64,000 nucleotides of DNA from assembly GCF_001719125.1 (NCBI RefSeq), contig NZ_CP017006.1:1998384-2062383 (forward strand), written 5' to 3'. Positions 1 to 64,000 of this stretch are shown here, piece after piece (position 1 is the first letter of the stretch; every line of letters begins with the position of its first letter). Origin of the DNA: Sulfolobus sp. A20 (GTDB lineage Archaea > Thermoproteota > Thermoprotei_A > Sulfolobales > Sulfolobaceae). The translations under genes and the position numbers were made by a program. The notes below the pieces were generated by a model. That model searched no databases and was not told where the DNA came from. It worked only from the letters and a program-made list of their open reading frames with translations.

Positions 1-495
1 ATGTGTTTTTAGAATGAGAAGTCCTATTATGGTCTTTGCGTCTTCAATTTTCTTCTCTTTAATCATATTTATCGCATCTTCAATTTTAACCTCTATTGGT
101 TCAATTATCTCATAAGGCTCTGGTCTAGCTCCTACGTATTTCAAATTCTCAGCTAGATATAATCTCATGTACTCACTAGATATTCCAGGGGAGGAATAAA
201 ATCCCACTATTTCGGTCAGCTTTTCAGCCTTATATCCTACTTCTTCTATTAACTCTCTTTCAGCAGCCTCTATTGGATTCTCATTTTCCTCAAGAGTTCC
301 AGCAGGTAATTCGTATATCCATTTGCCAATTACGGGTCTATATTGCTTAATTAACACCACCTTTTCATCGTCTAGTCTAGGTATTATTACCACTGAACCC
401 CTATGTTTGATATATTCCAATTCTCTCTCGTAACCATTAGGTAACTTGGTTTTTTCTACGTGAACCTCAAACTTCTTTCCGCTAAAAATTTTCAT
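1..495 (-). CDS. Nudix hydrolase, ADP-ribose pyrophosphatase-like (3' end outside window)
   Basis: The frame starts at ATG 495 and runs without a stop to base 1, so the C-terminus is missing (165 codons seen). Residues about 66-88 form a complete Nudix box: G, five residues, E, seven residues, REL-I-EE-V-G-Y. This is the metal and diphosphate site. Upstream lies the KQYRPVIGKWIYELPAG stretch typical of ADP-ribose/ADP-sugar pyrophosphatases, which split nucleoside diphosphate-X compounds in the cytosol. Its ATG overlaps the TGA of the upstream membrane protein gene (ATGA), so the two are probably translationally coupled. The exact substrate cannot be read from sequence. Confidence 0.9.
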   Translation of the reverse strand, partial: MKIFSGKKFEVHVEKTKLPNGYERELEYIKHRGSVVIIPRLDDEKVVLIKQYRPVIGKWIYELPAGTLEENENPIEAAERELIEEVGYKAEKLTEIVGFYSSPGISSEYMRLYLAENLKYVGARPEPYEIIEPIEVKIEDAINMIKEKKIEDAKTIIGLLILKTH

Positions 496-1097
496 ATATT
501 AATTTTTAGTTTATCTCTTAAGAATTTTTCTATATATCTTAAAGCGAACTCCCAATCTATTTTTAGAAGTATATAACCTAGTATAGCGAAAACTGCTATA
601 GAAATTATAGAGAGCTCAACAACATTAATATCTAGAAATGAAGAAATTAGTTGAATTCCCTCTACTTCGATGCTTATCTCTATACTACTCTTAACTATTT
701 TCCCCACTATCGAGATCAAGATTAGTTTGAGTAATCCTAGCTTTGCTATACCAGAGGCTAGAAATATGTAGTCATCAAGGGGCAAAAATGGGAATATTGA
801 AAATATAAATAATGTAAGATAAAATCCAATACTTTTACTAATTCTCTCTAGAAAAAGTATATTTTTGTTATTCTTTAATGGTTTTCTCACTGCAATACCT
901 AAAGTATACATAACTGTTTTAGATAATGATGCTCCTAATCCACTACATATTATAACTAAGATAAGTGATAGTGGACTTACACCGCTCTTGAGAAGTATAC
1001 TAGTTGCTATTAACGTGTAAGGAGCACCTAGAAAAGGTGTCGCATTAGTCACAAAGGAAATCACGAATATTACTATCAACGCTTGGATTGATATCAT
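492..1097 (-). CDS. VTT/DedA-like (SNARE-associated) polytopic membrane protein
   Basis: A 201-residue, very hydrophobic protein with about five membrane-spanning segments. The N-terminal part (TNATPFLGAPYTLIATSILL), the GLGASLSKTVMYTLG segment and a PFLPLDDYIFLASGIAKLG segment resemble the re-entrant loop and glycine-rich region of the VTT/DedA family of membrane proteins, some of which act in lipid scrambling or membrane homeostasis. It is the first gene of a two-gene minus-strand unit with the Nudix hydrolase, overlapping it by four bases. The family call is by motif likeness only. The substrate is unknown. Confidence 0.6.
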   Translation of the reverse strand: MISIQALIVIFVISFVTNATPFLGAPYTLIATSILLKSGVSPLSLILVIICSGLGASLSKTVMYTLGIAVRKPLKNNKNILFLERISKSIGFYLTLFIFSIFPFLPLDDYIFLASGIAKLGLLKLILISIVGKIVKSSIEISIEVEGIQLISSFLDINVVELSIISIAVFAILGYILLKIDWEFALRYIEKFLRDKLKINI

Positions 1098-1152
1098 TAT
1101 TATTATTTACCGGATAATGACTTTTAAGCGTTATGATGTAAAGATGATTTCT

Positions 1153-1368
1153 ATGAAGATTCCCATAAATGTGGACAAAGTTTCAGGTAAGATCGTAGCT
1201 GTTAGGGTAGATGGTAAGATGTCGTATAACTATTCTCCAGAATATATTCCATATGGTAGCAAGGTGTTAGCGTTAGAAGTTCAGGATGTTATAGTTCCTA
1301 AAGGAAGTCATGTTATTGAGATAATAACTGAGAAAGGGAATTACTTGAAGGCAAAATTTGTGGTTTAG
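1153..1368 (+). CDS. small conserved-looking protein of unknown function
   Basis: Seventy-one residues from ATG 1153 (MKIPINVDKVSGK). In-frame ATGs also exist at 1144 and 1117. I prefer 1153 because a TATA-like CTTTTAAGC at 1121-1129 places the transcription start near 1150, giving an almost leaderless mRNA; the ATG at 1117 would lie upstream of it. The product is beta-rich with alternating valines and lysines and no cysteines or membrane segments. I do not recognise a family. It is divergent from the membrane protein at 1097 and is followed by the HIT gene on the same strand. Confidence 0.6.
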   Translation: MKIPINVDKVSGKIVAVRVDGKMSYNYSPEYIPYGSKVLALEVQDVIVPKGSHVIEIITEKGNYLKAKFVV

Positions 1369-1443
1369 ATTATTTAACTTCTTCTCGTATATTAAGACTT
1401 TTTATTCTCAGCTTGATGTATACAAATTAGCTGGTGATAACTT

Positions 1444-1866
1444 ATGTGTTTATTTTGCGATATTATTAGCGGAAAGGATAGTGGTTACATAGTTTATGAA
1501 GATGATAACGTTGTAGCGTTCTTGGATAAGTTTCCAATCACCCCCGGTCATACTTTAGTAGTTCCGAGGAGGCACTATGAAAACTTCTTAGAAATACCTT
1601 CTGAAGTATTATCTTACTTTTGCGAAAGGGTAAAAATAATTGCAGTAGGAGTTAAAAACGCATTAGGAGCTGATGGTATAAGGATTTTAACCAATATAGG
1701 AAGAAGCGCGGGTCAAGTTATTTTTCACTCCCATTTTCATATCGTACCCATGTGGTTAAGTGATCCTAATATAGGTATGAACTTCGTGCCTAGGAAAGAG
1801 CAACCTAAGGAGTATTATGAATACATACAGAAAATTATAATAGAAAGTTTAAAGAATATTAAATAA
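1444..1866 (+). CDS. HIT family nucleotide hydrolase/transferase
   Basis: The 140-residue protein begins MCLFCDIISGK and carries the histidine triad as HSHFHIVP near residue 100, the catalytic HxHxHxx motif of HIT proteins (Hint/Fhit type), which cleave nucleoside phosphoramidates or dinucleoside polyphosphates. The N-terminal CxxC is typical of zinc-binding Hint-like members. Its start is well fixed: GGTGA followed by exactly six bases and ATG, the canonical ribosome site spacing seen repeatedly in this window. It is 16 bases upstream of the large flavin/Fe-S gene and may be cotranscribed with it. Confidence 0.92.
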   Translation: MCLFCDIISGKDSGYIVYEDDNVVAFLDKFPITPGHTLVVPRRHYENFLEIPSEVLSYFCERVKIIAVGVKNALGADGIRILTNIGRSAGQVIFHSHFHIVPMWLSDPNIGMNFVPRKEQPKEYYEYIQKIIIESLKNIK

Positions 1867-1882
1867 TAAGGGTTAAATAGAA

Positions 1883-4879
1883 ATGGGAGTAGCTGAAGAT
1901 TTAAAAGGATTATTAGGGGAGAATTTTCGTGATGATCTAACTGAAAGGCTGTCTCATTCAGCAGATATGGGTTTCATTCCAGAGTTAGTCTGGTCTGGAA
2001 TCAAGATAAATATTGTACCGGACTACGTAGTATATCCTAGGTCTGTAGAAGATGTTATAAATGTAGTAAAAATAGCCTTAAAGTACAAAGTGCCATTAAC
2101 ACCTTATGGCAGAGGAACTAATAGATACGGTAATGCAATTCCGGCTGATGGTGGAATATTACTAGACTTCTCTAAAATGTCAAACGTTAGTATAGATAAA
2201 GCTAATAAAGTAGCTATTGTAGAACCAGGTGCGACATGGAAATTAGTTGACATTTATGCTCAGCAAGAAGGTTTACAACTTAGGACATTTCCCTCATCAT
2301 ATGATTCTTCTGTTGGAGGAGGAATTGCTAGTGATAGTTTAGGTATAGGATCTTATGAATATGGTTTTATCTCGGATAATGTTACATTTGTAGATATCGT
2401 TAATCCTAGGGGAGATATAGTAAGATTAGAAGGGAAAGATTTAGCACTTGCTTGTGGTGCTGAAGGTACTACTGGAATTATAGTAAGAGCTGGGATAAAA
2501 CTGAGGAACTTCTCTCCCACTGAGGCTATGGTAATATCATTCGATAGCCTAGATCAAATGGTCAAGGCAGTTGGAGAGTTTTATAGAGAGGTAATACCAG
2601 CATGGCATGTCCAAGTTAGAGGACCTTATATCTCTACATATATGGCAGAAAAATACAAAGCACCTCTAGATCCTCAAAAATGGAACATGGTAATTTTATA
2701 TCCTTCACCTAGATCCCCGCTAGTAGAACCAAAAGTCTATAAAATCTCTCAAGCTTATGGTGGAAAAGTTTTTGAAGGAGAATGGACTGGTTGGTGGTCT
2801 TTTAATCACGGAGTAGTTGCAGCATTAAGAACACAAGGTCTCTTGATACATCAACATGGACTAATACATTACACTGCATTAACGGAACTGCTTAACAATT
2901 TATCGAAGACATTAGGGAAAATAGGAGAACTTTCACCAGATGGAGGTTATGATGTCGATATAGCTTTGGAAAGGAGAGAGGTTCTCTTAGTTAATTCGTT
3001 TACACAAGTCTCCGTTAATCCCGTTGATAAAAAGATACTTTATGATTTAGCGAAAAATACGCTCATGATGGAGGAGTACATCAAGGTAGGAGGATCTCTA
3101 TTATCAATTGGAATTTTTGCTCATAAATATGCTAAAAATAGGCTAAATAGCATGGGGAAAACCTTTATGGACTTAGGCGTTGATAGATATGAGGCAATTA
3201 AAAAATATAAGGAGGAGGCTGATCCAGAAGAAATATTTAATCCAGGTAAGCTCTTTGATCCTAAGAATAGAGCTAAAGCTGTACTGGAGATACCATCTAG
3301 GCAACAAGAGGCCCTACGTTTCAGATTTGGCATAGGAATTGCGAAGAGGCTATCTCCGGGTGGAGAAGTTGACGGTTTTAAACATGTGAGAAGGTATTTA
3401 GAAGATTTCGCTGATTATGCCCTAATGTGCATAGATTGTGCTATGTGTGTAACGGTGTGTCCACAATATAGATTAATTCCACAATGGCCATACGCCCCTA
3501 AAGGTATGTTTGATTTCGTAAAAGGAGCAATAGCCTACCATGAGTTACAAGGTACCATAGATATTCCAGACAGTGCGATTGCTGAATTATCTGGTTGTCA
3601 TAAATGTGGTCTTTGTGATGGAGTATGCCCCGCCAAAATACCAATTTCCACATTACTTCTAAAGCTCAATAGTCTTGTGGCTAAGAAAATGCCGGAGGAG
3701 CCATCAGTGGATCTTCCTTTATTATCTGATGAGGAATTATCGTCAATAATAGATCCCAATAGTCAGATAATTCTCTGGATAGGAAAAAACATGATGAATA
3801 ACCCTTCAGTAGCTACAACAGCATTAAAACTGATAAAGAAAATGGGATTAAAAGTGAAAATTATAGGTACCGGTTCAGATAGTGGCTTCTTAGATTACAT
3901 AAGTGGTAATGGGAATAAGTTTGTCGAAAAGATGAAACAAAATCTTAACGTACTGAGTAATTCATTAGAAATAGTAACTATAACTCCTGAGGACTATAGA
4001 ACATTTTCAACTGCATATAAGGACTATTCTAAGCTATTGGGAACTGAAGCTTATTTTGAAGTTGTTCCCCTAGAGTTAAGATTGTTAAAGTCGATAATGG
4101 TGGAAGGTAATAACGAGAATGTCAATTTGCACATAGCTTGTTTCTCCTCTAGTTACGCAGATGAAATAGTGAGAAGACTTTCTGAAAAAGGATTTAGAGT
4201 AAAAAAGATTGAGGGTTGCTCGGGAGCTGTATTAGAAAAAAGCCTAGGTAAAAGAGCAGATCTAATGGCTAAGGCCATAGGGGAGAAGTATGGAAAAATA
4301 ATTACCTTATGTCCGTTAGCTGCTGCTAAGTTTAGAAGTGTGGGTATTAACGCAATAACCTTAATAGAATTTCTAGCAGAAAAGTTAGGTATTCAATCAC
4401 CTGAATACCAAGTAATAACTTTCAAGCTTAGTGAAAAAGACAAAGAGTATATTAAATCCTTATTGTTATCTTCATTATTAGGAAGTCTTAACGCAAGAGC
4501 TGATGTTATAGCTGATACAGCTACTTTCTCCACCTCAGGCTTAGATGAATATAAGAAGATTATTGAGCCAATTGTTTCTGAGTCTGTGGACGAGATAGCT
4601 AAGTCCATAAGTGCTAAGCTTTACGATACGATTAAATCATTGATAACTGAAAAATCATCAAGCAAGCCAATTATTATTGCAGAATACATTAGAGAACTTT
4701 CAAATGTTCTATCAACAATAGAGCTAGATAAGGCAATTCAACCATTCATGACTCTGTTGAGGAGCAAAATTAAGGAAGAATATGACGAAAAGGTTGTTAG
4801 TTTAGCCTTAATACAACTACTAAGAGAGAATGAGGAGAGGCTCAAGAACATATTATCGACAGAACTTAATAAAATGTAG
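1883..4879 (+). CDS. fused FAD/iron-sulfur oxidoreductase, GlcD-GlcF type (glycolate/D-lactate dehydrogenase-like)
   Basis: A 998-residue multidomain protein. Residues about 40-215 are a PCMH-type FAD-binding domain (YGRGTNRYGNAIP loop), then a FAD-oxidase C-terminal domain to about 470. Two ferredoxin-type clusters follow: CIDCAMCVTVCP near 516 and CHKCGLCDGVCP near 573. A cysteine-rich heterodisulfide-reductase-like segment comes next (GCSGAV near 779, CPLAAAKF near 810), and a helical C-terminal tail of about 150 residues. The order GlcD then GlcF in one chain suggests oxidation of a 2-hydroxyacid with electrons passed through Fe-S centres to a membrane acceptor. The substrate cannot be told from sequence. 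A shorter divergent paralogue lies at 51085-53343. Confidence 0.85.
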   Translation: MGVAEDLKGLLGENFRDDLTERLSHSADMGFIPELVWSGIKINIVPDYVVYPRSVEDVINVVKIALKYKVPLTPYGRGTNRYGNAIPADGGILLDFSKMSNVSIDKANKVAIVEPGATWKLVDIYAQQEGLQLRTFPSSYDSSVGGGIASDSLGIGSYEYGFISDNVTFVDIVNPRGDIVRLEGKDLALACGAEGTTGIIVRAGIKLRNFSPTEAMVISFDSLDQMVKAVGEFYREVIPAWHVQVRGPYISTYMAEKYKAPLDPQKWNMVILYPSPRSPLVEPKVYKISQAYGGKVFEGEWTGWWSFNHGVVAALRTQGLLIHQHGLIHYTALTELLNNLSKTLGKIGELSPDGGYDVDIALERREVLLVNSFTQVSVNPVDKKILYDLAKNTLMMEEYIKVGGSLLSIGIFAHKYAKNRLNSMGKTFMDLGVDRYEAIKKYKEEADPEEIFNPGKLFDPKNRAKAVLEIPSRQQEALRFRFGIGIAKRLSPGGEVDGFKHVRRYLEDFADYALMCIDCAMCVTVCPQYRLIPQWPYAPKGMFDFVKGAIAYHELQGTIDIPDSAIAELSGCHKCGLCDGVCPAKIPISTLLLKLNSLVAKKMPEEPSVDLPLLSDEELSSIIDPNSQIILWIGKNMMNNPSVATTALKLIKKMGLKVKIIGTGSDSGFLDYISGNGNKFVEKMKQNLNVLSNSLEIVTITPEDYRTFSTAYKDYSKLLGTEAYFEVVPLELRLLKSIMVEGNNENVNLHIACFSSSYADEIVRRLSEKGFRVKKIEGCSGAVLEKSLGKRADLMAKAIGEKYGKIITLCPLAAAKFRSVGINAITLIEFLAEKLGIQSPEYQVITFKLSEKDKEYIKSLLLSSLLGSLNARADVIADTATFSTSGLDEYKKIIEPIVSESVDEIAKSISAKLYDTIKSLITEKSSSKPIIIAEYIRELSNVLSTIELDKAIQPFMTLLRSKIKEEYDEKVVSLALIQLLRENEERLKNILSTELNKM

Positions 4880-4949
4880 TTTTATTACATATTTATACTT
4901 TTTATTTATAAATAACGACAATTTTTACATTTCAGGATTTGTAAGTGTA

Positions 4950-4974
4950 TATTAGTCACTCATTCTGACTAATA
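4950..4974. repeat. perfect 9-bp inverted repeat, 7-base loop
   Basis: TATTAGTCA at 4950-4958 and TGACTAATA at 4966-4974 are exact reverse complements around CTCATTC. It lies 70 bases beyond the end of the 998-residue gene. It could be a transcription end hairpin or a protein-binding palindrome belonging to the decayed element to its right. Confidence 0.5.
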
Positions 4975-5158
4975 AGACTTCACCATACTTAATATAGCAT
5001 TTCATATAATTAACTGAAAATCTGATAGTTTATTATTTTATGTATATTTCAATTTTTTATCATTATTAATATTATATAATTAATAACCTACTTAAATATT
5101 AACAATTTTAAGATATAACCAAAGGCAAGATTTTTTATTGTTTTTATTCTAGTTGCAA

Positions 5159-5185
5159 TTGGGGCAATTACCCCAAATATTTAAG
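5159..5185 (+). promoter_or_regulatory. operator-like palindrome and TATA box of the integrase fragment
   Basis: TTGGGG (5159-5164) and CCCCAA (5171-5176) form a perfect palindrome with a six-base centre. The hexamer GCAATT is also repeated directly at 5155 and 5164. The palindrome abuts a TATA-like ATATTTAAG at 5177-5185, which lies at the right distance (about 26 bases) for transcription beginning just before ATG 5218. The position over the upstream edge of the TATA/BRE region fits a repressor or activator site. The bound protein is unknown. Confidence 0.45.
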
Positions 5186-5217
5186 CTTTAATTACCGGAA
5201 AGGGGCAAAGATTAAAT

Positions 5218-5415
5218 ATGGGTTATAGAGTTTTCTCTGCAGGGCAATACAAAATACGTCAGAGAGGGGATAAGTATTATGTTTACTTTATAGAGAAGGA
5301 CGATAGGGGTAAGGTAAAGGAGCATTACGTTGGTCCTTTAGCTGACGTGGTTGAGTTTTACGTTAGAAATGGGGGGAGTGGGGCACTCCCCCACAGTGCG
5401 GGGGACGGGATTTGA
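5218..5415 (+). pseudogene. N-terminal fragment of an SSV-type tyrosine integrase (int(N)), running into tRNA-Leu
   Basis: Sixty-five codons. The stretch YYVYFIEKDDRGKVKEHYVG followed by PLADVVEFYVR closely resembles, from memory, the N-terminus of fusellovirus (SSV) integrases, which carry YYVY...VKERYVGPLADVVE. In such elements the attachment site lies inside the 5' part of the integrase gene, so integration into a tRNA splits the gene and leaves a short int(N) overlapping the tRNA 3' half. Here the frame runs 18 bases into tRNA-Leu on the opposite strand and hits TGA at 5413. The alternative frame through the tRNA (GFEPV) stays open much further, so an indel in the G/C-rich run at 5371-5392 is likely. 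No catalytic domain is present, so it cannot recombine DNA by itself. Confidence 0.75.
5372..5392. repeat. perfect GC-rich hairpin next to the tRNA 3' end
   Basis: GGGGGAGTG (5372-5380) and CACTCCCCC (5384-5392) are exact reverse complements around GGG. The hairpin sits four bases beyond the 3' end of tRNA-Leu, so it could help end or process the tRNA transcript, or be part of the attachment region. Read on the plus strand it encodes the last glycine-rich residues of the integrase fragment, and its G runs are a likely place for the frame slip inferred there. Confidence 0.5.
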
Positions 5416-5481
5416 ACCCGTGCAGGCCTTCGCCAGCGGAGCCTCAGTCCGCCCCCTTTGCCCTAGCTCGGGCACCCCCGC
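5397..5481 (-). tRNA. tRNA-Leu (anticodon GAG)
   Basis: An 85-nt class II tRNA. The acceptor stem pairs GCGGGGG (5481-5475) with CCCCCGC (5404-5398), with discriminator A at 5397. The T arm is CGGGTTCAAATCCCG. The anticodon stem pairs GCGGA with TCCGC around loop CTGAGGC, giving anticodon GAG at 5445-5443. A long variable arm (TGGCGAAGGCC region) is present, as expected for leucine tRNA. CCA is not encoded. There is no intron. Its 3' half is the target of the integrated element whose int(N) fragment overlaps it. Confidence 0.95.
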
Positions 5482-5602
5482 ACTCTCACCTATATTCTAT
5501 TTCAACTAGGTATAAAGTTTTACGACTCCATAGTAATTTTGCTCATAGATAAGTTTTAGCCTAGTCTCAGTTGATATTACTTTCTAAATAATTCGAAAAG
5601 TT

Positions 5603-6610
5603 ATGATTAGCTTAATTAAAGTCTCATTAAAGCTAAATCGTATCTCCTATAATCCAGTTTTGTTCATTTTATCCTATTCAATTCCTACATTCGTATTGGT
5701 CTATCCGTCATTTTTTATACCTATGCTAGCTAAACATTTTCCTTATTGGGAGGCTTTTTTGTTATTATCCTTACCATTTTTGGGTAGGGTTTTTGGTTCA
5801 GTGCTCTATCAATTCTTTAGATCTTACACTATACCCTTTATCTTACTTTCTTTACTGACGTTTTTGCAGTCTAATTTATTGTTAATATTTCCAGTTAGGT
5901 TTCTCATAGGGGTTCTCTTTGGTCTATTAACTAGTTATGCTGTCGATAACGCTGTGAAGAGTAGTAACAATTTGATACTCGGGTTAACTACTGGAGGCTG
6001 GAGTATTGGGTGGGTTTTATCTTATATAGCGTATCAATTCCTACACTCCTTTTATGAGATTAACCTATTCGCTAGTGTTTTAATATTATCCTTATCCTTC
6101 TTAGGCATTGGGCAACCATTAAAGGTTCTCAAAGCTAGAGTGAACTTTTCATTTCCTAAAGTCTCGTCTGTTCTAATTTACTTGTCAGCCTTGACTCCCG
6201 CATTTGCGTTAGAAGTAATTCCCAGCATACTAGAGAAGATTAATTTAACATGGCTCATTTTACCAGCTTATGTTTTATCAATAATAGCCTACTTGGGGTT
6301 ACCAATTATTGGTCAGAGAATGGGTATTAGAAAGTGTGTAATAGTCACGATGATAGTTATGTTACTGTCGGGACTATCTACTTTCTTACTTTATCCTTAT
6401 ATGTTATTACCCTTTACAATTTTTGGATTAGGTATTCTGTCGATCGTACCCAAGTATTTAGACTTGAGGGGTGAAAAGAGTGAAAGATTGGGAATGGCAC
6501 TAAATATTGGTTCAATAGCCGGTATCGCAATTCCTACATTATACTCATTGTTTCCAATTACACCGGAATCGTTTCTAATAGCTTCATCTTTAATGATATT
6601 TATATTATGA
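5603..6610 (+). CDS. major facilitator superfamily-like permease
   Basis: A 335-residue, almost wholly hydrophobic protein with about ten or eleven membrane segments. FLGRVFGSVLYQFFRS in the first half and GLPIIGQRMGIRKC in the second sit where the cytoplasmic loop motifs of MFS carriers lie, and the RFLIGVLFGLLTSYAVD segment resembles transmembrane helix 4. MFS carriers usually have about 400 residues and twelve helices, so this one may lack its last helix: the frame ends abruptly in SLMIFIL. The substrate is unknown. It stands alone between tRNA-Leu and aRF1. Confidence 0.7.
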   Translation: MISLIKVSLKLNRISYNPVLFILSYSIPTFVLVYPSFFIPMLAKHFPYWEAFLLLSLPFLGRVFGSVLYQFFRSYTIPFILLSLLTFLQSNLLLIFPVRFLIGVLFGLLTSYAVDNAVKSSNNLILGLTTGGWSIGWVLSYIAYQFLHSFYEINLFASVLILSLSFLGIGQPLKVLKARVNFSFPKVSSVLIYLSALTPAFALEVIPSILEKINLTWLILPAYVLSIIAYLGLPIIGQRMGIRKCVIVTMIVMLLSGLSTFLLYPYMLLPFTIFGLGILSIVPKYLDLRGEKSERLGMALNIGSIAGIAIPTLYSLFPITPESFLIASSLMIFIL

Positions 6611-6656
6611 CTTAGGATTATTCAACGATTATTAGATTCTTACTCTTAGTGGTTAA

Positions 6657-6665
6657 ACTTATATG
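6657..6665 (+). promoter_or_regulatory. TATA box for the aRF1 gene
   Basis: ACTTATATG at 6657-6665, preceded by GGTTAA, matches a Sulfolobus TATA box. Counting 24-28 bases from its centre puts the transcription start at about 6685-6689. The mRNA would therefore be leaderless at ATG 6687 or have about ten untranslated bases before ATG 6697. Neither ATG is in frame with aRF1 (see that entry). Confidence 0.55.
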
Positions 6666-6696
6666 GTGAATCCAATACACATTATAATGATTAGGG

Positions 6697-7804
6697 ATGA
6701 GTCTTTGACCAATATGTCCTTAATAAGCAGGAGTTAAAAACTCTGTTAAAGGAATTGAAGAAATGGAAAGCTCCTGCAACCGTCTTGTTATCTCTGTATA
6801 TCCCTCCGGGTAGACCAGTACCAGATGTGGTTAATCTACTAAGACAAGAGTATTCAATAGCTCAAAACATAAAATTAAAGAGAACTAGAGATGCAGTATT
6901 AGCAGCTATAGGTGCTGCCATAGATAGATTAAACAAGATACCTAAAGTGGAAGGTAACGGCTTAGTACTCTTTTGCGGAGAAAATTTTGATACAGAAGAC
7001 TTCAAATGCTTTATGTTTTCTCCTCCAGAAAAAGTTCCGCTGTTCTTCTATAGGACTGATAAGTCTTTTCACACCGAATTTCTAGAAGATATGGTAGAAG
7101 ATAGTGGTGTGTATGGTCTAATAATCATAGAAAGGGATCAAGCAACTATAGGCTTACTTAAGGGAAGTAGAATAGAGGTTCTAGAGGAGATGGAAGGTTT
7201 TGTGCCCGGTAAACATATGATGGGAGGACAGTCACAGAGAAGAATTGAGAGGATTATAGAAGAAATGTACGATAATTTTCTGAAAGAAGTTGGTGAGAAG
7301 GTTAATTCCTATTTCTTACCTTATATCGATAATGGAAAAATGAAAGGGGTATTACTAGGAGGTCCAGGATATGCTAAGGATGATTTCTACAAGGGGGAAT
7401 ATTTTGATTATAGAATAAAGAAGATGATAATACAGCCTCTAATTGATGTTTCAGATCAAGGAGAAGTTGGTTTAAGAGAAATGGTAATGAGAGCACAAGA
7501 TTTACTAAAGAATCAGCAATATGTAGAGGTCCAAAAATTACTGGAGGAATTAAAGTATCACTTAGCAAAAGATGATGGTCTTATAATTTACGGAATAGAT
7601 GCAATAAAAAAGGCTGTAGAAATGGGAGCGGTTGATTCGTTAATTATATATGAAGATAGTGGCGATGAAGTCGAGAAACTGTCCCAAGAGGCTGAGAACT
7701 ATGGTGTTAAGATATATGTTGTAAACGACGAAATTCCAGAGGCAGAGTGGGTTAGGAAAACCTTTAACGGTATTGTCGGTAAGTTAAGATATAGGATATA
7801 TTAG
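6697..7804 (+). CDS. prf1: archaeal peptide chain release factor 1 (aRF1), start reached only by a frameshift
   Basis: aRF1 recognises all three stop codons and triggers peptide release. The eRF1 signatures are clear: NIKL where NIKS is usual (codon-recognition domain) and MMGGQSQRR (GGQ catalytic loop), followed by domains 2 and 3. The open frame begins right after TGA 6698-6700 and contains no ATG or GTG; its first TTG is at 6755. Yet codons 6707-6757 encode [19 protein letters not shown], the first helix of the family, so translation must begin upstream. ATG 6697 reads ATG AGT CTT TGA C; a +1 slip on CTT gives [11 protein letters not shown] and a 368-residue protein of normal length, with GGQ at about 176. 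The alternatives are initiation at TTG 6755 (349 residues, truncated helix) or a one-base sequence error. Confidence 0.9.
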
Positions 7805-7806
7805 GT

Positions 7807-8436
7807 CTATTTAATCATTTTTCTTCTTTTCATCTCTTTTATGATATCCTCTATAGGAATAGGAGGCTCTTCAACTCCATAGTTTTGCTTGAAAAGACTC
7901 TTAAGCTCATTTATGTTTGTAGTAAATCTCTCAGCTAATATTTTGTTAATTAAGTTTATTTCATCTTCCCAATAATTCCAAGGATACATAAACCATGCCC
8001 ATTCTACAATTTCCTCAGCGTAATAATCAGGTACTATTTTTGCAACCGGTTTTATATATTGAAGTGTAGCTGTCTTAATTTCAGAGGGGGTAAAATTCTC
8101 TATAACGTATTTCTTGGCTAATTCAATGCTATCTCCGGTATCTGTAATATCATCTATTATCGCGACCTTTTTTCCATCTAAATTAACCTTATAAGGATAC
8201 TTTATTTTAGCTTGAGGAGTGTGTGATGCTGTTTCAACCCAATGCTCTATCTTTATAGATAGTATGTCTATGACACCTAACATATCTGCTACCAATCTAG
8301 ATGGAACTAATCCTCCCCTTGCTATAGCAATTATTACATCTGGTATATAATCATCATTTTTCATCTTTTCCGATAATTTCATTGACAATTTTATAATTTC
8401 ATCCCAAGACACTATTTTAACGGGTATCTTAGGCAA
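7807..8436 (-). CDS. purine phosphoribosyltransferase family protein
   Basis: A 209-residue type I phosphoribosyltransferase. The PRPP-binding loop is [14 protein letters not shown] near residues 89-102, and [16 protein letters not shown] near 44-59 is the other conserved region. These enzymes join a nucleobase to PRPP in purine salvage. The family includes Sulfolobus hypoxanthine/xanthine-guanine phosphoribosyltransferases (gpT-like), the most likely role here. Base specificity cannot be fixed from the sequence. It ends two bases from the convergent aRF1 gene and has its own promoter region upstream (after 8436). Confidence 0.85.
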
Positions 8437-8821
8437 AATTAACTCCCTTAATCTTTTACGTTAGAACTTTATCAATTTTTTGCTCCCCTTGGCAATAGCT
8501 TATATCGTAATATATTTTTGTTTTCTAGAGTTCTGATAATTTTATGGCAATAGAATAGGTTTAGTTTCAATGTTATCATAATAACGAATAAAATAAATAG
8601 TTGATAAAATTTCCTAAATACTACATTATTATATTGAAATTTGAAATAACACATATAGATCAGAACAACAAGAATATTCGTGATATAATTTTAATCGAAT
8701 AATTACAAGTGCATTTATTTAAAAACTATATTAAGGTGGAACAGATCATAGGTTAATTTTGCGTTGTAAGTCTTAACTTTTGTTTATAAGCTAATATTGA
8801 GAAGATTAATTTGGGATAAAA
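8437..8821. other. 385-base AT-rich intergenic region with the promoter of the MoxR operon
   Basis: Divergent region between the phosphoribosyltransferase and the AAA ATPase. At its right end GTTTATAAGC (about 8782-8791) is a good TATA box, about 32 bases before the TTG start at 8822. The middle is very AT-rich. A 60-codon frame on the minus strand (8472-8654) has no recognisable content and I regard it as chance. I see no structured RNA or repeat here. Confidence 0.4.
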
Positions 8822-9970
8822 TTGAGTGAAAGAGCTTTACTTGAACTACCTAAGAAATTTATGGAAGAACTATCCGCACCCTTCATAGGGAGGGAGGAAG
8901 AAGCGAAGGTAATAGTGTTGGCATTACTAAGTAAGGAGCACGTAATACTAATAGGTGAGCCTGGAACTGCTAAATCGGCATTGGCTAGGAGAGCAGCTGA
9001 ATTGCTAAATGCAAAATTCTTCATGTATCTTTTAACTAAATACACGGAGCCTGCTGAGTTGTTCGGTGCGTTAGACATTAATGCGTTGAGAGAGGGGCAA
9101 TATAAGAGAATAACTAAAGACAGATTACCAGAAAGTCAAATAGCATTTTTAGATGAAATATTTAACGCTAATTCTGCTATATTAAATGCACTATTATCAC
9201 TGCTTAATGAAAGGGTAATATATGATGGTTATAATGTTATAAGGGTTCCTTTAAGGACATTGATTAGCGCATCTAACAGAGTTCCAGATGAGCCAGAATT
9301 AGAAGCTTTATACGATAGGCTATTGTTAAGACATTACGCAAGACCTGTCGGAGAAGAATTATGGAAACAGTTATTAGATGCTACATGGGAGATAGAATTC
9401 ACAAGTAAGTGGTCCGTTAAAGAACCGATAATGAATGTTGAACATCTAGATAAGCTATATTCGTATCTTCAGCAAGTAGATTTATCTGGCGTAAAGAATA
9501 AGCTCCTTAAATTATATGCAATGTTAGAAGAAAAAGGCATTCATTTAACTGATAGAAGAAAAGGTAAAGTGCTGAAGATAGTTTCAGCCCATGCGATATT
9601 AAATGGAAGATTAAAAGCATCGGAAGAAGATCTCATAGTATTGAAATATATAGCACCAAGAGAAATAGATGACTTTGAAAAAGTTTCTGCTCTATTATCT
9701 GAGGAACTAAAGACACCTATAAAGTATATGAAAGAATTGAATGAAATATATAACAATATCAAGGAGGCATCAAAATATGTAGATGCTGCTAACGAATCAG
9801 ATCCTAGATTAATAGAATTGATAAGAAGCCTAAGGGCTACAAGAGATAGGATTATACAGCTGGGCAAAGAAAGTGGTGATGAAAAAGTAGAGGAATTTTC
9901 TAAAGAAGTTTTGAGTGAGATAGACAGATTAATAGAAAAAGTTGCGAGAAAGTTGGGGATATACCCATGA
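8822..9970 (+). CDS. MoxR-family AAA+ ATPase
   Basis: A 382-residue AAA+ protein of the MoxR/RavA branch. Walker A is GEPGTAKS at residues 45-52, Walker B is IAFLDE at 107-112 followed by [19 protein letters not shown], a MoxR hallmark, and the sensor 1 region is ISASNR. A helical C-terminal region follows. MoxR ATPases act as chaperones that help metal centres or complexes mature, with a VWA-domain partner. The partner gene overlaps the end of this one by four bases (ATGA), and succinate dehydrogenase lies just beyond it. The start is TTG 8822, in the absence of an ATG. Confidence 0.9.
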
Positions 9971-11325
9971 GTGAAGATGATGGAGTACTAAGAGGAATAG
10001 ATTATAGAGATCCCCTTGTTAAATATAGAGGGGAAAGGATTTCATATACATTAAAGAAATTGTTAGGAAGAGATATACAGTTGAAAGAGAATTTTCTAAT
10101 TGATATGTATTATGTACATTATTTACCCTTACCTATGACTAAGAGTAAAAGCGATGTAAGAAAAGATCAAGAGTTAATGTACTCTTTAGTAGATTCTACG
10201 TTGTCATCAGATATTGTGTTGAAGAACAGGGAGTATTCTATAGTAAACTCTGCAGTTAGTTTAGCATTAACAGTGAGTTATGTACAAAACTTGATAGAAG
10301 AATTAGAAAGAATTAGGAAGACCTCACAATCAATGGAGGAAAGAGAGGCAGCTGAGGAGATTTTAAACGGTATTATGAAGGGTGGTTCTCCTAAAGAAGG
10401 TAAAGAGCAAAAGAACGTTAAACAGCAGACAATGGAAAAAGTTATGAAACAAGCTCATGAGAAAGCCTTATCGAAAGCCATGGAAGATGCTGAATCAGTG
10501 AGGGATTTACAAAAAATAGTTGGCGGGAACGGAGCTGGAACTGGTAGTGTATTGACTTTTGAAGGTGAGATTCATGAGGTTTTAAGATTAGCTAGAAACA
10601 CTGAAGTTAAGAAAATACTGGAGTTTTTAAGCGGAATTCCAAAATTGGGAAGTATAACTAAGAGGAGAACTACTAGGTTCTCGAAAGGAGAACTTTACGG
10701 ATATGAAGAAGGTAGTGATATTGAAAGAGTAGTATATTCTGAATTAGCACTCCCTGATGTATTATTTTACCTAAAATTAGCTGAAGGGCAATTACTATTA
10801 TATCAAAAACAGATCAAGGAGACTTTGGGACCAATCTACTTGTTACTTGATAAATCTGGCAGTATGGACGGAGAAAAGATCTTATGGGCAAAGGCGGTAG
10901 CTTTAGCGTTATATAGCAGAGCGAGGAGGGAAAATAGGGACTTCTACTTAAGATTCTTCGATAATATACCTTATCCCTTAATAAAAGTTCAGAAGAATGC
11001 TAAAAGTAAGGATGTCATAAAAATGATAGAATACATAGGAAAGATAAGAGGAGGGGGAGGAACAGATATTAGCAGATCTGTGATATCTGCTTGTGAAGAC
11101 ATAAAAGAAGGTCATGTAAAAGGAGTAAGCGAAATAATCCTATTAACAGATGGAGAGGATAAAATAGCTGAAACTACAGTTAGAAGATCGTTAAAGGAAG
11201 CTAACTCCCAGTTAATTAGTGTTATGATCAGAGGAGATAATGCAGATCTGAAGAGGGTTTCAGACGAATACCTTGTTGTGTACAAGTTAGATCATAATGA
11301 TCTAATTAAAATAGTTGAGGCCTAA
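9967..11325 (+). CDS. VWA-domain protein (MIDAS type), partner of the MoxR ATPase
   Basis: A 452-residue protein. The C-terminal half is a von Willebrand A domain with the metal-binding MIDAS motif DKSGSMDG near residues 295-302, the threonine in [10 protein letters not shown], and the aspartate in LLTDGEDK. The N-terminal half is helical, basic and acidic, as in ViaA/CoxE-like proteins. Overlap with the ATPase gene indicates a MoxR-VWA complex, probably remodelling or metal-loading a client. Its transcript runs convergently towards sdhD, and the hairpin at 11314-11344 overlaps its stop codon. Confidence 0.88.
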
Positions 11326-11344
11326 TAAATAAGGAGGCCTCAAC
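11314..11344. terminator. hairpin across the stop codon of the VWA gene
   Basis: GTTGAGGCC (11314-11322) and GGCCTCAAC (11336-11344) are exact reverse complements separated by 13 bases that include the TAA stop. It lies between the convergent VWA and sdhD genes. A role in ending or stabilising either transcript is inferred. The following bases (11350-11390) are unusually GC-rich for this genome and unexplained. Confidence 0.45.
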
Positions 11345-11411
11345 TTCATCCTCCCACGTGACTCGCGGGCGTCTGTTGAGTATGGCCGTACTTAAATCTT
11401 TGAATAAAAAT

Positions 11412-11774
11412 TTATGAAGTTTTCTGTTGTTGTTTCAAACTATTAAGATAATTTTTTATGTAATCCATATCGCTCTTTAATCCATCTACATTATATTCTC
11501 TTAGCCACATTAATCCTCCTGCCGCATCAACTATTTCTCCGTTTAACTTAAGATCTTTCCTTCTGTCTTTCCAGTTAAAAACAATTTTAGAAATTATTAA
11601 TACATATAGGTCTCCATCATTTCTTAAATGTATCTTCCCCCAGAATAAGTCGTTAAAAGAATAGTTAGCTTCATTTGCGAAAGGTTCTCTACCGGGCCTC
11701 TCAGATACTGGGATCCAATTATCCATTTTTCCTCCTGAACTCTCAATAACCTTTTTTATCTCATCCTTCATCAT
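11412..11774 (-). CDS. sdhD: succinate dehydrogenase subunit D (Sulfolobus type, no membrane helix)
   Basis: A 120-residue soluble protein, the last of four overlapping minus-strand genes. It has no transmembrane helix, as is characteristic of the non-classical Sulfolobus succinate:quinone reductase, whose SdhC and SdhD replace the usual haem b membrane anchors. No cofactor motif is visible. The assignment rests mainly on operon position and size. It overlaps sdhC by four bases. Its start ATG 11774 is followed immediately by a second ATG. Confidence 0.8.
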
Positions 11775-12643
11775 ATTATCCCCTTGCTTCTTAATACTTC
11801 CTTAGCGATATTTCCAATTCCTAACTCGTCTGGACTTAAGCCAAACGCTAGTCCTAATAACTGTGTTACATAAATGGCAGGCATCATCCAATTTACGTTA
11901 AACTCAGCCTTTACCTTCAATTGAAGAGAGTCTAATTGTAGGTGACATAATGAGCAAGGATGTATTATGAGATCAGCGCCACCACTTTTCGCACTATTTA
12001 GCACATTATAAGCTAGTTTTAACCCGCCTTTTGGATTACTCCCCATAAGTGGAAATCCGCAACAAGCTGTCATCATAGGGAATGTGACTGGAGTTGCACC
12101 AGTAACTGAAACCAGATCTGATAAACTATGAGGATTATAAGCGTTCTCAAATCCCATAATTTGCTCTGGTCTAAGCATTTGGCAACCGTAATATGTACCC
12201 ACTTTAAGCCCAGTTAATGGCTTCTTGATATGCTTTTTAATATTTTCTATTCCAACATCTCTTAATAAGACCCAAACTATATGCTCAGCACTAACTTTGC
12301 CATCATATTTAACTGAAGTCCCTTGAAGTCTATTATCCACTTTTCTTCTTAAGTCCTTATCCTCATTATATTTGTAAGTTGCTAGTCTATGGCTGTGTAA
12401 GCAAACACTACATGGTGTTGTCATCTTATCTAAACCTATCTTCTCTACTTGTGATAGGTTTCTCAAGTTTAATGCAGCATGCCCTATTTCGTCATATTCA
12501 TCGAGGAAACCTCCTCCACAACAGTTCCAATCAGGTACTTCGATTAATTCTATGCCCAAAATCTCTGCAACCTTTTTAGTAGCTACATCTACGTCTTTAG
12601 ATAAGCCATGTGTCGCACAACCTGGATAATAGGCTATTTTCAT
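11771..12643 (-). CDS. sdhC: succinate dehydrogenase subunit C, HdrB-like cysteine-rich protein
   Basis: A 290-residue protein with two CCG domains: CCGGGFLDE near residue 42 with TPCSVCLHS downstream, and ACCGFPLMG near 196 with HPCSLCHLQ. This is the heterodisulfide-reductase-B fold that binds a special [4Fe-4S] cluster. In Sulfolobales it replaces the haem-bearing anchor and is thought to attach SdhAB to the membrane. Its ATG follows GGTGA with exactly six bases between, and it overlaps sdhB by four bases. All key cysteines are present. Confidence 0.92.
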
Positions 12644-13602
12644 TTTTTCTCACCACCTAAAATCTTTTTGATTTCATTTATATTTTGAACATTCTTTTCT
12701 TGCACTAGCGCATATTTAAGCTTTCCGGTTTTAGACATATAAATTAAATCTGTTAGCGACTGGATCAGTCCATATGTCTTCAAGTAAACCATTCCTTCAA
12801 GCAATTTGCCAGTTTGTTTTATAGAATCATAAATAGCTTCTACGTGTTTTTCTCCTCTTTTAGCCACTTCAGACTTATCAGAGTAATTCTTAGTAAAGCT
12901 TCTAGTCTTTTTAATAGCTGTTACTGGCTCAATATCTCTTGGACATACATTGAAGCATTGGTAACAGTAAGTACAACGCCATGAACTATCAATTAGTATT
13001 TTCATCCTTTCATCGGTTATAGTATCTCTTGGGTCTGCTAAGAACCTGTAACCTTTAGCGTGAGCTGCAGGACCTAAGAATTCCGAATCAATTCTCACTG
13101 CAGGGCATGCCGATACGCAAAGTCCACACCATATACATTGTGCGAATTTCCACAATTCTTTCTGATCTTCAGGCTTTAATCTATGCTCAGCTTTTTCCTC
13201 TAGCACTTCTTTTGATGGATATAATCTAGGTTTTACCTTAAACATCCTATCATAAAATTCATCCCAATCAACAACTAGATCTTTAATTGGTTTAAAGTAA
13301 TCCATTGGCTCTATAGTTATTACGTTATTATTGTATTTCTTAACAATATCTAGGACTAAAGTTTTACATGCTAATCTGGGTTCTCCATTTATCTTCATTC
13401 CACAGCTTCCGCATACAGCCATGTGACATGATGCTCTATATGATAGAGTTGAGTCTTGCTCACTCTTTATTCTTCTTAGTGCTTCTGTAAATTGTGTAAA
13501 CCTGTCAACCTTTATTTTATACTCACTCCACCAATCTCCTTTCTCTGGACTAAACCTTTTTACTTTAAATACTACTTCTTGTTCTTGGAGGTTCTGTGAC
13601 AT
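12640..13602 (-). CDS. sdhB: succinate dehydrogenase iron-sulfur subunit
   Basis: A 320-residue protein with the three cluster sites of SdhB. The [2Fe-2S] site is [10 protein letters not shown] plus a later cysteine in the first 85 residues. The C-terminal clusters use [12 protein letters not shown] near 156 and [12 protein letters not shown] near 209. The second motif has CxxC where [3Fe-4S] enzymes have a non-cysteine, suggesting an extra [4Fe-4S] cluster in place of [3Fe-4S], as described for Sulfolobus enzymes. It carries electrons from SdhA flavin to SdhC/quinone and directly follows sdhA with no gap. Confidence 0.93.
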
Positions 13603-15303
13603 TTAGTACACCCTAGGTTCAGGCTTCCATCTTGTCATTTTAACCGGCTTATACGTAATCTCTACTGTATTACCCCTTAAGTAAGCTATTGTATGCTTCA
13701 GCCAATTATTATCATCTCTTTCTGGATAATCAGTCCTATAATGGGCTCCCCTAGACTCTTTTCTATCTAAAGCTGATTTAGCAATTACTATAGCTAGATC
13801 TAACATATTTCTTAGCTCAAGAGCGTTAAAGAACTCAGTATTGTAAACTTTACTCTTATCTGTAACGTACATTTTGCTTACCATATCCCTTAAATTATTT
13901 ATCTCGGACATTGCATTTAATAAACCTCCCTCATCTCTAAATATTCCTACGTTATCCCACATTACATCTCTCAACTTCTCTAATATTTCACCAAAATGAA
14001 CTCCACTTTCGCTCTTTACGAACTTATAAGCATCATCGACTACCTTCTCAGCCTCCTTCTCGTAGTTGGAAGTTGGTGTATTGGGGTTACTTCTTAAGAA
14101 CTCAACAACAGTTCTTCCAGTCTCTTGACCAAAGACCAATGTATCTAATAAAGAGTTAGATCCTAATCGGTTTGCTCCGTGTACGGATACGCAAGCCGCT
14201 TCTCCAGCTGAATATAATCCTATGAGATCAGGGTTTCTTCCCTTAATATCTACATCTATACCTCCCATATAATAATGCTGGGCTGGTCTGACCGGTATGG
14301 GCTCATTAATTGCATCAACTCCAGCGAAGTTCTTAGCTGCTTCATAAGCCAATGCCAATCTCTCTTTTATATATTCCTCACCAAGGTGAGTCAAATCTAA
14401 TCCTACATATCCCCCCGGATATCCTCTACCTTCCCTTATTTCTGTTATTATAGATCTGGACACAATATCTCTCGGAGCTAAGTCCAATTTCTTCGGAGCA
14501 TATTTAGCCATAAACCTCTCTCCTTTTATATTCTTTAAAATCGCTCCTTCACCTCTAGCAGCTTCACTAATCAAAATATCAGATGGGTATAACGCTGTGG
14601 GATGAAACTGGACAAACTCTGGATCTTTTAAGGCAGCTCCAGCTCTCAATGCAATTCCAAATCCATCTCCGGTATTAATGTAACTGTTTGTAGTATGTCT
14701 ATAAAGCATTCCCATACCTCCAGATGCTATAACAACTGCTTTGGTTTTGAAGAAATACGGTGTCATAGTCTTCATTGGCATCGCAACTAAACCTACAACT
14801 CTTTTATTATCTGTAACTAGATCTAAAGCAAACCATTCGTTGTAAAAATCTACTGATAAGCCAGATACTCTTTCAAATAATGTGTGCAACAGTGCCATAC
14901 CAGTTTTATCTCCTACGAATCTTGTTCTAGGATACGTTTGTCCTCCGAAATATCTGACTGCAATTCTTCCATCTGGTTGTCTATTGAATAGTGCACCCCA
15001 TCTTTCAAGTAACATTGCAATTTCTCCAGATTTATTTGAAAGTAGTTCTGCCGCGTCTTGGTCTACTAAATAGTCTCCTCCTTTAACAGTATCGTAAGTC
15101 ATATAATCTGGGTTATCGTTTGGATCAGAATTTCCTGGAATGTATGCAGCTATACCTCCTTCTGCAGCAGCGGAGTGTGACCTGGTAGGAAAAACCTTAG
15201 ATATTACGGCAACTTTGTAACCCGCTGAAGCTATCTCATGTGCACTCATTAGCCCCGCTAATCCACCTCCAATTACAACTGCGTCATATTCGATTTTCTC
15301 CAT
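13603..15303 (-). CDS. sdhA: succinate dehydrogenase flavoprotein subunit
   Basis: A 566-residue flavoprotein. [12 protein letters not shown] (about 12-23) binds the FAD ADP part. [13 protein letters not shown] carries the histidine that covalently holds [11 protein letters not shown] and [14 protein letters not shown] contribute to the active site. It oxidises succinate to fumarate in the citric acid cycle and respiratory chain. The gene heads the sdhABCD operon: a TATA box (TTTTTAAG on plus-strand bases 15327-15334) lies 27 bases before the ATG, so its mRNA should be leaderless. Length is normal for the family. Confidence 0.96.
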
Positions 15304-15429
15304 ATGTCATTATATTCATCATCTAGTTTTTAAGTATTCTTTCAACTATATTTTAACTTAAACTTATATAAAGATTGAGATTTCAAAAACCTTGTTTAAA
15401 CAAGAATCTTGTTTTCTAGCTTTACCGAT

Positions 15430-15480
15430 CTGACTTCTTCCCCTTAGAGGGATCCCCTAGTCCACTCTCGTATGAGGGGC
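15430..15480. repeat. hairpin-rich right end of the decayed IS200/IS605-type element
   Basis: Between the sdhA promoter and the tnpB remnant lie GC-rich short palindromes, such as CCCCTAG...TGAGGGG and CCCCTTAGAGGG, unlike the AT-rich surroundings. IS200/IS605-family elements have such subterminal hairpins beyond the 3' end of tnpB, where the guide RNA of TnpB also originates. Assignment is by position and composition only. Confidence 0.35.
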
Positions 15481-15482
15481 AG

Positions 15483-15717
15483 TCAAGAGAGACTCAGAGA
15501 ACAATACAAATTCACTATTGAAATAACTTCCGTATCATTTTCATAACTGCAATTAACGCAACGAAAGTATCTATAACCAACCTCTTCATCTCATTACCAT
15601 GTTTTGGATAATAGGTAGATGAGAAACTAGGGTCAACATAAACAACTCTAAGATCATGTTTCTTTGTCTCTCAATCCAATACTGTATTCTACGGTATTGT
15701 ATCAAATATAACTTATT
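15483..15717 (-). pseudogene. tnpB: decayed tnpB (IS200/IS605-family orfB) C-terminal remnant
   Basis: Reading the minus strand from 15717 in three successive frames gives YLIQYRRIQYWIE, then LRVVYVDPSFSSTYYPKHGN, then GYRYFRCVNCSYEND, ending SIVNLY and a TGA near 15483. These are the RuvC-like and zinc-ribbon parts of TnpB. At least two frameshifts separate them, and one zinc cysteine has become tyrosine (STYYP for STxCP). No N-terminal half is present. The remnant sits in the 588-base gap between sdhA and the HAD gene; the rest of that gap (15720-15890) is AT-rich apart from GC-rich palindromic bits near 15783-15812. Confidence 0.75.
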
Positions 15718-15891
15718 CCTAAAACTTATTGACGATCTCTTAAAACCCTCTTAATTATGTGAATTAATATGCTTTGTAATTTCCGTCCTAAAGGGCGAGC
15801 TCTCCTTTCGTTTATAACTTAAATTACATACCTATGATAAAATTATAAACGTGAAAACTTTCAAAAATTGATATAACAGGATATTAACACA

Positions 15892-16692
15892 TTATTGTAC
15901 TAACTCTAACAAATTATTAACAACGTATTTAGGTTTTATGTTTCCGTTTTCAGCATCCTTGCGTGTCGATATACCAGTAAGAACTAACACAGTATCAGCA
16001 CCTATGTTATTTCCCATTTGTATATCCGTCTCCAATTGATCTCCTACTACCAAAACCTTCGACAGCTGCTTGATGTTTGAGAATTTCATCGCAATTTCAA
16101 TAATCCATGGATTTGGTTTACCGGCTATGAAATCAGGGTCTCTCTTCAAGGCGTAGATAATCGCACTAGCTAATGATCCAGCTCCTAACTTTAAGCCATC
16201 TTTAGCAGGCCAAAGTCTATCCATATTAGTTACAATAAACTTAGACCCTTTACTTATACACCTCATTGCTAGTGAAAGTTTATCGTAAGTAGCTAATCTA
16301 TCTAAACCTAATACTACAGCATCTGGTATGTTTTCCTCAGCCTCAGCACTGTTGAGTATCGTGAAGCCATGAATTTTAAGCTCTTCAGTTAATCCTTCTT
16401 CTCCAACTGGGAATACTCTCTTTATATTTTTTAGCTTTTCTTTCATATAAATTGCAGCGGCTAATCCACTAGTAACTATTTCATTCGGTGTTACGTTTAG
16501 TCCTAAATATGATAATTGCCTAGACAATAATACTCTGCTAAACCCTGAATTGTTGGTTACAAAAATTATGCTGATTCCCTTATCTTTAAGTTGTCGTAAA
16601 GCCTTTATGTTTTCCCATATTGGTTCGCCTTCCCTCACTACGACTCCATCAATGTCGCTTATTATAAGTTCGTAATCGTTAACTAATGCCAA
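15892..16692 (-). CDS. HAD-superfamily phosphatase, NagD/4-nitrophenylphosphatase type
   Basis: A 266-residue HAD hydrolase of subclass IIA. Motif I is SDIDGVV with nucleophile Asp13 and acid Asp15, motif II is FVTNNSG, and motif III/IV is KPNPWI...[10 protein letters not shown]. Such enzymes remove phosphate from small sugars, phosphoglycolate or model aryl phosphates. The start is TTG 16692, and the first 14 bases overlap the end of an unannotated upstream gene (16679-16975), suggesting translational coupling. The natural substrate is unknown. Confidence 0.88.
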
Positions 16693-16975
16693 TGGACTCT
16701 AACACCTCTATCTTTTCTTTTATCTTATCCTCTAAATCTTCTCCTTTTTTCACAAAACCGAAGAGACCGATACCAGTATATATTGCGTTTTCACAATTTT
16801 CCCATTTACCTATAACTGGAGGCATTATCTTAAAATATATATAATCTCCCCTATCAAATAAATACAGTAATAAAATTTTTTCTCCTTTTTCTATAACATA
16901 TAAGTTACAATAATCTAAAGAGTTTAAAATGACTTTATCTACGCCTAATTTTTTACTATCGATTTGCGAAACTAT
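16679..16975 (-). CDS. unrecognised 98-residue protein with an apparent ATA start codon
   Basis: The minus strand has a 101-codon open frame with strongly coding-like composition (for example [32 protein letters not shown] and [18 protein letters not shown]). It has no ATG, GTG or TTG in its first 50 codons. A perfect ribosome site GAGGTGA lies just upstream, and exactly six bases after GGTGA stands ATA (16975-16973), the same spacing as for ATG in the HIT and sdhC genes. I therefore take ATA as the start. It overlaps the HAD phosphatase by 14 bases. I do not recognise the family; the composition suggests a small soluble protein with a charged C-terminal helix. Confidence 0.65.
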
Positions 16976-16998
16976 TTTATTTCACCTCAAAATACTTT

Positions 16999-18606
16999 AT
17001 GAGAGTCATGGATACAGAAAGCCTCACTCGCAAATACTACGCTTATATCAAAGGTCTGCCAAATATAAAAATATTCTTAACGCTAACTTCCTTTGAGTAT
17101 ATTATTTTACTGATTAGAAGTTTACAAATATCATTTGATTATCTTTACTCATTTTTATTATATTCCGTTTTGTTGATTGCGTTATTTAGAGAACGTTATA
17201 AACTAGGCCTATTTATCACGGATTTAACTGGAATTCCTTATATAGTATTATCGTTTCTGCCTGTCTCCCCCATATTTGCATTTGGCTTCTTCATGCCTTT
17301 ATTGGCATATATACTTTTAGGTAGTTATAGGGAGTCCTTATCTATAACGTTATCAGCTTTATTATCGTTTGTTCCTATCATATTTTATCTCAAATATATA
17401 TTGCCTTATATAATATATATAATTATAATATCATTAATATTTCATCTTTATATATATACTGTAAATAAAAAAGGTGTTAAGATTCTTGGTTTCAAGTCTA
17501 CACAAGTGGCTGTGCCATTTATAAGAGCTATTACTGAAAAAAATAAGGCTCCTTTAGAAAACTTTCTTAGTTTAATTTCAGTAAAAACTACTCTCAATAT
17601 TTTACTTTATAAGTTGGACGATATACTATTTGTACTACCCCAAATACACTTTGGTATCTTTGGAGATATTGGAAGTTCGAGATTCGTATATGATGCTGAG
17701 AAAACTTTAGGTAAAAACGTTATGGTTTTTCATAGTGCGGGAAGTCATGAATTAGATTTAGCTTCTTCCTTTGATGTGAATAAAGTACTAGAAGAAATCA
17801 AGAGAAGTTTAAATGGAAATAGTTGGAACAAAGTTAATTTCTACGGGATCTCTGTAGAAAAAATTAATAATTTCGAAGTAACTTCACTTGAGTTTGATAA
17901 ATTTAGAATATCCTTCCTTGAGAGACCGAACTTAGGAATAGATGATCTTCCATCCTCACTATGGAAATACATGCTTAGTTATAACAACTATTTAGTTGAC
18001 TGTCATAATAATTATATGATAGAAGGATATTCAAAAGATGAAGTAGAAAGTTTAAAGATGTTCTTAATGGAACAGAAAGGAATTAAAAGTAATAGGAAAC
18101 TTTATATCGGTTATGCTGAAGGCGTGATTGAAAAGTCTTGTGAGGGATTATGTGATAATAGGGTAAGGGTCGTAACGTTAAGTGATGGCGAGAGCAAGAT
18201 CTCGTTGGTTTATCTTTATGCTAATAACTCGTCTAGAGAACTTTATACAGCTATGAAGAATCTTGAAGAAGGTTCAAGGGTTATATTAATAACTCCAGAT
18301 GATCACTCTTGTACTGGAGTTAGTTTAGGGATAACCTACTATCCTGCTGGAGTTTGTGAAGAGTTAATAAATAAAACTAAAATGTTGGTAAAAGAATCTA
18401 CACTTAATCTAAAAGAGGTTAAGAATATACAATATACCGTTGTCAAAGTTAAAGGAGTTAGGGTGGTGGGAAAAATAGTTTCCTTAATGTCTAAAGCATT
18501 AGAGGAAGTAGGAGCGTATACGGCTAAAACTTTTTGGATACCATTAGTTACTCCTTATTTAGCGCTTATAGCTATATTACTTGCCCAAAGCATTAGTAAA
18601 ATCTGA
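16999..18606 (+). CDS. large membrane protein, probably DUF2070 family
   Basis: A 535-residue protein. Residues 25-160 hold about five membrane helices, and the rest is a large soluble domain ending in one C-terminal helix ([19 protein letters not shown]). In the soluble part, [13 protein letters not shown] and [15 protein letters not shown] look like conserved metal- or phosphate-handling loops and recall the archaeal DUF2070 family. The function is unknown. It is divergent from the ATA-start gene with only 23 bases between them, and converges with the geranylgeranyl reductase gene, overlapping it by 30 bases. Confidence 0.65.
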
Positions 18607-19950
18607 AATTATCGTATCGACATTAGATTTCCATTTCATTAAATCTTTGGGATCATTAGGATAATTTCTGTATGCTTCCTTTATCTTTTTCATATATTCA
18701 GCTACTACCTTAAGTTTTAATAGTAGCGATGGTTTCCCCAGAGCCATTATCACTCTCATGGCTTTCTCAGCAACTGATAGTTGCAAATCTCCATTAGAAC
18801 TTGCCTCAACTATATCTTCTTCTCTCAAAACCCTCTTATTCATTCCATAATTTATTTCGTCGTCTGTTAACTTTTGCAAAAACCTCCTAAATAGGTCAAG
18901 ACTAGCTTGTTTAGCCCCGTATTTTTCCACATAGCACTCGTTAGCTATCCATAATCCACGTGCTGAGAAATCGTTTATCTCAAAAGCATTATGTATTGCT
19001 TTGGCTACACAGTAAGCTGAGATCATTGCTGATCCCTTACCTCCTCCATGAACTGGGTTTACTGTAAAGGCAGAATCTCCAATAACAGCTATCCCATCCC
19101 ATACTATGCTCGCTAAAGGTCTTCTAGTTGGAACTAAAGCTCCTCCTTTAACTAATAGATCCTTCTTATCCACATCTGGGGCGTAGTAGTCTAAATATTT
19201 GTTATAGTAATCATGAATGTTTCCATACCCCATTCCACTCTGAATTCCTAAACCTACATTTACTTTTTCTGGTCCTTTAGGGAAATACCACCAATATCCG
19301 CCTGGCGAGGCTTTTTGGGTTATGTATATTCTTAAATAAGGATAATCCTCAATTTCATCCTTAGTTCTCAAAACTTCTCTATACGCGATATCAGCATCTC
19401 TATCATCTAGGAGTTCTGTAACTGGAAGCTCATATGGTAACTTACTTCTGAAACTCATGGAATAGCCAGTAGCATCGACTACCACATTGGCTTTGACCTC
19501 AAAAGTCTCATTCGTTCTTCTATTGAATAATATTGCTCCATCTACCTTTCCATTACTAATTATTGGCTTCATAGCCGTGGTTAGATCTAGGACTTCCACG
19601 CCCTTTTCATTAGCCTCCTTGACTAATCTTTGTATATATGTTGGAGAGTCTATTTCAAATCCTTTCCCCTTTACCGTCCATACGGTTTTCATATCTGGGC
19701 TGTATAGTTTTATTCCTTCAACCTCCTCTTCTAGTTCCTTCCCTCTAGGATAAGGCATTCCTAAATCGTCAAAGTGGTCTTTACTTATTGCATCACCACA
19801 AGGTTTATCTCCAAATCTGTTCCAAGGTTTACTATCTATTGCTAAAACTTTGAGACCCCTTTTAGACAAGTGCCATGCTAACGATGCTCCAGCCATCCCA
19901 AGTCCGATAATCAAAACGTCATATTCGGCTTTTCTCAAATCAGACCGCAT
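18577..19950 (-). CDS. ggr: geranylgeranyl reductase (archaeal lipid saturation)
   Basis: A 457-residue flavoprotein. [17 protein letters not shown] (about 16-32) is the FAD Rossmann motif, [11 protein letters not shown] is the family loop with its cysteine, [11 protein letters not shown] is the substrate-pocket motif, and [18 protein letters not shown] is the second FAD-binding motif. This is the Sulfolobus geranylgeranyl reductase type (about 450 residues) that hydrogenates the isoprenoid chains of membrane lipids. Length and motifs are complete. A smaller relative lies at 22612-23610, and hexaprenyl diphosphate synthase at 25038, so lipid genes cluster loosely here. Confidence 0.9.
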
Positions 19951-19976
19951 TTAATTTGATCTCAAAAAATAAAAAT

Positions 19977-20360
19977 CTATTTACAGTAATCCTTTATAAT
20001 ATTAGCCTTTATGGAATTAGGTATTTTTTGCATTATTTTCTCAATTATTACCTTATTATTATCATCACAATAGAGTATTAATCCCTTCATAGAATCTTTT
20101 GTCTCAATTACTTTTCTAAGCATTTGTTCAGTATCCTCTTTTTTCCATGTGTAAATATAAACTCCTAGGTCAATGTTGTCTAGGAGAGATTCCCTAGCAT
20201 ATTGTATAAATTCTGGATACGACAGCTCTGATATAAAGTGCAATATTAATTTTTTGCTATTGCTTAGTCTACACTCTTTGAACATTTTCTTTATGAATTC
20301 AGGTATGTCTTCCGGACTCGTGGACGAAATGATCATAAGAAACTTACTATCCGCTTGCAC
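19977..20360 (-). CDS. hypothetical protein, 127 residues
   Basis: The frame opens at GTG 20360 and ends 27 bases before the geranylgeranyl reductase start. The product alternates strands and helices (KFLMIISSTS, LILHFISEL, DLGVYIYTW, GLILYCDDNN), suggesting a small alpha/beta fold with helices rich in lysine and glutamate. It has no metal or nucleotide motif. I do not recognise it. It could be cotranscribed with ggr. Codon and residue use look like the neighbours. Confidence 0.6.
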   Translation of the reverse strand: MQADSKFLMIISSTSPEDIPEFIKKMFKECRLSNSKKLILHFISELSYPEFIQYARESLLDNIDLGVYIYTWKKEDTEQMLRKVIETKDSMKGLILYCDDNNKVIIEKIMQKIPNSIKANIIKDYCK

Positions 20361-20454
20361 AATGTATTTAGTATAACTGAGGTTTAAATTACTTATGAAA
20401 ATACCATAGCTAATTATCCATTATCTTAAGTGCTAGCGAAAGAAAATAGTATAT

Positions 20455-20691
20455 ATGATAATCCTAGTTATCTACAGAAAGTTAGATATGAATATGAGGA
20501 GCATTATAGCCGGACTGAGAAGGATATCGTTTGTAAAAGAGATTATATTTTATAATGGGGAGAAAAATATGATATTTGCTAATAATTATAAAATATGGGA
20601 GGAAGGAATGAATAATAATCCTATTGAAGAGATTTATGATATAAAGATATTCGAGATGTTGAGGAAATCTTATTTATTCTCCTGTGCTTAG
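20455..20691 (+). CDS. hypothetical protein, 78 residues
   Basis: A small frame from ATG 20455 ([16 protein letters not shown]) ending in SYLFSCA. It has charged, coding-like composition and a short basic middle. It overlaps the convergent phosphoesterase gene by four bases at the end. No family is recognised. The start is uncertain because ATGs at residues 12 and 14 are also possible. It is divergent from the 127-residue gene. Confidence 0.5.
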
Positions 20692-21227
20692 CTTCTCAAA
20701 TTCTTTATATAAAAGTTAGAGTCTGTAATGATTAAATATCCTCTAGACTCCGGTGGGAACTCTCTTGTTATACCTCCACTATAGATTACTCTTGCTAGTC
20801 TATCAGCTTCAAGTCTTTTGTATTGTCCTATTACTAACCAATCCCAAGGACCAGCCCCAATACTTTTTCTGAGTTGGTCTATCTCTCCTTGATGTCCGTG
20901 AACTATATAATACTTAACTGAAGCAGCTTCTGCAATATACATTGTTGTGCCGATGATTTCTTCTCTATACCTTGGTTCGGCTGTTATGCACTTTATCGCA
21001 TGAGGATCCATATCGCCTGAGACGTAAATTATTTGAGCCCAAGGTGCTATGCTTCTTATAACGTATAATACATCTATTACCCTAGGGCATTCATAATCCC
21101 AATAACACTGTGTTGTATCTCCATTAAGAACAATAACTTCCGGCTCTTCTTTCTTTATAATACTAGATAAAGTACTTTCAACATGCGGTTCGGGGAATCT
21201 TACATTACTCATTACCAAAATCTTCAC
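20688..21227 (-). CDS. calcineurin-like metallophosphoesterase
   Basis: A 179-residue protein of the small, YfcE-like phosphoesterase type. Metal ligands appear as NGDTTQ (GD), SGDMDPHA in the position of GNHD, and HGHQGE near the C-terminal metal pair. The first motif (usually DxH) is reduced to [10 protein letters not shown], so one ligand may be missing or replaced. Members hydrolyse phosphodiesters or phosphomonoesters. Its ATG overlaps the asparaginase stop by one base, so they form an operon. Confidence 0.8.
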
Positions 21228-22039
21228 TATATCTCACCTTCAAAAACAAATACTTTTACCTCTTCTGAAGACATAACTCCTCTAGCCATTCCTTTCGTAT
21301 TGTAGTAAGCAGATGCATTCCCATATCTATCTAATCCAATCATTCCAATATTATCTTTTCCAAAGATTTTAGTAACTTTGTTGATTACAGATCTTAATGA
21401 ATCTTCTATACTAAATCCCATAGAAACTAATATATCGACTTCCTTTGCTGGCAATATTTTAAGTATTATTTCCCCTATACCAGTACTTGATACAGCAACA
21501 TTAGTCGTTGCGTAATATCCAGCCCCGGGTATTGGAGAGTCTCCTACTCTTCCCGGCAGTTTACCACTAATTCCGCCCGTACTCGTCCCGGCTACTAGGT
21601 TTCCCTCATTATCCAAGGCAACTGCACCTACAGTATCTCCAGATATTACACTTCCGCTAGTAGAATGCATAACCTTTGAATTGTCAATCATTAGAACGTG
21701 TCTTCCTTGTTTTAAAATTTCTAAAGCCCTTTTTATTGCACTACCTTCTCTCAATCCCATTATTCCTCCTGCTTGTAAAGTATTCCCAATCATAATGCCA
21801 GCATCCATTTCTATATATCCCATGGAATTCTTTACACTACCTTTTCCCGCGTCAAATACTCCAGACTCCTCCATGGTATAAATAGCCTCGACAACTGCCT
21901 CTATAGCTGATCCTCTCTTAAATTCTTCAAATCCTCTAACTAGCGCCTCTTTTATTGTATTTTTAGCTCTCTCTTGATCGGTTATTCTCCAACTTCCTGC
22001 TCCACCGTGGACAACGATTACTGGTGATTTGTATCTCAC
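21227..22039 (-). CDS. isoaspartyl peptidase/L-asparaginase (Ntn hydrolase)
   Basis: A 270-residue plant-type asparaginase. The N-terminus [11 protein letters not shown] is the family signature. The self-cleavage site is [11 protein letters not shown] with nucleophile Thr136, and [11 protein letters not shown] and [15 protein letters not shown] form the substrate pocket. After autocleavage into alpha and beta subunits it hydrolyses beta-aspartyl dipeptides and asparagine, helping to clear isoaspartate from damaged proteins, a likely need at high temperature. Length is slightly short but complete. It heads an operon with the phosphoesterase. Confidence 0.92.
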
Positions 22040-22095
22040 ATGTTGTTATTGTGAATAGATATTTTTATTTTCTGATTAATTGTTTTAAGATTAGG

Positions 22096-22605
22096 ATGAA
22101 ACCTAGTTACACGTTGCCTCTTTCGATACTCATGATAATATTACCAGTAGTACCAGCACTAGTAGACTCATTTCCAGGCTTTTTAGGTGGAGCGATTATA
22201 GATTTTGTCTTAGCTTTATACGTCTTATATTCAGAGAAACCTTGGGCTAATGATTTAAAGACTGCTATTAGTACTCTATACTTTACTGGTCTATCCTCAA
22301 TTGCTGACGGTTTTGGGTTATTCTTAGCCTTACCTTATCATCCGGTGAAATTTGCGATAATAACTTTAATTTTATCAATCCCGTTTATATTCAATCTGAT
22401 CCTGGTTCTCAGACCTATCTTACCAACAATAATAAAGAGAGACATATTATACGTTGGTAACGGATTTTTCGCTTTTTCAATAGTGCTTATCATAGGGGCT
22501 ATAATAGGCAGAGTATTCATAACAAATTTCTACGTCTTACTGTCATTGTATTCTGGATTTCTAATTCTAGCTGTCTTAGCGTTATTATATTTTAGAAAGG
22601 GGTAA
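22096..22605 (+). CDS. polytopic membrane protein of unknown function
   Basis: From ATG 22096 (MKPSYTLPLSILM) 169 residues with five or six membrane segments and little polar sequence between them. An upstream in-frame ATG at 22024 lies inside the divergent asparaginase gene and encodes an unlikely leader, so I reject it. No family is recognised. It precedes the small reductase gene by six bases and is probably cotranscribed with it and the Lrp regulator. Confidence 0.65.
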   Translation: MKPSYTLPLSILMIILPVVPALVDSFPGFLGGAIIDFVLALYVLYSEKPWANDLKTAISTLYFTGLSSIADGFGLFLALPYHPVKFAIITLILSIPFIFNLILVLRPILPTIIKRDILYVGNGFFAFSIVLIIGAIIGRVFITNFYVLLSLYSGFLILAVLALLYFRKG

Positions 22606-22611
22606 TTTTTG

Positions 22612-23610
22612 ATGAAGGTTAGCATAATTGGGGCTGGTCCTGCTGGTCTATCGCTAGCTTATTTCTTAAAGGGGAGAAAGGAGTTTGATGTAACAGTTTA
22701 CGAAAGTATGTCTAAACCTGGAGTTAAACCTTGTGCGTGGGGTTTAATAACTGGAATTGAGGGATTTTTGCCAATTCCTAAAGGTAGTATAATAAGTGAA
22801 ATAAAGGGATTTAGAATATATTTGAATAATAAGTTAATTTTTGATATCAGAAATAAGGAGAAATTGGGATATATTATAGATAAGCCACTCTTTCTTCAGA
22901 AGTTAGCTGAAGATATTGGAGATGTTAAATTTAACTCGAAAATAACGTTAAAGGATAACAAGTATTACTTGAACGATAAGGAACTAGATTCTGATAAAGT
23001 GATTATAGCTACGGGACATTACAGCGTGGAAAAGTCTATGACAATACCTGCAATACAATACATAACTGACTACGAGATAGATAAAGAGGTTGTTGAATTT
23101 TATTTCTATTCTGGATTATTAGGTTATGCATGGATTTTTCCAGATAGAGAGGGGTCTAAAATAGGCATAGGTGGCTACGCGGGGGTAGATGAATTAAAAG
23201 AAAGAGTTAAAGGTATATTAAAGGGAAGAATTAAGCAATTCCATGGAGCTAGAGTTACTGACTACGGGGTGATAGAGGATAGGCTTAACGGAAACTATGT
23301 TGGAGAAGCGTTGGGCACAGTATATGCTATCACTGGCGAGGGTATAAGACCTTCGATAATATCCTCAAAGATTCTTGCGGACTCTTTAATAGATGGAAGG
23401 GACTTTAGGAAGGAGTTTAAGAAAAGTAAGTTGTACTGGTCATTAAACTGGCATGCTAAGGTTCTAAAAATGTCTAAGGAAAGAGATCCCAATGCTGTAA
23501 GGCTCTCAAAAGCGATTACTAGTAGTGATCCAGAGTTAGTTTTAAGATTTGCTATAGGTGATTTTAATAGATTGGATCTAATAAAGCTCTTCGGGAGGTC
23601 AATCATTTGA
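22612..23610 (+). CDS. FAD-dependent oxidoreductase, geranylgeranyl reductase-like
   Basis: A 332-residue flavoprotein from ATG 22612. [20 protein letters not shown] is the Rossmann FAD motif, KPCAWGL matches the family PCG loop, and [20 protein letters not shown] matches the substrate/FAD motif. A region around ITGEGIRPS stands in place of the usual GD...GGI motif. It is about 120 residues shorter than the true geranylgeranyl reductase of this window (18577-19950), so it may reduce another prenyl or quinone substrate. The Lrp-type gene overlaps its end by four bases. Confidence 0.82.
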
Positions 23611-24068
23611 ATTCATCTACTTACTATTTAGACGATATAGATAAGAAGATACTTAATATTCTTCAGCAAGATTCCAGGATACCATTCTCCAGATTAGCTA
23701 AGATGCTAAATTTAAGCGAGGCTACAATTTACGTTAGGATTAAAAGATTAAAGGAGAGCGGCGTTATAAAAGGTTTCTATACTGAGATCGATTATGATAA
23801 GATAGGTTTAAGTGTAGTTGCTTTTGTGTTAATAAAAGCTGATCCTAAAAGATATGAAAATATTTTAAAACAGCTAACTGAAATTAAGGAAATATATGAG
23901 ATATATGATGTCACTGGAGAATATTATGCTATGGTTAAGGTAAGAGTTCCGACTAGAGAAGATTTAGCAAAAGTTTTAGATAAGATAGGTGGTATGGAAG
24001 GAGTTACTTCCACTTATACAATGCTTGTGCTAAGAGTGATAAAGGATAAGAAGGAACTCGATTTATGA
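23607..24068 (+). CDS. Lrp/AsnC-family transcriptional regulator
   Basis: A 153-residue protein with an N-terminal winged helix-turn-helix ([20 protein letters not shown], then [19 protein letters not shown]) and a C-terminal RAM ligand-binding domain ([26 protein letters not shown]). Lrp-type proteins form dimers or octamers and sense amino acids. The TTG start overlaps the stop of the flavoprotein, so it is likely cotranscribed and may control this operon. A GNRA-loop hairpin follows it. Confidence 0.93.
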
Positions 24069-24070
24069 TC

Positions 24071-24086
24071 AGGAGCGAGAGCTCCT
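24071..24086. terminator. 6-bp hairpin with a GAGA tetraloop between convergent genes
   Basis: AGGAGC, GAGA, GCTCCT forms a perfect stem with a stable GNRA loop five bases after the Lrp stop codon, in a GC-rich patch that contrasts with its surroundings. It sits between the convergent lrp and rimK-like genes. A role in ending or protecting the mRNA is inferred. Confidence 0.4.
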
Positions 24087-24114
24087 CTTCATAGCTCAGC
24101 CGGTTTTCTATTCC

Positions 24115-25002
24115 TCATCTCTTAATCTTTTCTATTAAATGCCCTACTATATATTTAGCTGGGCTAATACTGGTTGCTGCCTCAAATCCTCCCCAAAGAG
24201 GTGCTGCATTAACTTCAAGTATTTTATACCCTCCCTCTTCAAGATCCTCTATTACGTCTATTCCCGCGTAATCTAAACCTAGGACCCTTACACTCTTTAA
24301 ACTAATCTCCTCAAGTTCAGCTGTAGGGACCAATATTTGAGCTACTGCTCCTTGCGCTATATTAGTTTTCCATCCACTCTTAGAAATTCTATATATACTA
24401 CCTAGGATTCTATCTCCTATTACTATGACTCTGATATCCCTATCAGGTTTTTTAATATATTTTTGAACATAGACTGGCTGATTTACCGATAATATCGATT
24501 TAGAAATTCTAAACGCTATATCCGGATCAGATACTTTTACAGATCCTAGACCTAAACTACCTACCACTGGTTTTATTACAACTTCTCCCCATTTCTCTAC
24601 TAGTCTCATTACTTCAAATGGGTCCTCTACAACCGCGGTATTTGGTACCGGTATCCCAGCTCTTTTGATTTTCATTAAACTTGCAAATTTGTCTCTAGCT
24701 TGTAACATTGCATCAGGTCTGTTAATTAAAACTACTCCGCTTCTCTCCAGTTCTCTTAGAACGTCAAACCTTTTTATGAACTGCTCAGTCGTAGATATAA
24801 AGCCTAAATTTCTAATTAATCCTCCATCGATTTCAACTTTCTTACCACTATAAGTAAATTCTATTCCCTTTTCAGTAATTTCTGCATTCAATTTTGATAT
24901 TCTAATATAATACGCATTGTGATTTCTATTCTTAATCTCTAGTAACAATTGTTTAGAGGCGCTAGTAATTTTTTCTGATTCATGAATAACCGCAAGTTTA
25001 AT
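24115..25002 (-). CDS. RimK-like ATP-grasp ligase with an apparent ATT start codon
   Basis: A 295-residue ATP-grasp protein when read from ATT 25002. The first in-frame TTG, at 24948, would remove the opening strand [10 protein letters not shown] that the RimK family always has. GGTGA stands exactly six bases before ATT, the normal ribosome-site spacing here. ATP-grasp features are [17 protein letters not shown] (nucleotide loop), [20 protein letters not shown] and [14 protein letters not shown] (metal ligands). Such enzymes add amino acids, often glutamate, to carboxyl ends of proteins or cofactors. No LysW-like carrier is next to it, so lysine biosynthesis is not indicated, and the substrate is unknown. 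Confidence 0.85.
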
Positions 25003-25037
25003 TTCGTTTCACCAATTGTTCCTCAGATTTGAATTTC

Positions 25038-25883
25038 TTAAATCTTATCTATGCCGGCTTCCTTAAGAAGCCCGCTAGATAAGAAGTCTGGTAAACCTCT
25101 AATATCATCTACATATTCTTCTAAAAATGGGATTTGGTTTACGGTCTTTTCATACTTTGACTTATATTCTAAATAAACTGACTTTACGTATCCTTCTAAA
25201 TTACCTTCCTTATAATATTTGAGTAATTGCCTTGCACTTCCTTCAATTTCATCAATTTTCTTAACTTTATAATCTATGAAATCGTCTATTACTTGATATA
25301 TTATCCCTAAGTACTTTCCTATTAATAACATTTCATTTTTAAAGTTACTTCGTTTAGACGCATAAGCAGCTAATACTGTGGACAGTTTAAATAGACTACC
25401 AGTCTTTAGTTCTATGGTTTCTATATAATTATTACTGTTGTAAATATCCTTTAACGCACCGACAGCTGTATCTTTCCAGAGTTCAATACTTATATTTAAT
25501 GCATCATCACCATAGGAAGTTTGGATTATTCTCAGTGCGGTAGGAATTAGATAGTTAGTAATAAAAATTACTTTCCTATTGCCATAAACTACCCAAGCAG
25601 CCTTATCTCCTCTTCTAGTTATATCTAGGTCAACTATATCATCTAGAGCTAGTGAAGCAGAGTGAAGAATTTCAATAGCTAAAGCCCCACCATAACTACT
25701 TTCTATTTCCCCTCCTAAAGCTTGAGTGAAGAACATACTTAAGGTTCCTCTGTACCTCTTCCCGTCTTTTAGGATATATTTACTTATATCAAGCAATTCC
25801 CACTCCTTATTCTCGGTCAAGAATTTTTCTACTAGATTATCAATTATGACCTTAGCCTTTAACCAGAAATCTATGATATTCAA
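25038..25883 (-). CDS. hexaprenyl diphosphate synthase (trans-polyprenyl synthase)
   Basis: A 281-residue isoprenyl diphosphate synthase. The first aspartate-rich motif is LALDDIVDLD and the second is VIDDFIDYK. KDGKRYRGTL near residue 37 binds diphosphate. The sequence is very similar, from memory, to the crystallised Sulfolobus solfataricus hexaprenyl diphosphate synthase, including the ending LLKEAGIDKI. It makes the C30 side chain of the caldariella quinone or related isoprenoids. It lies four bases downstream of the 264-residue unknown gene and after mtnP. Confidence 0.9.
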   Translation of the reverse strand: MNIIDFWLKAKVIIDNLVEKFLTENKEWELLDISKYILKDGKRYRGTLSMFFTQALGGEIESSYGGALAIEILHSASLALDDIVDLDITRRGDKAAWVVYGNRKVIFITNYLIPTALRIIQTSYGDDALNISIELWKDTAVGALKDIYNSNNYIETIELKTGSLFKLSTVLAAYASKRSNFKNEMLLIGKYLGIIYQVIDDFIDYKVKKIDEIEGSARQLLKYYKEGNLEGYVKSVYLEYKSKYEKTVNQIPFLEEYVDDIRGLPDFLSSGLLKEAGIDKI

Positions 25884-25887
25884 AACT

Positions 25888-26682
25888 TCATACCTCCTCT
25901 TTAACCTCTTTTAAATAAAATAGAATCATACTTAAATATATAGGTGCCATCAAAGGATCTGTATCCAATAATACCTCTTTGACATTCTTTCCATTAGCCC
26001 TTAAATAAGATGATATTCTCCTCATCATGTAAGCATCTACACCCGTGGTAATAATTTGAGAATCAGTTAATATTATCTTATCAAAATAAGTTGAAACATT
26101 ATGTCCAATCCTTTCTAAAAAAGACTTAGCAGGACTCATAATCGGAGAAAGTATGAGATGCAAATTCAGATCAAACTCTCTAGACTTTGTTTTAATCCAG
26201 TTTTCCAAATCAGATAGATCATTTATTTGTTGAATCAGTGATATTTCCCTTTTATTCTTATCCTCGGAAATAGTATTTAGTAATGATAGCGATACATTTA
26301 TTTCACATAATTTGATGTCCAGAACTCTTAACTCTATTATACTGGTGGAAGGCTTATAATTAGTCCTTCCACAAAAGTAAATCACTCCACCTATTCCTAA
26401 TGCTTGCATCCCACTTACCAAATCATGAAGCTCATTTTCATCTCCTAAAAAACCTAATATCCTTGATATGTCAGTGTAAGGACTTTCAAGAAATAAAAAA
26501 TCATAAATATTAGATATTTCTATATAATTTCCCTTGATAGAGACTAATGCATTCTTCAGTGTATATGCCGGAAGTTCTTGTCCCTTGCCGAATACTATTA
26601 TATCTGTATTACTAGGAATCTTTAATTTGAATATTTTAATCGAATCTTTTATACTAAAGCTGTCCTTAGGCTGTTGCAACAT
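25888..26682 (-). CDS. hypothetical protein, 264 residues, between mtnP and hexaprenyl synthase
   Basis: An alpha/beta protein without obvious catalytic motif. The repeated pattern [26 protein letters not shown] and [19 protein letters not shown] recalls sugar-isomerase (SIS) or kinase-like Rossmann folds, but I cannot assign it. Start ATG 26682 follows GAGGAG at eight bases; GTG 26688 is the alternative. It overlaps the end of mtnP by 34 bases and is four bases from the prenyl synthase gene, so the three are surely cotranscribed. Confidence 0.7.
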
Positions 26683-27461
26683 GAGCACAACTCCTCTTGA
26701 GGTCTTTCTGGAATTTTTTTAATTACCGCATATAATAATCTTTTAGCATTCTCCGTATTTTCAGACATCACCTTGGTCACTTCTTCAGCAGTAACTGGCT
26801 TATCAGCAAAAACATCGTAATCAGTTACCATCGCAATTGTTGCATAGCACATTTGCATTTCGCAAGCTAAATTTACTTCTGGAACTAAAGTCATCCCTAT
26901 GATATCGGCTTTATAAACTTCCCTCCAAATTCTACTTTCTGCCCTCGTTGAAAATCTAGGTCCCTCTATACACACATAAGTACCTCTGTCATGTACTATT
27001 ATATTCAATTCTTTTGCAGTTTGAACGATAATATTTCTTAAATGGTTACAGAAAGGATCAGCCATAGAAACATGGGCAACTATTGGTCCATCAAAAAACG
27101 TATATTCTCTCCTCTTTGTCATGTCTATGAATTGATCGGGTATTACGAAATTTCCAGGCTTATAGTCCATTCTTAAGCTTCCTACGGCAGAAACTGAGAT
27201 GACCCATTTCACTCCTAGTTCTTTTAATGCCCATATATTAGCTCTATAATTTATCTTATGTGGAGGTATTCTGTGTCTCTTTCCGTGCCTAGGAATGAAA
27301 GCTACAGTCTTTCCCTCTATGTTACCTATCGTTATCAAATCGCTAGGTTCCCCATAGGGTGTATATACTTTTATTTCTCTGCTGTTAGTCAAAATACCAG
27401 GATCATAGAGCCCAGAACCCCCTATTATTCCAATCGTTGCTTTTTCAGTCGTCTGAGCCAT
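26649..27461 (-). CDS. mtnP: S-methyl-5'-thioadenosine phosphorylase II
   Basis: A 270-residue purine nucleoside phosphorylase family member. [14 protein letters not shown] is the phosphate-binding N-terminus, [20 protein letters not shown] and [12 protein letters not shown] follow, and [11 protein letters not shown] and [13 protein letters not shown] line the base pocket. The C-terminal CSCCNS supplies the CxC disulfide known from the hyperthermostable S. solfataricus MTAP II. It splits methylthioadenosine to adenine and methylthioribose-1-phosphate in methionine salvage. I start at ATG 27461 because the TATA box at 27479-27487 is 24 bases away, giving a leaderless mRNA. Confidence 0.96.
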
Positions 27462-27478
27462 AAGAAAGATAACCAAAA

Positions 27479-27487
27479 TATATATAT
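27479..27487 (-). promoter_or_regulatory. TATA box of mtnP
   Basis: TATATATAT on plus bases 27479-27487 reads as a TATA box on the minus strand, about 24 bases before ATG 27461. It decides that start over the longer in-frame start at 27476, which would lie on the promoter itself. Confidence 0.6.
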
Positions 27488-27864
27488 AAAAATTACATTA
27501 TTACTTTAACTCGTCTTACGATGACGTAGAGAAAATCATGAAAATACTTTTATTTAGATAAAATATTTCTCTACCTCAGTTTCTATGGAACTTAGCAAAT
27601 TTGGCTACTAAAAGCTATTTTTAGATCTAAAGTCAACATTGAATATGATACCTTAACTTATATTTAAGTTATAAATACAATTTTGTTAATTAGGTAATAT
27701 ATCTGAGTAAGAAGACTATAATGGAATTTTAACAAAATAAAGAGTTGTATAGTCTCTAAATTATGTGATTTAAGCCATGATTAGCTTTAACTTATCTGAA
27801 GTACATAAGGTTTATATAGTTGATAAGGTTAATAGTAACTTAACAAATCTGTGAGTCGAGTCGA
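27488..27864. other. divergent intergenic region mtnP-ssb
   Basis: About 380 bases without a credible gene. The right end has the ssb promoter, GGTTTATATAG near 27809-27819, with the start of transcription expected near 27840 and a short leader before ATG 27865. AACTTATATTTAAGTT near 27656 is a small AT palindrome. No tRNA, snoRNA-type boxes or repeats were found in the middle. Confidence 0.4.
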
Positions 27865-28299
27865 ATGGAAGAAAAAGTAGGTAATCTAAAACCAAATATG
27901 GAAAGTGTAGATTTAACTGTAAGAGTTTTGGAAGCGACAGATGCAAGGCAGATACAAACGAAGAATGGTACTAGAACAATAAGTGAGGCAATTGTTGGAG
28001 ACGATACGGGTAGAGTGAAATTAACGTTATGGGGTAAGCATGCTGGAAGTATAAAGGAAGGTCAAGTAGTAAAAATAGAAAATGCTTGGACTACTGCTTT
28101 TAAAGGTAAGGTTCAATTAAACGCTGGAAGTAAGACTAAAATATCTGAAGTGTCTGAGGATGGATTTCCAGAATCATCCCAAATTCCAGAGAATACGCCA
28201 TCAGCACCACAACAAATGCGTGGAGGAAGAGGATTTAGAGGAGGAAGAAGGTACGGAAGAAGAGGAGGAAGAAGAGAGGAAGAGGGAGAAGAAGAATGA
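27865..28299 (+). CDS. ssb: single-stranded DNA-binding protein, one OB fold
   Basis: A 144-residue protein nearly matching the known S. solfataricus SSB: OB fold in residues 1-115 ([56 protein letters not shown] with the aromatic residues that stack on bases), then a flexible tail [19 protein letters not shown] ending in an acidic EEEGEEE. The tail recruits partner proteins and the protein protects single-stranded DNA in replication and repair. The next gene overlaps its stop by four bases. Confidence 0.97.
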
Positions 28300-28577
28300 A
28301 TTATGAAGATGTAAAAGATATGAAGCCGAAAAAGGTAGGGGAGCTAATAGATAGAAGTGAAGAAGGAGATAATTATATCGTGAAAGTATCGGATGAAAAG
28401 ATTTACGAATTGGCACCCATAGCGTATTATATTTGGGCTATGTGTGATGGTAATAGGAGTGTAACTGATATCGTAACCGAGTTAAGTAAGGAAGCTAATT
28501 TAGATATATCGCAAGTTCGTGACCCCGTAGTTATGGTTTTAGACGAGTTACAGAAAGCGTCTCTCATAACTTTTTAA
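28296..28577 (+). CDS. PqqD-like small protein (RRE-type domain)
   Basis: Ninety-three residues with the pattern of PqqD/RiPP recognition element domains: a short beta-rich start ([22 protein letters not shown]), then [18 protein letters not shown] and a helical end. In peptide-modifying systems such domains bind leader peptides, but no radical-SAM maturase or precursor peptide is nearby. The ATGA overlap with ssb suggests a different, coupled role. The function is unknown. Confidence 0.7.
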
Positions 28578-28601
28578 TCTCGTATAAGTTAAGATTTTTT
28601 T

Positions 28602-30233
28602 ATGAGAATTATTGTCAAAGAAGACTCTTTATATGATCCAAATGATGCAATAGAAGCTTTCTTAAAGCATATAAAATTTGAAAGGATTGTAGATATTCCT
28701 GTAGAGCAGGCTTTTTCTTTAATCCTAGCAGAAGATATAAAATCACCTATTGATTATCCTCCGTTTTCGAGATCAAATGTTGATGGTTACGCAATAAAAT
28801 CTTCATGCACCCCGGGGGTATTAGAAATAATAGGGAAGATAAGAATAGGAGAACATAAAAATATTCATCTTGATGAATGTAAAGCGGTTGAAGTAGATAC
28901 TGGGTCTATGATACCTTTAGGAAGTGATGCAGTAGTTAAAGTTGAAGAGGTTGAGGTTAAGGACAATAAAGTAGTTATATCAAAGAAGGTAAATTTTGGT
29001 TATAACGTTGGGTGGATTGGGAGTGACATACCAAAGGGAACATATGTAGTTAGAAAGGGGGAAAGGTTATCACATGAAGAAATCGCTCTTCTAGCTTCTT
29101 TAGGAATTGATAGAGTTAAAGTATATGATAAACTAAAAATATACTTAATAACAACTGGAGACGAATTAATACAACCCGGTAAAGCATTAATTGAAGGCAA
29201 GATATATGAATCTAATTCACATTATCTCGTATCTAGATTAAAGGAAAGATTTGAAGTAGTAGGTAGAGTATGGTTAAATGATGACCTAGATAAAATAAAG
29301 GATGAAATATTAAAAGCTACCGAGATAGCTGACGTAGTAATTTTGACAGGTGGAACTAGCGCAGGAGAGAGGGATTTTGTTCATAAAGCTATATTAGATT
29401 TAGGTAAGATAATAGTTCACGGGATAAAGATTAAACCTGGAAAACCTACAATATTAGGATTAGTGAAGGACAAGCCAGTGATAGGATTGCCGGGTAATGT
29501 TGTCTCTTCAATTGTAATCTTTGATAATATTGTGGTAAAGATTCTTGAAAATATTTACCCTGCTCGTAAAGAACAATTAGGTTTAGGGAAGTTAAAGGCT
29601 AAAATAGTATCTCATCTTAGAGCTGATAAGAATAGGGACACTCTGTTTCCAGTATACATATTTAAAGGGGTAGATGGCAATTATTATGCTCTTCCAATAA
29701 AGTTTGATAGTTATATGGTAGGTACTTTTGCACTATCAGAAGGATACGTTATGTTAAAAGCTGGTACAGAAGTAGAAGAAGGAAAAGAAGTTGAGGTTAA
29801 TGTAAAGAAATATGACGATTCGTTGACCATTATTGGTGAAGAGGAAAAGTGGTTTTTGGATTTAGATGCTAAGACTATTCTCTTAGGCTCCTTCCCTGGA
29901 TTAAAGGCCATTGAGTATAAGTTTGGAGACATTGCGATAATAAGTTCTTTATATGGAGATGTTAATGAATATGATAAGGTTATTAGGAGGGACATATTAT
30001 CAAATGGTAACGGTGAAGAAATAGGTTATGATGATTGGATTGGAATGAGTAAGTTGATAAAAAATCCCGTTGTAAAGTTAAAATCTCCCTCCTCTGTGTA
30101 CTCGTTATTAGGAAGAGCTAAGGTATTTGCGCCAAGCTCGTATATAAAAGGTGAAAAAGTATCAGAAGAGCGATTGTATTTAGTAGGGATTACAGAAAGG
30201 GGTAAGAAATTTATAAGTAATCTTAATATTTAG
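28602..30233 (+). CDS. moeA: molybdopterin molybdotransferase MoeA with C-terminal extension
   Basis: A 543-residue protein. Residues 1-400 are complete MoeA: DYPPFSRSNVDGYAI (active-site region), ITTGDEL, VILTGGTSAGERDFV and KPGKPTILGLVKDKPVIGLPGNVVSS. It inserts molybdate or tungstate into adenylated molybdopterin. About 140 further residues (from SLTIIGEEEK) form an extra alpha/beta domain ending in KFISNLNI. Some archaeal MoeA proteins carry a C-terminal periplasmic-binding-like domain, and this may be a short form. The MoaD-MoaE fusion is elsewhere in this window (49902). Confidence 0.92.
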   Translation: MRIIVKEDSLYDPNDAIEAFLKHIKFERIVDIPVEQAFSLILAEDIKSPIDYPPFSRSNVDGYAIKSSCTPGVLEIIGKIRIGEHKNIHLDECKAVEVDTGSMIPLGSDAVVKVEEVEVKDNKVVISKKVNFGYNVGWIGSDIPKGTYVVRKGERLSHEEIALLASLGIDRVKVYDKLKIYLITTGDELIQPGKALIEGKIYESNSHYLVSRLKERFEVVGRVWLNDDLDKIKDEILKATEIADVVILTGGTSAGERDFVHKAILDLGKIIVHGIKIKPGKPTILGLVKDKPVIGLPGNVVSSIVIFDNIVVKILENIYPARKEQLGLGKLKAKIVSHLRADKNRDTLFPVYIFKGVDGNYYALPIKFDSYMVGTFALSEGYVMLKAGTEVEEGKEVEVNVKKYDDSLTIIGEEEKWFLDLDAKTILLGSFPGLKAIEYKFGDIAIISSLYGDVNEYDKVIRRDILSNGNGEEIGYDDWIGMSKLIKNPVVKLKSPSSVYSLLGRAKVFAPSSYIKGEKVSEERLYLVGITERGKKFISNLNI

Positions 30234-30237
30234 CACT

Positions 30238-31179
30238 GTGGAATGTAGAAGAGCTATAGCCTATTCAAGTTCAGCTAATTTAGGAGCTGGCTTTGACATC
30301 TTATCTATGGCACATACGGCTTTCCATGATATTGTAGAAGTCCAAATTGAAGATAGTACTAATAGAGAAATAGAGATTATTTCAGTTAATAACCCAAGCA
30401 TACCTACAGAAATCGATAAGAACTCAGCAATGTACCCTATGAAAAAACTTCTTGAAGATAAAGGGATAAACGTCAAAGTTAGGGTTAAAATAATAAAAGG
30501 AGTACCAGAGGGTTTAGGCTTAGGTAGTAGCGGTGCATCAGCGTCTGCAGGTGTAGTAGCATTAAATGATTTGTTAAATCTTAACCTTTCTAAAGAAGAA
30601 TTAGTCAAGTATGCAATGTATGGCGAGGAAGCAGTGTCTGGCTCACCACATCCAGACAATGTTTCAGCGAGCATATTTGGTGGGGTCGTTTCTGTTATCT
30701 CTGTTAACCCTGTAAAAGTTGTAGATATACCTGTTAATTACAATTTTGATATTTTATTATTTATTCCACAAAATTTAAAAATAGCCCAAAAGACTAAGAA
30801 AGCTAGAGAGATGATACCTAGAACAATAAGCCTTAGTGATTATATCTTAAATTCGAGAAGCCTATCCTCACTAATTCTTGGGTTTGTGAGGGGTAGTAGA
30901 GATTTAATTAGACTAGGATTGAATGATGAGATAGTAGAAAAGTCTAGATTACCATTATTTCCACATTACCCTAAAATTAAGGAGATAGCATTAAAAAATA
31001 ACGCGATAGGTGCATGTGTAAGTGGGGCTGGACCTTCTATCCTAGTCTTAACGGATGAATTGACCGATGAAAATAAAATTGTAAATGAGGGAGTTAAAAC
31101 TTGTAAAGAATTTGGTATAGATTGTAATATAATAAAAGCAAAGATAGCAGGAGGTGTTAAGGTTGAGAGATGCAACTAA
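30238..31179 (+). CDS. thrB: homoserine kinase (GHMP family)
   Basis: A 313-residue GHMP kinase. The N-terminus YSSSANLGAGFDILSMA, the ATP loop GVPEGLGLGSSGASASAG, and the C-terminal motif IGACVSGAGPSILVL are typical of ThrB, which phosphorylates homoserine on the way to threonine. The start is GTG 30238, four bases after the moeA stop. It overlaps the following Met/Cys PLP enzyme by 17 bases, linking threonine and methionine branches from homoserine. Confidence 0.93.
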   Translation: MECRRAIAYSSSANLGAGFDILSMAHTAFHDIVEVQIEDSTNREIEIISVNNPSIPTEIDKNSAMYPMKKLLEDKGINVKVRVKIIKGVPEGLGLGSSGASASAGVVALNDLLNLNLSKEELVKYAMYGEEAVSGSPHPDNVSASIFGGVVSVISVNPVKVVDIPVNYNFDILLFIPQNLKIAQKTKKAREMIPRTISLSDYILNSRSLSSLILGFVRGSRDLIRLGLNDEIVEKSRLPLFPHYPKIKEIALKNNAIGACVSGAGPSILVLTDELTDENKIVNEGVKTCKEFGIDCNIIKAKIAGGVKVERCN

Positions 31180-32293
31180 ATCTGTTAAAGAAGATATTGA
31201 TGATTCAGCCAAAGCAATAACTACTCCTATTTATCAAACCACTGCTTATCTTTACCCTGAAGGTGAGAAATACAGATATTCAAGGGAGGCAAATCCGACA
31301 GTATTAGAACTTGCAAAGAAAATAGCCGAGTTAGAAGGAGCAGAACAAGGTGTAGCATTTTCGTCCGGGATGGGGGCAATATCAACTGTCAGTTTATCCT
31401 TACTCAAGCCTAATGCTAATGTTTTGATTCATCGTGACATGTTTGCTAGAACATATAAGTTTTTTATGGACTTTGTGAGAAGTTGGGGAGTTAACGTCGA
31501 TTCATCATTACCAGGGAATCAAAATCTTATTGAAATGGCAAAATCTAAGAAGTATAATCTAATATTCATAGAAAGCATATCTAATCCACTATTAAGAGTA
31601 ATTGATATTCCAGAGTTGTCGAAAATTGTAAGAGAATACAATGGAATCCTAGTGGTTGACTCAACTTTTGCTACTCCAATAAATCAAAAACCACTGGAAT
31701 TGGGTAGTACAATAGTAATTCACAGCGCGTCAAAATTTCTGGCTGGACATAATGACGTAATAGCAGGGCTTGCGGCAGGTTATTCTGAGTATTTATCTGT
31801 TATAGATCAGATGAGGAGAACGTTAGGTACTTCTCTCGATCCTCATGCAGCATATCTTACTCTACGTGGTATTAAGACGTTAAAAATAAGAATGGATGTT
31901 ATAAATAGAAATGCTGAACAAATTGCTGAGTTCTTAGAAGGTCATTCAAAGGTAAAACGTGTATATTATCCTGGTCTGAAGACCCATATGGATCATGAAA
32001 TAGCTAGAAGAGTATTGAAGGGATTTGGTGGTGTTATTAGTTTTGAGATAAAGGGCGGTGGAGAAGAGGTAATGAAGGTCATGAAGTCTTTAAAGATAAT
32101 AATCCCAGCTCAAACATTAGGTGGGGTTAATTCAATAATATCTCAACCATCCACAATGTCCCACAGAAGCTTAACTGTTGAAGAGAAGAAGGTTGTAGGA
32201 ATTACTGACTCTCTCCTAAGATTATCAGTTGGTATAGAAGACGTTAATGATTTGATTGAAGATTTAGATAGAGCACTTAATAGTATTACATAA
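31163..32293 (+). CDS. cystathionine gamma-synthase/lyase family PLP enzyme
   Basis: A 376-residue Cys/Met-metabolism PLP enzyme. YRYSREANPTVLELAKKIAELEG and FSSGMGAIS bind the phosphate of PLP, VVDSTFATP contributes the PLP-ring aspartate, and HSASKFLAGHND carries the PLP lysine. It probably makes cystathionine or homocysteine from an activated homoserine, though lyase activity is possible. I choose TTG 31163 because GGAGGTG lies six bases before it; GTG 31154 would overlap that ribosome site. It overlaps thrB. Confidence 0.88.
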   Translation: MRDATKSVKEDIDDSAKAITTPIYQTTAYLYPEGEKYRYSREANPTVLELAKKIAELEGAEQGVAFSSGMGAISTVSLSLLKPNANVLIHRDMFARTYKFFMDFVRSWGVNVDSSLPGNQNLIEMAKSKKYNLIFIESISNPLLRVIDIPELSKIVREYNGILVVDSTFATPINQKPLELGSTIVIHSASKFLAGHNDVIAGLAAGYSEYLSVIDQMRRTLGTSLDPHAAYLTLRGIKTLKIRMDVINRNAEQIAEFLEGHSKVKRVYYPGLKTHMDHEIARRVLKGFGGVISFEIKGGGEEVMKVMKSLKIIIPAQTLGGVNSIISQPSTMSHRSLTVEEKKVVGITDSLLRLSVGIEDVNDLIEDLDRALNSIT

Positions 32294-32333
32294 TATTGAA
32301 AAATATTTTTAAATTAGTCTTCTTACTAAAATA

Positions 32334-32498
32334 TTAAAATACTAGCTTTGGATACAATACGGTTGAAACGAATTTATTCGGTTGCAAGTCTAACATTAGA
32401 TGTATACAATCTAATAGATGCTTGACAAAATCCTTCATTATCTTTTTAGATTCAACTGATCTATCTTCATGAGACAAAACGACTAAATAATCTACTGA
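32334..32498 (-). pseudogene. possible gene remnant, 54 codons without start
   Basis: Within the 266-base gap after the PLP enzyme, the minus strand has an open frame directly after a TGA. It reads SVDYLVVLSHEDRSVES, then KKIMKDFVKHLLDCI and DLQPNKFVSTVLYPK, and ends in TAA. Composition is protein-like but no start or ribosome site is present. It may be the tail of a lost gene. No family is recognised. Confidence 0.3.
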
Positions 32499-32559
32499 TC
32501 AATTGATTGAGCTCTAAAGCCAAGTAGTTAGATGTATAGTAATTCCTCCTTAAATTCTA

Positions 32560-32874
32560 CTACAATATAGTTCTTATCTCACGTTTTAGTTCATCTTCCA
32601 ACATATGTTTTATTTCATTTCTATGAATTCTTGTTAAGTGTAAATATAATCCTTTCTTAGTAAATGGTCCCCTATTACATAATTTACAGTAAAGTAGATT
32701 GTTATTTTCATAAGACAACCAAAAAGAAACTTTATCTATCGAATTTAAAGCTATTTTTTTAGACGATATTCCAACTAATCTTACTACCTCTTCGTCTTTT
32801 ACTGGCATTTTGCATGCTTTTTTCACTGTGCTATCTATTAGCTTCTCAGCTGTTATTGAGATCCCACTATCCAT
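32560..32874 (-). CDS. small protein with one C2H2 zinc finger
   Basis: A 104-residue protein. The C-terminal half contains C, two residues, C (YCKLCNRG), twelve residues, then H, three residues, H (HLTRIH): a classical C2H2 finger, uncommon but known in Sulfolobales and their viruses. The N-terminal half (EEVVRLVGISSKKIA) is helical. A role in nucleic-acid binding is inferred. ATG 32874 lies inside the end of the upstream 180-residue gene (22-base overlap), so the two products are likely made together. Confidence 0.75.
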   Translation of the reverse strand: MDSGISITAEKLIDSTVKKACKMPVKDEEVVRLVGISSKKIALNSIDKVSFWLSYENNNLLYCKLCNRGPFTKKGLYLHLTRIHRNEIKHMLEDELKREIRTIL

Positions 32875-33395
32875 TTTTCATCCCATAAAGCTGAAATTCC
32901 GATGGCAACAGCTAATAATGATATAAGTCTATTAGCCCTTTTCTCTACGTCTATGAAATTGAAAAACATTCGTACGTCATTTAAATCTATACCTAATGCC
33001 CTAAATATTTTCTCAGTATTTGCCTCTAGTTCAATTATGTTCACACTATCTATAACGTTATGGTCAAGCTTCTTTTTAATATCAACCACAGAATCTAGAA
33101 TTTTACCTAACTCATCCTCATCGATGTTTCTGAAAATTTTCGTTATGTTAACCTTGATTTTTGATCCTATTACCTCAGCCATACCGGGTGAATAGTCTAT
33201 GGGGGATATTTTAGATATCCACAAATCAACATATCTTCTCACGGTTTCCTTTATATCATCACTTTCCCCCTCTAGCTCAATTACAACGGATGCAGCAGCC
33301 AATATGTGGGCCAATGCTTCTCCTACCCTTAGCTCTTCTTCAACGTAATCTGTCAAGTTATTTGCAATATTTTTTGAATCAGCTTCTATACTCAA
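32853..33395 (-). CDS. hypothetical helical protein paired with the zinc-finger gene
   Basis: A 180-residue, mostly helical acidic protein (ADSKNIANNLTDYVEEELRV..., IDEDELGKILDSVVDIKKKL...) without recognisable motifs or membrane segments, though a C-terminal stretch (LISLLAVAIGISALW) is hydrophobic. It overlaps the downstream C2H2 gene by 22 bases in another frame. I do not recognise a family; it looks specific to Sulfolobales. Confidence 0.65.
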   Translation of the reverse strand: MSIEADSKNIANNLTDYVEEELRVGEALAHILAAASVVIELEGESDDIKETVRRYVDLWISKISPIDYSPGMAEVIGSKIKVNITKIFRNIDEDELGKILDSVVDIKKKLDHNVIDSVNIIELEANTEKIFRALGIDLNDVRMFFNFIDVEKRANRLISLLAVAIGISALWDEKWIVGSQ

Positions 33396-33536
33396 AGTTA
33401 TCCCTAGTTATCATGTTTGGTGAATATAAATATGAGAGAGATTTCAGATAATACCATTTAATTCAAGACATATATTTCCGTAAAATAATACGTCTTAGGT
33501 AAAAGTATAAAGCGGAGAAACTTTTAAAAGAATTTC

Positions 33537-34544
33537 ATGAAGGCTTTCGTATTTGGTATTGGTGGAGGCGGAGATGCTGTATCTGCGTTGGTAGCGTATT
33601 CTTATCTTAGAAAATTAGGTTATGAAGTAATTTTAGGCTCAATAATCTGGGAACGCTATATAGAAGATCCATTGCCTGGACCAATTTGTTTTGAGGATAT
33701 GGTTAACGCCAATATGGTAAATGAGTGCATTTATGAAGTTAGTCCAATGTCCTACGCTATAAGGGGAGGTAAGAAAGTAATTCCGCAATTGGTCAGACTT
33801 TTAAATTCTCTAAAAATTCCTAAGGGTTATGGAATATGCAATAGAGGTGGAGATATAGGTCTTTATAAATGTTTAAAGGACTTTATTTTAAAAAATGACA
33901 TTGATCTAATAGTGGGCGTTGATGCAGGAGGGGATGTGCTAGCAAAAGGTTGTGAGGAAACTTTAGGAAGCCCTTTAATAGACTTTATATCTCTGTCAGC
34001 TTTAGTTAAGCTCAAGCAAGAAGGTTATCAAGTAGTCTTAGGAGTAATAGGTAGTGGGAGTGATGGAGAGTTACCATATGACTATTTTCTTAAGAGGATA
34101 AGCGAGATAGCCTCGTTAAATGGACTCATGGATATTAAAGGATATGACGAGGAATCGGCAGAGTTAGTTGAAAGAGTGCTTAATGAAGTTAATACTGAAG
34201 CTTCAAGAATTCCTTACTATGCTTTTAAAGGAGCTTACGGAGAAGTTAATATAAGGAACGGAACTAGGAAAGTGTTCGTTTCACCCATATCAGCAGTGAT
34301 GTTTTTCTTAGATCCCATTAAGATAGCAAATACTACAATACTTTATGAGATAGTTAAGAATTCAATAAATATAGAGGAGGCGAATAAAAAATTAAACGAG
34401 GTAGGTATTTATACAGAATATAATTTTGAAATAGACCTATATCGAAAATACGGTATGGATTCCTCAAAGGTTTCTGGAGAAGAAGTTATCAGTATTAGAG
34501 AAGAGGGGAAGAAGAGATTAGGTGGTATTAGAATAAAGTGCTAA
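33537..34544 (+). CDS. DUF1152 family protein
   Basis: A 335-residue protein beginning VFGIGGGGDAVSALVAYSYL, a glycine-rich Rossmann-like nucleotide loop, with IVGVDAGGDVLAKGCEE and LGVIGSGSDGELP further on, all features of DUF1152. The biochemical role is not known; the fold suggests binding of a nucleotide or phosphorylated ligand. AAGTATAAAG at 33503-33512 is a TATA box 29 bases before the ATG, so the mRNA is leaderless. Length is normal for the family. Confidence 0.8.
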   Translation: MKAFVFGIGGGGDAVSALVAYSYLRKLGYEVILGSIIWERYIEDPLPGPICFEDMVNANMVNECIYEVSPMSYAIRGGKKVIPQLVRLLNSLKIPKGYGICNRGGDIGLYKCLKDFILKNDIDLIVGVDAGGDVLAKGCEETLGSPLIDFISLSALVKLKQEGYQVVLGVIGSGSDGELPYDYFLKRISEIASLNGLMDIKGYDEESAELVERVLNEVNTEASRIPYYAFKGAYGEVNIRNGTRKVFVSPISAVMFFLDPIKIANTTILYEIVKNSINIEEANKKLNEVGIYTEYNFEIDLYRKYGMDSSKVSGEEVISIREEGKKRLGGIRIKC

Positions 34545-34575
34545 ATTTTTATTTTTACTAATTCCTAATATTGCT

Positions 34576-35115
34576 ATGGATCCTATTCATGAGATACTGA
34601 CAAACTATGAGTTTGATGAAGAGGAGATAAACTATGCGTTGATGAGAGCAAAAGGGATCATTATTGGGTTTGCAATGGAATATAGAGCGAGAAAAGTCTT
34701 ACAGCAATTTAATTTTGAAAACATAAAGTCAGTTGATATGCCAACGCATGATATTGAAGCGTATAAGGATGGTGTGAAGTATTATGTTGAAGTAAAAGCA
34801 AGCAAGAAATCGCCTACTAGGGAATATAGTGCGTATAAGATAGCTATGATAGCTTTGTTAGATGGTATACATTTAACATTAACGATGATACCTAAACCTA
34901 ATCTATTAGTTACCGAGGAAATCCTCAGTGAACCTAAGAGAATATTATATAGGTTCTTTAGGCTCCTTTACGCTAAGCAGTATGATGAAATTAAGGTATT
35001 TTTAGAGAACGAAAAGAATAGAGAGGTCTTAAGCTCTTATTATACTGTAATAAAAAGCTTCAGCGATAAGTATAATTTACCATTAGCTGGGGAACTAATA
35101 AAACCTAATTTGTAA
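34576..35115 (+). CDS. PD-(D/E)XK nuclease-like protein
   Basis: A 179-residue protein. After a helix with Glu (GFAMEYRARKVLQQF), residues about 53-75 read VDMPTHDIEAYKDGVKYYVE then VKAS: the Asp, then E-V-K arrangement of restriction-endonuclease-like folds. The C-terminal part is helical. Archaeal proteins of this type include Holliday junction resolvases and small restriction-like nucleases, but this is not a canonical Hjc or Hje. Activity is inferred from the motif only. It lies 31 bases after DUF1152. Confidence 0.65.
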   Translation: MDPIHEILTNYEFDEEEINYALMRAKGIIIGFAMEYRARKVLQQFNFENIKSVDMPTHDIEAYKDGVKYYVEVKASKKSPTREYSAYKIAMIALLDGIHLTLTMIPKPNLLVTEEILSEPKRILYRFFRLLYAKQYDEIKVFLENEKNREVLSSYYTVIKSFSDKYNLPLAGELIKPNL

Positions 35116-35231
35116 TATTTTAGGTAATAATGGGAAAATGTTGACTACCCAAGAGTATTGAAGTGAGAAACTTTAACTGTGAAGTTTTATGTTTAAAAAA
35201 TTTAAAAGCTATAAGTAAAAACAAATATAGT

Positions 35232-36416
35232 ATGAATGAGAACGTTTATATTGTTTCAGCTGTTAGAACGCCGATAGGAAAATTTGCTGGGTCATTAAAA
35301 GATTTATCGCCAGTCGATTTAGGGACGATAGCTATAAAGGAAGCTTTAAAGAGAGCCAACGTCTCTCCAGAAATGGTCAACATAGCCATCATGGGAAATG
35401 TGCTAAGAGCCGGACACGGACAAGATATAGCTAGACAGTGTGCGATAAGGGCTGGAATACCATATGAGATAGACGGGTTTTCAACAGATATGGTGTGCTC
35501 TTCGGGCATGATGAGTGTAATAATTGCATCCCAAATGATAAGGAGTGGTGATGCTGATATCGTAGTAGCTGGAGGAACTGAAAGTATGAGTCAAGCTATG
35601 TTTGCTGTTAGAGCAGATGTAAGATGGGGGGTTAAGATGTTAATGGAAAAAAAGCTAGATTTAATTGATACTATGCTAGTTGATGGATTAACTGATCCAT
35701 TTAATATGAAGCTAATGGGACAAGAGGCTGACATGGTAGCTAAGTCACGAAACGTTTCCAGAAAAGAATTAGATGAGGTAGCTTATCAAAGTCATTTAAG
35801 AGCGTATGAGGCTACACTTAAGGGTTATTTCAAATCTGAAATAGTTGAAGTAAATGTGAATGGAAAAATTATAGATAGAGATGAGGGTATTAGACCAGAT
35901 ACCTCGTTAGAAAAACTTTCAAAATTATCTCCAGCTTTCAATCCAGATGGTGTACATACTGCAGGAAATTCTTCTCAAATTTCTGACGGTGCTTCGGCAT
36001 TAGTGATTATGAGCGAAAAAGCTGTAAAGGAATTGAAAGTTGAGCCTATTGCTAAAATATTGGGTTATAGTTGGACTGGGATAGAAAGTTGGAGATTTAC
36101 TGAGGCTCCTATTTATGCAATTAAGAAATTATTAAATAAACTGAAAATGGAGGTAAATGATTTTGATTATTTTGAAAATAACGAGGCATTTGCCATAAAT
36201 AATGTGCTTGTTAATAGATACTTAGGAATACCTTATGATAGACTAAACGTGTTTGGTGGGGCAATTGCAATAGGTCATCCAATAGGTGCTAGTGGGGCTA
36301 GAATTATTACAACTTTAATTAATGTATTATCTAAGATGAATGGAAAAAGGGGAATTGCAAGCATATGTCATGGAATTGGAGGAGCTACGGCAATGGCGAT
36401 AGAGCTTATGATTTAA
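35232..36416 (+). CDS. acetyl-CoA acetyltransferase (thiolase)
   Basis: A 394-residue thiolase from ATG 35232 (MNENVYIVSAVRTPIGKF). The nucleophile lies in DMVCSSGMMS, the conserved histidine in GGAIAIGHPIGASGAR, and the second cysteine in SICHGIGGATAM. NNEAFA replaces the usual NEAFA loop context. It interconverts acetoacetyl-CoA and two acetyl-CoA, feeding the mevalonate route to archaeal lipids or fatty acid breakdown. A longer frame from 35163 includes the TATA box TTTAAA (35201-35206), so the shorter start is right. Full length. Confidence 0.93.
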   Translation: MNENVYIVSAVRTPIGKFAGSLKDLSPVDLGTIAIKEALKRANVSPEMVNIAIMGNVLRAGHGQDIARQCAIRAGIPYEIDGFSTDMVCSSGMMSVIIASQMIRSGDADIVVAGGTESMSQAMFAVRADVRWGVKMLMEKKLDLIDTMLVDGLTDPFNMKLMGQEADMVAKSRNVSRKELDEVAYQSHLRAYEATLKGYFKSEIVEVNVNGKIIDRDEGIRPDTSLEKLSKLSPAFNPDGVHTAGNSSQISDGASALVIMSEKAVKELKVEPIAKILGYSWTGIESWRFTEAPIYAIKKLLNKLKMEVNDFDYFENNEAFAINNVLVNRYLGIPYDRLNVFGGAIAIGHPIGASGARIITTLINVLSKMNGKRGIASICHGIGGATAMAIELMI

Positions 36417-36471
36417 ATCAAGTAATTTTTTATGCGTAATATACTATCTACTAATGTAGGTGGTTATGTAA

Positions 36472-36798
36472 TTGCCTAAAAAGGATAGAGCGCAACAGCC
36501 TTCAAATAGAGACGTTCCTATGCCAACAGAGGGAGAAACTATATGTGTCGTTAAAAAGATGCTAGGCGGGGATCATCTCATAGTATTATGTATGGATGGA
36601 AAAGAAAGACTAGCTAGAATACCAGGTAAAATAAGGAAAAAAGTTTGGATGAAAGAAGGTGATGTGGTTTTAGTAGGAATTTGGGATTTTCAACCAAACC
36701 GTTGTGACATAGTGCATAGATATGAGAATGATGAAATAAAGAGGCTAATAAATGAAGGAGTAATATCAAGAGAAGTTATAGATCAACTAAGAGGATAA
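36472..36798 (+). CDS. eif1a: translation initiation factor aIF1A
   Basis: A 108-residue S1-like OB-fold factor ([52 protein letters not shown]), almost identical to other Sulfolobus aIF1A. It binds the small ribosomal subunit A site and helps start-codon selection. The start is TTG 36472 with GGTGG upstream. It heads an operon with RIO1 and the Dim2-like KH protein, an arrangement linking initiation with small-subunit maturation that is common in archaea. Confidence 0.97.
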
Positions 36799-36800
36799 AA

Positions 36801-37562
36801 TTGGTCGGAATCGATAAAAAGACTAAGGAGGAGAAGAAACTTAAAGACGAGGATCTATTTAAAGTAGTAGATTCCACGATTGATTCTAGAACTTATTTCA
36901 ATTTAATCCAAATTGCCCGTCGTTTAAATATAGAAGCATATTTTGGAGCTATTTCATCCGGCAAAGAGGCTAGAATTTATCCTGCCAAGACGATTGAAGG
37001 TAAATATTATGCTATAAAAATATACTACACATCGACTGCCCAAAGCAAAAGAGCAATAAAGAAATACACTGAGGGGGATATAAGGTTCAAGGATGTCAAA
37101 ATTAGTAATACTAAGCAATTAATAAATACCTGGGCTCGCAAGGAGTACAAGAATCTTAGTAAGATGTATCAAGCTGGAGTAAGGGTTCCAAGACCAATCA
37201 TGGTATATGAGAATATATTAGTAATGGAGTTTATTGGCGAGAACGGATTGAGAGCACCTCTTCTTAAGGAGCTAGGTGACGAAGAAATAACTGAGGGTCT
37301 ATATGAAGATTTGATATCCCAAATACATATCATGGTTAAAAGAGCGTTATTAGTACATGGGGATTTAAGCGAGTATAATGTGATGGTATTTAATGAGAAA
37401 TGTTATATTATTGACGTAAGTCAAGCAATATCGATTGACCATGATGAGGCATTGAAATTGCTAGAGAGAGACATTGAGAACATAAATAACTTTTTTGAAA
37501 GCAAGGGAATAAATATAAAGCCTAAAGAAGAGATAATATTAAGCCTAATTTCTGGGGAATGA
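36801..37562 (+). CDS. rio1: RIO1-type atypical protein kinase
   Basis: A 253-residue RIO kinase. SSGKEARIYPAK is the RIO1 nucleotide loop (usually STGKEA), YAIKIYYTS holds the ATP-binding lysine, LLVHGDLSEYNVMV is the catalytic loop, and CYIIDVSQA is the metal-binding motif. RIO kinases work as ATPases in late small-subunit ribosome maturation. The TTG start lies two bases after aIF1A and the stop overlaps the KH gene by four bases. Size is normal for archaeal RIO1. Confidence 0.95.
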   Translation: MVGIDKKTKEEKKLKDEDLFKVVDSTIDSRTYFNLIQIARRLNIEAYFGAISSGKEARIYPAKTIEGKYYAIKIYYTSTAQSKRAIKKYTEGDIRFKDVKISNTKQLINTWARKEYKNLSKMYQAGVRVPRPIMVYENILVMEFIGENGLRAPLLKELGDEEITEGLYEDLISQIHIMVKRALLVHGDLSEYNVMVFNEKCYIIDVSQAISIDHDEALKLLERDIENINNFFESKGINIKPKEEIILSLISGE

Positions 37563-38107
37563 TAATCTTGTTCGTGACTGTAGAGGATGAGAAATTAGAA
37601 AATGTTAAAAAAATTATAAACAAATTGGAAGAACTTACGGATACTAAGATAGAGTATAACGAGGTCACTAAGGCCTTTAATATTATACCAAAGGGGCAGA
37701 ATTCTTATGACGCCTTTAAGGCTATATCTGTAATAAGAGCTATAGGTTTAGGTTTCTCTGAGGATATCGCCTTTAAACTATTAAGTGACGAGTATACAAT
37801 TGAGGTGATTGATCTTAAAAATTACGTGGGTAGCGATCCAAATACGCTTAGAAGAGTTAAGGGAAGGGTTATTGGAGAAAAAGGAAAATCCAAGAAGATA
37901 ATACAAGAGTACACTGGAGTCTACATATCCATATATGAACATTACATTGGAATCCTTGGAGTATATGATCAAGTGAAAATAGCAAGAAGTGCTATAGAGC
38001 TACTAATATACGGTAAAGAACACAGTACTATATATAAGTTTTTAGAAAAGGCAGAGAGAGAATTAATATCATCAAAGGTCTCTAGTTTAACGAGAAAGAA
38101 GTTATAA
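37559..38107 (+). CDS. KH-domain protein, Dim2/Pno1-like
   Basis: A 182-residue protein with two KH units; GRVIGEKGKSKKIIQEYTG is the GxxG loop of the second. Archaeal Dim2 binds the 3' region of 16S rRNA and assists initiation or maturation with RIO1 and aIF2. The operon aIF1A-RIO1-Dim2 fits that role. Its last six bases overlap the convergent methylthiotransferase gene. Confidence 0.88.
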   Translation: MIILFVTVEDEKLENVKKIINKLEELTDTKIEYNEVTKAFNIIPKGQNSYDAFKAISVIRAIGLGFSEDIAFKLLSDEYTIEVIDLKNYVGSDPNTLRRVKGRVIGEKGKSKKIIQEYTGVYISIYEHYIGILGVYDQVKIARSAIELLIYGKEHSTIYKFLEKAERELISSKVSSLTRKKL

Positions 38108-39379
38108 AATGGGTTCCAGTATTTGGCCACGGAGATCATAAAATGAAGCCTCTGTTATTTTAACATTATACCACATTCCCAATTCGACCATGGTATCCTT
38201 TATGACTACCGGGATGTAATTAATTGTCCTTCCTATAACTGAACCTTTACGACCTAGTTCAGTAGTTACTACTTTGCTCACCTTATTTATGTAATCAGAG
38301 TGAATGGAAAGCGCTATATCCTCATATAACTTATTAGCTATTTTTACTCTTTCCTTTTTTATTGCATCTGGAACTTGAGGCATAGAAGCACTTCTGGTAT
38401 TTGGTCTCATAGAGTACATTGCTATATGAATCCTCTCAAAACGTAAGTCTTTTATGAGCTCTAATGTGTTATTAAACGCCTCTTCGTCTTCTCCAGGGTG
38501 ACCTACGATTATATCAGTAGTTATATTAACGATAGGAATCTTCTTCCTTATTTCTCTTACGAGCTCTCTATACTCTTCAACAGTATATTTTCTGTTCATT
38601 AGCTTTAATACATTATCATCTCCACTTTGAACGGGCAAATGGACAAATTTGTAAACTTTAGGTTCTTTTAATACCTCTATAAGGTCATCCAAAATTCTCA
38701 TTGCTTGTTCAGGAGTCATCATACCTATTCTTATCATGAATTCCCCTTCTAGTTGACTTACCTCTCTTACAACGTCTGTTAACTTTACTTTACCACCAAG
38801 ATCCAAACCATATGCAGCAGTATCTTGGCCAGTTAGCTCAATCTCTTTTGCACCTTTTTGTATGGAGTATCTTGCAGTGTCTACTATTTCTCTCAGTGGA
38901 TAACTCCTTAGCTTACTCCTAGCTATTTTAGTTATACAAAAATTACAGTTCCCAGCACATCCGTCCGCTACTGGAATAATAGCAATTTTTCCATCAAATA
39001 TTCTTGGAGTTGTTATCGCCTTATCTCCTTCTAAGATTATTTTTCTTTCCTCAGATCCTACGACCTCTAGTATTCTATCGATACTTTGAGGTCCAATCAA
39101 TGAAGCATTGGGGGCAATAGATATAATAGCCCCAGGCTCAGAACTGCTCATGCATCCAGCTACTATGAGCTTTTTTGAAACTTTGTTTAGCTCCTTTATT
39201 CTTTGTTTCATTCTTTCTTCAGTTTCTAGCCTAACAGCGCATGTATTTAGTATTGTAATCTCAGCCTCCTCCGGACTATTTGCGAATTCATAACCTTCCT
39301 TCTCTAATAAGGTCATCATTATATACGAATCAGCCTTGTTTAATGTGCAGCCGTAAGTCTCAATGTATACCTTTTTCAT
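38102..39379 (-). CDS. tRNA methylthiotransferase (archaeal MtaB/CDKAL1 type)
   Basis: A 425-residue radical-SAM enzyme. The N-terminal UPF0004 domain has YGCTLNKADS and NTCAVR and VAGCMS cysteines for one cluster; the radical-SAM cysteines are in GCAGNCNFCIT near residue 140. HLPVQSGDD and TDIIVGHPGE are family motifs, and the C-terminal 60 residues form a TRAM domain. It adds methylthio to t6A37 of ANN-decoding tRNAs. All cluster cysteines are present. Confidence 0.92.
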   Translation of the reverse strand: MKKVYIETYGCTLNKADSYIMMTLLEKEGYEFANSPEEAEITILNTCAVRLETEERMKQRIKELNKVSKKLIVAGCMSSSEPGAIISIAPNASLIGPQSIDRILEVVGSEERKIILEGDKAITTPRIFDGKIAIIPVADGCAGNCNFCITKIARSKLRSYPLREIVDTARYSIQKGAKEIELTGQDTAAYGLDLGGKVKLTDVVREVSQLEGEFMIRIGMMTPEQAMRILDDLIEVLKEPKVYKFVHLPVQSGDDNVLKLMNRKYTVEEYRELVREIRKKIPIVNITTDIIVGHPGEDEEAFNNTLELIKDLRFERIHIAMYSMRPNTRSASMPQVPDAIKKERVKIANKLYEDIALSIHSDYINKVSKVVTTELGRKGSVIGRTINYIPVVIKDTMVELGMWYNVKITEASFYDLRGQILEPIL

Positions 39380-39424
39380 AATTCTTCAATAGTATTTTAA
39401 ACCCCAGACGCTTATAGATTTATT

Positions 39425-39844
39425 GTGAGCTCAGAAAAGGAATATCTTGAAATGTTAGATAGACTTTATACAAAGCTACCAGACAAGGCTCATAAGGTAG
39501 GTACTCAAGCCCTACCAAATTTAATAATATTAAATATAGGAAATAATACAATAATAAGGAATTTCTCAGAATATTGTGATAGGATTAGAAGGGAAGACAA
39601 GATATGCATGAAATACTTGCTAAAAGAGCTAGCTGCAGCTGGAAGTGTAAGTGAAAGGGGAGAATTAGTTATCCAAGGTAAGTTCTCATCCCAAGTAATC
39701 AATACTTTGATGGAGAGATTCTTGAAGAGTTATGTACAATGCAGTACATGTAAGAGCTTAGATACCATTTTAAAGAAAGAAAAGAAAGGATGGTATATAA
39801 GTTGCCTAGCTTGTGGAGCGCAAACGCCAGTGAAGCCTATATGA
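39425..39844 (+). CDS. eif2b: translation initiation factor aIF2 beta subunit
   Basis: A 139-residue protein with N-terminal helix, a central alpha/beta domain (LPNLIILNIGNNTIIRNF) and the C-terminal zinc ribbon VQCSTCKS...ISCLACGAQTP with four cysteines. It is part of the aIF2 heterotrimer that delivers initiator Met-tRNA. The start is GTG 39425. Its stop overlaps the DUF424 start (ATGA). It heads a run of five overlapping genes devoted to translation and RNA. Confidence 0.96.
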   Translation: MSSEKEYLEMLDRLYTKLPDKAHKVGTQALPNLIILNIGNNTIIRNFSEYCDRIRREDKICMKYLLKELAAAGSVSERGELVIQGKFSSQVINTLMERFLKSYVQCSTCKSLDTILKKEKKGWYISCLACGAQTPVKPI

Positions 39845-40137
39845 AGGTATTATTGAACATAATTAAGACCCAAGATATGACTCTAATAAACGTTTGCCAA
39901 AAGGAATTACTAGGTAAGATATTCAGAGAAGGAGATCTGGTGCTAGACGTTAGTGAGAAGTTTTATGGCGGGGAACTAGTGGAGATAGATTATGCATTTT
40001 CATTGATAGATGAGGCTACTGTTATGAGTATTGTAGGAAACGATGCGGTTGAAGAGGCTATAAAGAGGGGAATAGTTCATAAAGATTCTGTGCTAAACAT
40101 AGCCGGAGTAAAGATAGCTCAAGTATATAATATGTGA
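39841..40137 (+). CDS. DUF424 family protein
   Basis: A 98-residue protein starting MKVLLNIIKTQDM at ATG 39841, four bases inside aIF2-beta. DUF424 proteins are archaeal, about 100 residues, with patterns such as LLGKIFREGDLVLDVSEKFY and VGNDAVEEAIKRGIV, and regularly follow aIF2-beta. The biochemical role is unknown. A longer in-frame start at 39790 lies well inside aIF2-beta and is unlikely. The next gene overlaps by four bases. Confidence 0.85.
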   Translation: MKVLLNIIKTQDMTLINVCQKELLGKIFREGDLVLDVSEKFYGGELVEIDYAFSLIDEATVMSIVGNDAVEEAIKRGIVHKDSVLNIAGVKIAQVYNM

Positions 40138-40856
40138 TACGCATGGGAAAGAAATTCTGTGTAATGTGCGGAAAAGAGGACGTAGAATTAATAGGCTCAT
40201 TATGTCCAGATTGTTATTTGAAAAAGAACGAATTAATAATATTGCCAAAGAGAATAAGTGGAAAATACTGTAAGATTTGCGGAGCTCTTTGGATTAATGG
40301 TAAATGGATAAGGGACTCTAACTCTCATCCCACTAATGCCGTAGAGGAAATAGTTTACAAGGAATTGTCAAACAAAATTACTATAGATAGAAACGTAGAA
40401 GAGTTTAGCTTTAGTATAAAGAGTATCTGGAATGATCAAGGAGGTCATACTTTTACTACCGTAGAATTCAAAGGTAAATTAAAGGGAATTCCTTTCTCAC
40501 GTGAGGCTATAGTGAATTTAGAAATTGAAAGGTCATTGTGCATATATTGTTTTAGAAAGAAAACGAAGTATTTCGAGGCAATAGTTCAGTTGAGGGGTAG
40601 AAACTCAATCGGAGTAGATGATAAGAAGAGAGCTTTCTTTGAGTCGTTCTTTTCTAAAGAAGTAATAGATAGCATATCTGATGTGATTGAAGGGAGAGAA
40701 GGCGTTGATTACTATTTCATTAGTAAGAGTGTAGCTAAAAAACTAGTCTCCAACATCTCAAGTATTGTTGATGTAGAGATTAATGAGAGTTATCAGAATG
40801 AAAGGGTAAAAAATGGTAAAAAGGAGGCAAAGTTAGTTATTTCATTGAGGATATGA
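40134..40856 (+). CDS. NMD3-like zinc protein
   Basis: A 240-residue protein. The N-terminal zinc sites are FCVMCGKEDVE, LCPDCYLKK, and YCKICGALWINGKW; LCIYCFRKK lies further on. These match the N-terminal part of NMD3, the eukaryotic 60S export adaptor; archaeal members probably bind the large ribosomal subunit. GTG 40134 overlaps the DUF424 stop; ATG 40143 is an alternative start. RNase HII overlaps the end by four bases. Confidence 0.85.
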   Translation: MIRMGKKFCVMCGKEDVELIGSLCPDCYLKKNELIILPKRISGKYCKICGALWINGKWIRDSNSHPTNAVEEIVYKELSNKITIDRNVEEFSFSIKSIWNDQGGHTFTTVEFKGKLKGIPFSREAIVNLEIERSLCIYCFRKKTKYFEAIVQLRGRNSIGVDDKKRAFFESFFSKEVIDSISDVIEGREGVDYYFISKSVAKKLVSNISSIVDVEINESYQNERVKNGKKEAKLVISLRI

Positions 40857-41491
40857 GAATAGGAATAGACGAGGCTGGTAGAGGATCTTTAATAGGGCCA
40901 ATGGTAGTTGCTGGGGTTGTGATTGATGATAGTAAAGTAAATGTTTTAAAAAGCATAGGTGTTAGAGATAGTAAGCAACTGTCTAGGCAGAAAAGGGAGA
41001 AGTTATTTAGTATTATAGTTAGCTTAGTCGAGGCATTTTCAGTGGTTAAGGTGTTTCCAGAAGAGATAGATAGATTTAACCTAAATGATTTGACTTATAG
41101 TGCAGTAATTAAGATAATATACTCCTTATCAAGTTTCTCTCCATATATTGTTACAGTGGATAAGGTTGGAAGCGAGAAACCAGTAATTGATTTGATTTTA
41201 AGGTTAGGATATAAGCCTAACGTAGTTCATAAGGCCGATGAGAACTTCATCGAGAGTAGTACAGCCAGTATAATAGCTAAAGTAATAAGAGATAGGTATA
41301 TTGAAAAGCTCAAAGAAGAGTATGGTGATTTCGGTAGTGGTTATCCAAGCGATCAAAAGACTATAAATTGGCTAAAAAATGTTTATAAAAAAACTACTTT
41401 CCCTCCTCCGATCATAAGAAGGACATGGAAAATTTTACGTTCTATTGCTCCATTATATTATATAGAAAAGGAGAGTGAAAGGTTATGGTAA
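40853..41491 (+). CDS. rnhB: ribonuclease HII
   Basis: A 212-residue RNase HII. IGIDEAGRGSLIGPMVVAGV carries the first two catalytic acids, YIVTVDKVGSEKP the third, and HKADENFIESSTASIIAKV the fourth region. It cuts RNA in RNA-DNA hybrids and removes ribonucleotides from DNA. It is in the aIF2-beta operon with ATGA coupling to the NMD3 gene, and its last seven bases overlap the next gene. Confidence 0.95.
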   Translation: MRIGIDEAGRGSLIGPMVVAGVVIDDSKVNVLKSIGVRDSKQLSRQKREKLFSIIVSLVEAFSVVKVFPEEIDRFNLNDLTYSAVIKIIYSLSSFSPYIVTVDKVGSEKPVIDLILRLGYKPNVVHKADENFIESSTASIIAKVIRDRYIEKLKEEYGDFGSGYPSDQKTINWLKNVYKKTTFPPPIIRRTWKILRSIAPLYYIEKESERLW

Positions 41492-42540
41492 CCAATCTGC
41501 CTGCTGAAGCTAAGGCAAAATGGTTAAAGGTAATGGACGCTAAGACCCCAGAGGAAAAATTACAAGCTCTGCAAGAATTCCTAAAGGAGGTCCCTAAGCA
41601 TAAGGGAACTGAAAATCTAGTATATTGGGCAAAAAGGCGAATGGCTGAGTTAAGGGAAGAAATAGAAGTAAAAAAGAGTAAAAAGAGTAGTGGATTCTCG
41701 TTATTCGTAGAAAAGGAAGGTGCTGGACAGGCTATAATTATTGGTGACATTTCTCTCAGATCGCAGGTTATGAGAAAATTAACCAATGTTAAACAAGAAT
41801 TTGGAGAATTACCTATACCCGGTATGGTTAAGTATGAAGACGTCCAAATTCAGTTGATTAATCCTCCTAAAAGCTTACCTCTGCCCAAAATAGTTGGGCT
41901 AATAAGGAATGCTGATGAGGTAATCATTGGAGTTAATAATGAAGAGGAGTTGTTAACCATAAGAAGATTTTTAGAAGATAATTATATCTTACTAAAGAAG
42001 CCTAGAGGTAAAGTAGTAATTGAAAGGACTAGATACGGGCTATCTGGTATAAGGGTAGTTAATTTAGGAAAAATAATAGATGCTGACGAAAAGGCAGTTA
42101 GAGAGTATATTGAGAGCTTCGGGATAAAATCGGCTATAGTTAAGATAATAGGAGAAGTTAGTATGGATGATATAGAGAAGTCAATATTTGAAGCTGTGAG
42201 TTATAAACCAGCTGTCATAATATCTCCGTCAAAACTAAACATTATTGATCTCCCTTGTATAACTCTAAGTCAAATCGAAGTATTACCTAAAATTATGTTT
42301 GAAATGCTTGAAATTATTAGGGTATACACTAAAGAACCTGGTGAAGATCCCACTGATGATCCGTTAATCATGAAAAGAGGGTCTACTGTATTGGATGTTG
42401 CAAAAAAATTGCACTCCTCCTTAGCAGATAATTTTAAATATGCTAGAGTCTGGGGTAGATCGGTTAAATTCCAAGGGCAAAAAGTTGGTCCTACTCATGT
42501 TCTAGAAGATAAAGACGTAGTAGAGATTCACACAAGATAA
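41485..42540 (+). CDS. Obg/DRG-like protein with degenerate GTPase domain and TGS domain
   Basis: A 351-residue protein with the layout of DRG GTPases: helical N-terminus (AKWLKVMDAKTPEEKLQALQ), a G-domain region, and a C-terminal TGS domain (MKRGSTVLDVAKKLHSSLAD, WGRSVKFQGQKVGPTHVLED). The P-loop, however, reads IIIGDISLRSQVMRKLTNV where active relatives have GFPNVGKST, and the G3 DxPG motif is replaced by INPPKSLP. It therefore should not hydrolyse GTP. It may be a ribosome-binding pseudo-GTPase in this translation-linked operon. Start ATG 41485. Confidence 0.85.
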   Translation: MVTNLPAEAKAKWLKVMDAKTPEEKLQALQEFLKEVPKHKGTENLVYWAKRRMAELREEIEVKKSKKSSGFSLFVEKEGAGQAIIIGDISLRSQVMRKLTNVKQEFGELPIPGMVKYEDVQIQLINPPKSLPLPKIVGLIRNADEVIIGVNNEEELLTIRRFLEDNYILLKKPRGKVVIERTRYGLSGIRVVNLGKIIDADEKAVREYIESFGIKSAIVKIIGEVSMDDIEKSIFEAVSYKPAVIISPSKLNIIDLPCITLSQIEVLPKIMFEMLEIIRVYTKEPGEDPTDDPLIMKRGSTVLDVAKKLHSSLADNFKYARVWGRSVKFQGQKVGPTHVLEDKDVVEIHTR

Positions 42541-42588
42541 TTTGTTCTATATAAATTTAAGTATATGTTTTAAATATATAGTATTAAG

Positions 42589-44442
42589 ATGAGTGTATTT
42601 AGTAAGAAGAATAACAATAATAAAAGAGTTGGTGCTACACAATTATCTAGAATTGATTTATTATTTTATAATAGCGGTATTATTAAAAGGCTTGCCAAAA
42701 ACATAGAGCCTAAGCTAATTAAGGCAGGTTCAACACAAGATCCAAAATTATTTGCTTCTCGTCTTTTCTTCATTTTAATATTTTCAATAATGATATCGTT
42801 GATTTTTGTCATCTTTTCAGTAAGATTGTTTGAATTATACCGGTTAACCCTAGAAGTTAAGTATTTGGCAGGGTTTATGGTTATGATAGTATTTGCAATA
42901 ATAATACCTCCAATTAGTTATATTTCTCAGATACTACAAATTTCTCAAGAGATAGAGAATAGAAGAATAGGATTGGATAGTGAAGCACCGGCATTTTCTG
43001 CAATATTTAATGTGTTCTTAAAGTCTGGTATAAGTGCACGATTTGTTTTCGAGTATTTATCAAATTCAGCCGCTATGAGATATGCCAGCCAAATTTCTTC
43101 ATACATCAACAAGAGGGTTAAATATCTAGGAGAAGGTGTAGAAAGTGCGATATCTGAGTCATTAAAAATTTCACCATCTAAAGTTTTTAATGAGTTCTTG
43201 TTAACTTATGTTACTGCTGTGAGGACAGGTGCACCTGTATTAGAGACAATGGAAGCAAAAGCCAAGGATATCTTGAAGAATATAGAAGTTTTGGCATCAA
43301 CCGCTGCTGATAACTTATCCGGAGTTGCTGAGGGATTTGTAATATGGCTTTCTTCTGGTTTTATAACGTTCTTCCTTGTTATGTTGTTACAAGCTATATT
43401 TCCTAGCTTAATTGGATCTGTGCCGTTTCCGGTTATAGCTTCTTTCGCTATATTTCTTGTTCCAATAGTTAATCTAATGTTTATTTGGGTGACGGATCAA
43501 ACACAGTTCCGTTTCCCTGAAAGATCATTAAAGGCGTACAAGATTTTCTACATTACTTTTCCAATAGGCATCATATTATCCTTATTAATTTTATACTTGA
43601 TCAGAAATCCAATACCTTTACTTATACCCTTATTATATTTAACTGGTGGACCACAACAAATACCTTATACTATTTTAGCCTTTACAATAGGTCTGCTAGT
43701 TGCTGTAATACCGCCTGGAATTCTCGCAATGAAGGAGTTAAGAGAGGGTACTGGATATGATACTTATGTAGTATCTTTCTTGAGATCAATAGCAGAGGGT
43801 CTCAGGGCTGGATTGAACCCAGAGACCGTAATAAAAACTCTTAAGGACTCTCCTGAGATGGGCAAGTTTAGAGATGTACTAAATACGATATACGTCTATA
43901 CTGTATTAGGAGTTCCGATGAAAGATGCGTTCAAGAAAGCTGCAGATAGAATATTGGATTTCTCGAGCAGAATATCTTTAATTTCATTAGCGGACATGAT
44001 AGAGATTGGTAGTCTAACTCCAGAAACCGTAGAAGCTTTAGCTGATCAAGTAGATGCTCAAATAAGGATAAGAAGGTCTTATAACTCTAAAATAAGAGTG
44101 TTACTCTATGCACCTTATGTGGGAATAATATTAGCATTAGTAGCGTCAATTCTACTAGGTAATGCAATCTACACAATATTGTTAAAAGAAGCATTTGTTA
44201 CTTCTTATGGACCACTTGCTGCTGCAAGAGGATTATTGCCTAAGGCATTATACGTAATCGCTATCTCATCCATATTTAATTCATTTTTAGCGGGACTTCT
44301 AGTGGGTAAAATAGGTTATGGAAAAACTGCTGCCGGCTTTATACATTCTGCCATATTGATAGTTATAACAGCTATATTGGTAATAATTTCATTGCACATA
44401 TCACTAATTCCTTCTATATCTCCATCGTCGACATCTTTATAA
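42589..44442 (+). CDS. type IV pilus/T2SS-like membrane assembly protein (TadC/FlaJ type)
   Basis: A 617-residue protein with two GspF-type repeats, each with a soluble helical part and membrane helices: RFVFEYLSNSAAMRYASQ...AVRTGAPVLETMEAKAKDI in the first, and VVSFLRSIAEGLRAGLNPET...VLGVPMKDAFKKAADR in the second. About nine membrane segments are present. It forms the membrane platform on which the ATPase encoded 24 bases downstream works. No prepilin or peptidase gene is adjacent, so the pilin substrate is encoded elsewhere. A strong TATA region (42541-42580) precedes it. Confidence 0.85.
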   Translation: MSVFSKKNNNNKRVGATQLSRIDLLFYNSGIIKRLAKNIEPKLIKAGSTQDPKLFASRLFFILIFSIMISLIFVIFSVRLFELYRLTLEVKYLAGFMVMIVFAIIIPPISYISQILQISQEIENRRIGLDSEAPAFSAIFNVFLKSGISARFVFEYLSNSAAMRYASQISSYINKRVKYLGEGVESAISESLKISPSKVFNEFLLTYVTAVRTGAPVLETMEAKAKDILKNIEVLASTAADNLSGVAEGFVIWLSSGFITFFLVMLLQAIFPSLIGSVPFPVIASFAIFLVPIVNLMFIWVTDQTQFRFPERSLKAYKIFYITFPIGIILSLLILYLIRNPIPLLIPLLYLTGGPQQIPYTILAFTIGLLVAVIPPGILAMKELREGTGYDTYVVSFLRSIAEGLRAGLNPETVIKTLKDSPEMGKFRDVLNTIYVYTVLGVPMKDAFKKAADRILDFSSRISLISLADMIEIGSLTPETVEALADQVDAQIRIRRSYNSKIRVLLYAPYVGIILALVASILLGNAIYTILLKEAFVTSYGPLAAARGLLPKALYVIAISSIFNSFLAGLLVGKIGYGKTAAGFIHSAILIVITAILVIISLHISLIPSISPSSTSL

Positions 44443-44465
44443 GTTAGGAGGGAGGATGATATATA

Positions 44466-46205
44466 ATGAGTAAGGTTTTAAAGTCATTCAGGTTTAATAG
44501 GGGGAAGAGCTCAGCTAGTGCTGTAAAGTTGGGTTTGGATCTTCCGATTACCTTATATCCCATAACTAGTATTCCAGAAGAAATAATTAATATTGTAGCT
44601 GATTATGAAATAAATATTCTAGATATAATACCTGACGATATAAAATCTAATATTATCAATAACAAGATAGAACTACTCTTACCTAATCCACATGTTTTCG
44701 TGACCTTTGACTCCGACAAAGGTATTTACAAGTATGTCGTGGTAGAGCCTCCCGTAAATAACGATATACTAAACATATACATGATCTTTATAGAAGAGAT
44801 AGAGAGACAGCTCCTCTCTAGTTCTAAGACGCTTGACTTAGCTGGTGTAATATTCGAGATAAATGAGAAGAGGAAAGATCTTAATGTAATTCAAGAGAGA
44901 AGAGGAGAAGTAAACGTACTAAGTACAAATGCCAGAATAGTATTATATTATCTTCTCAGAAATATGTTTGGCTATAATATCTTAACATCACTAATTTCTG
45001 ATAAAAATATAGAAGATGTGTCCATATCAGGTCTAGATAATCCTGTTTATGTCTATCATAGGAATTATGAGTATTTACCAACTAATGTTATATTTTCGAA
45101 GAACATGAAAGTATCTCCACAGCTAGATATAACTATCAACGGAGAGGAACTATTAGATCAATTAGTATTGAGGTTATTCTCTCTGGCTGGTAAAACTATT
45201 TCAGTTGCTGAACCGATACAAGATGGAATGTTGCCTAGCGGGGCAAGAATTGCTGCTACGTTTAGAAAAGAGGTATCTTATGGAGGTTCCTCAGTAGTGA
45301 TAAGAAGGTTTGCTGAAAAGCCTATAACAATCCTTGATTTAATAAATTCTGGCACAATATCACCAGAGTTAGCTGCCTATCTATGGTATGCTATAGATAT
45401 GAGAATGAGTTTTATGTCTATCGGGGTTACGGGAGCAGGAAAAACTACATTGTTGAATGCAGTTCTTAACATGGTAAAGGAGAATACGAAAATCGTCTCT
45501 ATAGAGGATATACCAGAGATAAAGATATCTCATTCAAATTGGACTCAATTATATGCTAGACCAGCTTATGCAGGAGTTGGAAAGGAAATAGGACTGATGG
45601 ATTTGCTAAAACTTTCATTAAGATATAGACCAGACCTAATAGTAGTTGGTGAAATAAGGGGGCAAGAAGCATATGTGTTATTCCAAGCTATATCAACAGG
45701 TCACGGTGGTGCTACTACTTTTCACGCTTACAATGCTGAATCAGCAATAAAGAGATTGATGAATGAACCATTGAATATTCCTCAAGAATGGATACCTATG
45801 ATGAATATAATTATGACCATCAGAAGATTGCCAGTTTACATTGGAGACAAAATAGTGCTTAGAAGACGTGTGGTATCGGTTCATGAGATAGTTAGTTGGA
45901 ACGATTATAGAACTGTAGTGAACTGGGATCCTAGAGCAGATGCCTTTGAATTAAAGTTAGATCAAGCAAGGGTATTGAGGAACAGAATTGAAGAGGCAGG
46001 ATTAAACTTAGACGACGTAAAAGTCGAAATAGAGAGAAGAGCATTATTCTTAAAACTTTTATCTACAGCAAGGGATGTTGTGCAAAGTGAGGAAAGTTAT
46101 AAGATACTTAAGAAGTACATCATAAAGTACAGTCTTAAGCCTGATGAAGCAATTAAGGAAGTGCAAGCAATAGCGAAAATAAGACCTATATCAGTAAAAA
46201 GCTGA
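44466..46205 (+). CDS. type II/IV secretion-system ATPase (TadA/GspE type)
   Basis: A 579-residue ATPase. The Walker A box is GVTGAGKTTLL near residue 320, the Asp box is VSIEDIPEIK, Walker B is LIVVGEIRGQEAYVLFQA near 390, and the His box is STGHGGATTFHAYNAES. The N-terminal 230 residues are the domain that docks to the membrane partner. It should power assembly of an archaeal pilus or secretion of a pilin-like protein with the TadC-like protein. Sulfolobales have several such systems (Ups, Aap, Bas, archaellum); I cannot say which this is. Confidence 0.9.
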   Translation: MSKVLKSFRFNRGKSSASAVKLGLDLPITLYPITSIPEEIINIVADYEINILDIIPDDIKSNIINNKIELLLPNPHVFVTFDSDKGIYKYVVVEPPVNNDILNIYMIFIEEIERQLLSSSKTLDLAGVIFEINEKRKDLNVIQERRGEVNVLSTNARIVLYYLLRNMFGYNILTSLISDKNIEDVSISGLDNPVYVYHRNYEYLPTNVIFSKNMKVSPQLDITINGEELLDQLVLRLFSLAGKTISVAEPIQDGMLPSGARIAATFRKEVSYGGSSVVIRRFAEKPITILDLINSGTISPELAAYLWYAIDMRMSFMSIGVTGAGKTTLLNAVLNMVKENTKIVSIEDIPEIKISHSNWTQLYARPAYAGVGKEIGLMDLLKLSLRYRPDLIVVGEIRGQEAYVLFQAISTGHGGATTFHAYNAESAIKRLMNEPLNIPQEWIPMMNIIMTIRRLPVYIGDKIVLRRRVVSVHEIVSWNDYRTVVNWDPRADAFELKLDQARVLRNRIEEAGLNLDDVKVEIERRALFLKLLSTARDVVQSEESYKILKKYIIKYSLKPDEAIKEVQAIAKIRPISVKS

Positions 46206-47481
46206 CAGCAAGTATTAATAATATAATAGAGGAGATGTCCCTGTCATAAATCGCGTTTAAATAAGATAAAGATGCTAATAATAAGCCAGTTATTTTTGCA
46301 CTTATTATATAATTATTTTCACTATTATCCATTTCCTTAGGTGTGACTTTCCATCTAAATTTTATTCTCAAAAAGCCTTGTATATATCCGACCATCGAGG
46401 CTAATAAAGTAACTAAACTAGGTCTGTAATCTTTGATTTCACCTTTAACTCTTATAACTGACATGTATAACGACAGTGAAAACAGAATTGGTATCAAACA
46501 TGCGAAAACATATAGATAATTAATTTTCAGTAAAAATTCATTACCCAATGATATAATAAGCATAAGTAGGAATAACGGATATATTCCCCATTGTTGAGCG
46601 TAAATAAAACCTTCTACTCCTTTCGCTCCCAGTTTGAAAAGTTTCAAGCTGTAGAAAAAGAGTTCAGCAGAGCCATAAGCCCATCTTTTTATTTGATTAT
46701 ATAAATCTGTTAACGTATAAGGCGCTAATGTGTATATGACAATACTGTCGATGTACTTAAATGTAACACCATTTAATGCTAGCCTAATACCCAATTCTAA
46801 GTCTTCAGTCACCTTTCCTTCTTTCCAACCTTTAACGCCTATTAGAATACTTTTCTTAATTGCCATTGCCGAACCATTTGGAAAAATTAGTAAGTTAAGA
46901 GTACTTCTGGCCTTGAATAATGTGTTCATTACAAATTCTGTAGTATTAGCATAAATTTTCTGAACTACTGTGCTAACTTCTCTAATTCTTAATCTGAAGG
47001 AAAGTGCGTCGTATGCGGAAAAAGCCGATATTTTTTTCAGAAAGTCTCTATCAACTCTAGCTTCCGAGTCTAGAAATACTAATACGTCTCCCTTGGCTAA
47101 CTTTAAAGCGTAGTTTAAGGCTCCAGCCTTTCTTCCTTGATTGTTTTCACGTCTTACCATTATGAAATTATTCGGAATCTTATCTAACTTTCTACACAAC
47201 TTTTCAAATTTATCTTGATTATCATCAGAAATAACAACTACATCGTAATTATCATAATCTAATTTTGAAAGGTTTTCTATCAGCCCTTTAACAGTATTCT
47301 CGTCCTCATCCTTTATAGCTACTATGATACTAATCTTTTCATTTCCCTCTTCTTTCTTTTCTAACTTACTAACATCATATTTAGTTGATATTCTATAATA
47401 AAATACTTGAAGAATTATCCAAGATGCTGTAAAAAATGAGGATATATAGAGTAGTATTTCTATAATCTCATTAACTATCAT
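46186..47481 (-). CDS. membrane glycosyltransferase, family 2 (processive type)
   Basis: A 431-residue GT2 enzyme. A single N-terminal helix precedes the catalytic domain ([57 protein letters not shown]). D, DxD-like DSE, TED and QxxRW are the cellulose-synthase-like set that marks processive or lipid-linked transfer. Four or so C-terminal membrane helices follow. The donor and acceptor are unknown; extracellular polysaccharide is one possibility. It converges with the pilus ATPase (20-base overlap) and overlaps the pyrophosphatase gene by four bases. Confidence 0.88.
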
Positions 47482-47996
47482 TTATTTTTCTTTCTTTCTA
47501 TCGCTTTTTTAATTCTTTCCTTAGCTTCACTAGCAGACCCCCAGCCACTTATTTTCACCCACTTACCGGGTTCTAATTCTTTGTAGTGCTCAAAGAAATG
47601 TATTATCTTATTTTTGATTGCCTGAGGTAGATCATTAACATCTTTAATGTTAGAAAATGTTGGGTCTGTTTTATCTCTAGGTACCGCAACTATTTTAGCA
47701 TCTTCTCCCTCTTCATCTTTCATATAAACTATTCCTACTGGTCTAGCTTCTATTACTGTTCCAGGAAGTAAAGAGTAATTACCCAATACTAATACGTCTA
47801 ATGGGTCTCCGTCTTCTTCTAAAGTGTCTGGTATAAAGCCATAATTGAAAGGATATACCATTGAAGTATAGAGCACTCTGTCCACCTTTATTACCTCTTC
47901 TTCCTCATCATATTCATACTTTATGTTAGAGTTCATCGGAATTTCGATTAAGACGTTAATTTCGTCTGGAGCCTTTTTACCTGGTCCTAATTTCAT
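47478..47996 (-). CDS. ppa: inorganic pyrophosphatase (family I)
   Basis: A 172-residue soluble pyrophosphatase. [30 protein letters not shown] and [19 protein letters not shown] are the family I metal and phosphate motifs, with all the aspartates in place. It hydrolyses pyrophosphate from biosynthesis, pulling polymerisations forward. It starts at ATG 47996 and overlaps the glycosyltransferase start by four bases, so release of pyrophosphate and sugar transfer may be coexpressed. Confidence 0.96.
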
Positions 47997-48012
47997 TTAT
48001 ATGACACCATAT

Positions 48013-48567
48013 TTACTTTATCTTCTCTACTTTTAAATCACTATTCCTCATCAAATTGATTACTAAATCCTTTATCTTATCTAATGGAGATATATCTAAT
48101 AGTCGATTTATTTCTTCTTCATAGGTTTGAATTATTTCATCAACTGCATAGCCGGCTCTTCTATACCTTAATGCTTGTAAGTAGGTCGATAATCTATCAC
48201 ATAGTTTGGCTACCTTTGCCTCATTAGTTTTCATTTCCTTAAACTCTAAGAATAAATCCTTACCTATTCCTAACTCCTCAAACGCTTCAGTTTCTGCTTC
48301 ACTTTTGTTAATTCTAATGCTTGCCCATTTTGGTAAATCTCCTAATAACGTCTCACCAACATCATGAAACAGAGCTATAGCCGAACTTCTTTCAGGATTA
48401 ATTTGTATTCCCCTTTCTTTTAACCATAGAGATATGACGTAGGCAAGAACTGAGGCTTCGAAGCTATGTGAAGCTACTGTCTCTCCAATTGCTGGAGGAA
48501 TACCGTTTTGCATCCATCCCGTTCTTACAAGGTTTTTAGAACCCTCTAAAAGTCTATTTAACTTCAC
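48013..48567 (-). CDS. HD-domain phosphohydrolase (YfbR-like)
   Basis: A 184-residue HD protein. VASHSFEASVLAYVISLWL supplies one histidine, and ALFHDVGETLLGDLPKWA is the HD pair with the ExxxGD...W extension seen in YfbR/HDDC2 5'-nucleotidases. A distal aspartate lies in AKLCDRLSTYLQAL. The protein probably removes phosphate from deoxynucleoside monophosphates. It follows the ThiDN gene by three bases and precedes pyrophosphatase, all in one direction. Confidence 0.88.
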   Translation of the reverse strand: MKLNRLLEGSKNLVRTGWMQNGIPPAIGETVASHSFEASVLAYVISLWLKERGIQINPERSSAIALFHDVGETLLGDLPKWASIRINKSEAETEAFEELGIGKDLFLEFKEMKTNEAKVAKLCDRLSTYLQALRYRRAGYAVDEIIQTYEEEINRLLDISPLDKIKDLVINLMRNSDLKVEKIK

Positions 48568-48570
48568 TTC

Positions 48571-49905
48571 TTACACCATTTTAAGTAATTCATCTAAAGA
48601 CTCGATAAGCTCATTAATATCACTTGTCCAAAACCTTATCATGGCTTCTTTTCCCTTAGTTCCAGTGTCGTATATTATATTGGGAACTTTGCCGTAATTG
48701 TTGTAAATATAATCTATAATCCATTGCATCGTCTTACCTTCCCCGTGTTTTGGCTCTAACTCTCTGTTTATTTCTAACGTATCATAGCCTAGCTGTCTAA
48801 AAATTTTCAGTAATTGTTCATCATATCTAATATTAATTAGACATCTAGCGTTTACACCCTTGAAAATTATTGATAATAACATTCTTGCCGTATGAGTTGG
48901 ATTTCCGAAAACTGTTGGATGTCCTACTACTACCTTCTTATCCCATCTCCTAATAATTCTTCCCCTATACGTAGCAATATCGTTTAGATCTCTAACATAT
49001 TCCGAGGGAATACTATGGGCCAAATTAGATTGTACCTCGGGAACTAGTATCCAGAATTTGTCATTTCTTTCAATGAAATCTGCAAACCTTATCATGTTTT
49101 CCATCACTTCATATTTCATTGATTTCTTCATTATTTGAGAACTAACATTTATTGGCCCTATCCCCTTACCTATGCCTAGCCCATATTCTATTGATGTCTG
49201 AAGAAATTCCCTGGCCCTTCTAAACGATTCAATTATATCTTTTGTTTTTATGTATTCAGCTGTTATCGCAGTGGAAAATGCACTACCTGTACCGTGAGTA
49301 TCTTTAACGTCTAGCCTATTATAACCTACTTTATAAATACCATCGTCAAAACATAATACATCGAAACTATACTCAGCGTTTATGTGACCTCCTTTTACGA
49401 CTACATAGGGTATGTTATACAATTCTCTTATTTTTTTACATGAAGATATAGCGTCCTTCTCATTTTCTATCCTCATTCCACTTAAATATGAAGCTTCAAT
49501 TGCATTTGGTGTTAAAACTTTCGCTATTGGAAGTATTATTTTCTTATACTCCTCCACATCCTTTATTAGTTGCGTTCCATCTTTGGCGTACAATACAGAG
49601 TCAACTACTAAGAAATTATCCTTCAATGTATTTCTGATGACTTCGAATTGTTCTTTATTATATATCATCCCGATTTTTACTCCTTCAACTCTAAAGTCCT
49701 CTAAAAGCGTTTCTATTTGTTTCTCTAAGAATTTTGCATCTACTATCATTATATCCTTAATTCCTTTAGTGTTCTGAATCGTAAGAGCAGTTACTGCAAA
49801 AATACCATGAATACCTAAAACCTCGAATACTCTTAGATCGCTTTCCCCACCTGCACCATTACCAGTATCTAGTCCTGCTATTGACATTCCAATCGGTTTT
49901 ATCAT
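48571..49905 (-). CDS. thiDN: bifunctional hydroxymethylpyrimidine kinase/thiamine phosphate synthase (ThiDN)
   Basis: A 444-residue fusion. The ThiD kinase part (residues 1-260) has [29 protein letters not shown] and [18 protein letters not shown] (catalytic aspartate and anion hole). The ThiN part (from about 275) has [13 protein letters not shown] and [13 protein letters not shown], and [16 protein letters not shown]. It phosphorylates HMP-P and then couples it to the thiazole phosphate. Start ATG 49905 overlaps the MoaD-E stop (ATGA); the longer frame from 49941 would run into it. Confidence 0.93.
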
Positions 49906-50594
49906 TCTTTTTTCACTCTCGTGTTTCCCGCAACAACCCAATACTCGCCATCATCCCTAATTTCTAACTTCCAAATACCTGTAGTATGTTTTACTAATTC
50001 TAGAGTTTCTTTTACTGCATCTATTGCATCTTTTCTACCTCTTCCTAACCCCATTATTAAAAGTACATCCTCACCAGGTTTCATGGCGTTTATAACGTGA
50101 TGGATCTCAAGGTCAATTAGGTCCTTGTACTTTTTCTTCATTTCCTCCTTTATTTCACTAAACCTTTTCTTAGTGTATTCTTCATATGCTTCATATACGA
50201 GCTCATATACCTTATGCCCTTCAACTATTCCCTTAACGAAACCAACGTAAACCACTAGAGAACCTGCCTCTGGAGGAGCCTTGCTTCTAAACTTTTTTAT
50301 CTCCTCTAAGATATCTATCTTATCATTTCTCAGATCTCCACCTGAAGGAGGTGGCAGGAACGCTATTTCATCCCCTTCTTTTATTTCTGAATTTCTTGTT
50401 GATCCATTAATTAATACTGTAACTCTTATTCCGTTTATTCCTTCTTTTACGTATTTACGAAATTTATCCCCGTACTTATTGCTTAACTCGTCTATTATAC
50501 AATTTATCTCACTACATTCAGTTTCCATTTCTTCCATGGACTTACCTGTAATGTCCTTCAAGAAGGCGAAGTACATTATTTTTACTTTCTTCAT
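49902..50594 (-). CDS. MoaD-MoaE fusion, molybdopterin synthase
   Basis: A 230-residue fusion. Residues 1-86 are MoaD ([16 protein letters not shown] ... [13 protein letters not shown]). The rest is MoaE ([66 protein letters not shown]). The synthase puts two sulfurs onto precursor Z to make molybdopterin, using a thiocarboxylate on the C-terminal Gly of MoaD. Here the Gly-Gly pair is internal (SGGDLRN), so cleavage after it, or action of a second separate MoaD, is required. It is divergent from the 150-residue gene and coupled to thiDN. Confidence 0.93.
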
Positions 50595-50628
50595 TCACTC
50601 ACCCTATAAATAAGCCTTTTATGTAAAT

Positions 50629-51081
50629 ATGAATGAAAACGAGCTAATAGATTTAATATTTAATCATGAGTATAGGTCTTATAATGGTAAGAGTACTAAC
50701 GAAGTGTTAAAAAAACTTGATGAAATAGAGAAATTATTGCAGTATCTAATTAAAATCTCCGGGGAAAGAAATTATCAGCAGAAAAACAGCTTTTGTGAGC
50801 AAATTCTATCATCAACATATTTAGTAATAGAGGAGAACCAAAACCTAAGGCTAAATAGTAAAAATTATTTTAGCATGAAGTTAGATAATAGCAGAACGTT
50901 AGTAACTTTCATTGATACAATACAGCTGTTAAATATGTACTTTAATGTATATACTGATGACGATAAATTGGAGAACAATTTGCCTGGTAGACTACTTCCC
51001 TTATTTAGATTTCTGAGAAGGAATGGTTTGATATATTTTGATCACAATTATAAAAAATACATGATGATTGATTATAAATAA
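50629..51081 (+). CDS. hypothetical protein, 150 residues
   Basis: From ATG 50629 a charged protein with a helical N-terminal half (NEVLKKLDEIEKLLQYLIK) and a C-terminal part (PLFRFLRRNGLIYFDHNYKKY) that resembles the end of a winged helix. It could be a DNA-binding regulator of the divergent MoaD-E operon, with which it shares a 34-base promoter region, but there is no proof. No family is recognised. It ends four bases from the convergent flavin/Fe-S gene. Confidence 0.6.
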   Translation: MNENELIDLIFNHEYRSYNGKSTNEVLKKLDEIEKLLQYLIKISGERNYQQKNSFCEQILSSTYLVIEENQNLRLNSKNYFSMKLDNSRTLVTFIDTIQLLNMYFNVYTDDDKLENNLPGRLLPLFRFLRRNGLIYFDHNYKKYMMIDYK

Positions 51082-51084
51082 TTT

Positions 51085-53343
51085 TTATATGTACAAGATG
51101 TTCATAATCGAATTTTGTATTAAAGATTGATTTATTGCCCTTTGTAGTGCTGTTCTTAAAGCCTGCTTAAAGTTGGTGTTGTTTACGATATCTCTAGCTG
51201 AATAGTCAAGCTTAGGTGAGTTTAGAATAGTCTTAACTAAACCATCTATTTCAGAATCGAAACTATAATGGATTAAGTAGTCTGTGTACGTTGAAATCTT
51301 TTGATTAAATAGTAATTTGTTTTGACTTATCTCATTAAAGAATTGCTTAACCGATGGGGTAGAATTTAAATTTCGAGTTAACTCTAAGCCTATATATTTT
51401 GAAATAATTGGTATGCTTAACAAGGTAAAGTATTGTTCGCCACCTAATTTCCACATTATTACCTTCTCTGCTATCTCGTCAGCGCATTTATTGAGAGCTT
51501 CTTTTACGCTATTAACAAGTAAGTCAAATATTAAGCTCTCATCATACTGAGATTCTCTGCTGATTTCTTCAAACTTTGTTTTCTCGGACACTGCAGAATA
51601 AACCGATACAGTACCAAATTTCCATGTCGAGAACGGGCATACTGTTAAGAAACCTTTCTTTTCTGCTCTCAGTGGATTACCTTTATATGTTGTCAAAAAT
51701 AGTCCTGCACACTCGTTGAACTTTGAATCATATCCTAATTTCCTTGCCCAACAACCTAAATGTACTTCTTTATCTTTAAGATCACCTTTAATAACATCAT
51801 ATGCAAATACTCCCTTAGAATGACTAAACTTGTTGTACACATATAATCCTTCGGGGCATAAAAAGTAGATTCCTATTGCGTTATTTTCAGTCTTTAACTC
51901 ATTTATCCTCTCGACTTGTTTTTTCGCTCTCTCGTAGTCTGCAGATAATAACGCATCAAATCCACAACATATTCCATTTATTACTTTTATTCTGGGGGAT
52001 AATTCAATGGATATTTTATCACCATGAGTTAGAAGATAATTCATAAACCCCTCTACACTTAATGGATCGTACTTTGACGCACATCCAACAAATAGTAAAA
52101 ACACTGGTTTATTCTTGTATTTATTATCCAAAATTTTTTCTAATTCATATATTGAGTTAGGTAATTCACTCATTTCTATGTTATATTTTTCTTTAACTGA
52201 GCTTATCGTTGGTAAGACCTCAGTAATTTTAGATATACTAATTCCTACTGGGCAAGATAGTTCGCAAGGAGTACATCCAAAACATGCTTCAAAGACATTA
52301 TCGTTTGTTAATAATCTGTTTATTCTTCCTAATGCGGAGAAGATAATGTTATTTGTAGTCCTATATGATAAACAGCTATCTAAACATAATGAGCAATTAA
52401 TACATTTACTTGCATCAATGAATAAATTCTTATCTATTCCTTTCTCCCTTATCTTAACATTGTATTTTTTAAAGTTGTCAATTATCGCTCTGTGAAGTTC
52501 CTCATAATCTTTAAGGTAAGGAAACGGTGTTACGTCTCTATTTTTCCTTAAGTACTCAAATAGTTCTTCTAATCTACTTTCTTCAATTTTTCCTATTAAA
52601 ACCTTAAACTTGGCTGGAGAGTTATAATTTATAATATAGCCTAACTGTACGTCAATATTAATCTCAATACTTTTCTCAAAAGGAATTTTTAGTACGATGG
52701 GGACATAATCTCTTTTAAAAACATTCATAATGTTTATCTCCATCTCGTGTATAACATCTTGCGTAGACTTTATCTTAACTGGTTCAACGTTTAGTATCTT
52801 TCCGTAAATTGAGGGTACAAAGTATTTTACCTCTCCACCATTATATATTACAGCCGACCATGCGAATTTACTCTCAGTTTCTATCTCTATTACTTCTGGA
52901 TACTTCACACCTAATATTCTAGCTACCTTATAATCTATTAATTCATGTACAGTTTTACTATTTTTGACGAAACCAAATTTGTAACTACCAAATCCGGAAC
53001 CGTTAAGGGCTATAAAGCCTCCAACGGTTCCTTTTAAATATAAGGGAAATAGAGCAGGGAAATATCCCGTTTTCGAAAGTTCTTTGATTAGGTTCTCAAA
53101 GGTAATTCCAGCTGGAACTTCAAAAATCTTATATACGTTTTTCCCCTCTACCTCTCTAACTAATGTATTATCATCAAACCTACTTGGAGCATGAATTACC
53201 TTCGGATTAGCATACTTTAAAATATCACCATATAATCCGGTTAATCTACCAACTATTACTTCAGAACCCTCTTTAATCTGGTATTTTTTGACATCATAAC
53301 CTCCAATAACTGCTCTGCTAAATACTGATGCATCTAGTAACAC
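51085..53343 (-). CDS. FAD/iron-sulfur oxidoreductase, GlcD-GlcF type, divergent short form
   Basis: A 752-residue paralogue of the 998-residue protein at 1883. The FAD-binding (PCMH) domain is recognisable in LYLKGTVGGFIALNGSGFGS but shortened. Ferredoxin motifs are CINCSLCLDSCLSY near 313 and CFGCTPCELSCPVG near 356; the first lacks the proline after the fourth cysteine. The Hdr-like part has INGICCGFDALL, HLGCWARKL and TVCPFSTWKFG, and the last 150 residues are helical. Probably it oxidises an organic acid or transfers electrons within a larger complex. It shares a 48-base divergent promoter with pantoate kinase. Confidence 0.78.
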   Translation of the reverse strand: MLLDASVFSRAVIGGYDVKKYQIKEGSEVIVGRLTGLYGDILKYANPKVIHAPSRFDDNTLVREVEGKNVYKIFEVPAGITFENLIKELSKTGYFPALFPLYLKGTVGGFIALNGSGFGSYKFGFVKNSKTVHELIDYKVARILGVKYPEVIEIETESKFAWSAVIYNGGEVKYFVPSIYGKILNVEPVKIKSTQDVIHEMEINIMNVFKRDYVPIVLKIPFEKSIEINIDVQLGYIINYNSPAKFKVLIGKIEESRLEELFEYLRKNRDVTPFPYLKDYEELHRAIIDNFKKYNVKIREKGIDKNLFIDASKCINCSLCLDSCLSYRTTNNIIFSALGRINRLLTNDNVFEACFGCTPCELSCPVGISISKITEVLPTISSVKEKYNIEMSELPNSIYELEKILDNKYKNKPVFLLFVGCASKYDPLSVEGFMNYLLTHGDKISIELSPRIKVINGICCGFDALLSADYERAKKQVERINELKTENNAIGIYFLCPEGLYVYNKFSHSKGVFAYDVIKGDLKDKEVHLGCWARKLGYDSKFNECAGLFLTTYKGNPLRAEKKGFLTVCPFSTWKFGTVSVYSAVSEKTKFEEISRESQYDESLIFDLLVNSVKEALNKCADEIAEKVIMWKLGGEQYFTLLSIPIISKYIGLELTRNLNSTPSVKQFFNEISQNKLLFNQKISTYTDYLIHYSFDSEIDGLVKTILNSPKLDYSARDIVNNTNFKQALRTALQRAINQSLIQNSIMNILYI

Positions 53344-53391
53344 TACTCTTCATAATAAACATTATTATACATATATAAAATATTTTAGACT
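53344..53391. promoter_or_regulatory. compact divergent promoter
   Basis: Only 48 bases separate the starts of the flavin/Fe-S gene (minus) and pantoate kinase (plus). ATATATAAAATATTTTAG near 53371-53388 and TATTATACATATAT read as TATA boxes on both strands. The two TATA elements must overlap or be adjacent, so the two directions probably interfere. The kinase ATG at 53392 follows very closely. Confidence 0.4.
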
Positions 53392-54144
53392 ATGTCTATA
53401 GAAGTACTCGTTCCTCTTTCAATTTCCGGAATATGGTATCCTGTAGAAAGAGATAACCCTTTAGAGTCAGGCTCAATAGGACTTACCTTAACATTAGAAC
53501 CGTATGTTATAGCTGAGATAAAGAAGGGAAATGGAATATTTCTTAATGATGTAGAGATTAATTTCCCAAATTATAACATACTTAGGCAAAAATTAGGAGA
53601 GTATAGGTTAGATGTTTACTCTAGGGTTCCCTTAGGCTATGGATATGGATTAAGTGGTGCTATAAGTTTAGCTTACGCATTAGGAGCTAGCCAAATTGCC
53701 TCGATAAATGAAGAGGAGGCAGTTAACGTCGCTCATTTAAGCGAGGTTTTAACTAGTAATGGATTAGGCGATGTTGTTTCTCAGTATCACGGCGGGGGGC
53801 TAGTGTATAGGAAAAAGCCGGGTGGTATCGGATACGGAGAAATAGAAGTTTTGGAAATAGACTGGGCATCTTTTCCAATTTTTACACACATTATTCAGCA
53901 AATGTCTACAAAGAATATAATCAGAAAGTCTGATATAGCGTTATCTCTCATAGCTGATTTCTTAACTAACCCTTCTCCACCTAAGTTTATAGAAGTAGCG
54001 TCAAGGTTTACTAAAGATTTAGGACTTGTCTCAAATTATCCTTACTCATATAGGAAAAAGGGGATAATTGTTAAAATCTTTGAACCGGAAAATGGTGTGT
54101 GGATAAGACACAAAATAGCAAATCGTGGAGCATACGTGACTTAA
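53392..54144 (+). CDS. pantoate kinase (archaeal CoA pathway)
   Basis: A 250-residue GHMP-type kinase. [20 protein letters not shown] is the ATP loop, and [17 protein letters not shown] is the archaeal pantoate kinase signature. It phosphorylates pantoate, the first of two archaeal steps that replace bacterial PanC/CoaA. The downstream phosphopantothenate synthetase overlaps it by 46 bases, and panB converges just beyond, so three successive CoA enzymes are clustered. The mRNA is likely leaderless or nearly so. Confidence 0.9.
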
Positions 54145-54899
54145 TACCACAAAATCATCCAAGGAGAGAATCGTTATTAATTAGAGAGAAGTTAGTTGAT
54201 GCACTAGAGAATAACATAATAGTTCCACAAGGGTTAATTGCGCATGGAAGAGGAGAATGTTTTGATTATTTAATCGGAGAAAAAACTCAACCGTTTGCTG
54301 AAAAAGCTATTGAAGCTGCTGTAGCAATGATATTATTAGCTAAAGTACCTGTCATTTCCGTCAATGGAAATATGGCTGCTTTAGTTTCTGAGGATATAGT
54401 GAAGCTAGCTGAGGAGACAAATGCTAGAATAGAAGTCAACTTGTTTTATAGAAATCAAGACAGAGAGAAGGCTATAGCTGAAGTGCTATATAAGGCTAAT
54501 GCTAAAAAGGTACTAGGTGTAGGAGAAGATGCCTCAATGACAATTCCAGAGTTATTTAGCCAAAGAAGAAGAGTTAGTCCACAAGGAATATACATAGCTG
54601 ATGTAGTATTATTAGGTCTGGAGGACGGAGATAGAACTCAAGCATTAGTCAACATGGGGAAAAAGGTTATTGCAATAGACTTAAATCCTTTATCAAGAAC
54701 GTCGCTTTCTGCTACTATAACAATTGTTGATAACATAACAAGGGCTTTGCCTAAGTTAGTTCAAAAAGCTAAAGAACTTAAGAAACTAAGGGAAGAAGAA
54801 TTAATGAAGATTGTGTCCCAGTATAATAATAAGGAGATTTTGAGAGAAGCAATGAAGTTTATGGCTGATAGGTTAAATCAGCTTTCCCTCTCTTTATAA
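54099..54899 (+). CDS. 4-phosphopantoate-beta-alanine ligase (phosphopantothenate synthetase)
   Basis: A 266-residue protein of the archaeal family formerly DUF137. The pattern [20 protein letters not shown], then [36 protein letters not shown] and [22 protein letters not shown] matches phosphopantothenate synthetase, which joins phosphopantoate and beta-alanine using ATP. GTG 54099 gives the longest version with a 46-base overlap of pantoate kinase; the family start lies some 12 residues later but there is no ATG, GTG or TTG there. The last 22 bases overlap convergent panB. Confidence 0.9.
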
Positions 54900-55678
54900 T
54901 TTTCTTTTCCAGGAAATCTTGAATTTTTTACATCCTCTATGTATTGTTTTACTGCACTCTCTATCACTTGCCTAAGGTTCACGTAAACTTTAGCGAAATA
55001 TGGAGTGAAGTCGGAAAGTCCTAAAAGGTCATGAATCACTAATATTTGCCCATCACAATATGGTCCAGCTCCTATGCATATTGTAGGAATTGAAAGTTTT
55101 TCAGTTATTCTTTTTGCGATATCCCCGTATGTGTTTTCTATAACTAGGGAGAATATACCTGCACTTTCTAGCTCTAACGCGTCCTTTAATAATTGCTCTT
55201 CCTCTTGTTTACTCTTACCTATAGTTCTAAATCCTCCCAATTTTAGAAATCTCTGTGGTGTTAAGCCTATGTGTCCCATAACTGGTATTCCTGCTCTCAC
55301 TAACGCCTTTACCACATCCTTAACCTCTTCCCCACCCTCTATCTTCACTGCTTCTCCACCAGCTCTTATTAACATACCAGCATTTCTAACAGCTTCCTTC
55401 TCGTCTATTTCGTAGCTTAAAAAAGGCATATCAACTACTATTAACTGGTTGGGTTTGGCTCTTGCTACAGCCTCAACATGAAGTATCATATCTTCCATTT
55501 TTACGTGAATGGTAGAGGGATATCCTAAAACTACCATTCCAAGTGAGTCTCCAACTAATATTCCATCCAATTCTGTGTTAGAAATTATTTTCGCTGTTGG
55601 ATAATCGTAAGCTGTTAGCATTGTAATCTTCTCTTTCGACTTCTTCTTTATGAAATCCCTTACCGTGATCTTTTTCAT
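54878..55678 (-). CDS. panB: ketopantoate hydroxymethyltransferase
   Basis: A 266-residue TIM-barrel enzyme. [28 protein letters not shown] and VDMPFLSYE hold metal and substrate ligands, VKIEGGEE and GHIGLTPQ follow, and [20 protein letters not shown] is the C-terminal signature. It makes ketopantoate from ketoisovalerate and methylene-tetrahydropterin, the first step to CoA. ATG 55678 is the family start, which means the first 101 bases overlap the end of the upstream gene in another frame. Confidence 0.94.
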
Positions 55679-56276
55679 TACTAATCCTCATACTCACTCT
55701 CCTAGCTAAGCTTATAATTTTTCTTAAATTCTCTGCTATCTCATAAGTTTCTTCCATCTGTGAAGCACGGTTGTAAAGCTCTACTATTTTAGGAAGCAAA
55801 TCAAAGGCTAAGTTAGAAAAAATCCTTTTATCGATATCATTTAGCTTAGGTTTTTTTAGATAGAACATTAACTTTTTTTCAATCTCCTTCACACTTAAAC
55901 TATTGTACTGGATTATAATCAAGGAAATCTCAGGTTCTTCTTCTTCAATATTTTCCTCAAATACTACTTGCTTAGTTTGCTCTATATCTATAAATTTCCA
56001 CCAATGCTGATTACTTGATTTATATGTAGTTTGTATTATTCCATAGTCCTTTTCTAATGCTCTAAGTACCATTCTTGGATCATAATTTATATTTAACTCA
56101 TTGAATTTCTCTATTAATTGTTTGTAACTGAAATCACCTAATTCTTTATTTTCGTTTTCTTCAGAAATCTCAATAGCCACCTTAATGACGTATTTAGCCT
56201 TATCCCCATATTTTAGAACAGCCTCTAGAGTTCTATCTCTAACAGTCCCTAGCATTCTAATAACTTTCGATAGCAT
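55578..56276 (-). CDS. hypothetical protein with winged-helix-like N-terminus
   Basis: A 232-residue protein from ATG 56276. Residues 50-95 ([37 protein letters not shown]) look like a winged helix; the middle is very acidic ([10 protein letters not shown]), and the rest is helical ([19 protein letters not shown]). The last 33 codons lie inside panB in another frame, a large overlap for this genome. The tail ([18 protein letters not shown]) is low in order. I do not recognise the family. It is divergent from the ABC transporter with 32 bases between. Confidence 0.65.
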
Positions 56277-56308
56277 ATAATAAGTTCTTTAGCTAAATTA
56301 GATTAGGT

Positions 56309-57052
56309 ATGACGATTAACAACGTTATAGTGAGTGTTACCGACTTGAGGAAAATGATTGGGAGAAGGGAGATCCTCAAAGGTTTAACGTTTTCAATAGA
56401 AAATGGAGAAGTATTCGGCATAGTTGGTCCAAATGGTGCCGGGAAAACTACTACTTTAAGAATATTGGCTGGAGTTATAAAGGATTACAATGGAAACGTT
56501 AATATATTGGGATTATCTCCAAGTAGGGCTAAACAACTTGGATATATATCTTATATGCCAGAGGATGCTTTTCCTTACGAAAAATTGACTGGCTATGAGA
56601 ATCTAGAGTTTTATGCTGAACTATATTCTAAGGGTAATAGAGAACTGAAAGAGGAGTTCATAAAATTAGGAATTCAGATCGCTGGGCTAGGTAATAGGAT
56701 ATACGACAAGACTAGCGAATATAGTAGAGGAATGAAAAGGAGATTGATAATAGCCAGAACCTTAATGGTTAATCCTAAGATTGCAATTCTTGATGAACCA
56801 ACTTCAGCCTTAGATGTTGAGTCAGCTGTTAGGATAAGAAATATAATAGTGGATATGGCTAAAAAGCATAATATGACGATAATTCTATCATCACATAATA
56901 TGTTAGAGGTAGAATTTCTTTGTGATAGAATATTATTGATGAATGATGGAAGAGAATTAGCATTAGGAAAACCTAAGGAACTGGTAAAGGATACAGAATC
57001 TAAGAATCTTGAAGAGGTTTTCCTTAAACTTGTCTTTGGTGATAAAAGATGA
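56309..57052 (+). CDS. ABC transporter ATP-binding protein
   Basis: A 247-residue ABC ATPase. Walker A is [12 protein letters not shown] near residue 38, the signature is [15 protein letters not shown] (SRGMK for SGGQ, as in export-type ABC-2 partners), Walker B is [12 protein letters not shown], and the switch histidine is in ILSSHNM. It drives the permease encoded by the next gene, which it overlaps by four bases. The pair resembles exporters for drugs, polysaccharide or sodium (NatAB-like); cargo is unknown. Confidence 0.94.
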
Positions 57053-58230
57053 TAAGGATAATATTGAGGAAAGAACTACTAGATATTAAAAGGGACAGAA
57101 AATTACTGCTTGGCTCAATAATTCTACCACTCATATTACTTCCACTAATTGGAGTAATCCTTTACGCTTCTGTTGCAGCTTCTCCACCGGTTGTAGAGAT
57201 AGTCAACTATAATGAATCCAACTTACCTTTCATCCAGAATGTAACAAATTATTTAAAGCAAGAAGGAATTATCGTGCTCTACAATTCCTCTAATGTAACA
57301 CCTGATGCGATACTCGTATTTCCAGCCAATTTCAGTTATAATGTTTCTCATATAAATAGGCAAGGTACACTGCAACTAAGCATTATAGTGTCTTCTAATC
57401 AGCAAGCAATAAACGATATATATAATGCCTTATCTGAGTTAGATAATCACTTAATCCTTCAAAGAGTAACTACTTTAATAAATCGCTCCCATATTGCAAA
57501 CCTATCTCCAATAGAAGTTCTCAATCCTATTTTAGTAGCCCAGACTACCATTACTGTAACCCATAAGGTAGTTCCTCAATCACAAGCTAATTTGGGAGAG
57601 ATCGTAAGAATAGTTGCCTTAGTTCTCTTCCCCAGTTCAACCCCTGTAATATTCTACGTAACTGATGGAATAGTTGGAGAAAAAGAGAGGAGAACGTTAG
57701 AGTCATTATTGGCATCTCCGATTTCAATTAGATCGTTTATATTTTCTAAGGTAATAATGTCAATCATCTTAGGTATTCTTTCGTCTTTAGGGGACATAGT
57801 AGGAATAATAATCTTCTCATCTTTACTATCATTCGCTTTTAGTACACCTATAACAGTGAGTTTACCTTTCTTATTAGTAATAGTAGGAATTTATTTATTA
57901 ACGGTTCTACTTACTGCTTCACTAAGCGTAATATTGTTAGTCGGATTAGGTGGATCGATGCGTAATGTTCAACTGATAAACTTTCTTGTGTTAGGATTCG
58001 GGCTGATAGCCTCATTTTCAGCTCTGTTTGTTAACGTTGCAAATGTGGGTTTTCCATTTAGTCTAGTATTAATCATACCCTATGAACAATTGAGTTTATC
58101 ATTACTATATTACATCGCAGGCCTACCATTTATCTCAATAGCTATAATGTTAGCCACTTTAATAGTTTCAATATTAATACTCTTAATCTCTTCAAAACTG
58201 TTTAATTCTGAAAGGCTTTTACTAAAGTAA
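57049..58230 (+). CDS. ABC-2 type permease
   Basis: A 393-residue membrane protein. A first helix ([20 protein letters not shown]) is followed by an outside domain of about 150 residues with several N-glycosylation sequons, such as NSSN and NRSH, then [18 protein letters not shown], the typical ABC-2 cytoplasmic loop, and five more helices. The arrangement is that of NatB-like exporters. It ends 32 bases before the RAM-domain gene. Confidence 0.9.
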
Positions 58231-58262
58231 CTTTTAAATATTACATTATAACTATATACTTC

Positions 58263-58496
58263 ATGGCTGAAGTTGTTAGAGCGTATGTTCTCGTATCCAC
58301 TACGGTAGGTAAAGAAATAGAAGTAACAGAGTCAGCTAAGAAAGTTCAAGGGGTAGTGAGAGCAGATCCAGTTTATGGTGAATATGATGTTGTAATAGAG
58401 ATAGAAGCTAAAACTTCTGACGAGTTAAAGAAGATAGTATATGAAATAAGAAGAAATCCAAATATAATACGTACTGTAACTCTAATTGTAATGTAA
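58263..58496 (+). CDS. stand-alone RAM (Lrp/AsnC ligand-binding) domain protein
   Basis: A 77-residue protein made of only the Lrp-type RAM domain ([42 protein letters not shown]). With no DNA-binding part it probably forms rings or mixed oligomers with full Lrp proteins and senses an amino acid. The family is well known in archaea. TTTTAAATATT at 58231-58241 may be its TATA box, 27 bases ahead of ATG 58263. Confidence 0.88.
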
Positions 58497-58690
58497 TTTT
58501 ATTTTTCCCTCTTCTCTATATTCATGTATTTTAGCTTCATCAAAAATACACGTCACCTCAGTTAATCTGGTTTTCCCCAGCTATTTATATAACAAGAATT
58601 TTAGGTATAAGTAAGAATAAGATTAAAAAGTAGCAATCGTCAAATGCTGATCACGAGAACATATTTAAATGCCCTAATACATTTATAATA

Positions 58691-58742
58691 TTAGGCCTGC
58701 GTGATAAATATCCCCGTGTCCCGGGGTAATATGAGCGCAGGT
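58691..58742 (+). ncRNA. small RNA with a kink-turn hairpin
   Basis: CCTGCG (58696-58701) pairs with CGCAGG (58736-58741). Inside is an inner stem CCCCG (58712-58716) with CGGGG (58722-58726). The outer stem is followed on the 5' side by TGAT and on the 3' side by ATGA, the tandem sheared G.A arrangement of a kink-turn, the binding site of ribosomal protein L7Ae. TTTAAA at 58664-58669 lies 26 bases before about 58692, fitting transcription of this GC-rich island from there. The 3' end is unknown, and it could be joined to the C/D RNA 24 bases later. It is not a tRNA, 5S or SRP RNA. Confidence 0.5.
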
Positions 58743-58764
58743 GGGTCCCCAATTCTTAATTAAA

Positions 58765-58817
58765 ATGATGTAGTAGGGACGTGCTGAAACTAATGTAGAA
58801 ATAGGTATTATAACTGA
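58765..58817 (+). ncRNA. C/D-box small RNA guide for 16S rRNA 2'-O-methylation
   Basis: Box C is ATGATGT (58765-58771, one base from RTGATGA), D' is CTGA (58784-58787), C' is ATGTAGA (58793-58799, imperfect), and box D is CTGA (58814-58817). The total of 53 nt and the spacing match archaeal C/D RNAs. The guide before D' (AGTAGGGACGTG) can pair over 12 positions with two G.U pairs to UACGUCCCUGCU of archaeal 16S rRNA, just before the universal ACACACCGCCC decoding segment. The fifth base before D' faces the U of ACGUC, near E. coli position 1380, the predicted methylation target. The second guide (AGGTATTATAA) has no target I recognise. Confidence 0.65.
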
Positions 58818-59132
58818 TTAATGATTATCATTTACTAATTCTACTTCTTCATTATCCTCTTCTTTCTCCTCTTCTAGAATCTCTAATCTTTTTAATACTT
58901 CAAGCAAAATGGAGTCCAGCTGGGCTACCTTAGCTTCTAAAAACGCTATACTTTCCTCATATTTAGAACTCTCTGTGTTATCTTCTTCTTTTTCTTGATC
59001 CTTAAATCCCTCTTCTAATCCTTTCTTTATATATAATTTTACTAGATCTGTCATCTGTATTCCCAACTCGTCAGCCTTCTGCTTCAATTCATCATACATC
59101 CACTCCGGCAAAGATAAATGTATTGTAGGCAT
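58818..59132 (-). CDS. ribbon-helix-helix protein with acidic coiled-coil tail
   Basis: A 104-residue protein. The first 40 residues (TIHLSLPEWMYDELKQKADE, MTDLVKLYIKKGL) are a CopG/Arc-like ribbon-helix-helix fold. The remainder is a heptad-rich acidic helix (SIAFLEAKVAQLDSILLEVL) ending in EEEKEEDNEEVE. It is probably a DNA-binding dimer that forms higher assemblies. It is divergent from a second RHH gene (59275) with 142 bases between them. Its stop codon directly follows box D of the C/D RNA. Confidence 0.75.
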   Translation of the reverse strand: MPTIHLSLPEWMYDELKQKADELGIQMTDLVKLYIKKGLEEGFKDQEKEEDNTESSKYEESIAFLEAKVAQLDSILLEVLKRLEILEEEKEEDNEEVELVNDNH

Positions 59133-59274
59133 TCTGTACTCTCCTCTAAATATTAATATGCAAAGAGAAGTATATTAATCTTCATTTTCTATTATATACT
59201 CCTCTTTATATCAGAAGACTGGAATACCGCTCCAGAGAATACTTAAACCTTAGTAATGACAAGATATAATTTGA

Positions 59275-59457
59275 GTGGAAATGAGAGTTGTAACATTTAA
59301 AGTGGAAGAAGATTTGTTAGAATTGTTGGATAGATATGCTATAAAATATGGTTTAAATAGAAGTGAAGCAATAAGGAAAGCTGTCGAAAAAATGGTTAAA
59401 GAGGAACTTAGCAAGGAAACGGTGCCGGTGGCAAGAGTAGAAAAGATCAGGTTTTAA
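59275..59457 (+). CDS. small CopG-type ribbon-helix-helix protein
   Basis: A 60-residue protein: strand [20 protein letters not shown] and helices [20 protein letters not shown], the classic ribbon-helix-helix with NRSEAIR turn. It should bind DNA as a dimer. GTG 59275 or ATG 59281 is the start. A TATA-like ACTTAAACC (59241-59249) lies about 30 bases upstream, so the mRNA is nearly leaderless. Its last 11 bases overlap the convergent MBL hydrolase gene. Confidence 0.8.
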
Positions 59458-60094
59458 ATACATAAACTATCTTTTGTTCATCAGCAATGTCTATCTCATT
59501 GTTTTTAAAGTCAATCTGCTTTATTTGATAGCCTTGTATATTTAATAGAAAATTATCTGGAGGATCAAGAGGCATATAATGTCCCTTTACCCAAAAGTGG
59601 ATTGGTATTATAATTTTAGGCGTAGTTTTGTGAATTATCTCTAAAGCCTCTTTATAATCTATGGTTATAACTCCACCGATAGGTATTAATAGAACATCTG
59701 GAGCTGAAATCTCATCATAAATCTTCTCATCTGGAAGATGCCCTATATCCCCCAGATGTACAACTTTCTTATCTCCTCTCTTTATAACGTAAACCGTATT
59801 TTCGCCTCTCAATTTTCCGTTATATTTGTCGTGAAAAGTTTTTAAACCCTTAACAACATAATCCTCGTATTTAAACTCTCCATAATAATTTATTTTTAAA
59901 TCCTTATATTGGAATAATTGGTATGCGTTGTGATCGTAGTGATCATGAGTTATAAGAATTAGATTAGCATCTTTCACGTCAGGCTTTGGTAATCCTATAC
60001 TTCCCCCATCGTGTGGATCTACTAAAATTTTATCATCTATTAAAACGCATGAGTGCCCAAAAAACTTTATTCGCATGAGCTTTAACTTATTCAT
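59447..60094 (-). CDS. metallo-beta-lactamase-fold hydrolase (UPF0173 type)
   Basis: A 215-residue MBL protein. The metal motif THDHYDHNA (HxHxDH) is near residue 50, another histidine is in VVHLGDIGH, and [14 protein letters not shown] gives the last. The N-terminal [13 protein letters not shown] resembles the UPF0173/UlaG-like branch. The substrate is unknown. ATG 60094 overlaps the stop of the LeuA-like gene by eight bases; ATG 60076 is the other possible start. Confidence 0.85.
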
Positions 60095-61205
60095 TTAGTA
60101 ATTTAAGTGCGATGTTTTTTGCATCATCCACAGTTACCTTATGCCCCGTTTCTGCCAATTCTTTAATCTTTGTTAATACAACCTTTAATTTATCATCTGA
60201 TAGTTTAATCCCTTGTTCTTCTAATAATTTCTTCAAACCATGTATACCACTATGCTTTCCTAAAGCTATTCTTCTAAAATTACCTACTTCTTCTGGAGAG
60301 ATCGGTTCATAAGTGAAAGGATTCTCTATTACTCCATGTACATGTATTCCCGATTCATGACCAAATGCATTTTCCCCAACTATAGCTTTGAAGTAAGGTA
60401 CTGGAACACCCGTTAATTCTGATACTAATCTACTAACCTCATATAGTTTCCATGTTTTAACGTTTACATCATAATTTAATAGTTTCTTAATCCCCATGAC
60501 TACCTCTTCCAATGAGGCATTCCCTGCTCTCTCCCCAATCCCGTTTACTGTTACGTGGACTTGCCTAGCTCCTCCATAAACTCCAGCCAAGGAATTAGCA
60601 GTAGCTAATCCGAAATCATTATGGCAATGTACACTTACTATTATTCTTTCTCCTACAAAATTTACTATTTTCTTAATTAGTTCATAATATTTGAATGGAT
60701 GCATAACTCCTACAGTGTCTGGAATGTTAATCCTATCTGCACCTGCATCTATTGCCGTTCTTATAGCAGTAAATAGGAAATCTTCATCTGTCCTTGTTGC
60801 ATCTTCTGGACTGAACTCAACTATCATTCCATGATCTTTCGCATACCTAACACTTTCATATATTCTGTTTAATACTTCTTCTTTGGTCATCTTTAACTTA
60901 TACTTCATGTGCAATTCAGAAGTTGCAATAAACAAATGTATACTAGAAATACCTGTACTTATTGTTTTATCTATATCATTTTTATTAGACCTGGATAATC
61001 CTATAACCTCTACCTGATCTCCTACTTCCTCTAATATTCTCTTGGTTGCAGTAAACTCTCCCTCTGAAGATGCGGGAAAACCAGCCTCTATAACATCTAC
61101 CCCTAAATCAGCTAATTTTTGTGCTATCTTGACTTTTTGATCAACGGTTAAATCAATTCCCGGAGCTTGCTCACCATCTCTTAATGTAGTGTCAAATATT
61201 CTTAT
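60087..61205 (-). CDS. 2-isopropylmalate/homocitrate synthase family enzyme (LeuA/NifV-like), start unresolved
   Basis: The frame encodes about 372 residues. [18 protein letters not shown] is the active-site start of the family, and [35 protein letters not shown] and [20 protein letters not shown] follow. The C-terminal regulatory domain of classical LeuA is missing. It condenses acetyl-CoA with a 2-oxoacid; the Sulfolobus LysS homocitrate synthase is a different protein, so LeuA or citramalate synthase are likely roles. Between the TGA at 61229-61227 and the conserved start there is no ATG, GTG or TTG. ATA 61205 behind GGAG is one candidate; ATG 61230 is one base out of frame. Confidence 0.87.
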
Positions 61206-61279
61206 CTTTTTAGCTCCAGAGAATACTCATACCTCGTTTGCACCGATTAAAAATCACGTTTTAAGCTATTTAAAACTTA

Positions 61280-61891
61280 CTATATTTCATAGTTTAAAAC
61301 TTTTTCAATTATCATCCTTGCTACTTCTAACTTTTTCCTTTTAATCATCGAAGCAGGTACGTCTTCACTAAAACCTGGTTTAGAATATCTTCCTATTACC
61401 CCAGATGTAAAATCCATCGCATACAGTTTAATTTCCTTAGCATCCATATATCTAGCTAAAACTACTGCTCTATCCCCATCAGTAAATCCACCATATAATT
61501 TCATTTTACCAAAGGGTTGAACTTGGGCTGTGGGTATAACTCGCCTCATCTCTTTGACTTTATGCAATAGGTTAATGTTATCGCCATGAGCTAAGACCAC
61601 GTAAATTGTGTTTTTAGGAAATACCGTAATTCCATCAAGATCTGTTACCACTACATCTGGATATATTCCCTTTTGAACTAAGTAGTTCGTTGCTCCATCT
61701 GCCGAAATAATAACTTCCTCTTTCACTTTATCTACATTAATTAACTGTGGTCCAGCTCCTATTACTGCTACACTCCTTCCCTTTATTAAGTCTCTTAGCT
61801 CATCCTCATTATAAGGTTCAATAATTGAGTTTAATATCGAAGCTGATAAATAATCATCTCTCTCCTTTATCCCTAACTGACTTCTTATCAT
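61280..61891 (-). CDS. 6-hydroxymethylpterin diphosphokinase, MptE-like
   Basis: A 203-residue protein with VAVIGAGPQL, VIISADGATNYLVQKGIYPD, VVVTDLDG and VVLAHGDNI, matching the archaeal MptE (DUF115-related) hydroxymethylpterin pyrophosphokinases. It adds diphosphate to the pterin on the way to tetrahydropterin cofactors (methanopterin-like in Sulfolobus). A PTPS-like gene at 63375 is the other pterin gene nearby. It is the last of four closely packed minus-strand genes that include a degenerate MNT/HEPN pair. Confidence 0.85.
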   Translation of the reverse strand: MIRSQLGIKERDDYLSASILNSIIEPYNEDELRDLIKGRSVAVIGAGPQLINVDKVKEEVIISADGATNYLVQKGIYPDVVVTDLDGITVFPKNTIYVVLAHGDNINLLHKVKEMRRVIPTAQVQPFGKMKLYGGFTDGDRAVVLARYMDAKEIKLYAMDFTSGVIGRYSKPGFSEDVPASMIKRKKLEVARMIIEKVLNYEI

Positions 61892-61902
61892 ATTATAGAA
61901 AT

Positions 61903-62109
61903 TTAACCATCTAAATTTATCCCAAAGTAAATTATTTCACCCTCTATCTTTTTAATTCGTATATTGTATCTACCTTTTATATCATTAAAATACGGATTAT
62001 TAGATGATATTTTGAACGTAACCTTTTCCTTATCAGCTAAAAACCCTATAGCCTCTATAGGATCGCTAGAACAAGTAAATGAGTCCAAATCAACTATGGT
62101 ATTCGTCAT
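61903..62109 (-). CDS. hypothetical protein, 68 residues
   Basis: From ATG 62109 (MTNTIVDLDSFTCSS) a small protein predicted as beta-strands (KVTFKISSNN, YNIRIKKIEGEIIYFGINL). GAGGTGG stands ahead of this ATG. It overlaps the HEPN-like gene by 20 bases and precedes the MptE-like gene by 11. No family is recognised, but position and composition support a real gene. Confidence 0.6.
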   Translation of the reverse strand: MTNTIVDLDSFTCSSDPIEAIGFLADKEKVTFKISSNNPYFNDIKGRYNIRIKKIEGEIIYFGINLDG

Positions 62110-62479
62110 ATATTTTTTCCACCTCTTCAAACACTTTATTAATTTCCTCCAATAATATCTCAGCTTCTTTGTTCCTTACAACAACTGAAGGTGATTTTAA
62201 TGGTGACTCATTTAAATAGATTAACGACATTAACTTTACTTCCAGATCCCTTAATTTACTCTCCATATCTGAATTCCCGCCAAGTGAGATAGCGTTCCAG
62301 AAGGTATCTAAAGCATACTTTCCATTAAGGGTTAATAATACCTTGGACAGATTTTCAACAGTATCTAAAACTCTTATTAATGTGTAATACAAGTCACCAT
62401 CATCAAATGCTATTTTAGCTTCCTTTAATGTTCTTCTTGCCCTTATTAAGAACTCTGCTGCTAATAAACTTTCATCCAT
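62090..62479 (-). CDS. HEPN-like helical protein lacking the RNase motif
   Basis: A 129-residue all-helical protein from ATG 62479. AEFLIRARRTLKEAKIAFDD, DLYYTLIRVLDTVENLSKVL and LLEEINKVFEEVEK follow the HEPN pattern. The RxxxxH motif of active HEPN ribonucleases is absent. An MNT-like gene overlaps its start by eight bases, as in classical MNT-HEPN pairs, but both look catalytically dead. Position next to pterin genes suggests a non-toxin role. ATG 62500 is a possible earlier start. Confidence 0.6.
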   Translation of the reverse strand: MDESLLAAEFLIRARRTLKEAKIAFDDGDLYYTLIRVLDTVENLSKVLLTLNGKYALDTFWNAISLGGNSDMESKLRDLEVKLMSLIYLNESPLKSPSVVVRNKEAEILLEEINKVFEEVEKIYDEYHS

Positions 62480-62849
62480 TTTCCTCAACCTCTCTATCAA
62501 ATAGTACGTAACCGTTCTTCATCACGTAATCTACTAAAGGAATCTCATACTCTAATTCTTTAGGGGATAAAACAATTCCAAGAATTTTTGGTAAAGAACC
62601 ATATTTGGATTTGAATTGATCTATTGTTTTGCTTTTAAGAAGTTTATTATAGAAAAATAGGAAAATTTCTCCTCTCGAGAAAATAGATATTTTAGAAACT
62701 TTATCTAAAACTAACAAATAGATGACCTCTTCATTCTCTCGCTTATCTGAAAAAGATTTACCTCCTACTACTATTTTTTTCACATAGTTTCCATACCACT
62801 CAATTATTGATGATGAAAGTTCTTCAATTGCGTTTAATATTAACTTCAT
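62472..62849 (-). CDS. degenerate MNT-type nucleotidyltransferase-like protein
   Basis: A 125-residue protein. SIIEWYGNYVKKIVVGGKSF then VIYLLVLDK has the spacing of the MNT core, where active enzymes have GS, ten or so residues, and DxD. Here GS is GG and DxD is VIY, so nucleotidyl transfer should be impossible. A C-terminal strand-helix part follows (KILGIVLSPKELEYEIPLVD). It is the first gene of the minus-strand unit and overlaps the HEPN-like gene. The family call is tentative. Confidence 0.5.
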   Translation of the reverse strand: MKLILNAIEELSSSIIEWYGNYVKKIVVGGKSFSDKRENEEVIYLLVLDKVSKISIFSRGEIFLFFYNKLLKSKTIDQFKSKYGSLPKILGIVLSPKELEYEIPLVDYVMKNGYVLFDREVEENG

Positions 62850-62881
62850 GCTTAATAGTTAGTTGGTTGATATAAAAATCT

Positions 62882-63385
62882 ATGAAAGAAATAGCAGAAA
62901 GTTATCTTACAGAGAGAATTAGCGTAAAATTGCCTATTCTTGACATTCCAGTTCCGTGTAATACTACTTGCATTATGACGAGTAAGTATAAGGATTTATT
63001 ATCTATAGAAAATTTCAAGGCTCAAGTAGAAGTGCTAGACAGCTTAATAGATCTCATTCAAGACAGAATATATACGTTAAGGTATGACTTAGGAGAAATT
63101 TTCTCGCGATATGCTAATAACATTAACATTGACAATTTGACTTACGCTGTGTATAAAATAATAGAGGAAGGAGGAAATACAGTAATCGGAGACAAGATCT
63201 ACTTCGGGGAAAAGGAGATCGCTCAAGGTGATTTTCACATTCTCTATAATATAAACAAAATAATTGAAGAGATAGCAAAAAAGGATGCTAATATCAAGTC
63301 GTTATGCGATGAGATAAAATATTTAAGCGAGGCTACTTGGGAACACTTTGACAAGAATATAAGGAGGTCTTTGAATGAGGGTTAG
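62882..63385 (+). CDS. hypothetical protein upstream of the PTPS-like gene
   Basis: A 167-residue helical protein ([57 protein letters not shown]) with an N-terminal [13 protein letters not shown] containing two cysteines. No family is recognised. It overlaps the PTPS-like gene by 11 bases, and GGAGGT inside its last codons is the ribosome site of that gene. It is divergent from the MNT/HEPN unit with 32 bases between. Confidence 0.65.
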
Positions 63386-63791
63386 GGTAGGAATAGAAGG
63401 AATTACTATAGATTCAGCCCATTACACCTTGTCATCATATCAAGATAGTCAAATTCATGGACATACATACTTAGTTAGCGTTGAGGTAGAGGGTGAGGTA
63501 AACGAAAAATCAGGATTTGTGATAGATTTTAACTTGCTCAAAAAGATCATTAAAGAAATCGTGAAAGAGTGGGATCATAAGTTAATCATCCCTGAGCCTG
63601 ATCTGGAAAAATCGAGATTTGAAGGTCCCTTCAGAATGGAGTATAAAGTGATCAACGCTCCCTTCCCTACAGTCGAGTACATAGGTATGGAGATTGCCAA
63701 AATAATCTATGAAAAATTGGATAGAAAATATAAGATCATGGTAAAGATCTATGAGGGAAAAGATTCCTATGCGGTTATAGAGTATCCATGA
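63375..63791 (+). CDS. 6-pyruvoyltetrahydropterin synthase/QueD-like protein
   Basis: A 138-residue T-fold enzyme. [20 protein letters not shown] holds the three zinc histidines (SAH and HGH), WDHKLIIP holds the catalytic His/Asp region, and [13 protein letters not shown] ends with the substrate glutamate. The cysteine normally found between SAH and HGH is absent, which separates it from QueD and eukaryotic PTPS and suggests a changed reaction such as aldolase action on dihydroneopterin-type substrates. GGAGGT six bases before ATG fixes the start. Confidence 0.85.
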
Positions 63792-63987
63792 TAAAACGTA
63801 ATCCGACATTATCAATCCATTTACATTCTTGACTTATTTTGTTTTTCCTATAACATAAGATCTCTTCATCAGAAAATTTGAAGCACCACTCCTCACCTTT
63901 CTCCATTTTTTCAAAGAGATTGTTTAAGTTAGGTATAAAGTGCCCATTACTTTTACAAATATAGCCATAAGTCTCATATCTTTTCAT
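63775..63987 (-). CDS. hypothetical protein, 70 residues
   Basis: From ATG 63987 ([20 protein letters not shown]) a small acidic protein with cysteines at YGYICKS, EEWCFKF, EILCYRK and QECKWID. The four spaced cysteines could bind a metal. It ends 17 bases inside the convergent PTPS-like gene. No family is recognised. It lies at the window edge but appears whole. Confidence 0.5.
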
Positions 63988-64000
63988 AATCACGTTTTCA

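Follow-up and report, generated by a model that had tools for sequence, protein, structure and literature searches.

A deeply conserved split reading frame in the aRF1 gene of Sulfolobus sp. A20 and its relatives suggests programmed +1 frameshifting

Introduction

Autoregulation of a release factor by a +1 frameshift in its own gene is a textbook case that is assigned to bacteria, with giant viruses as an odd exception. In the bacterial prfB gene, the shift site contains TGA in more than 99% of the cases and never TAG, RF2 cannot read UAG, and an AGGGGG sequence three nucleotides upstream of the slip codon pairs with the 16S rRNA (PMC12421855). The class-I release factor genes Mimivirus R726 and Megavirus mg280 have the site CUU UAG C or CUU UAA C, at which a +1 shift was observed upon expression in E. 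coli; autoregulation was proposed (PMC3521657). The same paper, published in 2012, describes aRF1 as an omnipotent factor and states that such regulation is absent from the archaeal and eukaryotic homologues (PMC3521657). Programmed frameshifting is known from the archaeal group to which Sulfolobus belongs, namely from the alpha-L-fucosidase of Saccharolobus solfataricus; however, in that case the direction is -1, the product is a metabolic enzyme, and release-factor feedback is not involved (PMC8037382).

A description of frameshifting in an archaeal aRF1 gene was not found in the open-licence literature, in line with an earlier note on this DNA that knew of none. An aRF1 shift is listed neither in a review of archaeal recoding (PMC8211752) nor in the portion considered here of a general frameshifting review (PMC5009743). 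In a large survey of frame transitions, prfB shifts located less than 50 nt from the start went undetected (PMC3711429), and the aRF1 case would therefore escape such a survey as well.

The aRF1 genes analyzed here resemble prfB in that a release factor gene contains an early stop codon, the predicted shift has the +1 direction, the slip codon is of the type NTT, and a C after the stop codon is favoured (PMC12421855). In most Sulfolobaceae, even the heptamer CTT TGA C is identical. In contrast to prfB, the archaeal stop codons are mostly TAG, the slip codons also include ATT, TTT, and GTT, and the predicted shift is located at codon 3-5 instead of about codon 25. In Sulfolobaceae, an SD-like stimulator appears weak or absent, and in three other families one is predicted in a different register. 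Furthermore, the homology between aRF1 and RF2 is confined to the GGQ motif (PMC3521657). By protein family, the closest precedent is the viral factor, which is also of the e/aRF1 type, but the viral gene has an additional read-through stop codon and a long 5'-region (PMC3521657).

Results

A split frame opens the aRF1 gene of Sulfolobus sp. A20

The window, i.e., the whole analyzed stretch of 64,000 nucleotides, contains the single aRF1 copy of the 2.69 Mb single-contig genome; the other match in that genome is a pelota-like paralogue with 30% identity. Membership in the class-I release factors was borne out, as the translation matches the model TIGR03676 (aRF1_eRF1) over its full length (E 1.5e-137, 458.7 bits versus a cut-off of 234.7) and contains the sequence GGQS. 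By this model and by PDB matches, the protein is of the aRF1/eRF1 type and not a member of the bacterial RF1/RF2 family, so that it would work like prfB only in mechanism.

The aRF1 frame is open from 6701 to 7801. It is immediately preceded by TGA (6698-6700) and runs through GTC, TTT (6704-6706), and GAC (6707-6709) to the stop codon TAG (7802-7804). The earliest ATG, GTG, or TTG in this frame is the TTG at 6755. One base behind the aRF1 frame lies a mini-frame that consists of ATG (6697-6699), AGT (6700-6702), CTT (6703-6705), and TGA (6706-6708) and is followed by C6709. A +1 slip at CTT would fuse Met-Ser-Leu to Asp-Gln-Tyr and yield a predicted product of 368 amino acids. The positions that the earlier note had assigned to this site are correct to the base. 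Direct reading confirmed its statements that the aRF1 frame lacks an ATG or GTG before the conserved codons and has a TGA at its upstream edge. The features of the locus, all on the + strand, are:

6659-6664 (+): TATA-box-like element TTATAT, centre about 35 nt 5' of the ATG, putative promoter element
6689-6696 (+): predicted 8-nt leader GATTAGGG, based on the conservation of GATYAGGG and on the position of G6689, 26-27 nt past the TATA centre
6697-6708 (+): three-codon opening frame ATG AGT CTT with stop codon TGA, read directly; ATGAGTCTTT is kept in 31 species, with TGA in 29 and TAG in 2
6703-6709 (+): predicted +1 shift site CTT TGA C, the same 7-mer as in prfB (PMC12421855), as the earlier note had pointed out; NTT-stop is found in 107 genes
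6707-7804 (+): aRF1 body after the shift, 365 codons plus the stop codon TAG at 7802-7804, based on TIGR03676 and on codon periodicity from the first codon onwards

A T/A-rich block at positions -39 to -33 relative to the ATG is conserved in the 31 sampled Sulfolobaceae species, and the best match to TTTATA is centred at -36/-35 in 19 of them. In archaea, the distance between the TATA box and the transcript start falls within a usual range, and this spacing led us to predict a transcript start at G6689 and thus a leader of only 8 nt. The motif GATYAGGG at -8 to -1 is present in nearly all 31 species, with the fourth base being variable. This leader is almost as conserved as the mini-frame, and it looks poor as a Shine-Dalgarno sequence. 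A leaderless start at the ATG at 6687, which indeed opens a 16-codon frame ending at TAA 6735 as noted earlier, was rejected: its A is a minority base in the respective alignment column, and it sits at the predicted transcript start.

Proposed mechanism

The tRNA-Leu(GAG), the reader of CTT, can re-pair on UUU with a G36-U pair. By analogy with prfB (PMC12421855), a ribosome would start at the ATG at 6697 on a very short leader, read Met-Ser-Leu, and pause when CTT with its tRNA-Leu occupies the P site and UGA has entered the A site. With plentiful aRF1, termination at UGA would release the tripeptide. With scarce aRF1, the pause would allow the P-site tRNA to slip one base forward onto UUU (TTT 6704-6706), and translation would resume at GAC and produce the 368-aa aRF1. 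In this way, aRF1 would limit its own synthesis. We assign a probability of roughly 0.86 to this reading, namely that aRF1 is made by +1 programmed frameshifting and limits its own synthesis.

The site is invariant in Sulfolobaceae

For comparison, aRF1 5'-ends were gathered from relatives within the genus and at each higher rank up to the phylum, and from named contigs. The Sulfolobaceae sample comprised 31 species from eleven genera, with aRF1 protein identities of 62-87% to the window. The ten bases ATGAGTCTTT are free of any substitution in all 31 species; they are followed by GA (stop codon TGA) in 29 species and by AG (stop codon TAG) in two (L023 and L035). Third codon positions just 3' of the site differ in about half of the species pairs, and therefore a lack of time for divergence does not account for this invariance. 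The 15-mer GGGATGAGTCTTTGA occurs exactly once per genome, always at aRF1, in 29 of the 31 genomes, and the reversed pattern, used as a control, gave a single match across all 31 genomes. The invariance and the uniqueness of the 15-mer indicate that the split frame at aRF1 is more than a chance arrangement. In a genome-wide search for other split-frame genes, the pattern ATGNNNCTTTGAY had 7 matches versus 13 for its reversed control and is uninformative on its own.

The earlier note had suggested aligning CTTTGA and the split frame across relatives and had named an extra base upon re-sequencing or a plain in-frame ATG in relatives as findings that would speak against its reading. The alignment revealed that ATG-AGT-CTT-stop is kept in 31/31 Sulfolobaceae; an extra base was found in none of the relatives examined, and a plain in-frame ATG in 0/31 Sulfolobaceae, while the genes of other families have, with few intermediates, either the split frame with different slip and stop codons or an ordinary start.

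The neighbourhood of the gene was also inspected. The 64 kb window contains a single tRNA gene, tRNA-Leu(GAG) at 5396-5481 (-), which is located about 1.2 kb from aRF1 and encodes the tRNA expected on the CTT slip codon. In 7 of the 11 Sulfolobaceae genera it lies within a few kb of aRF1, on either side (loci L310-L314, L316-L318, L020, L021, L025, L026, L029, and L031). This proximity may be a plain ancestral neighbourhood. In one divergent Sulfolobaceae genome (G010), ARAGORN reported a tRNA with the stop anticodon TTA near aRF1 (L323, 5150-5237, -), which is probably a mis-scored intron-bearing tRNA.

The layout recurs in eight families

Across eight families that belong to the order Sulfolobales or lie close to it, 107 of the sampled genes share the same layout, i.e., a start codon 3-5 codons upstream, an NTT codon, a stop codon, and the aRF1 frame. 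The families carry the labels of the relative search (f1 being Sulfolobaceae), and the names given for them follow record titles and the aRF1 protein tree. The layout is present in 31/31 genes of f1, 21/25 of f2, 10/10 of f3, 4/4 of f4, 4/5 of f5, and 35/35 of f10, and in one member each of f11 (1/3) and f12 (1/1). The typical forms outside Sulfolobaceae are:

f2 (Zestosphaera-like) and f5: GTG NNN NNN ATT TAG
f3 (Ignisphaera-like): ATG TCT/CCT ATT followed by TAG, TAA, or TGA
f4: ATG AGT ATT TAG
f10 (Desulfurococcaceae, e.g., Staphylothermus and Thermogladius): ATG GGT TTT TAG and ATG AGT CTT TAG

Among the 107 genes, the start codons are ATG (82), GTG (19), and TTG (6); for some f2 and f5 genes this choice is ambiguous, as GTG, ATG, or TTG is possible within one mini-frame. 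The slip codons are CTT (39), ATT (39), TTT (27), and GTT (2), the stop codons TAG (76), TGA (30), and TAA (1), and the following bases C (79), which makes for a weak stop context, T (25), G (2), and A (1). The prfB heptamer, which the earlier note had emphasized, is therefore the form of most Sulfolobaceae but not the limit of the pattern, as most relatives have ATT, TTT, or CTT together with TAG. Re-pairing is less good for ATT and GTT than for CTT and TTT, which counts against the frameshift reading. The use of all three stop codons is expected because aRF1 reads all three.

Four f2 genes are exceptions: an in-frame GTG is present in L151 and L152, and the slip/stop pair is TAT TAG C in L056 and L125. 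In f5, the single exception is L085, which retains ATT TAG C with ATA as the sole possible start; in L080 and L085, ATT or ATA takes the place of the start codon after GGGG. Two further aRF1 genes, L043 (G047) and L265 (G259), have neither a standard in-frame start nor an NTT-stop site, and other recoding, unusual starts, or sequence errors may be behind them.

Ordinary in-frame starts were found in Acidilobaceae-like f6 (15/15), f7 (4/4), Pyrodictiaceae-like f8 (16/17), and Fervidicoccaceae-like f9 (8/8), and in 56 of 57 Thermoproteota outside the order. Of the 107 shift genes, 82 lack any in-frame ATG, GTG, or TTG in the stretch from the preceding in-frame stop to the shift site. The remaining 25, mainly from f10 and f3, have such a start upstream, and therefore the shift is not strictly needed in those 25. 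The split layout and the ordinary in-frame start are largely alternatives to each other, with few intermediates. A protein tree of 115 aRF1 sequences required 5-7 changes between the split and the ordinary state, compared with about 34 with shuffled labels; one early origin followed by several losses fits this tree, and so does a history of a few gains.

Stimulatory signals and dependence on aRF1

The 16S rRNA of the window genome ends with GGATCACCTCA. For each family, the predicted anti-SD pairing of the 14 nt upstream of the slip codon was compared with that of shuffled sequence. The results were not uniform. In Sulfolobaceae, pairing was no better than in shuffled sequence (-5.1 versus -5.6), and there was no enrichment of an upstream SD motif; a prfB-like SD stimulator therefore seems to be absent or altered in this family, which counts against the frameshift reading. 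Pairing exceeded that of shuffled sequence in f2 (-9.1 versus -5.6), f3 (-8.4 versus -5.1), and f4 (-9.2 versus -5.7), with the SD-like stretch in a register other than that of E. coli prfB, and it was slightly higher than shuffled in f10 (-7.3 versus -6.5). Downstream RNA structure was likewise inconspicuous, as the mean MFE z-score was about 0 in most families, and z was -1.0 in the window. In Sulfolobaceae, CTT-TGA would have to be sufficiently slippery by itself, unless some other stimulus acts.

The lack of an obvious SD stimulator in Sulfolobaceae would also suit a +1 shift that is real but constitutive, with a fixed low output independent of the aRF1 level. This possibility is nevertheless unlikely. 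The site sits on a stop codon that is read by the very factor encoded, by a single gene copy, and a stop is maintained although the genes differ in which of the three codons read by aRF1 they use. This match between the stop identities and the range of the factor is the best evidence for feedback that the sequences offer, as a correlation and not as a proof.

The stop codon of the mini-frame appears to be maintained

In the aRF1 frame, the codons at the site of the 107 shift genes are always TTT followed by GAN, AGN, or AAN. TTT accounts for only 296 of 684 Phe codons (43%) in these aRF1 genes, yet it is the sole codon at the site; likewise, AGY accounts for 193 of 581 Ser codons (a third), yet a Ser after the site TTT is always encoded by AGY. 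As this pattern partly served to define the site, the counts do not amount to an independent test. Nevertheless, nearly all genes that lack an in-frame start fit TTT plus GAN, AGN, or AAN, the exceptions being L043, L056, L085, L125, and L265. The pattern is what would be expected if the stop in the other frame, whichever of the three, is kept.

The same region bears on the possibility of de novo initiation in the aRF1 frame at a non-AUG codon, GTC or TTT, located at the site or beside it, which would make the mini-frame a by-product. In favour of it, coding constraint begins at the site, and the aRF1 frame has no standard start there. However, the codon before TTT varies between families (GTC, GTA, GTT, GCC, GCT, GGA, CTA, ATA, and GCA), TTT differs from ATG at two positions, and such a start would not account for the retention, in 107 genes, of an other-frame stop and of a start codon 3-5 codons before it. 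We therefore consider a non-AUG start very unlikely.

Coding constraint begins upstream of TTG 6755

The TTG at 6755 is the first standard in-frame start in the window, and ATG-AGT-CTT-TGA might be a regulatory minimal upstream ORF, with aRF1 starting at 6755 or by re-initiation. Three results speak against initiation at this TTG and make the upstream ORF highly improbable. First, over the 16 codons from the stop to TTG 6755, pairs of Sulfolobaceae species differ on average by 0.24 at the first, 0.20 at the second, and 0.53 at the third codon position, and this periodicity indicates that the segment is translated in the aRF1 frame. Second, 14 of the 31 Sulfolobaceae species have no in-frame ATG, GTG, or TTG before the conserved Trp, and the next one is located 25-43 codons in. 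Third, a protein initiated at 6755 would lack an N-terminal segment that has an aligned counterpart in the solved aRF1 of A. pernix (3agk/3vmf). The earlier note had named initiation at TTG 6755 as a finding that would speak against its reading; the periodicity upstream and the 14 species without a start disfavour it.

That the frame is restored not by the ribosome but by an error in the sequence, by slippage of RNA polymerase, or by processing of the RNA has a minimal probability. An error or slippage would indeed look like a single-base discrepancy. However, the discrepancy recurs in 31/31 species with many single-contig assemblies, which rules out a sequencing error at the site, the run of three T in Sulfolobaceae is short for polymerase slippage, and neither idea predicts conservation of a stop codon.

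Discussion

The aligned genes directly show the split frame and how deeply it is conserved, the coding constraint that sets in right after the stop, and that three stop codons are used. We infer from them that the shift occurs, that it takes place at the CTT codon, and that its rate would be set by the aRF1 level. The parts of this reading differ in strength: a frameshift at aRF1 is very likely real, and feedback by aRF1 on its own shift is likely. The RF2-like +1 frameshift that the earlier note had put forward thus gains support from the conservation in 31/31 Sulfolobaceae and from the 107 genes.

A more specific version can be formulated for Sulfolobaceae: a distinct type of shift that acts on codon 3 of an mRNA with almost no leader, lacks an SD push of the prfB type, is governed by an omnipotent factor at any of the three stop codons, and originated independently of bacterial prfB, no later than in the ancestor of most Sulfolobales. 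We regard the chances for and against this version as even.

If the frameshift reading is true, more than 100 species would carry the same site in an unrelated archaeal factor, a striking convergence on the seven bases of prfB. It would be the first conserved +1 recoding in cellular archaeal genes found in the literature searched, and the start annotation of an essential gene, aRF1, would be corrected. The shift should be easily testable, as Sulfolobus is genetically tractable. The variation between the families in slip codon, stop codon, and SD motif would offer a natural series for what a +1 shift needs on the archaeal, eukaryote-like ribosome.
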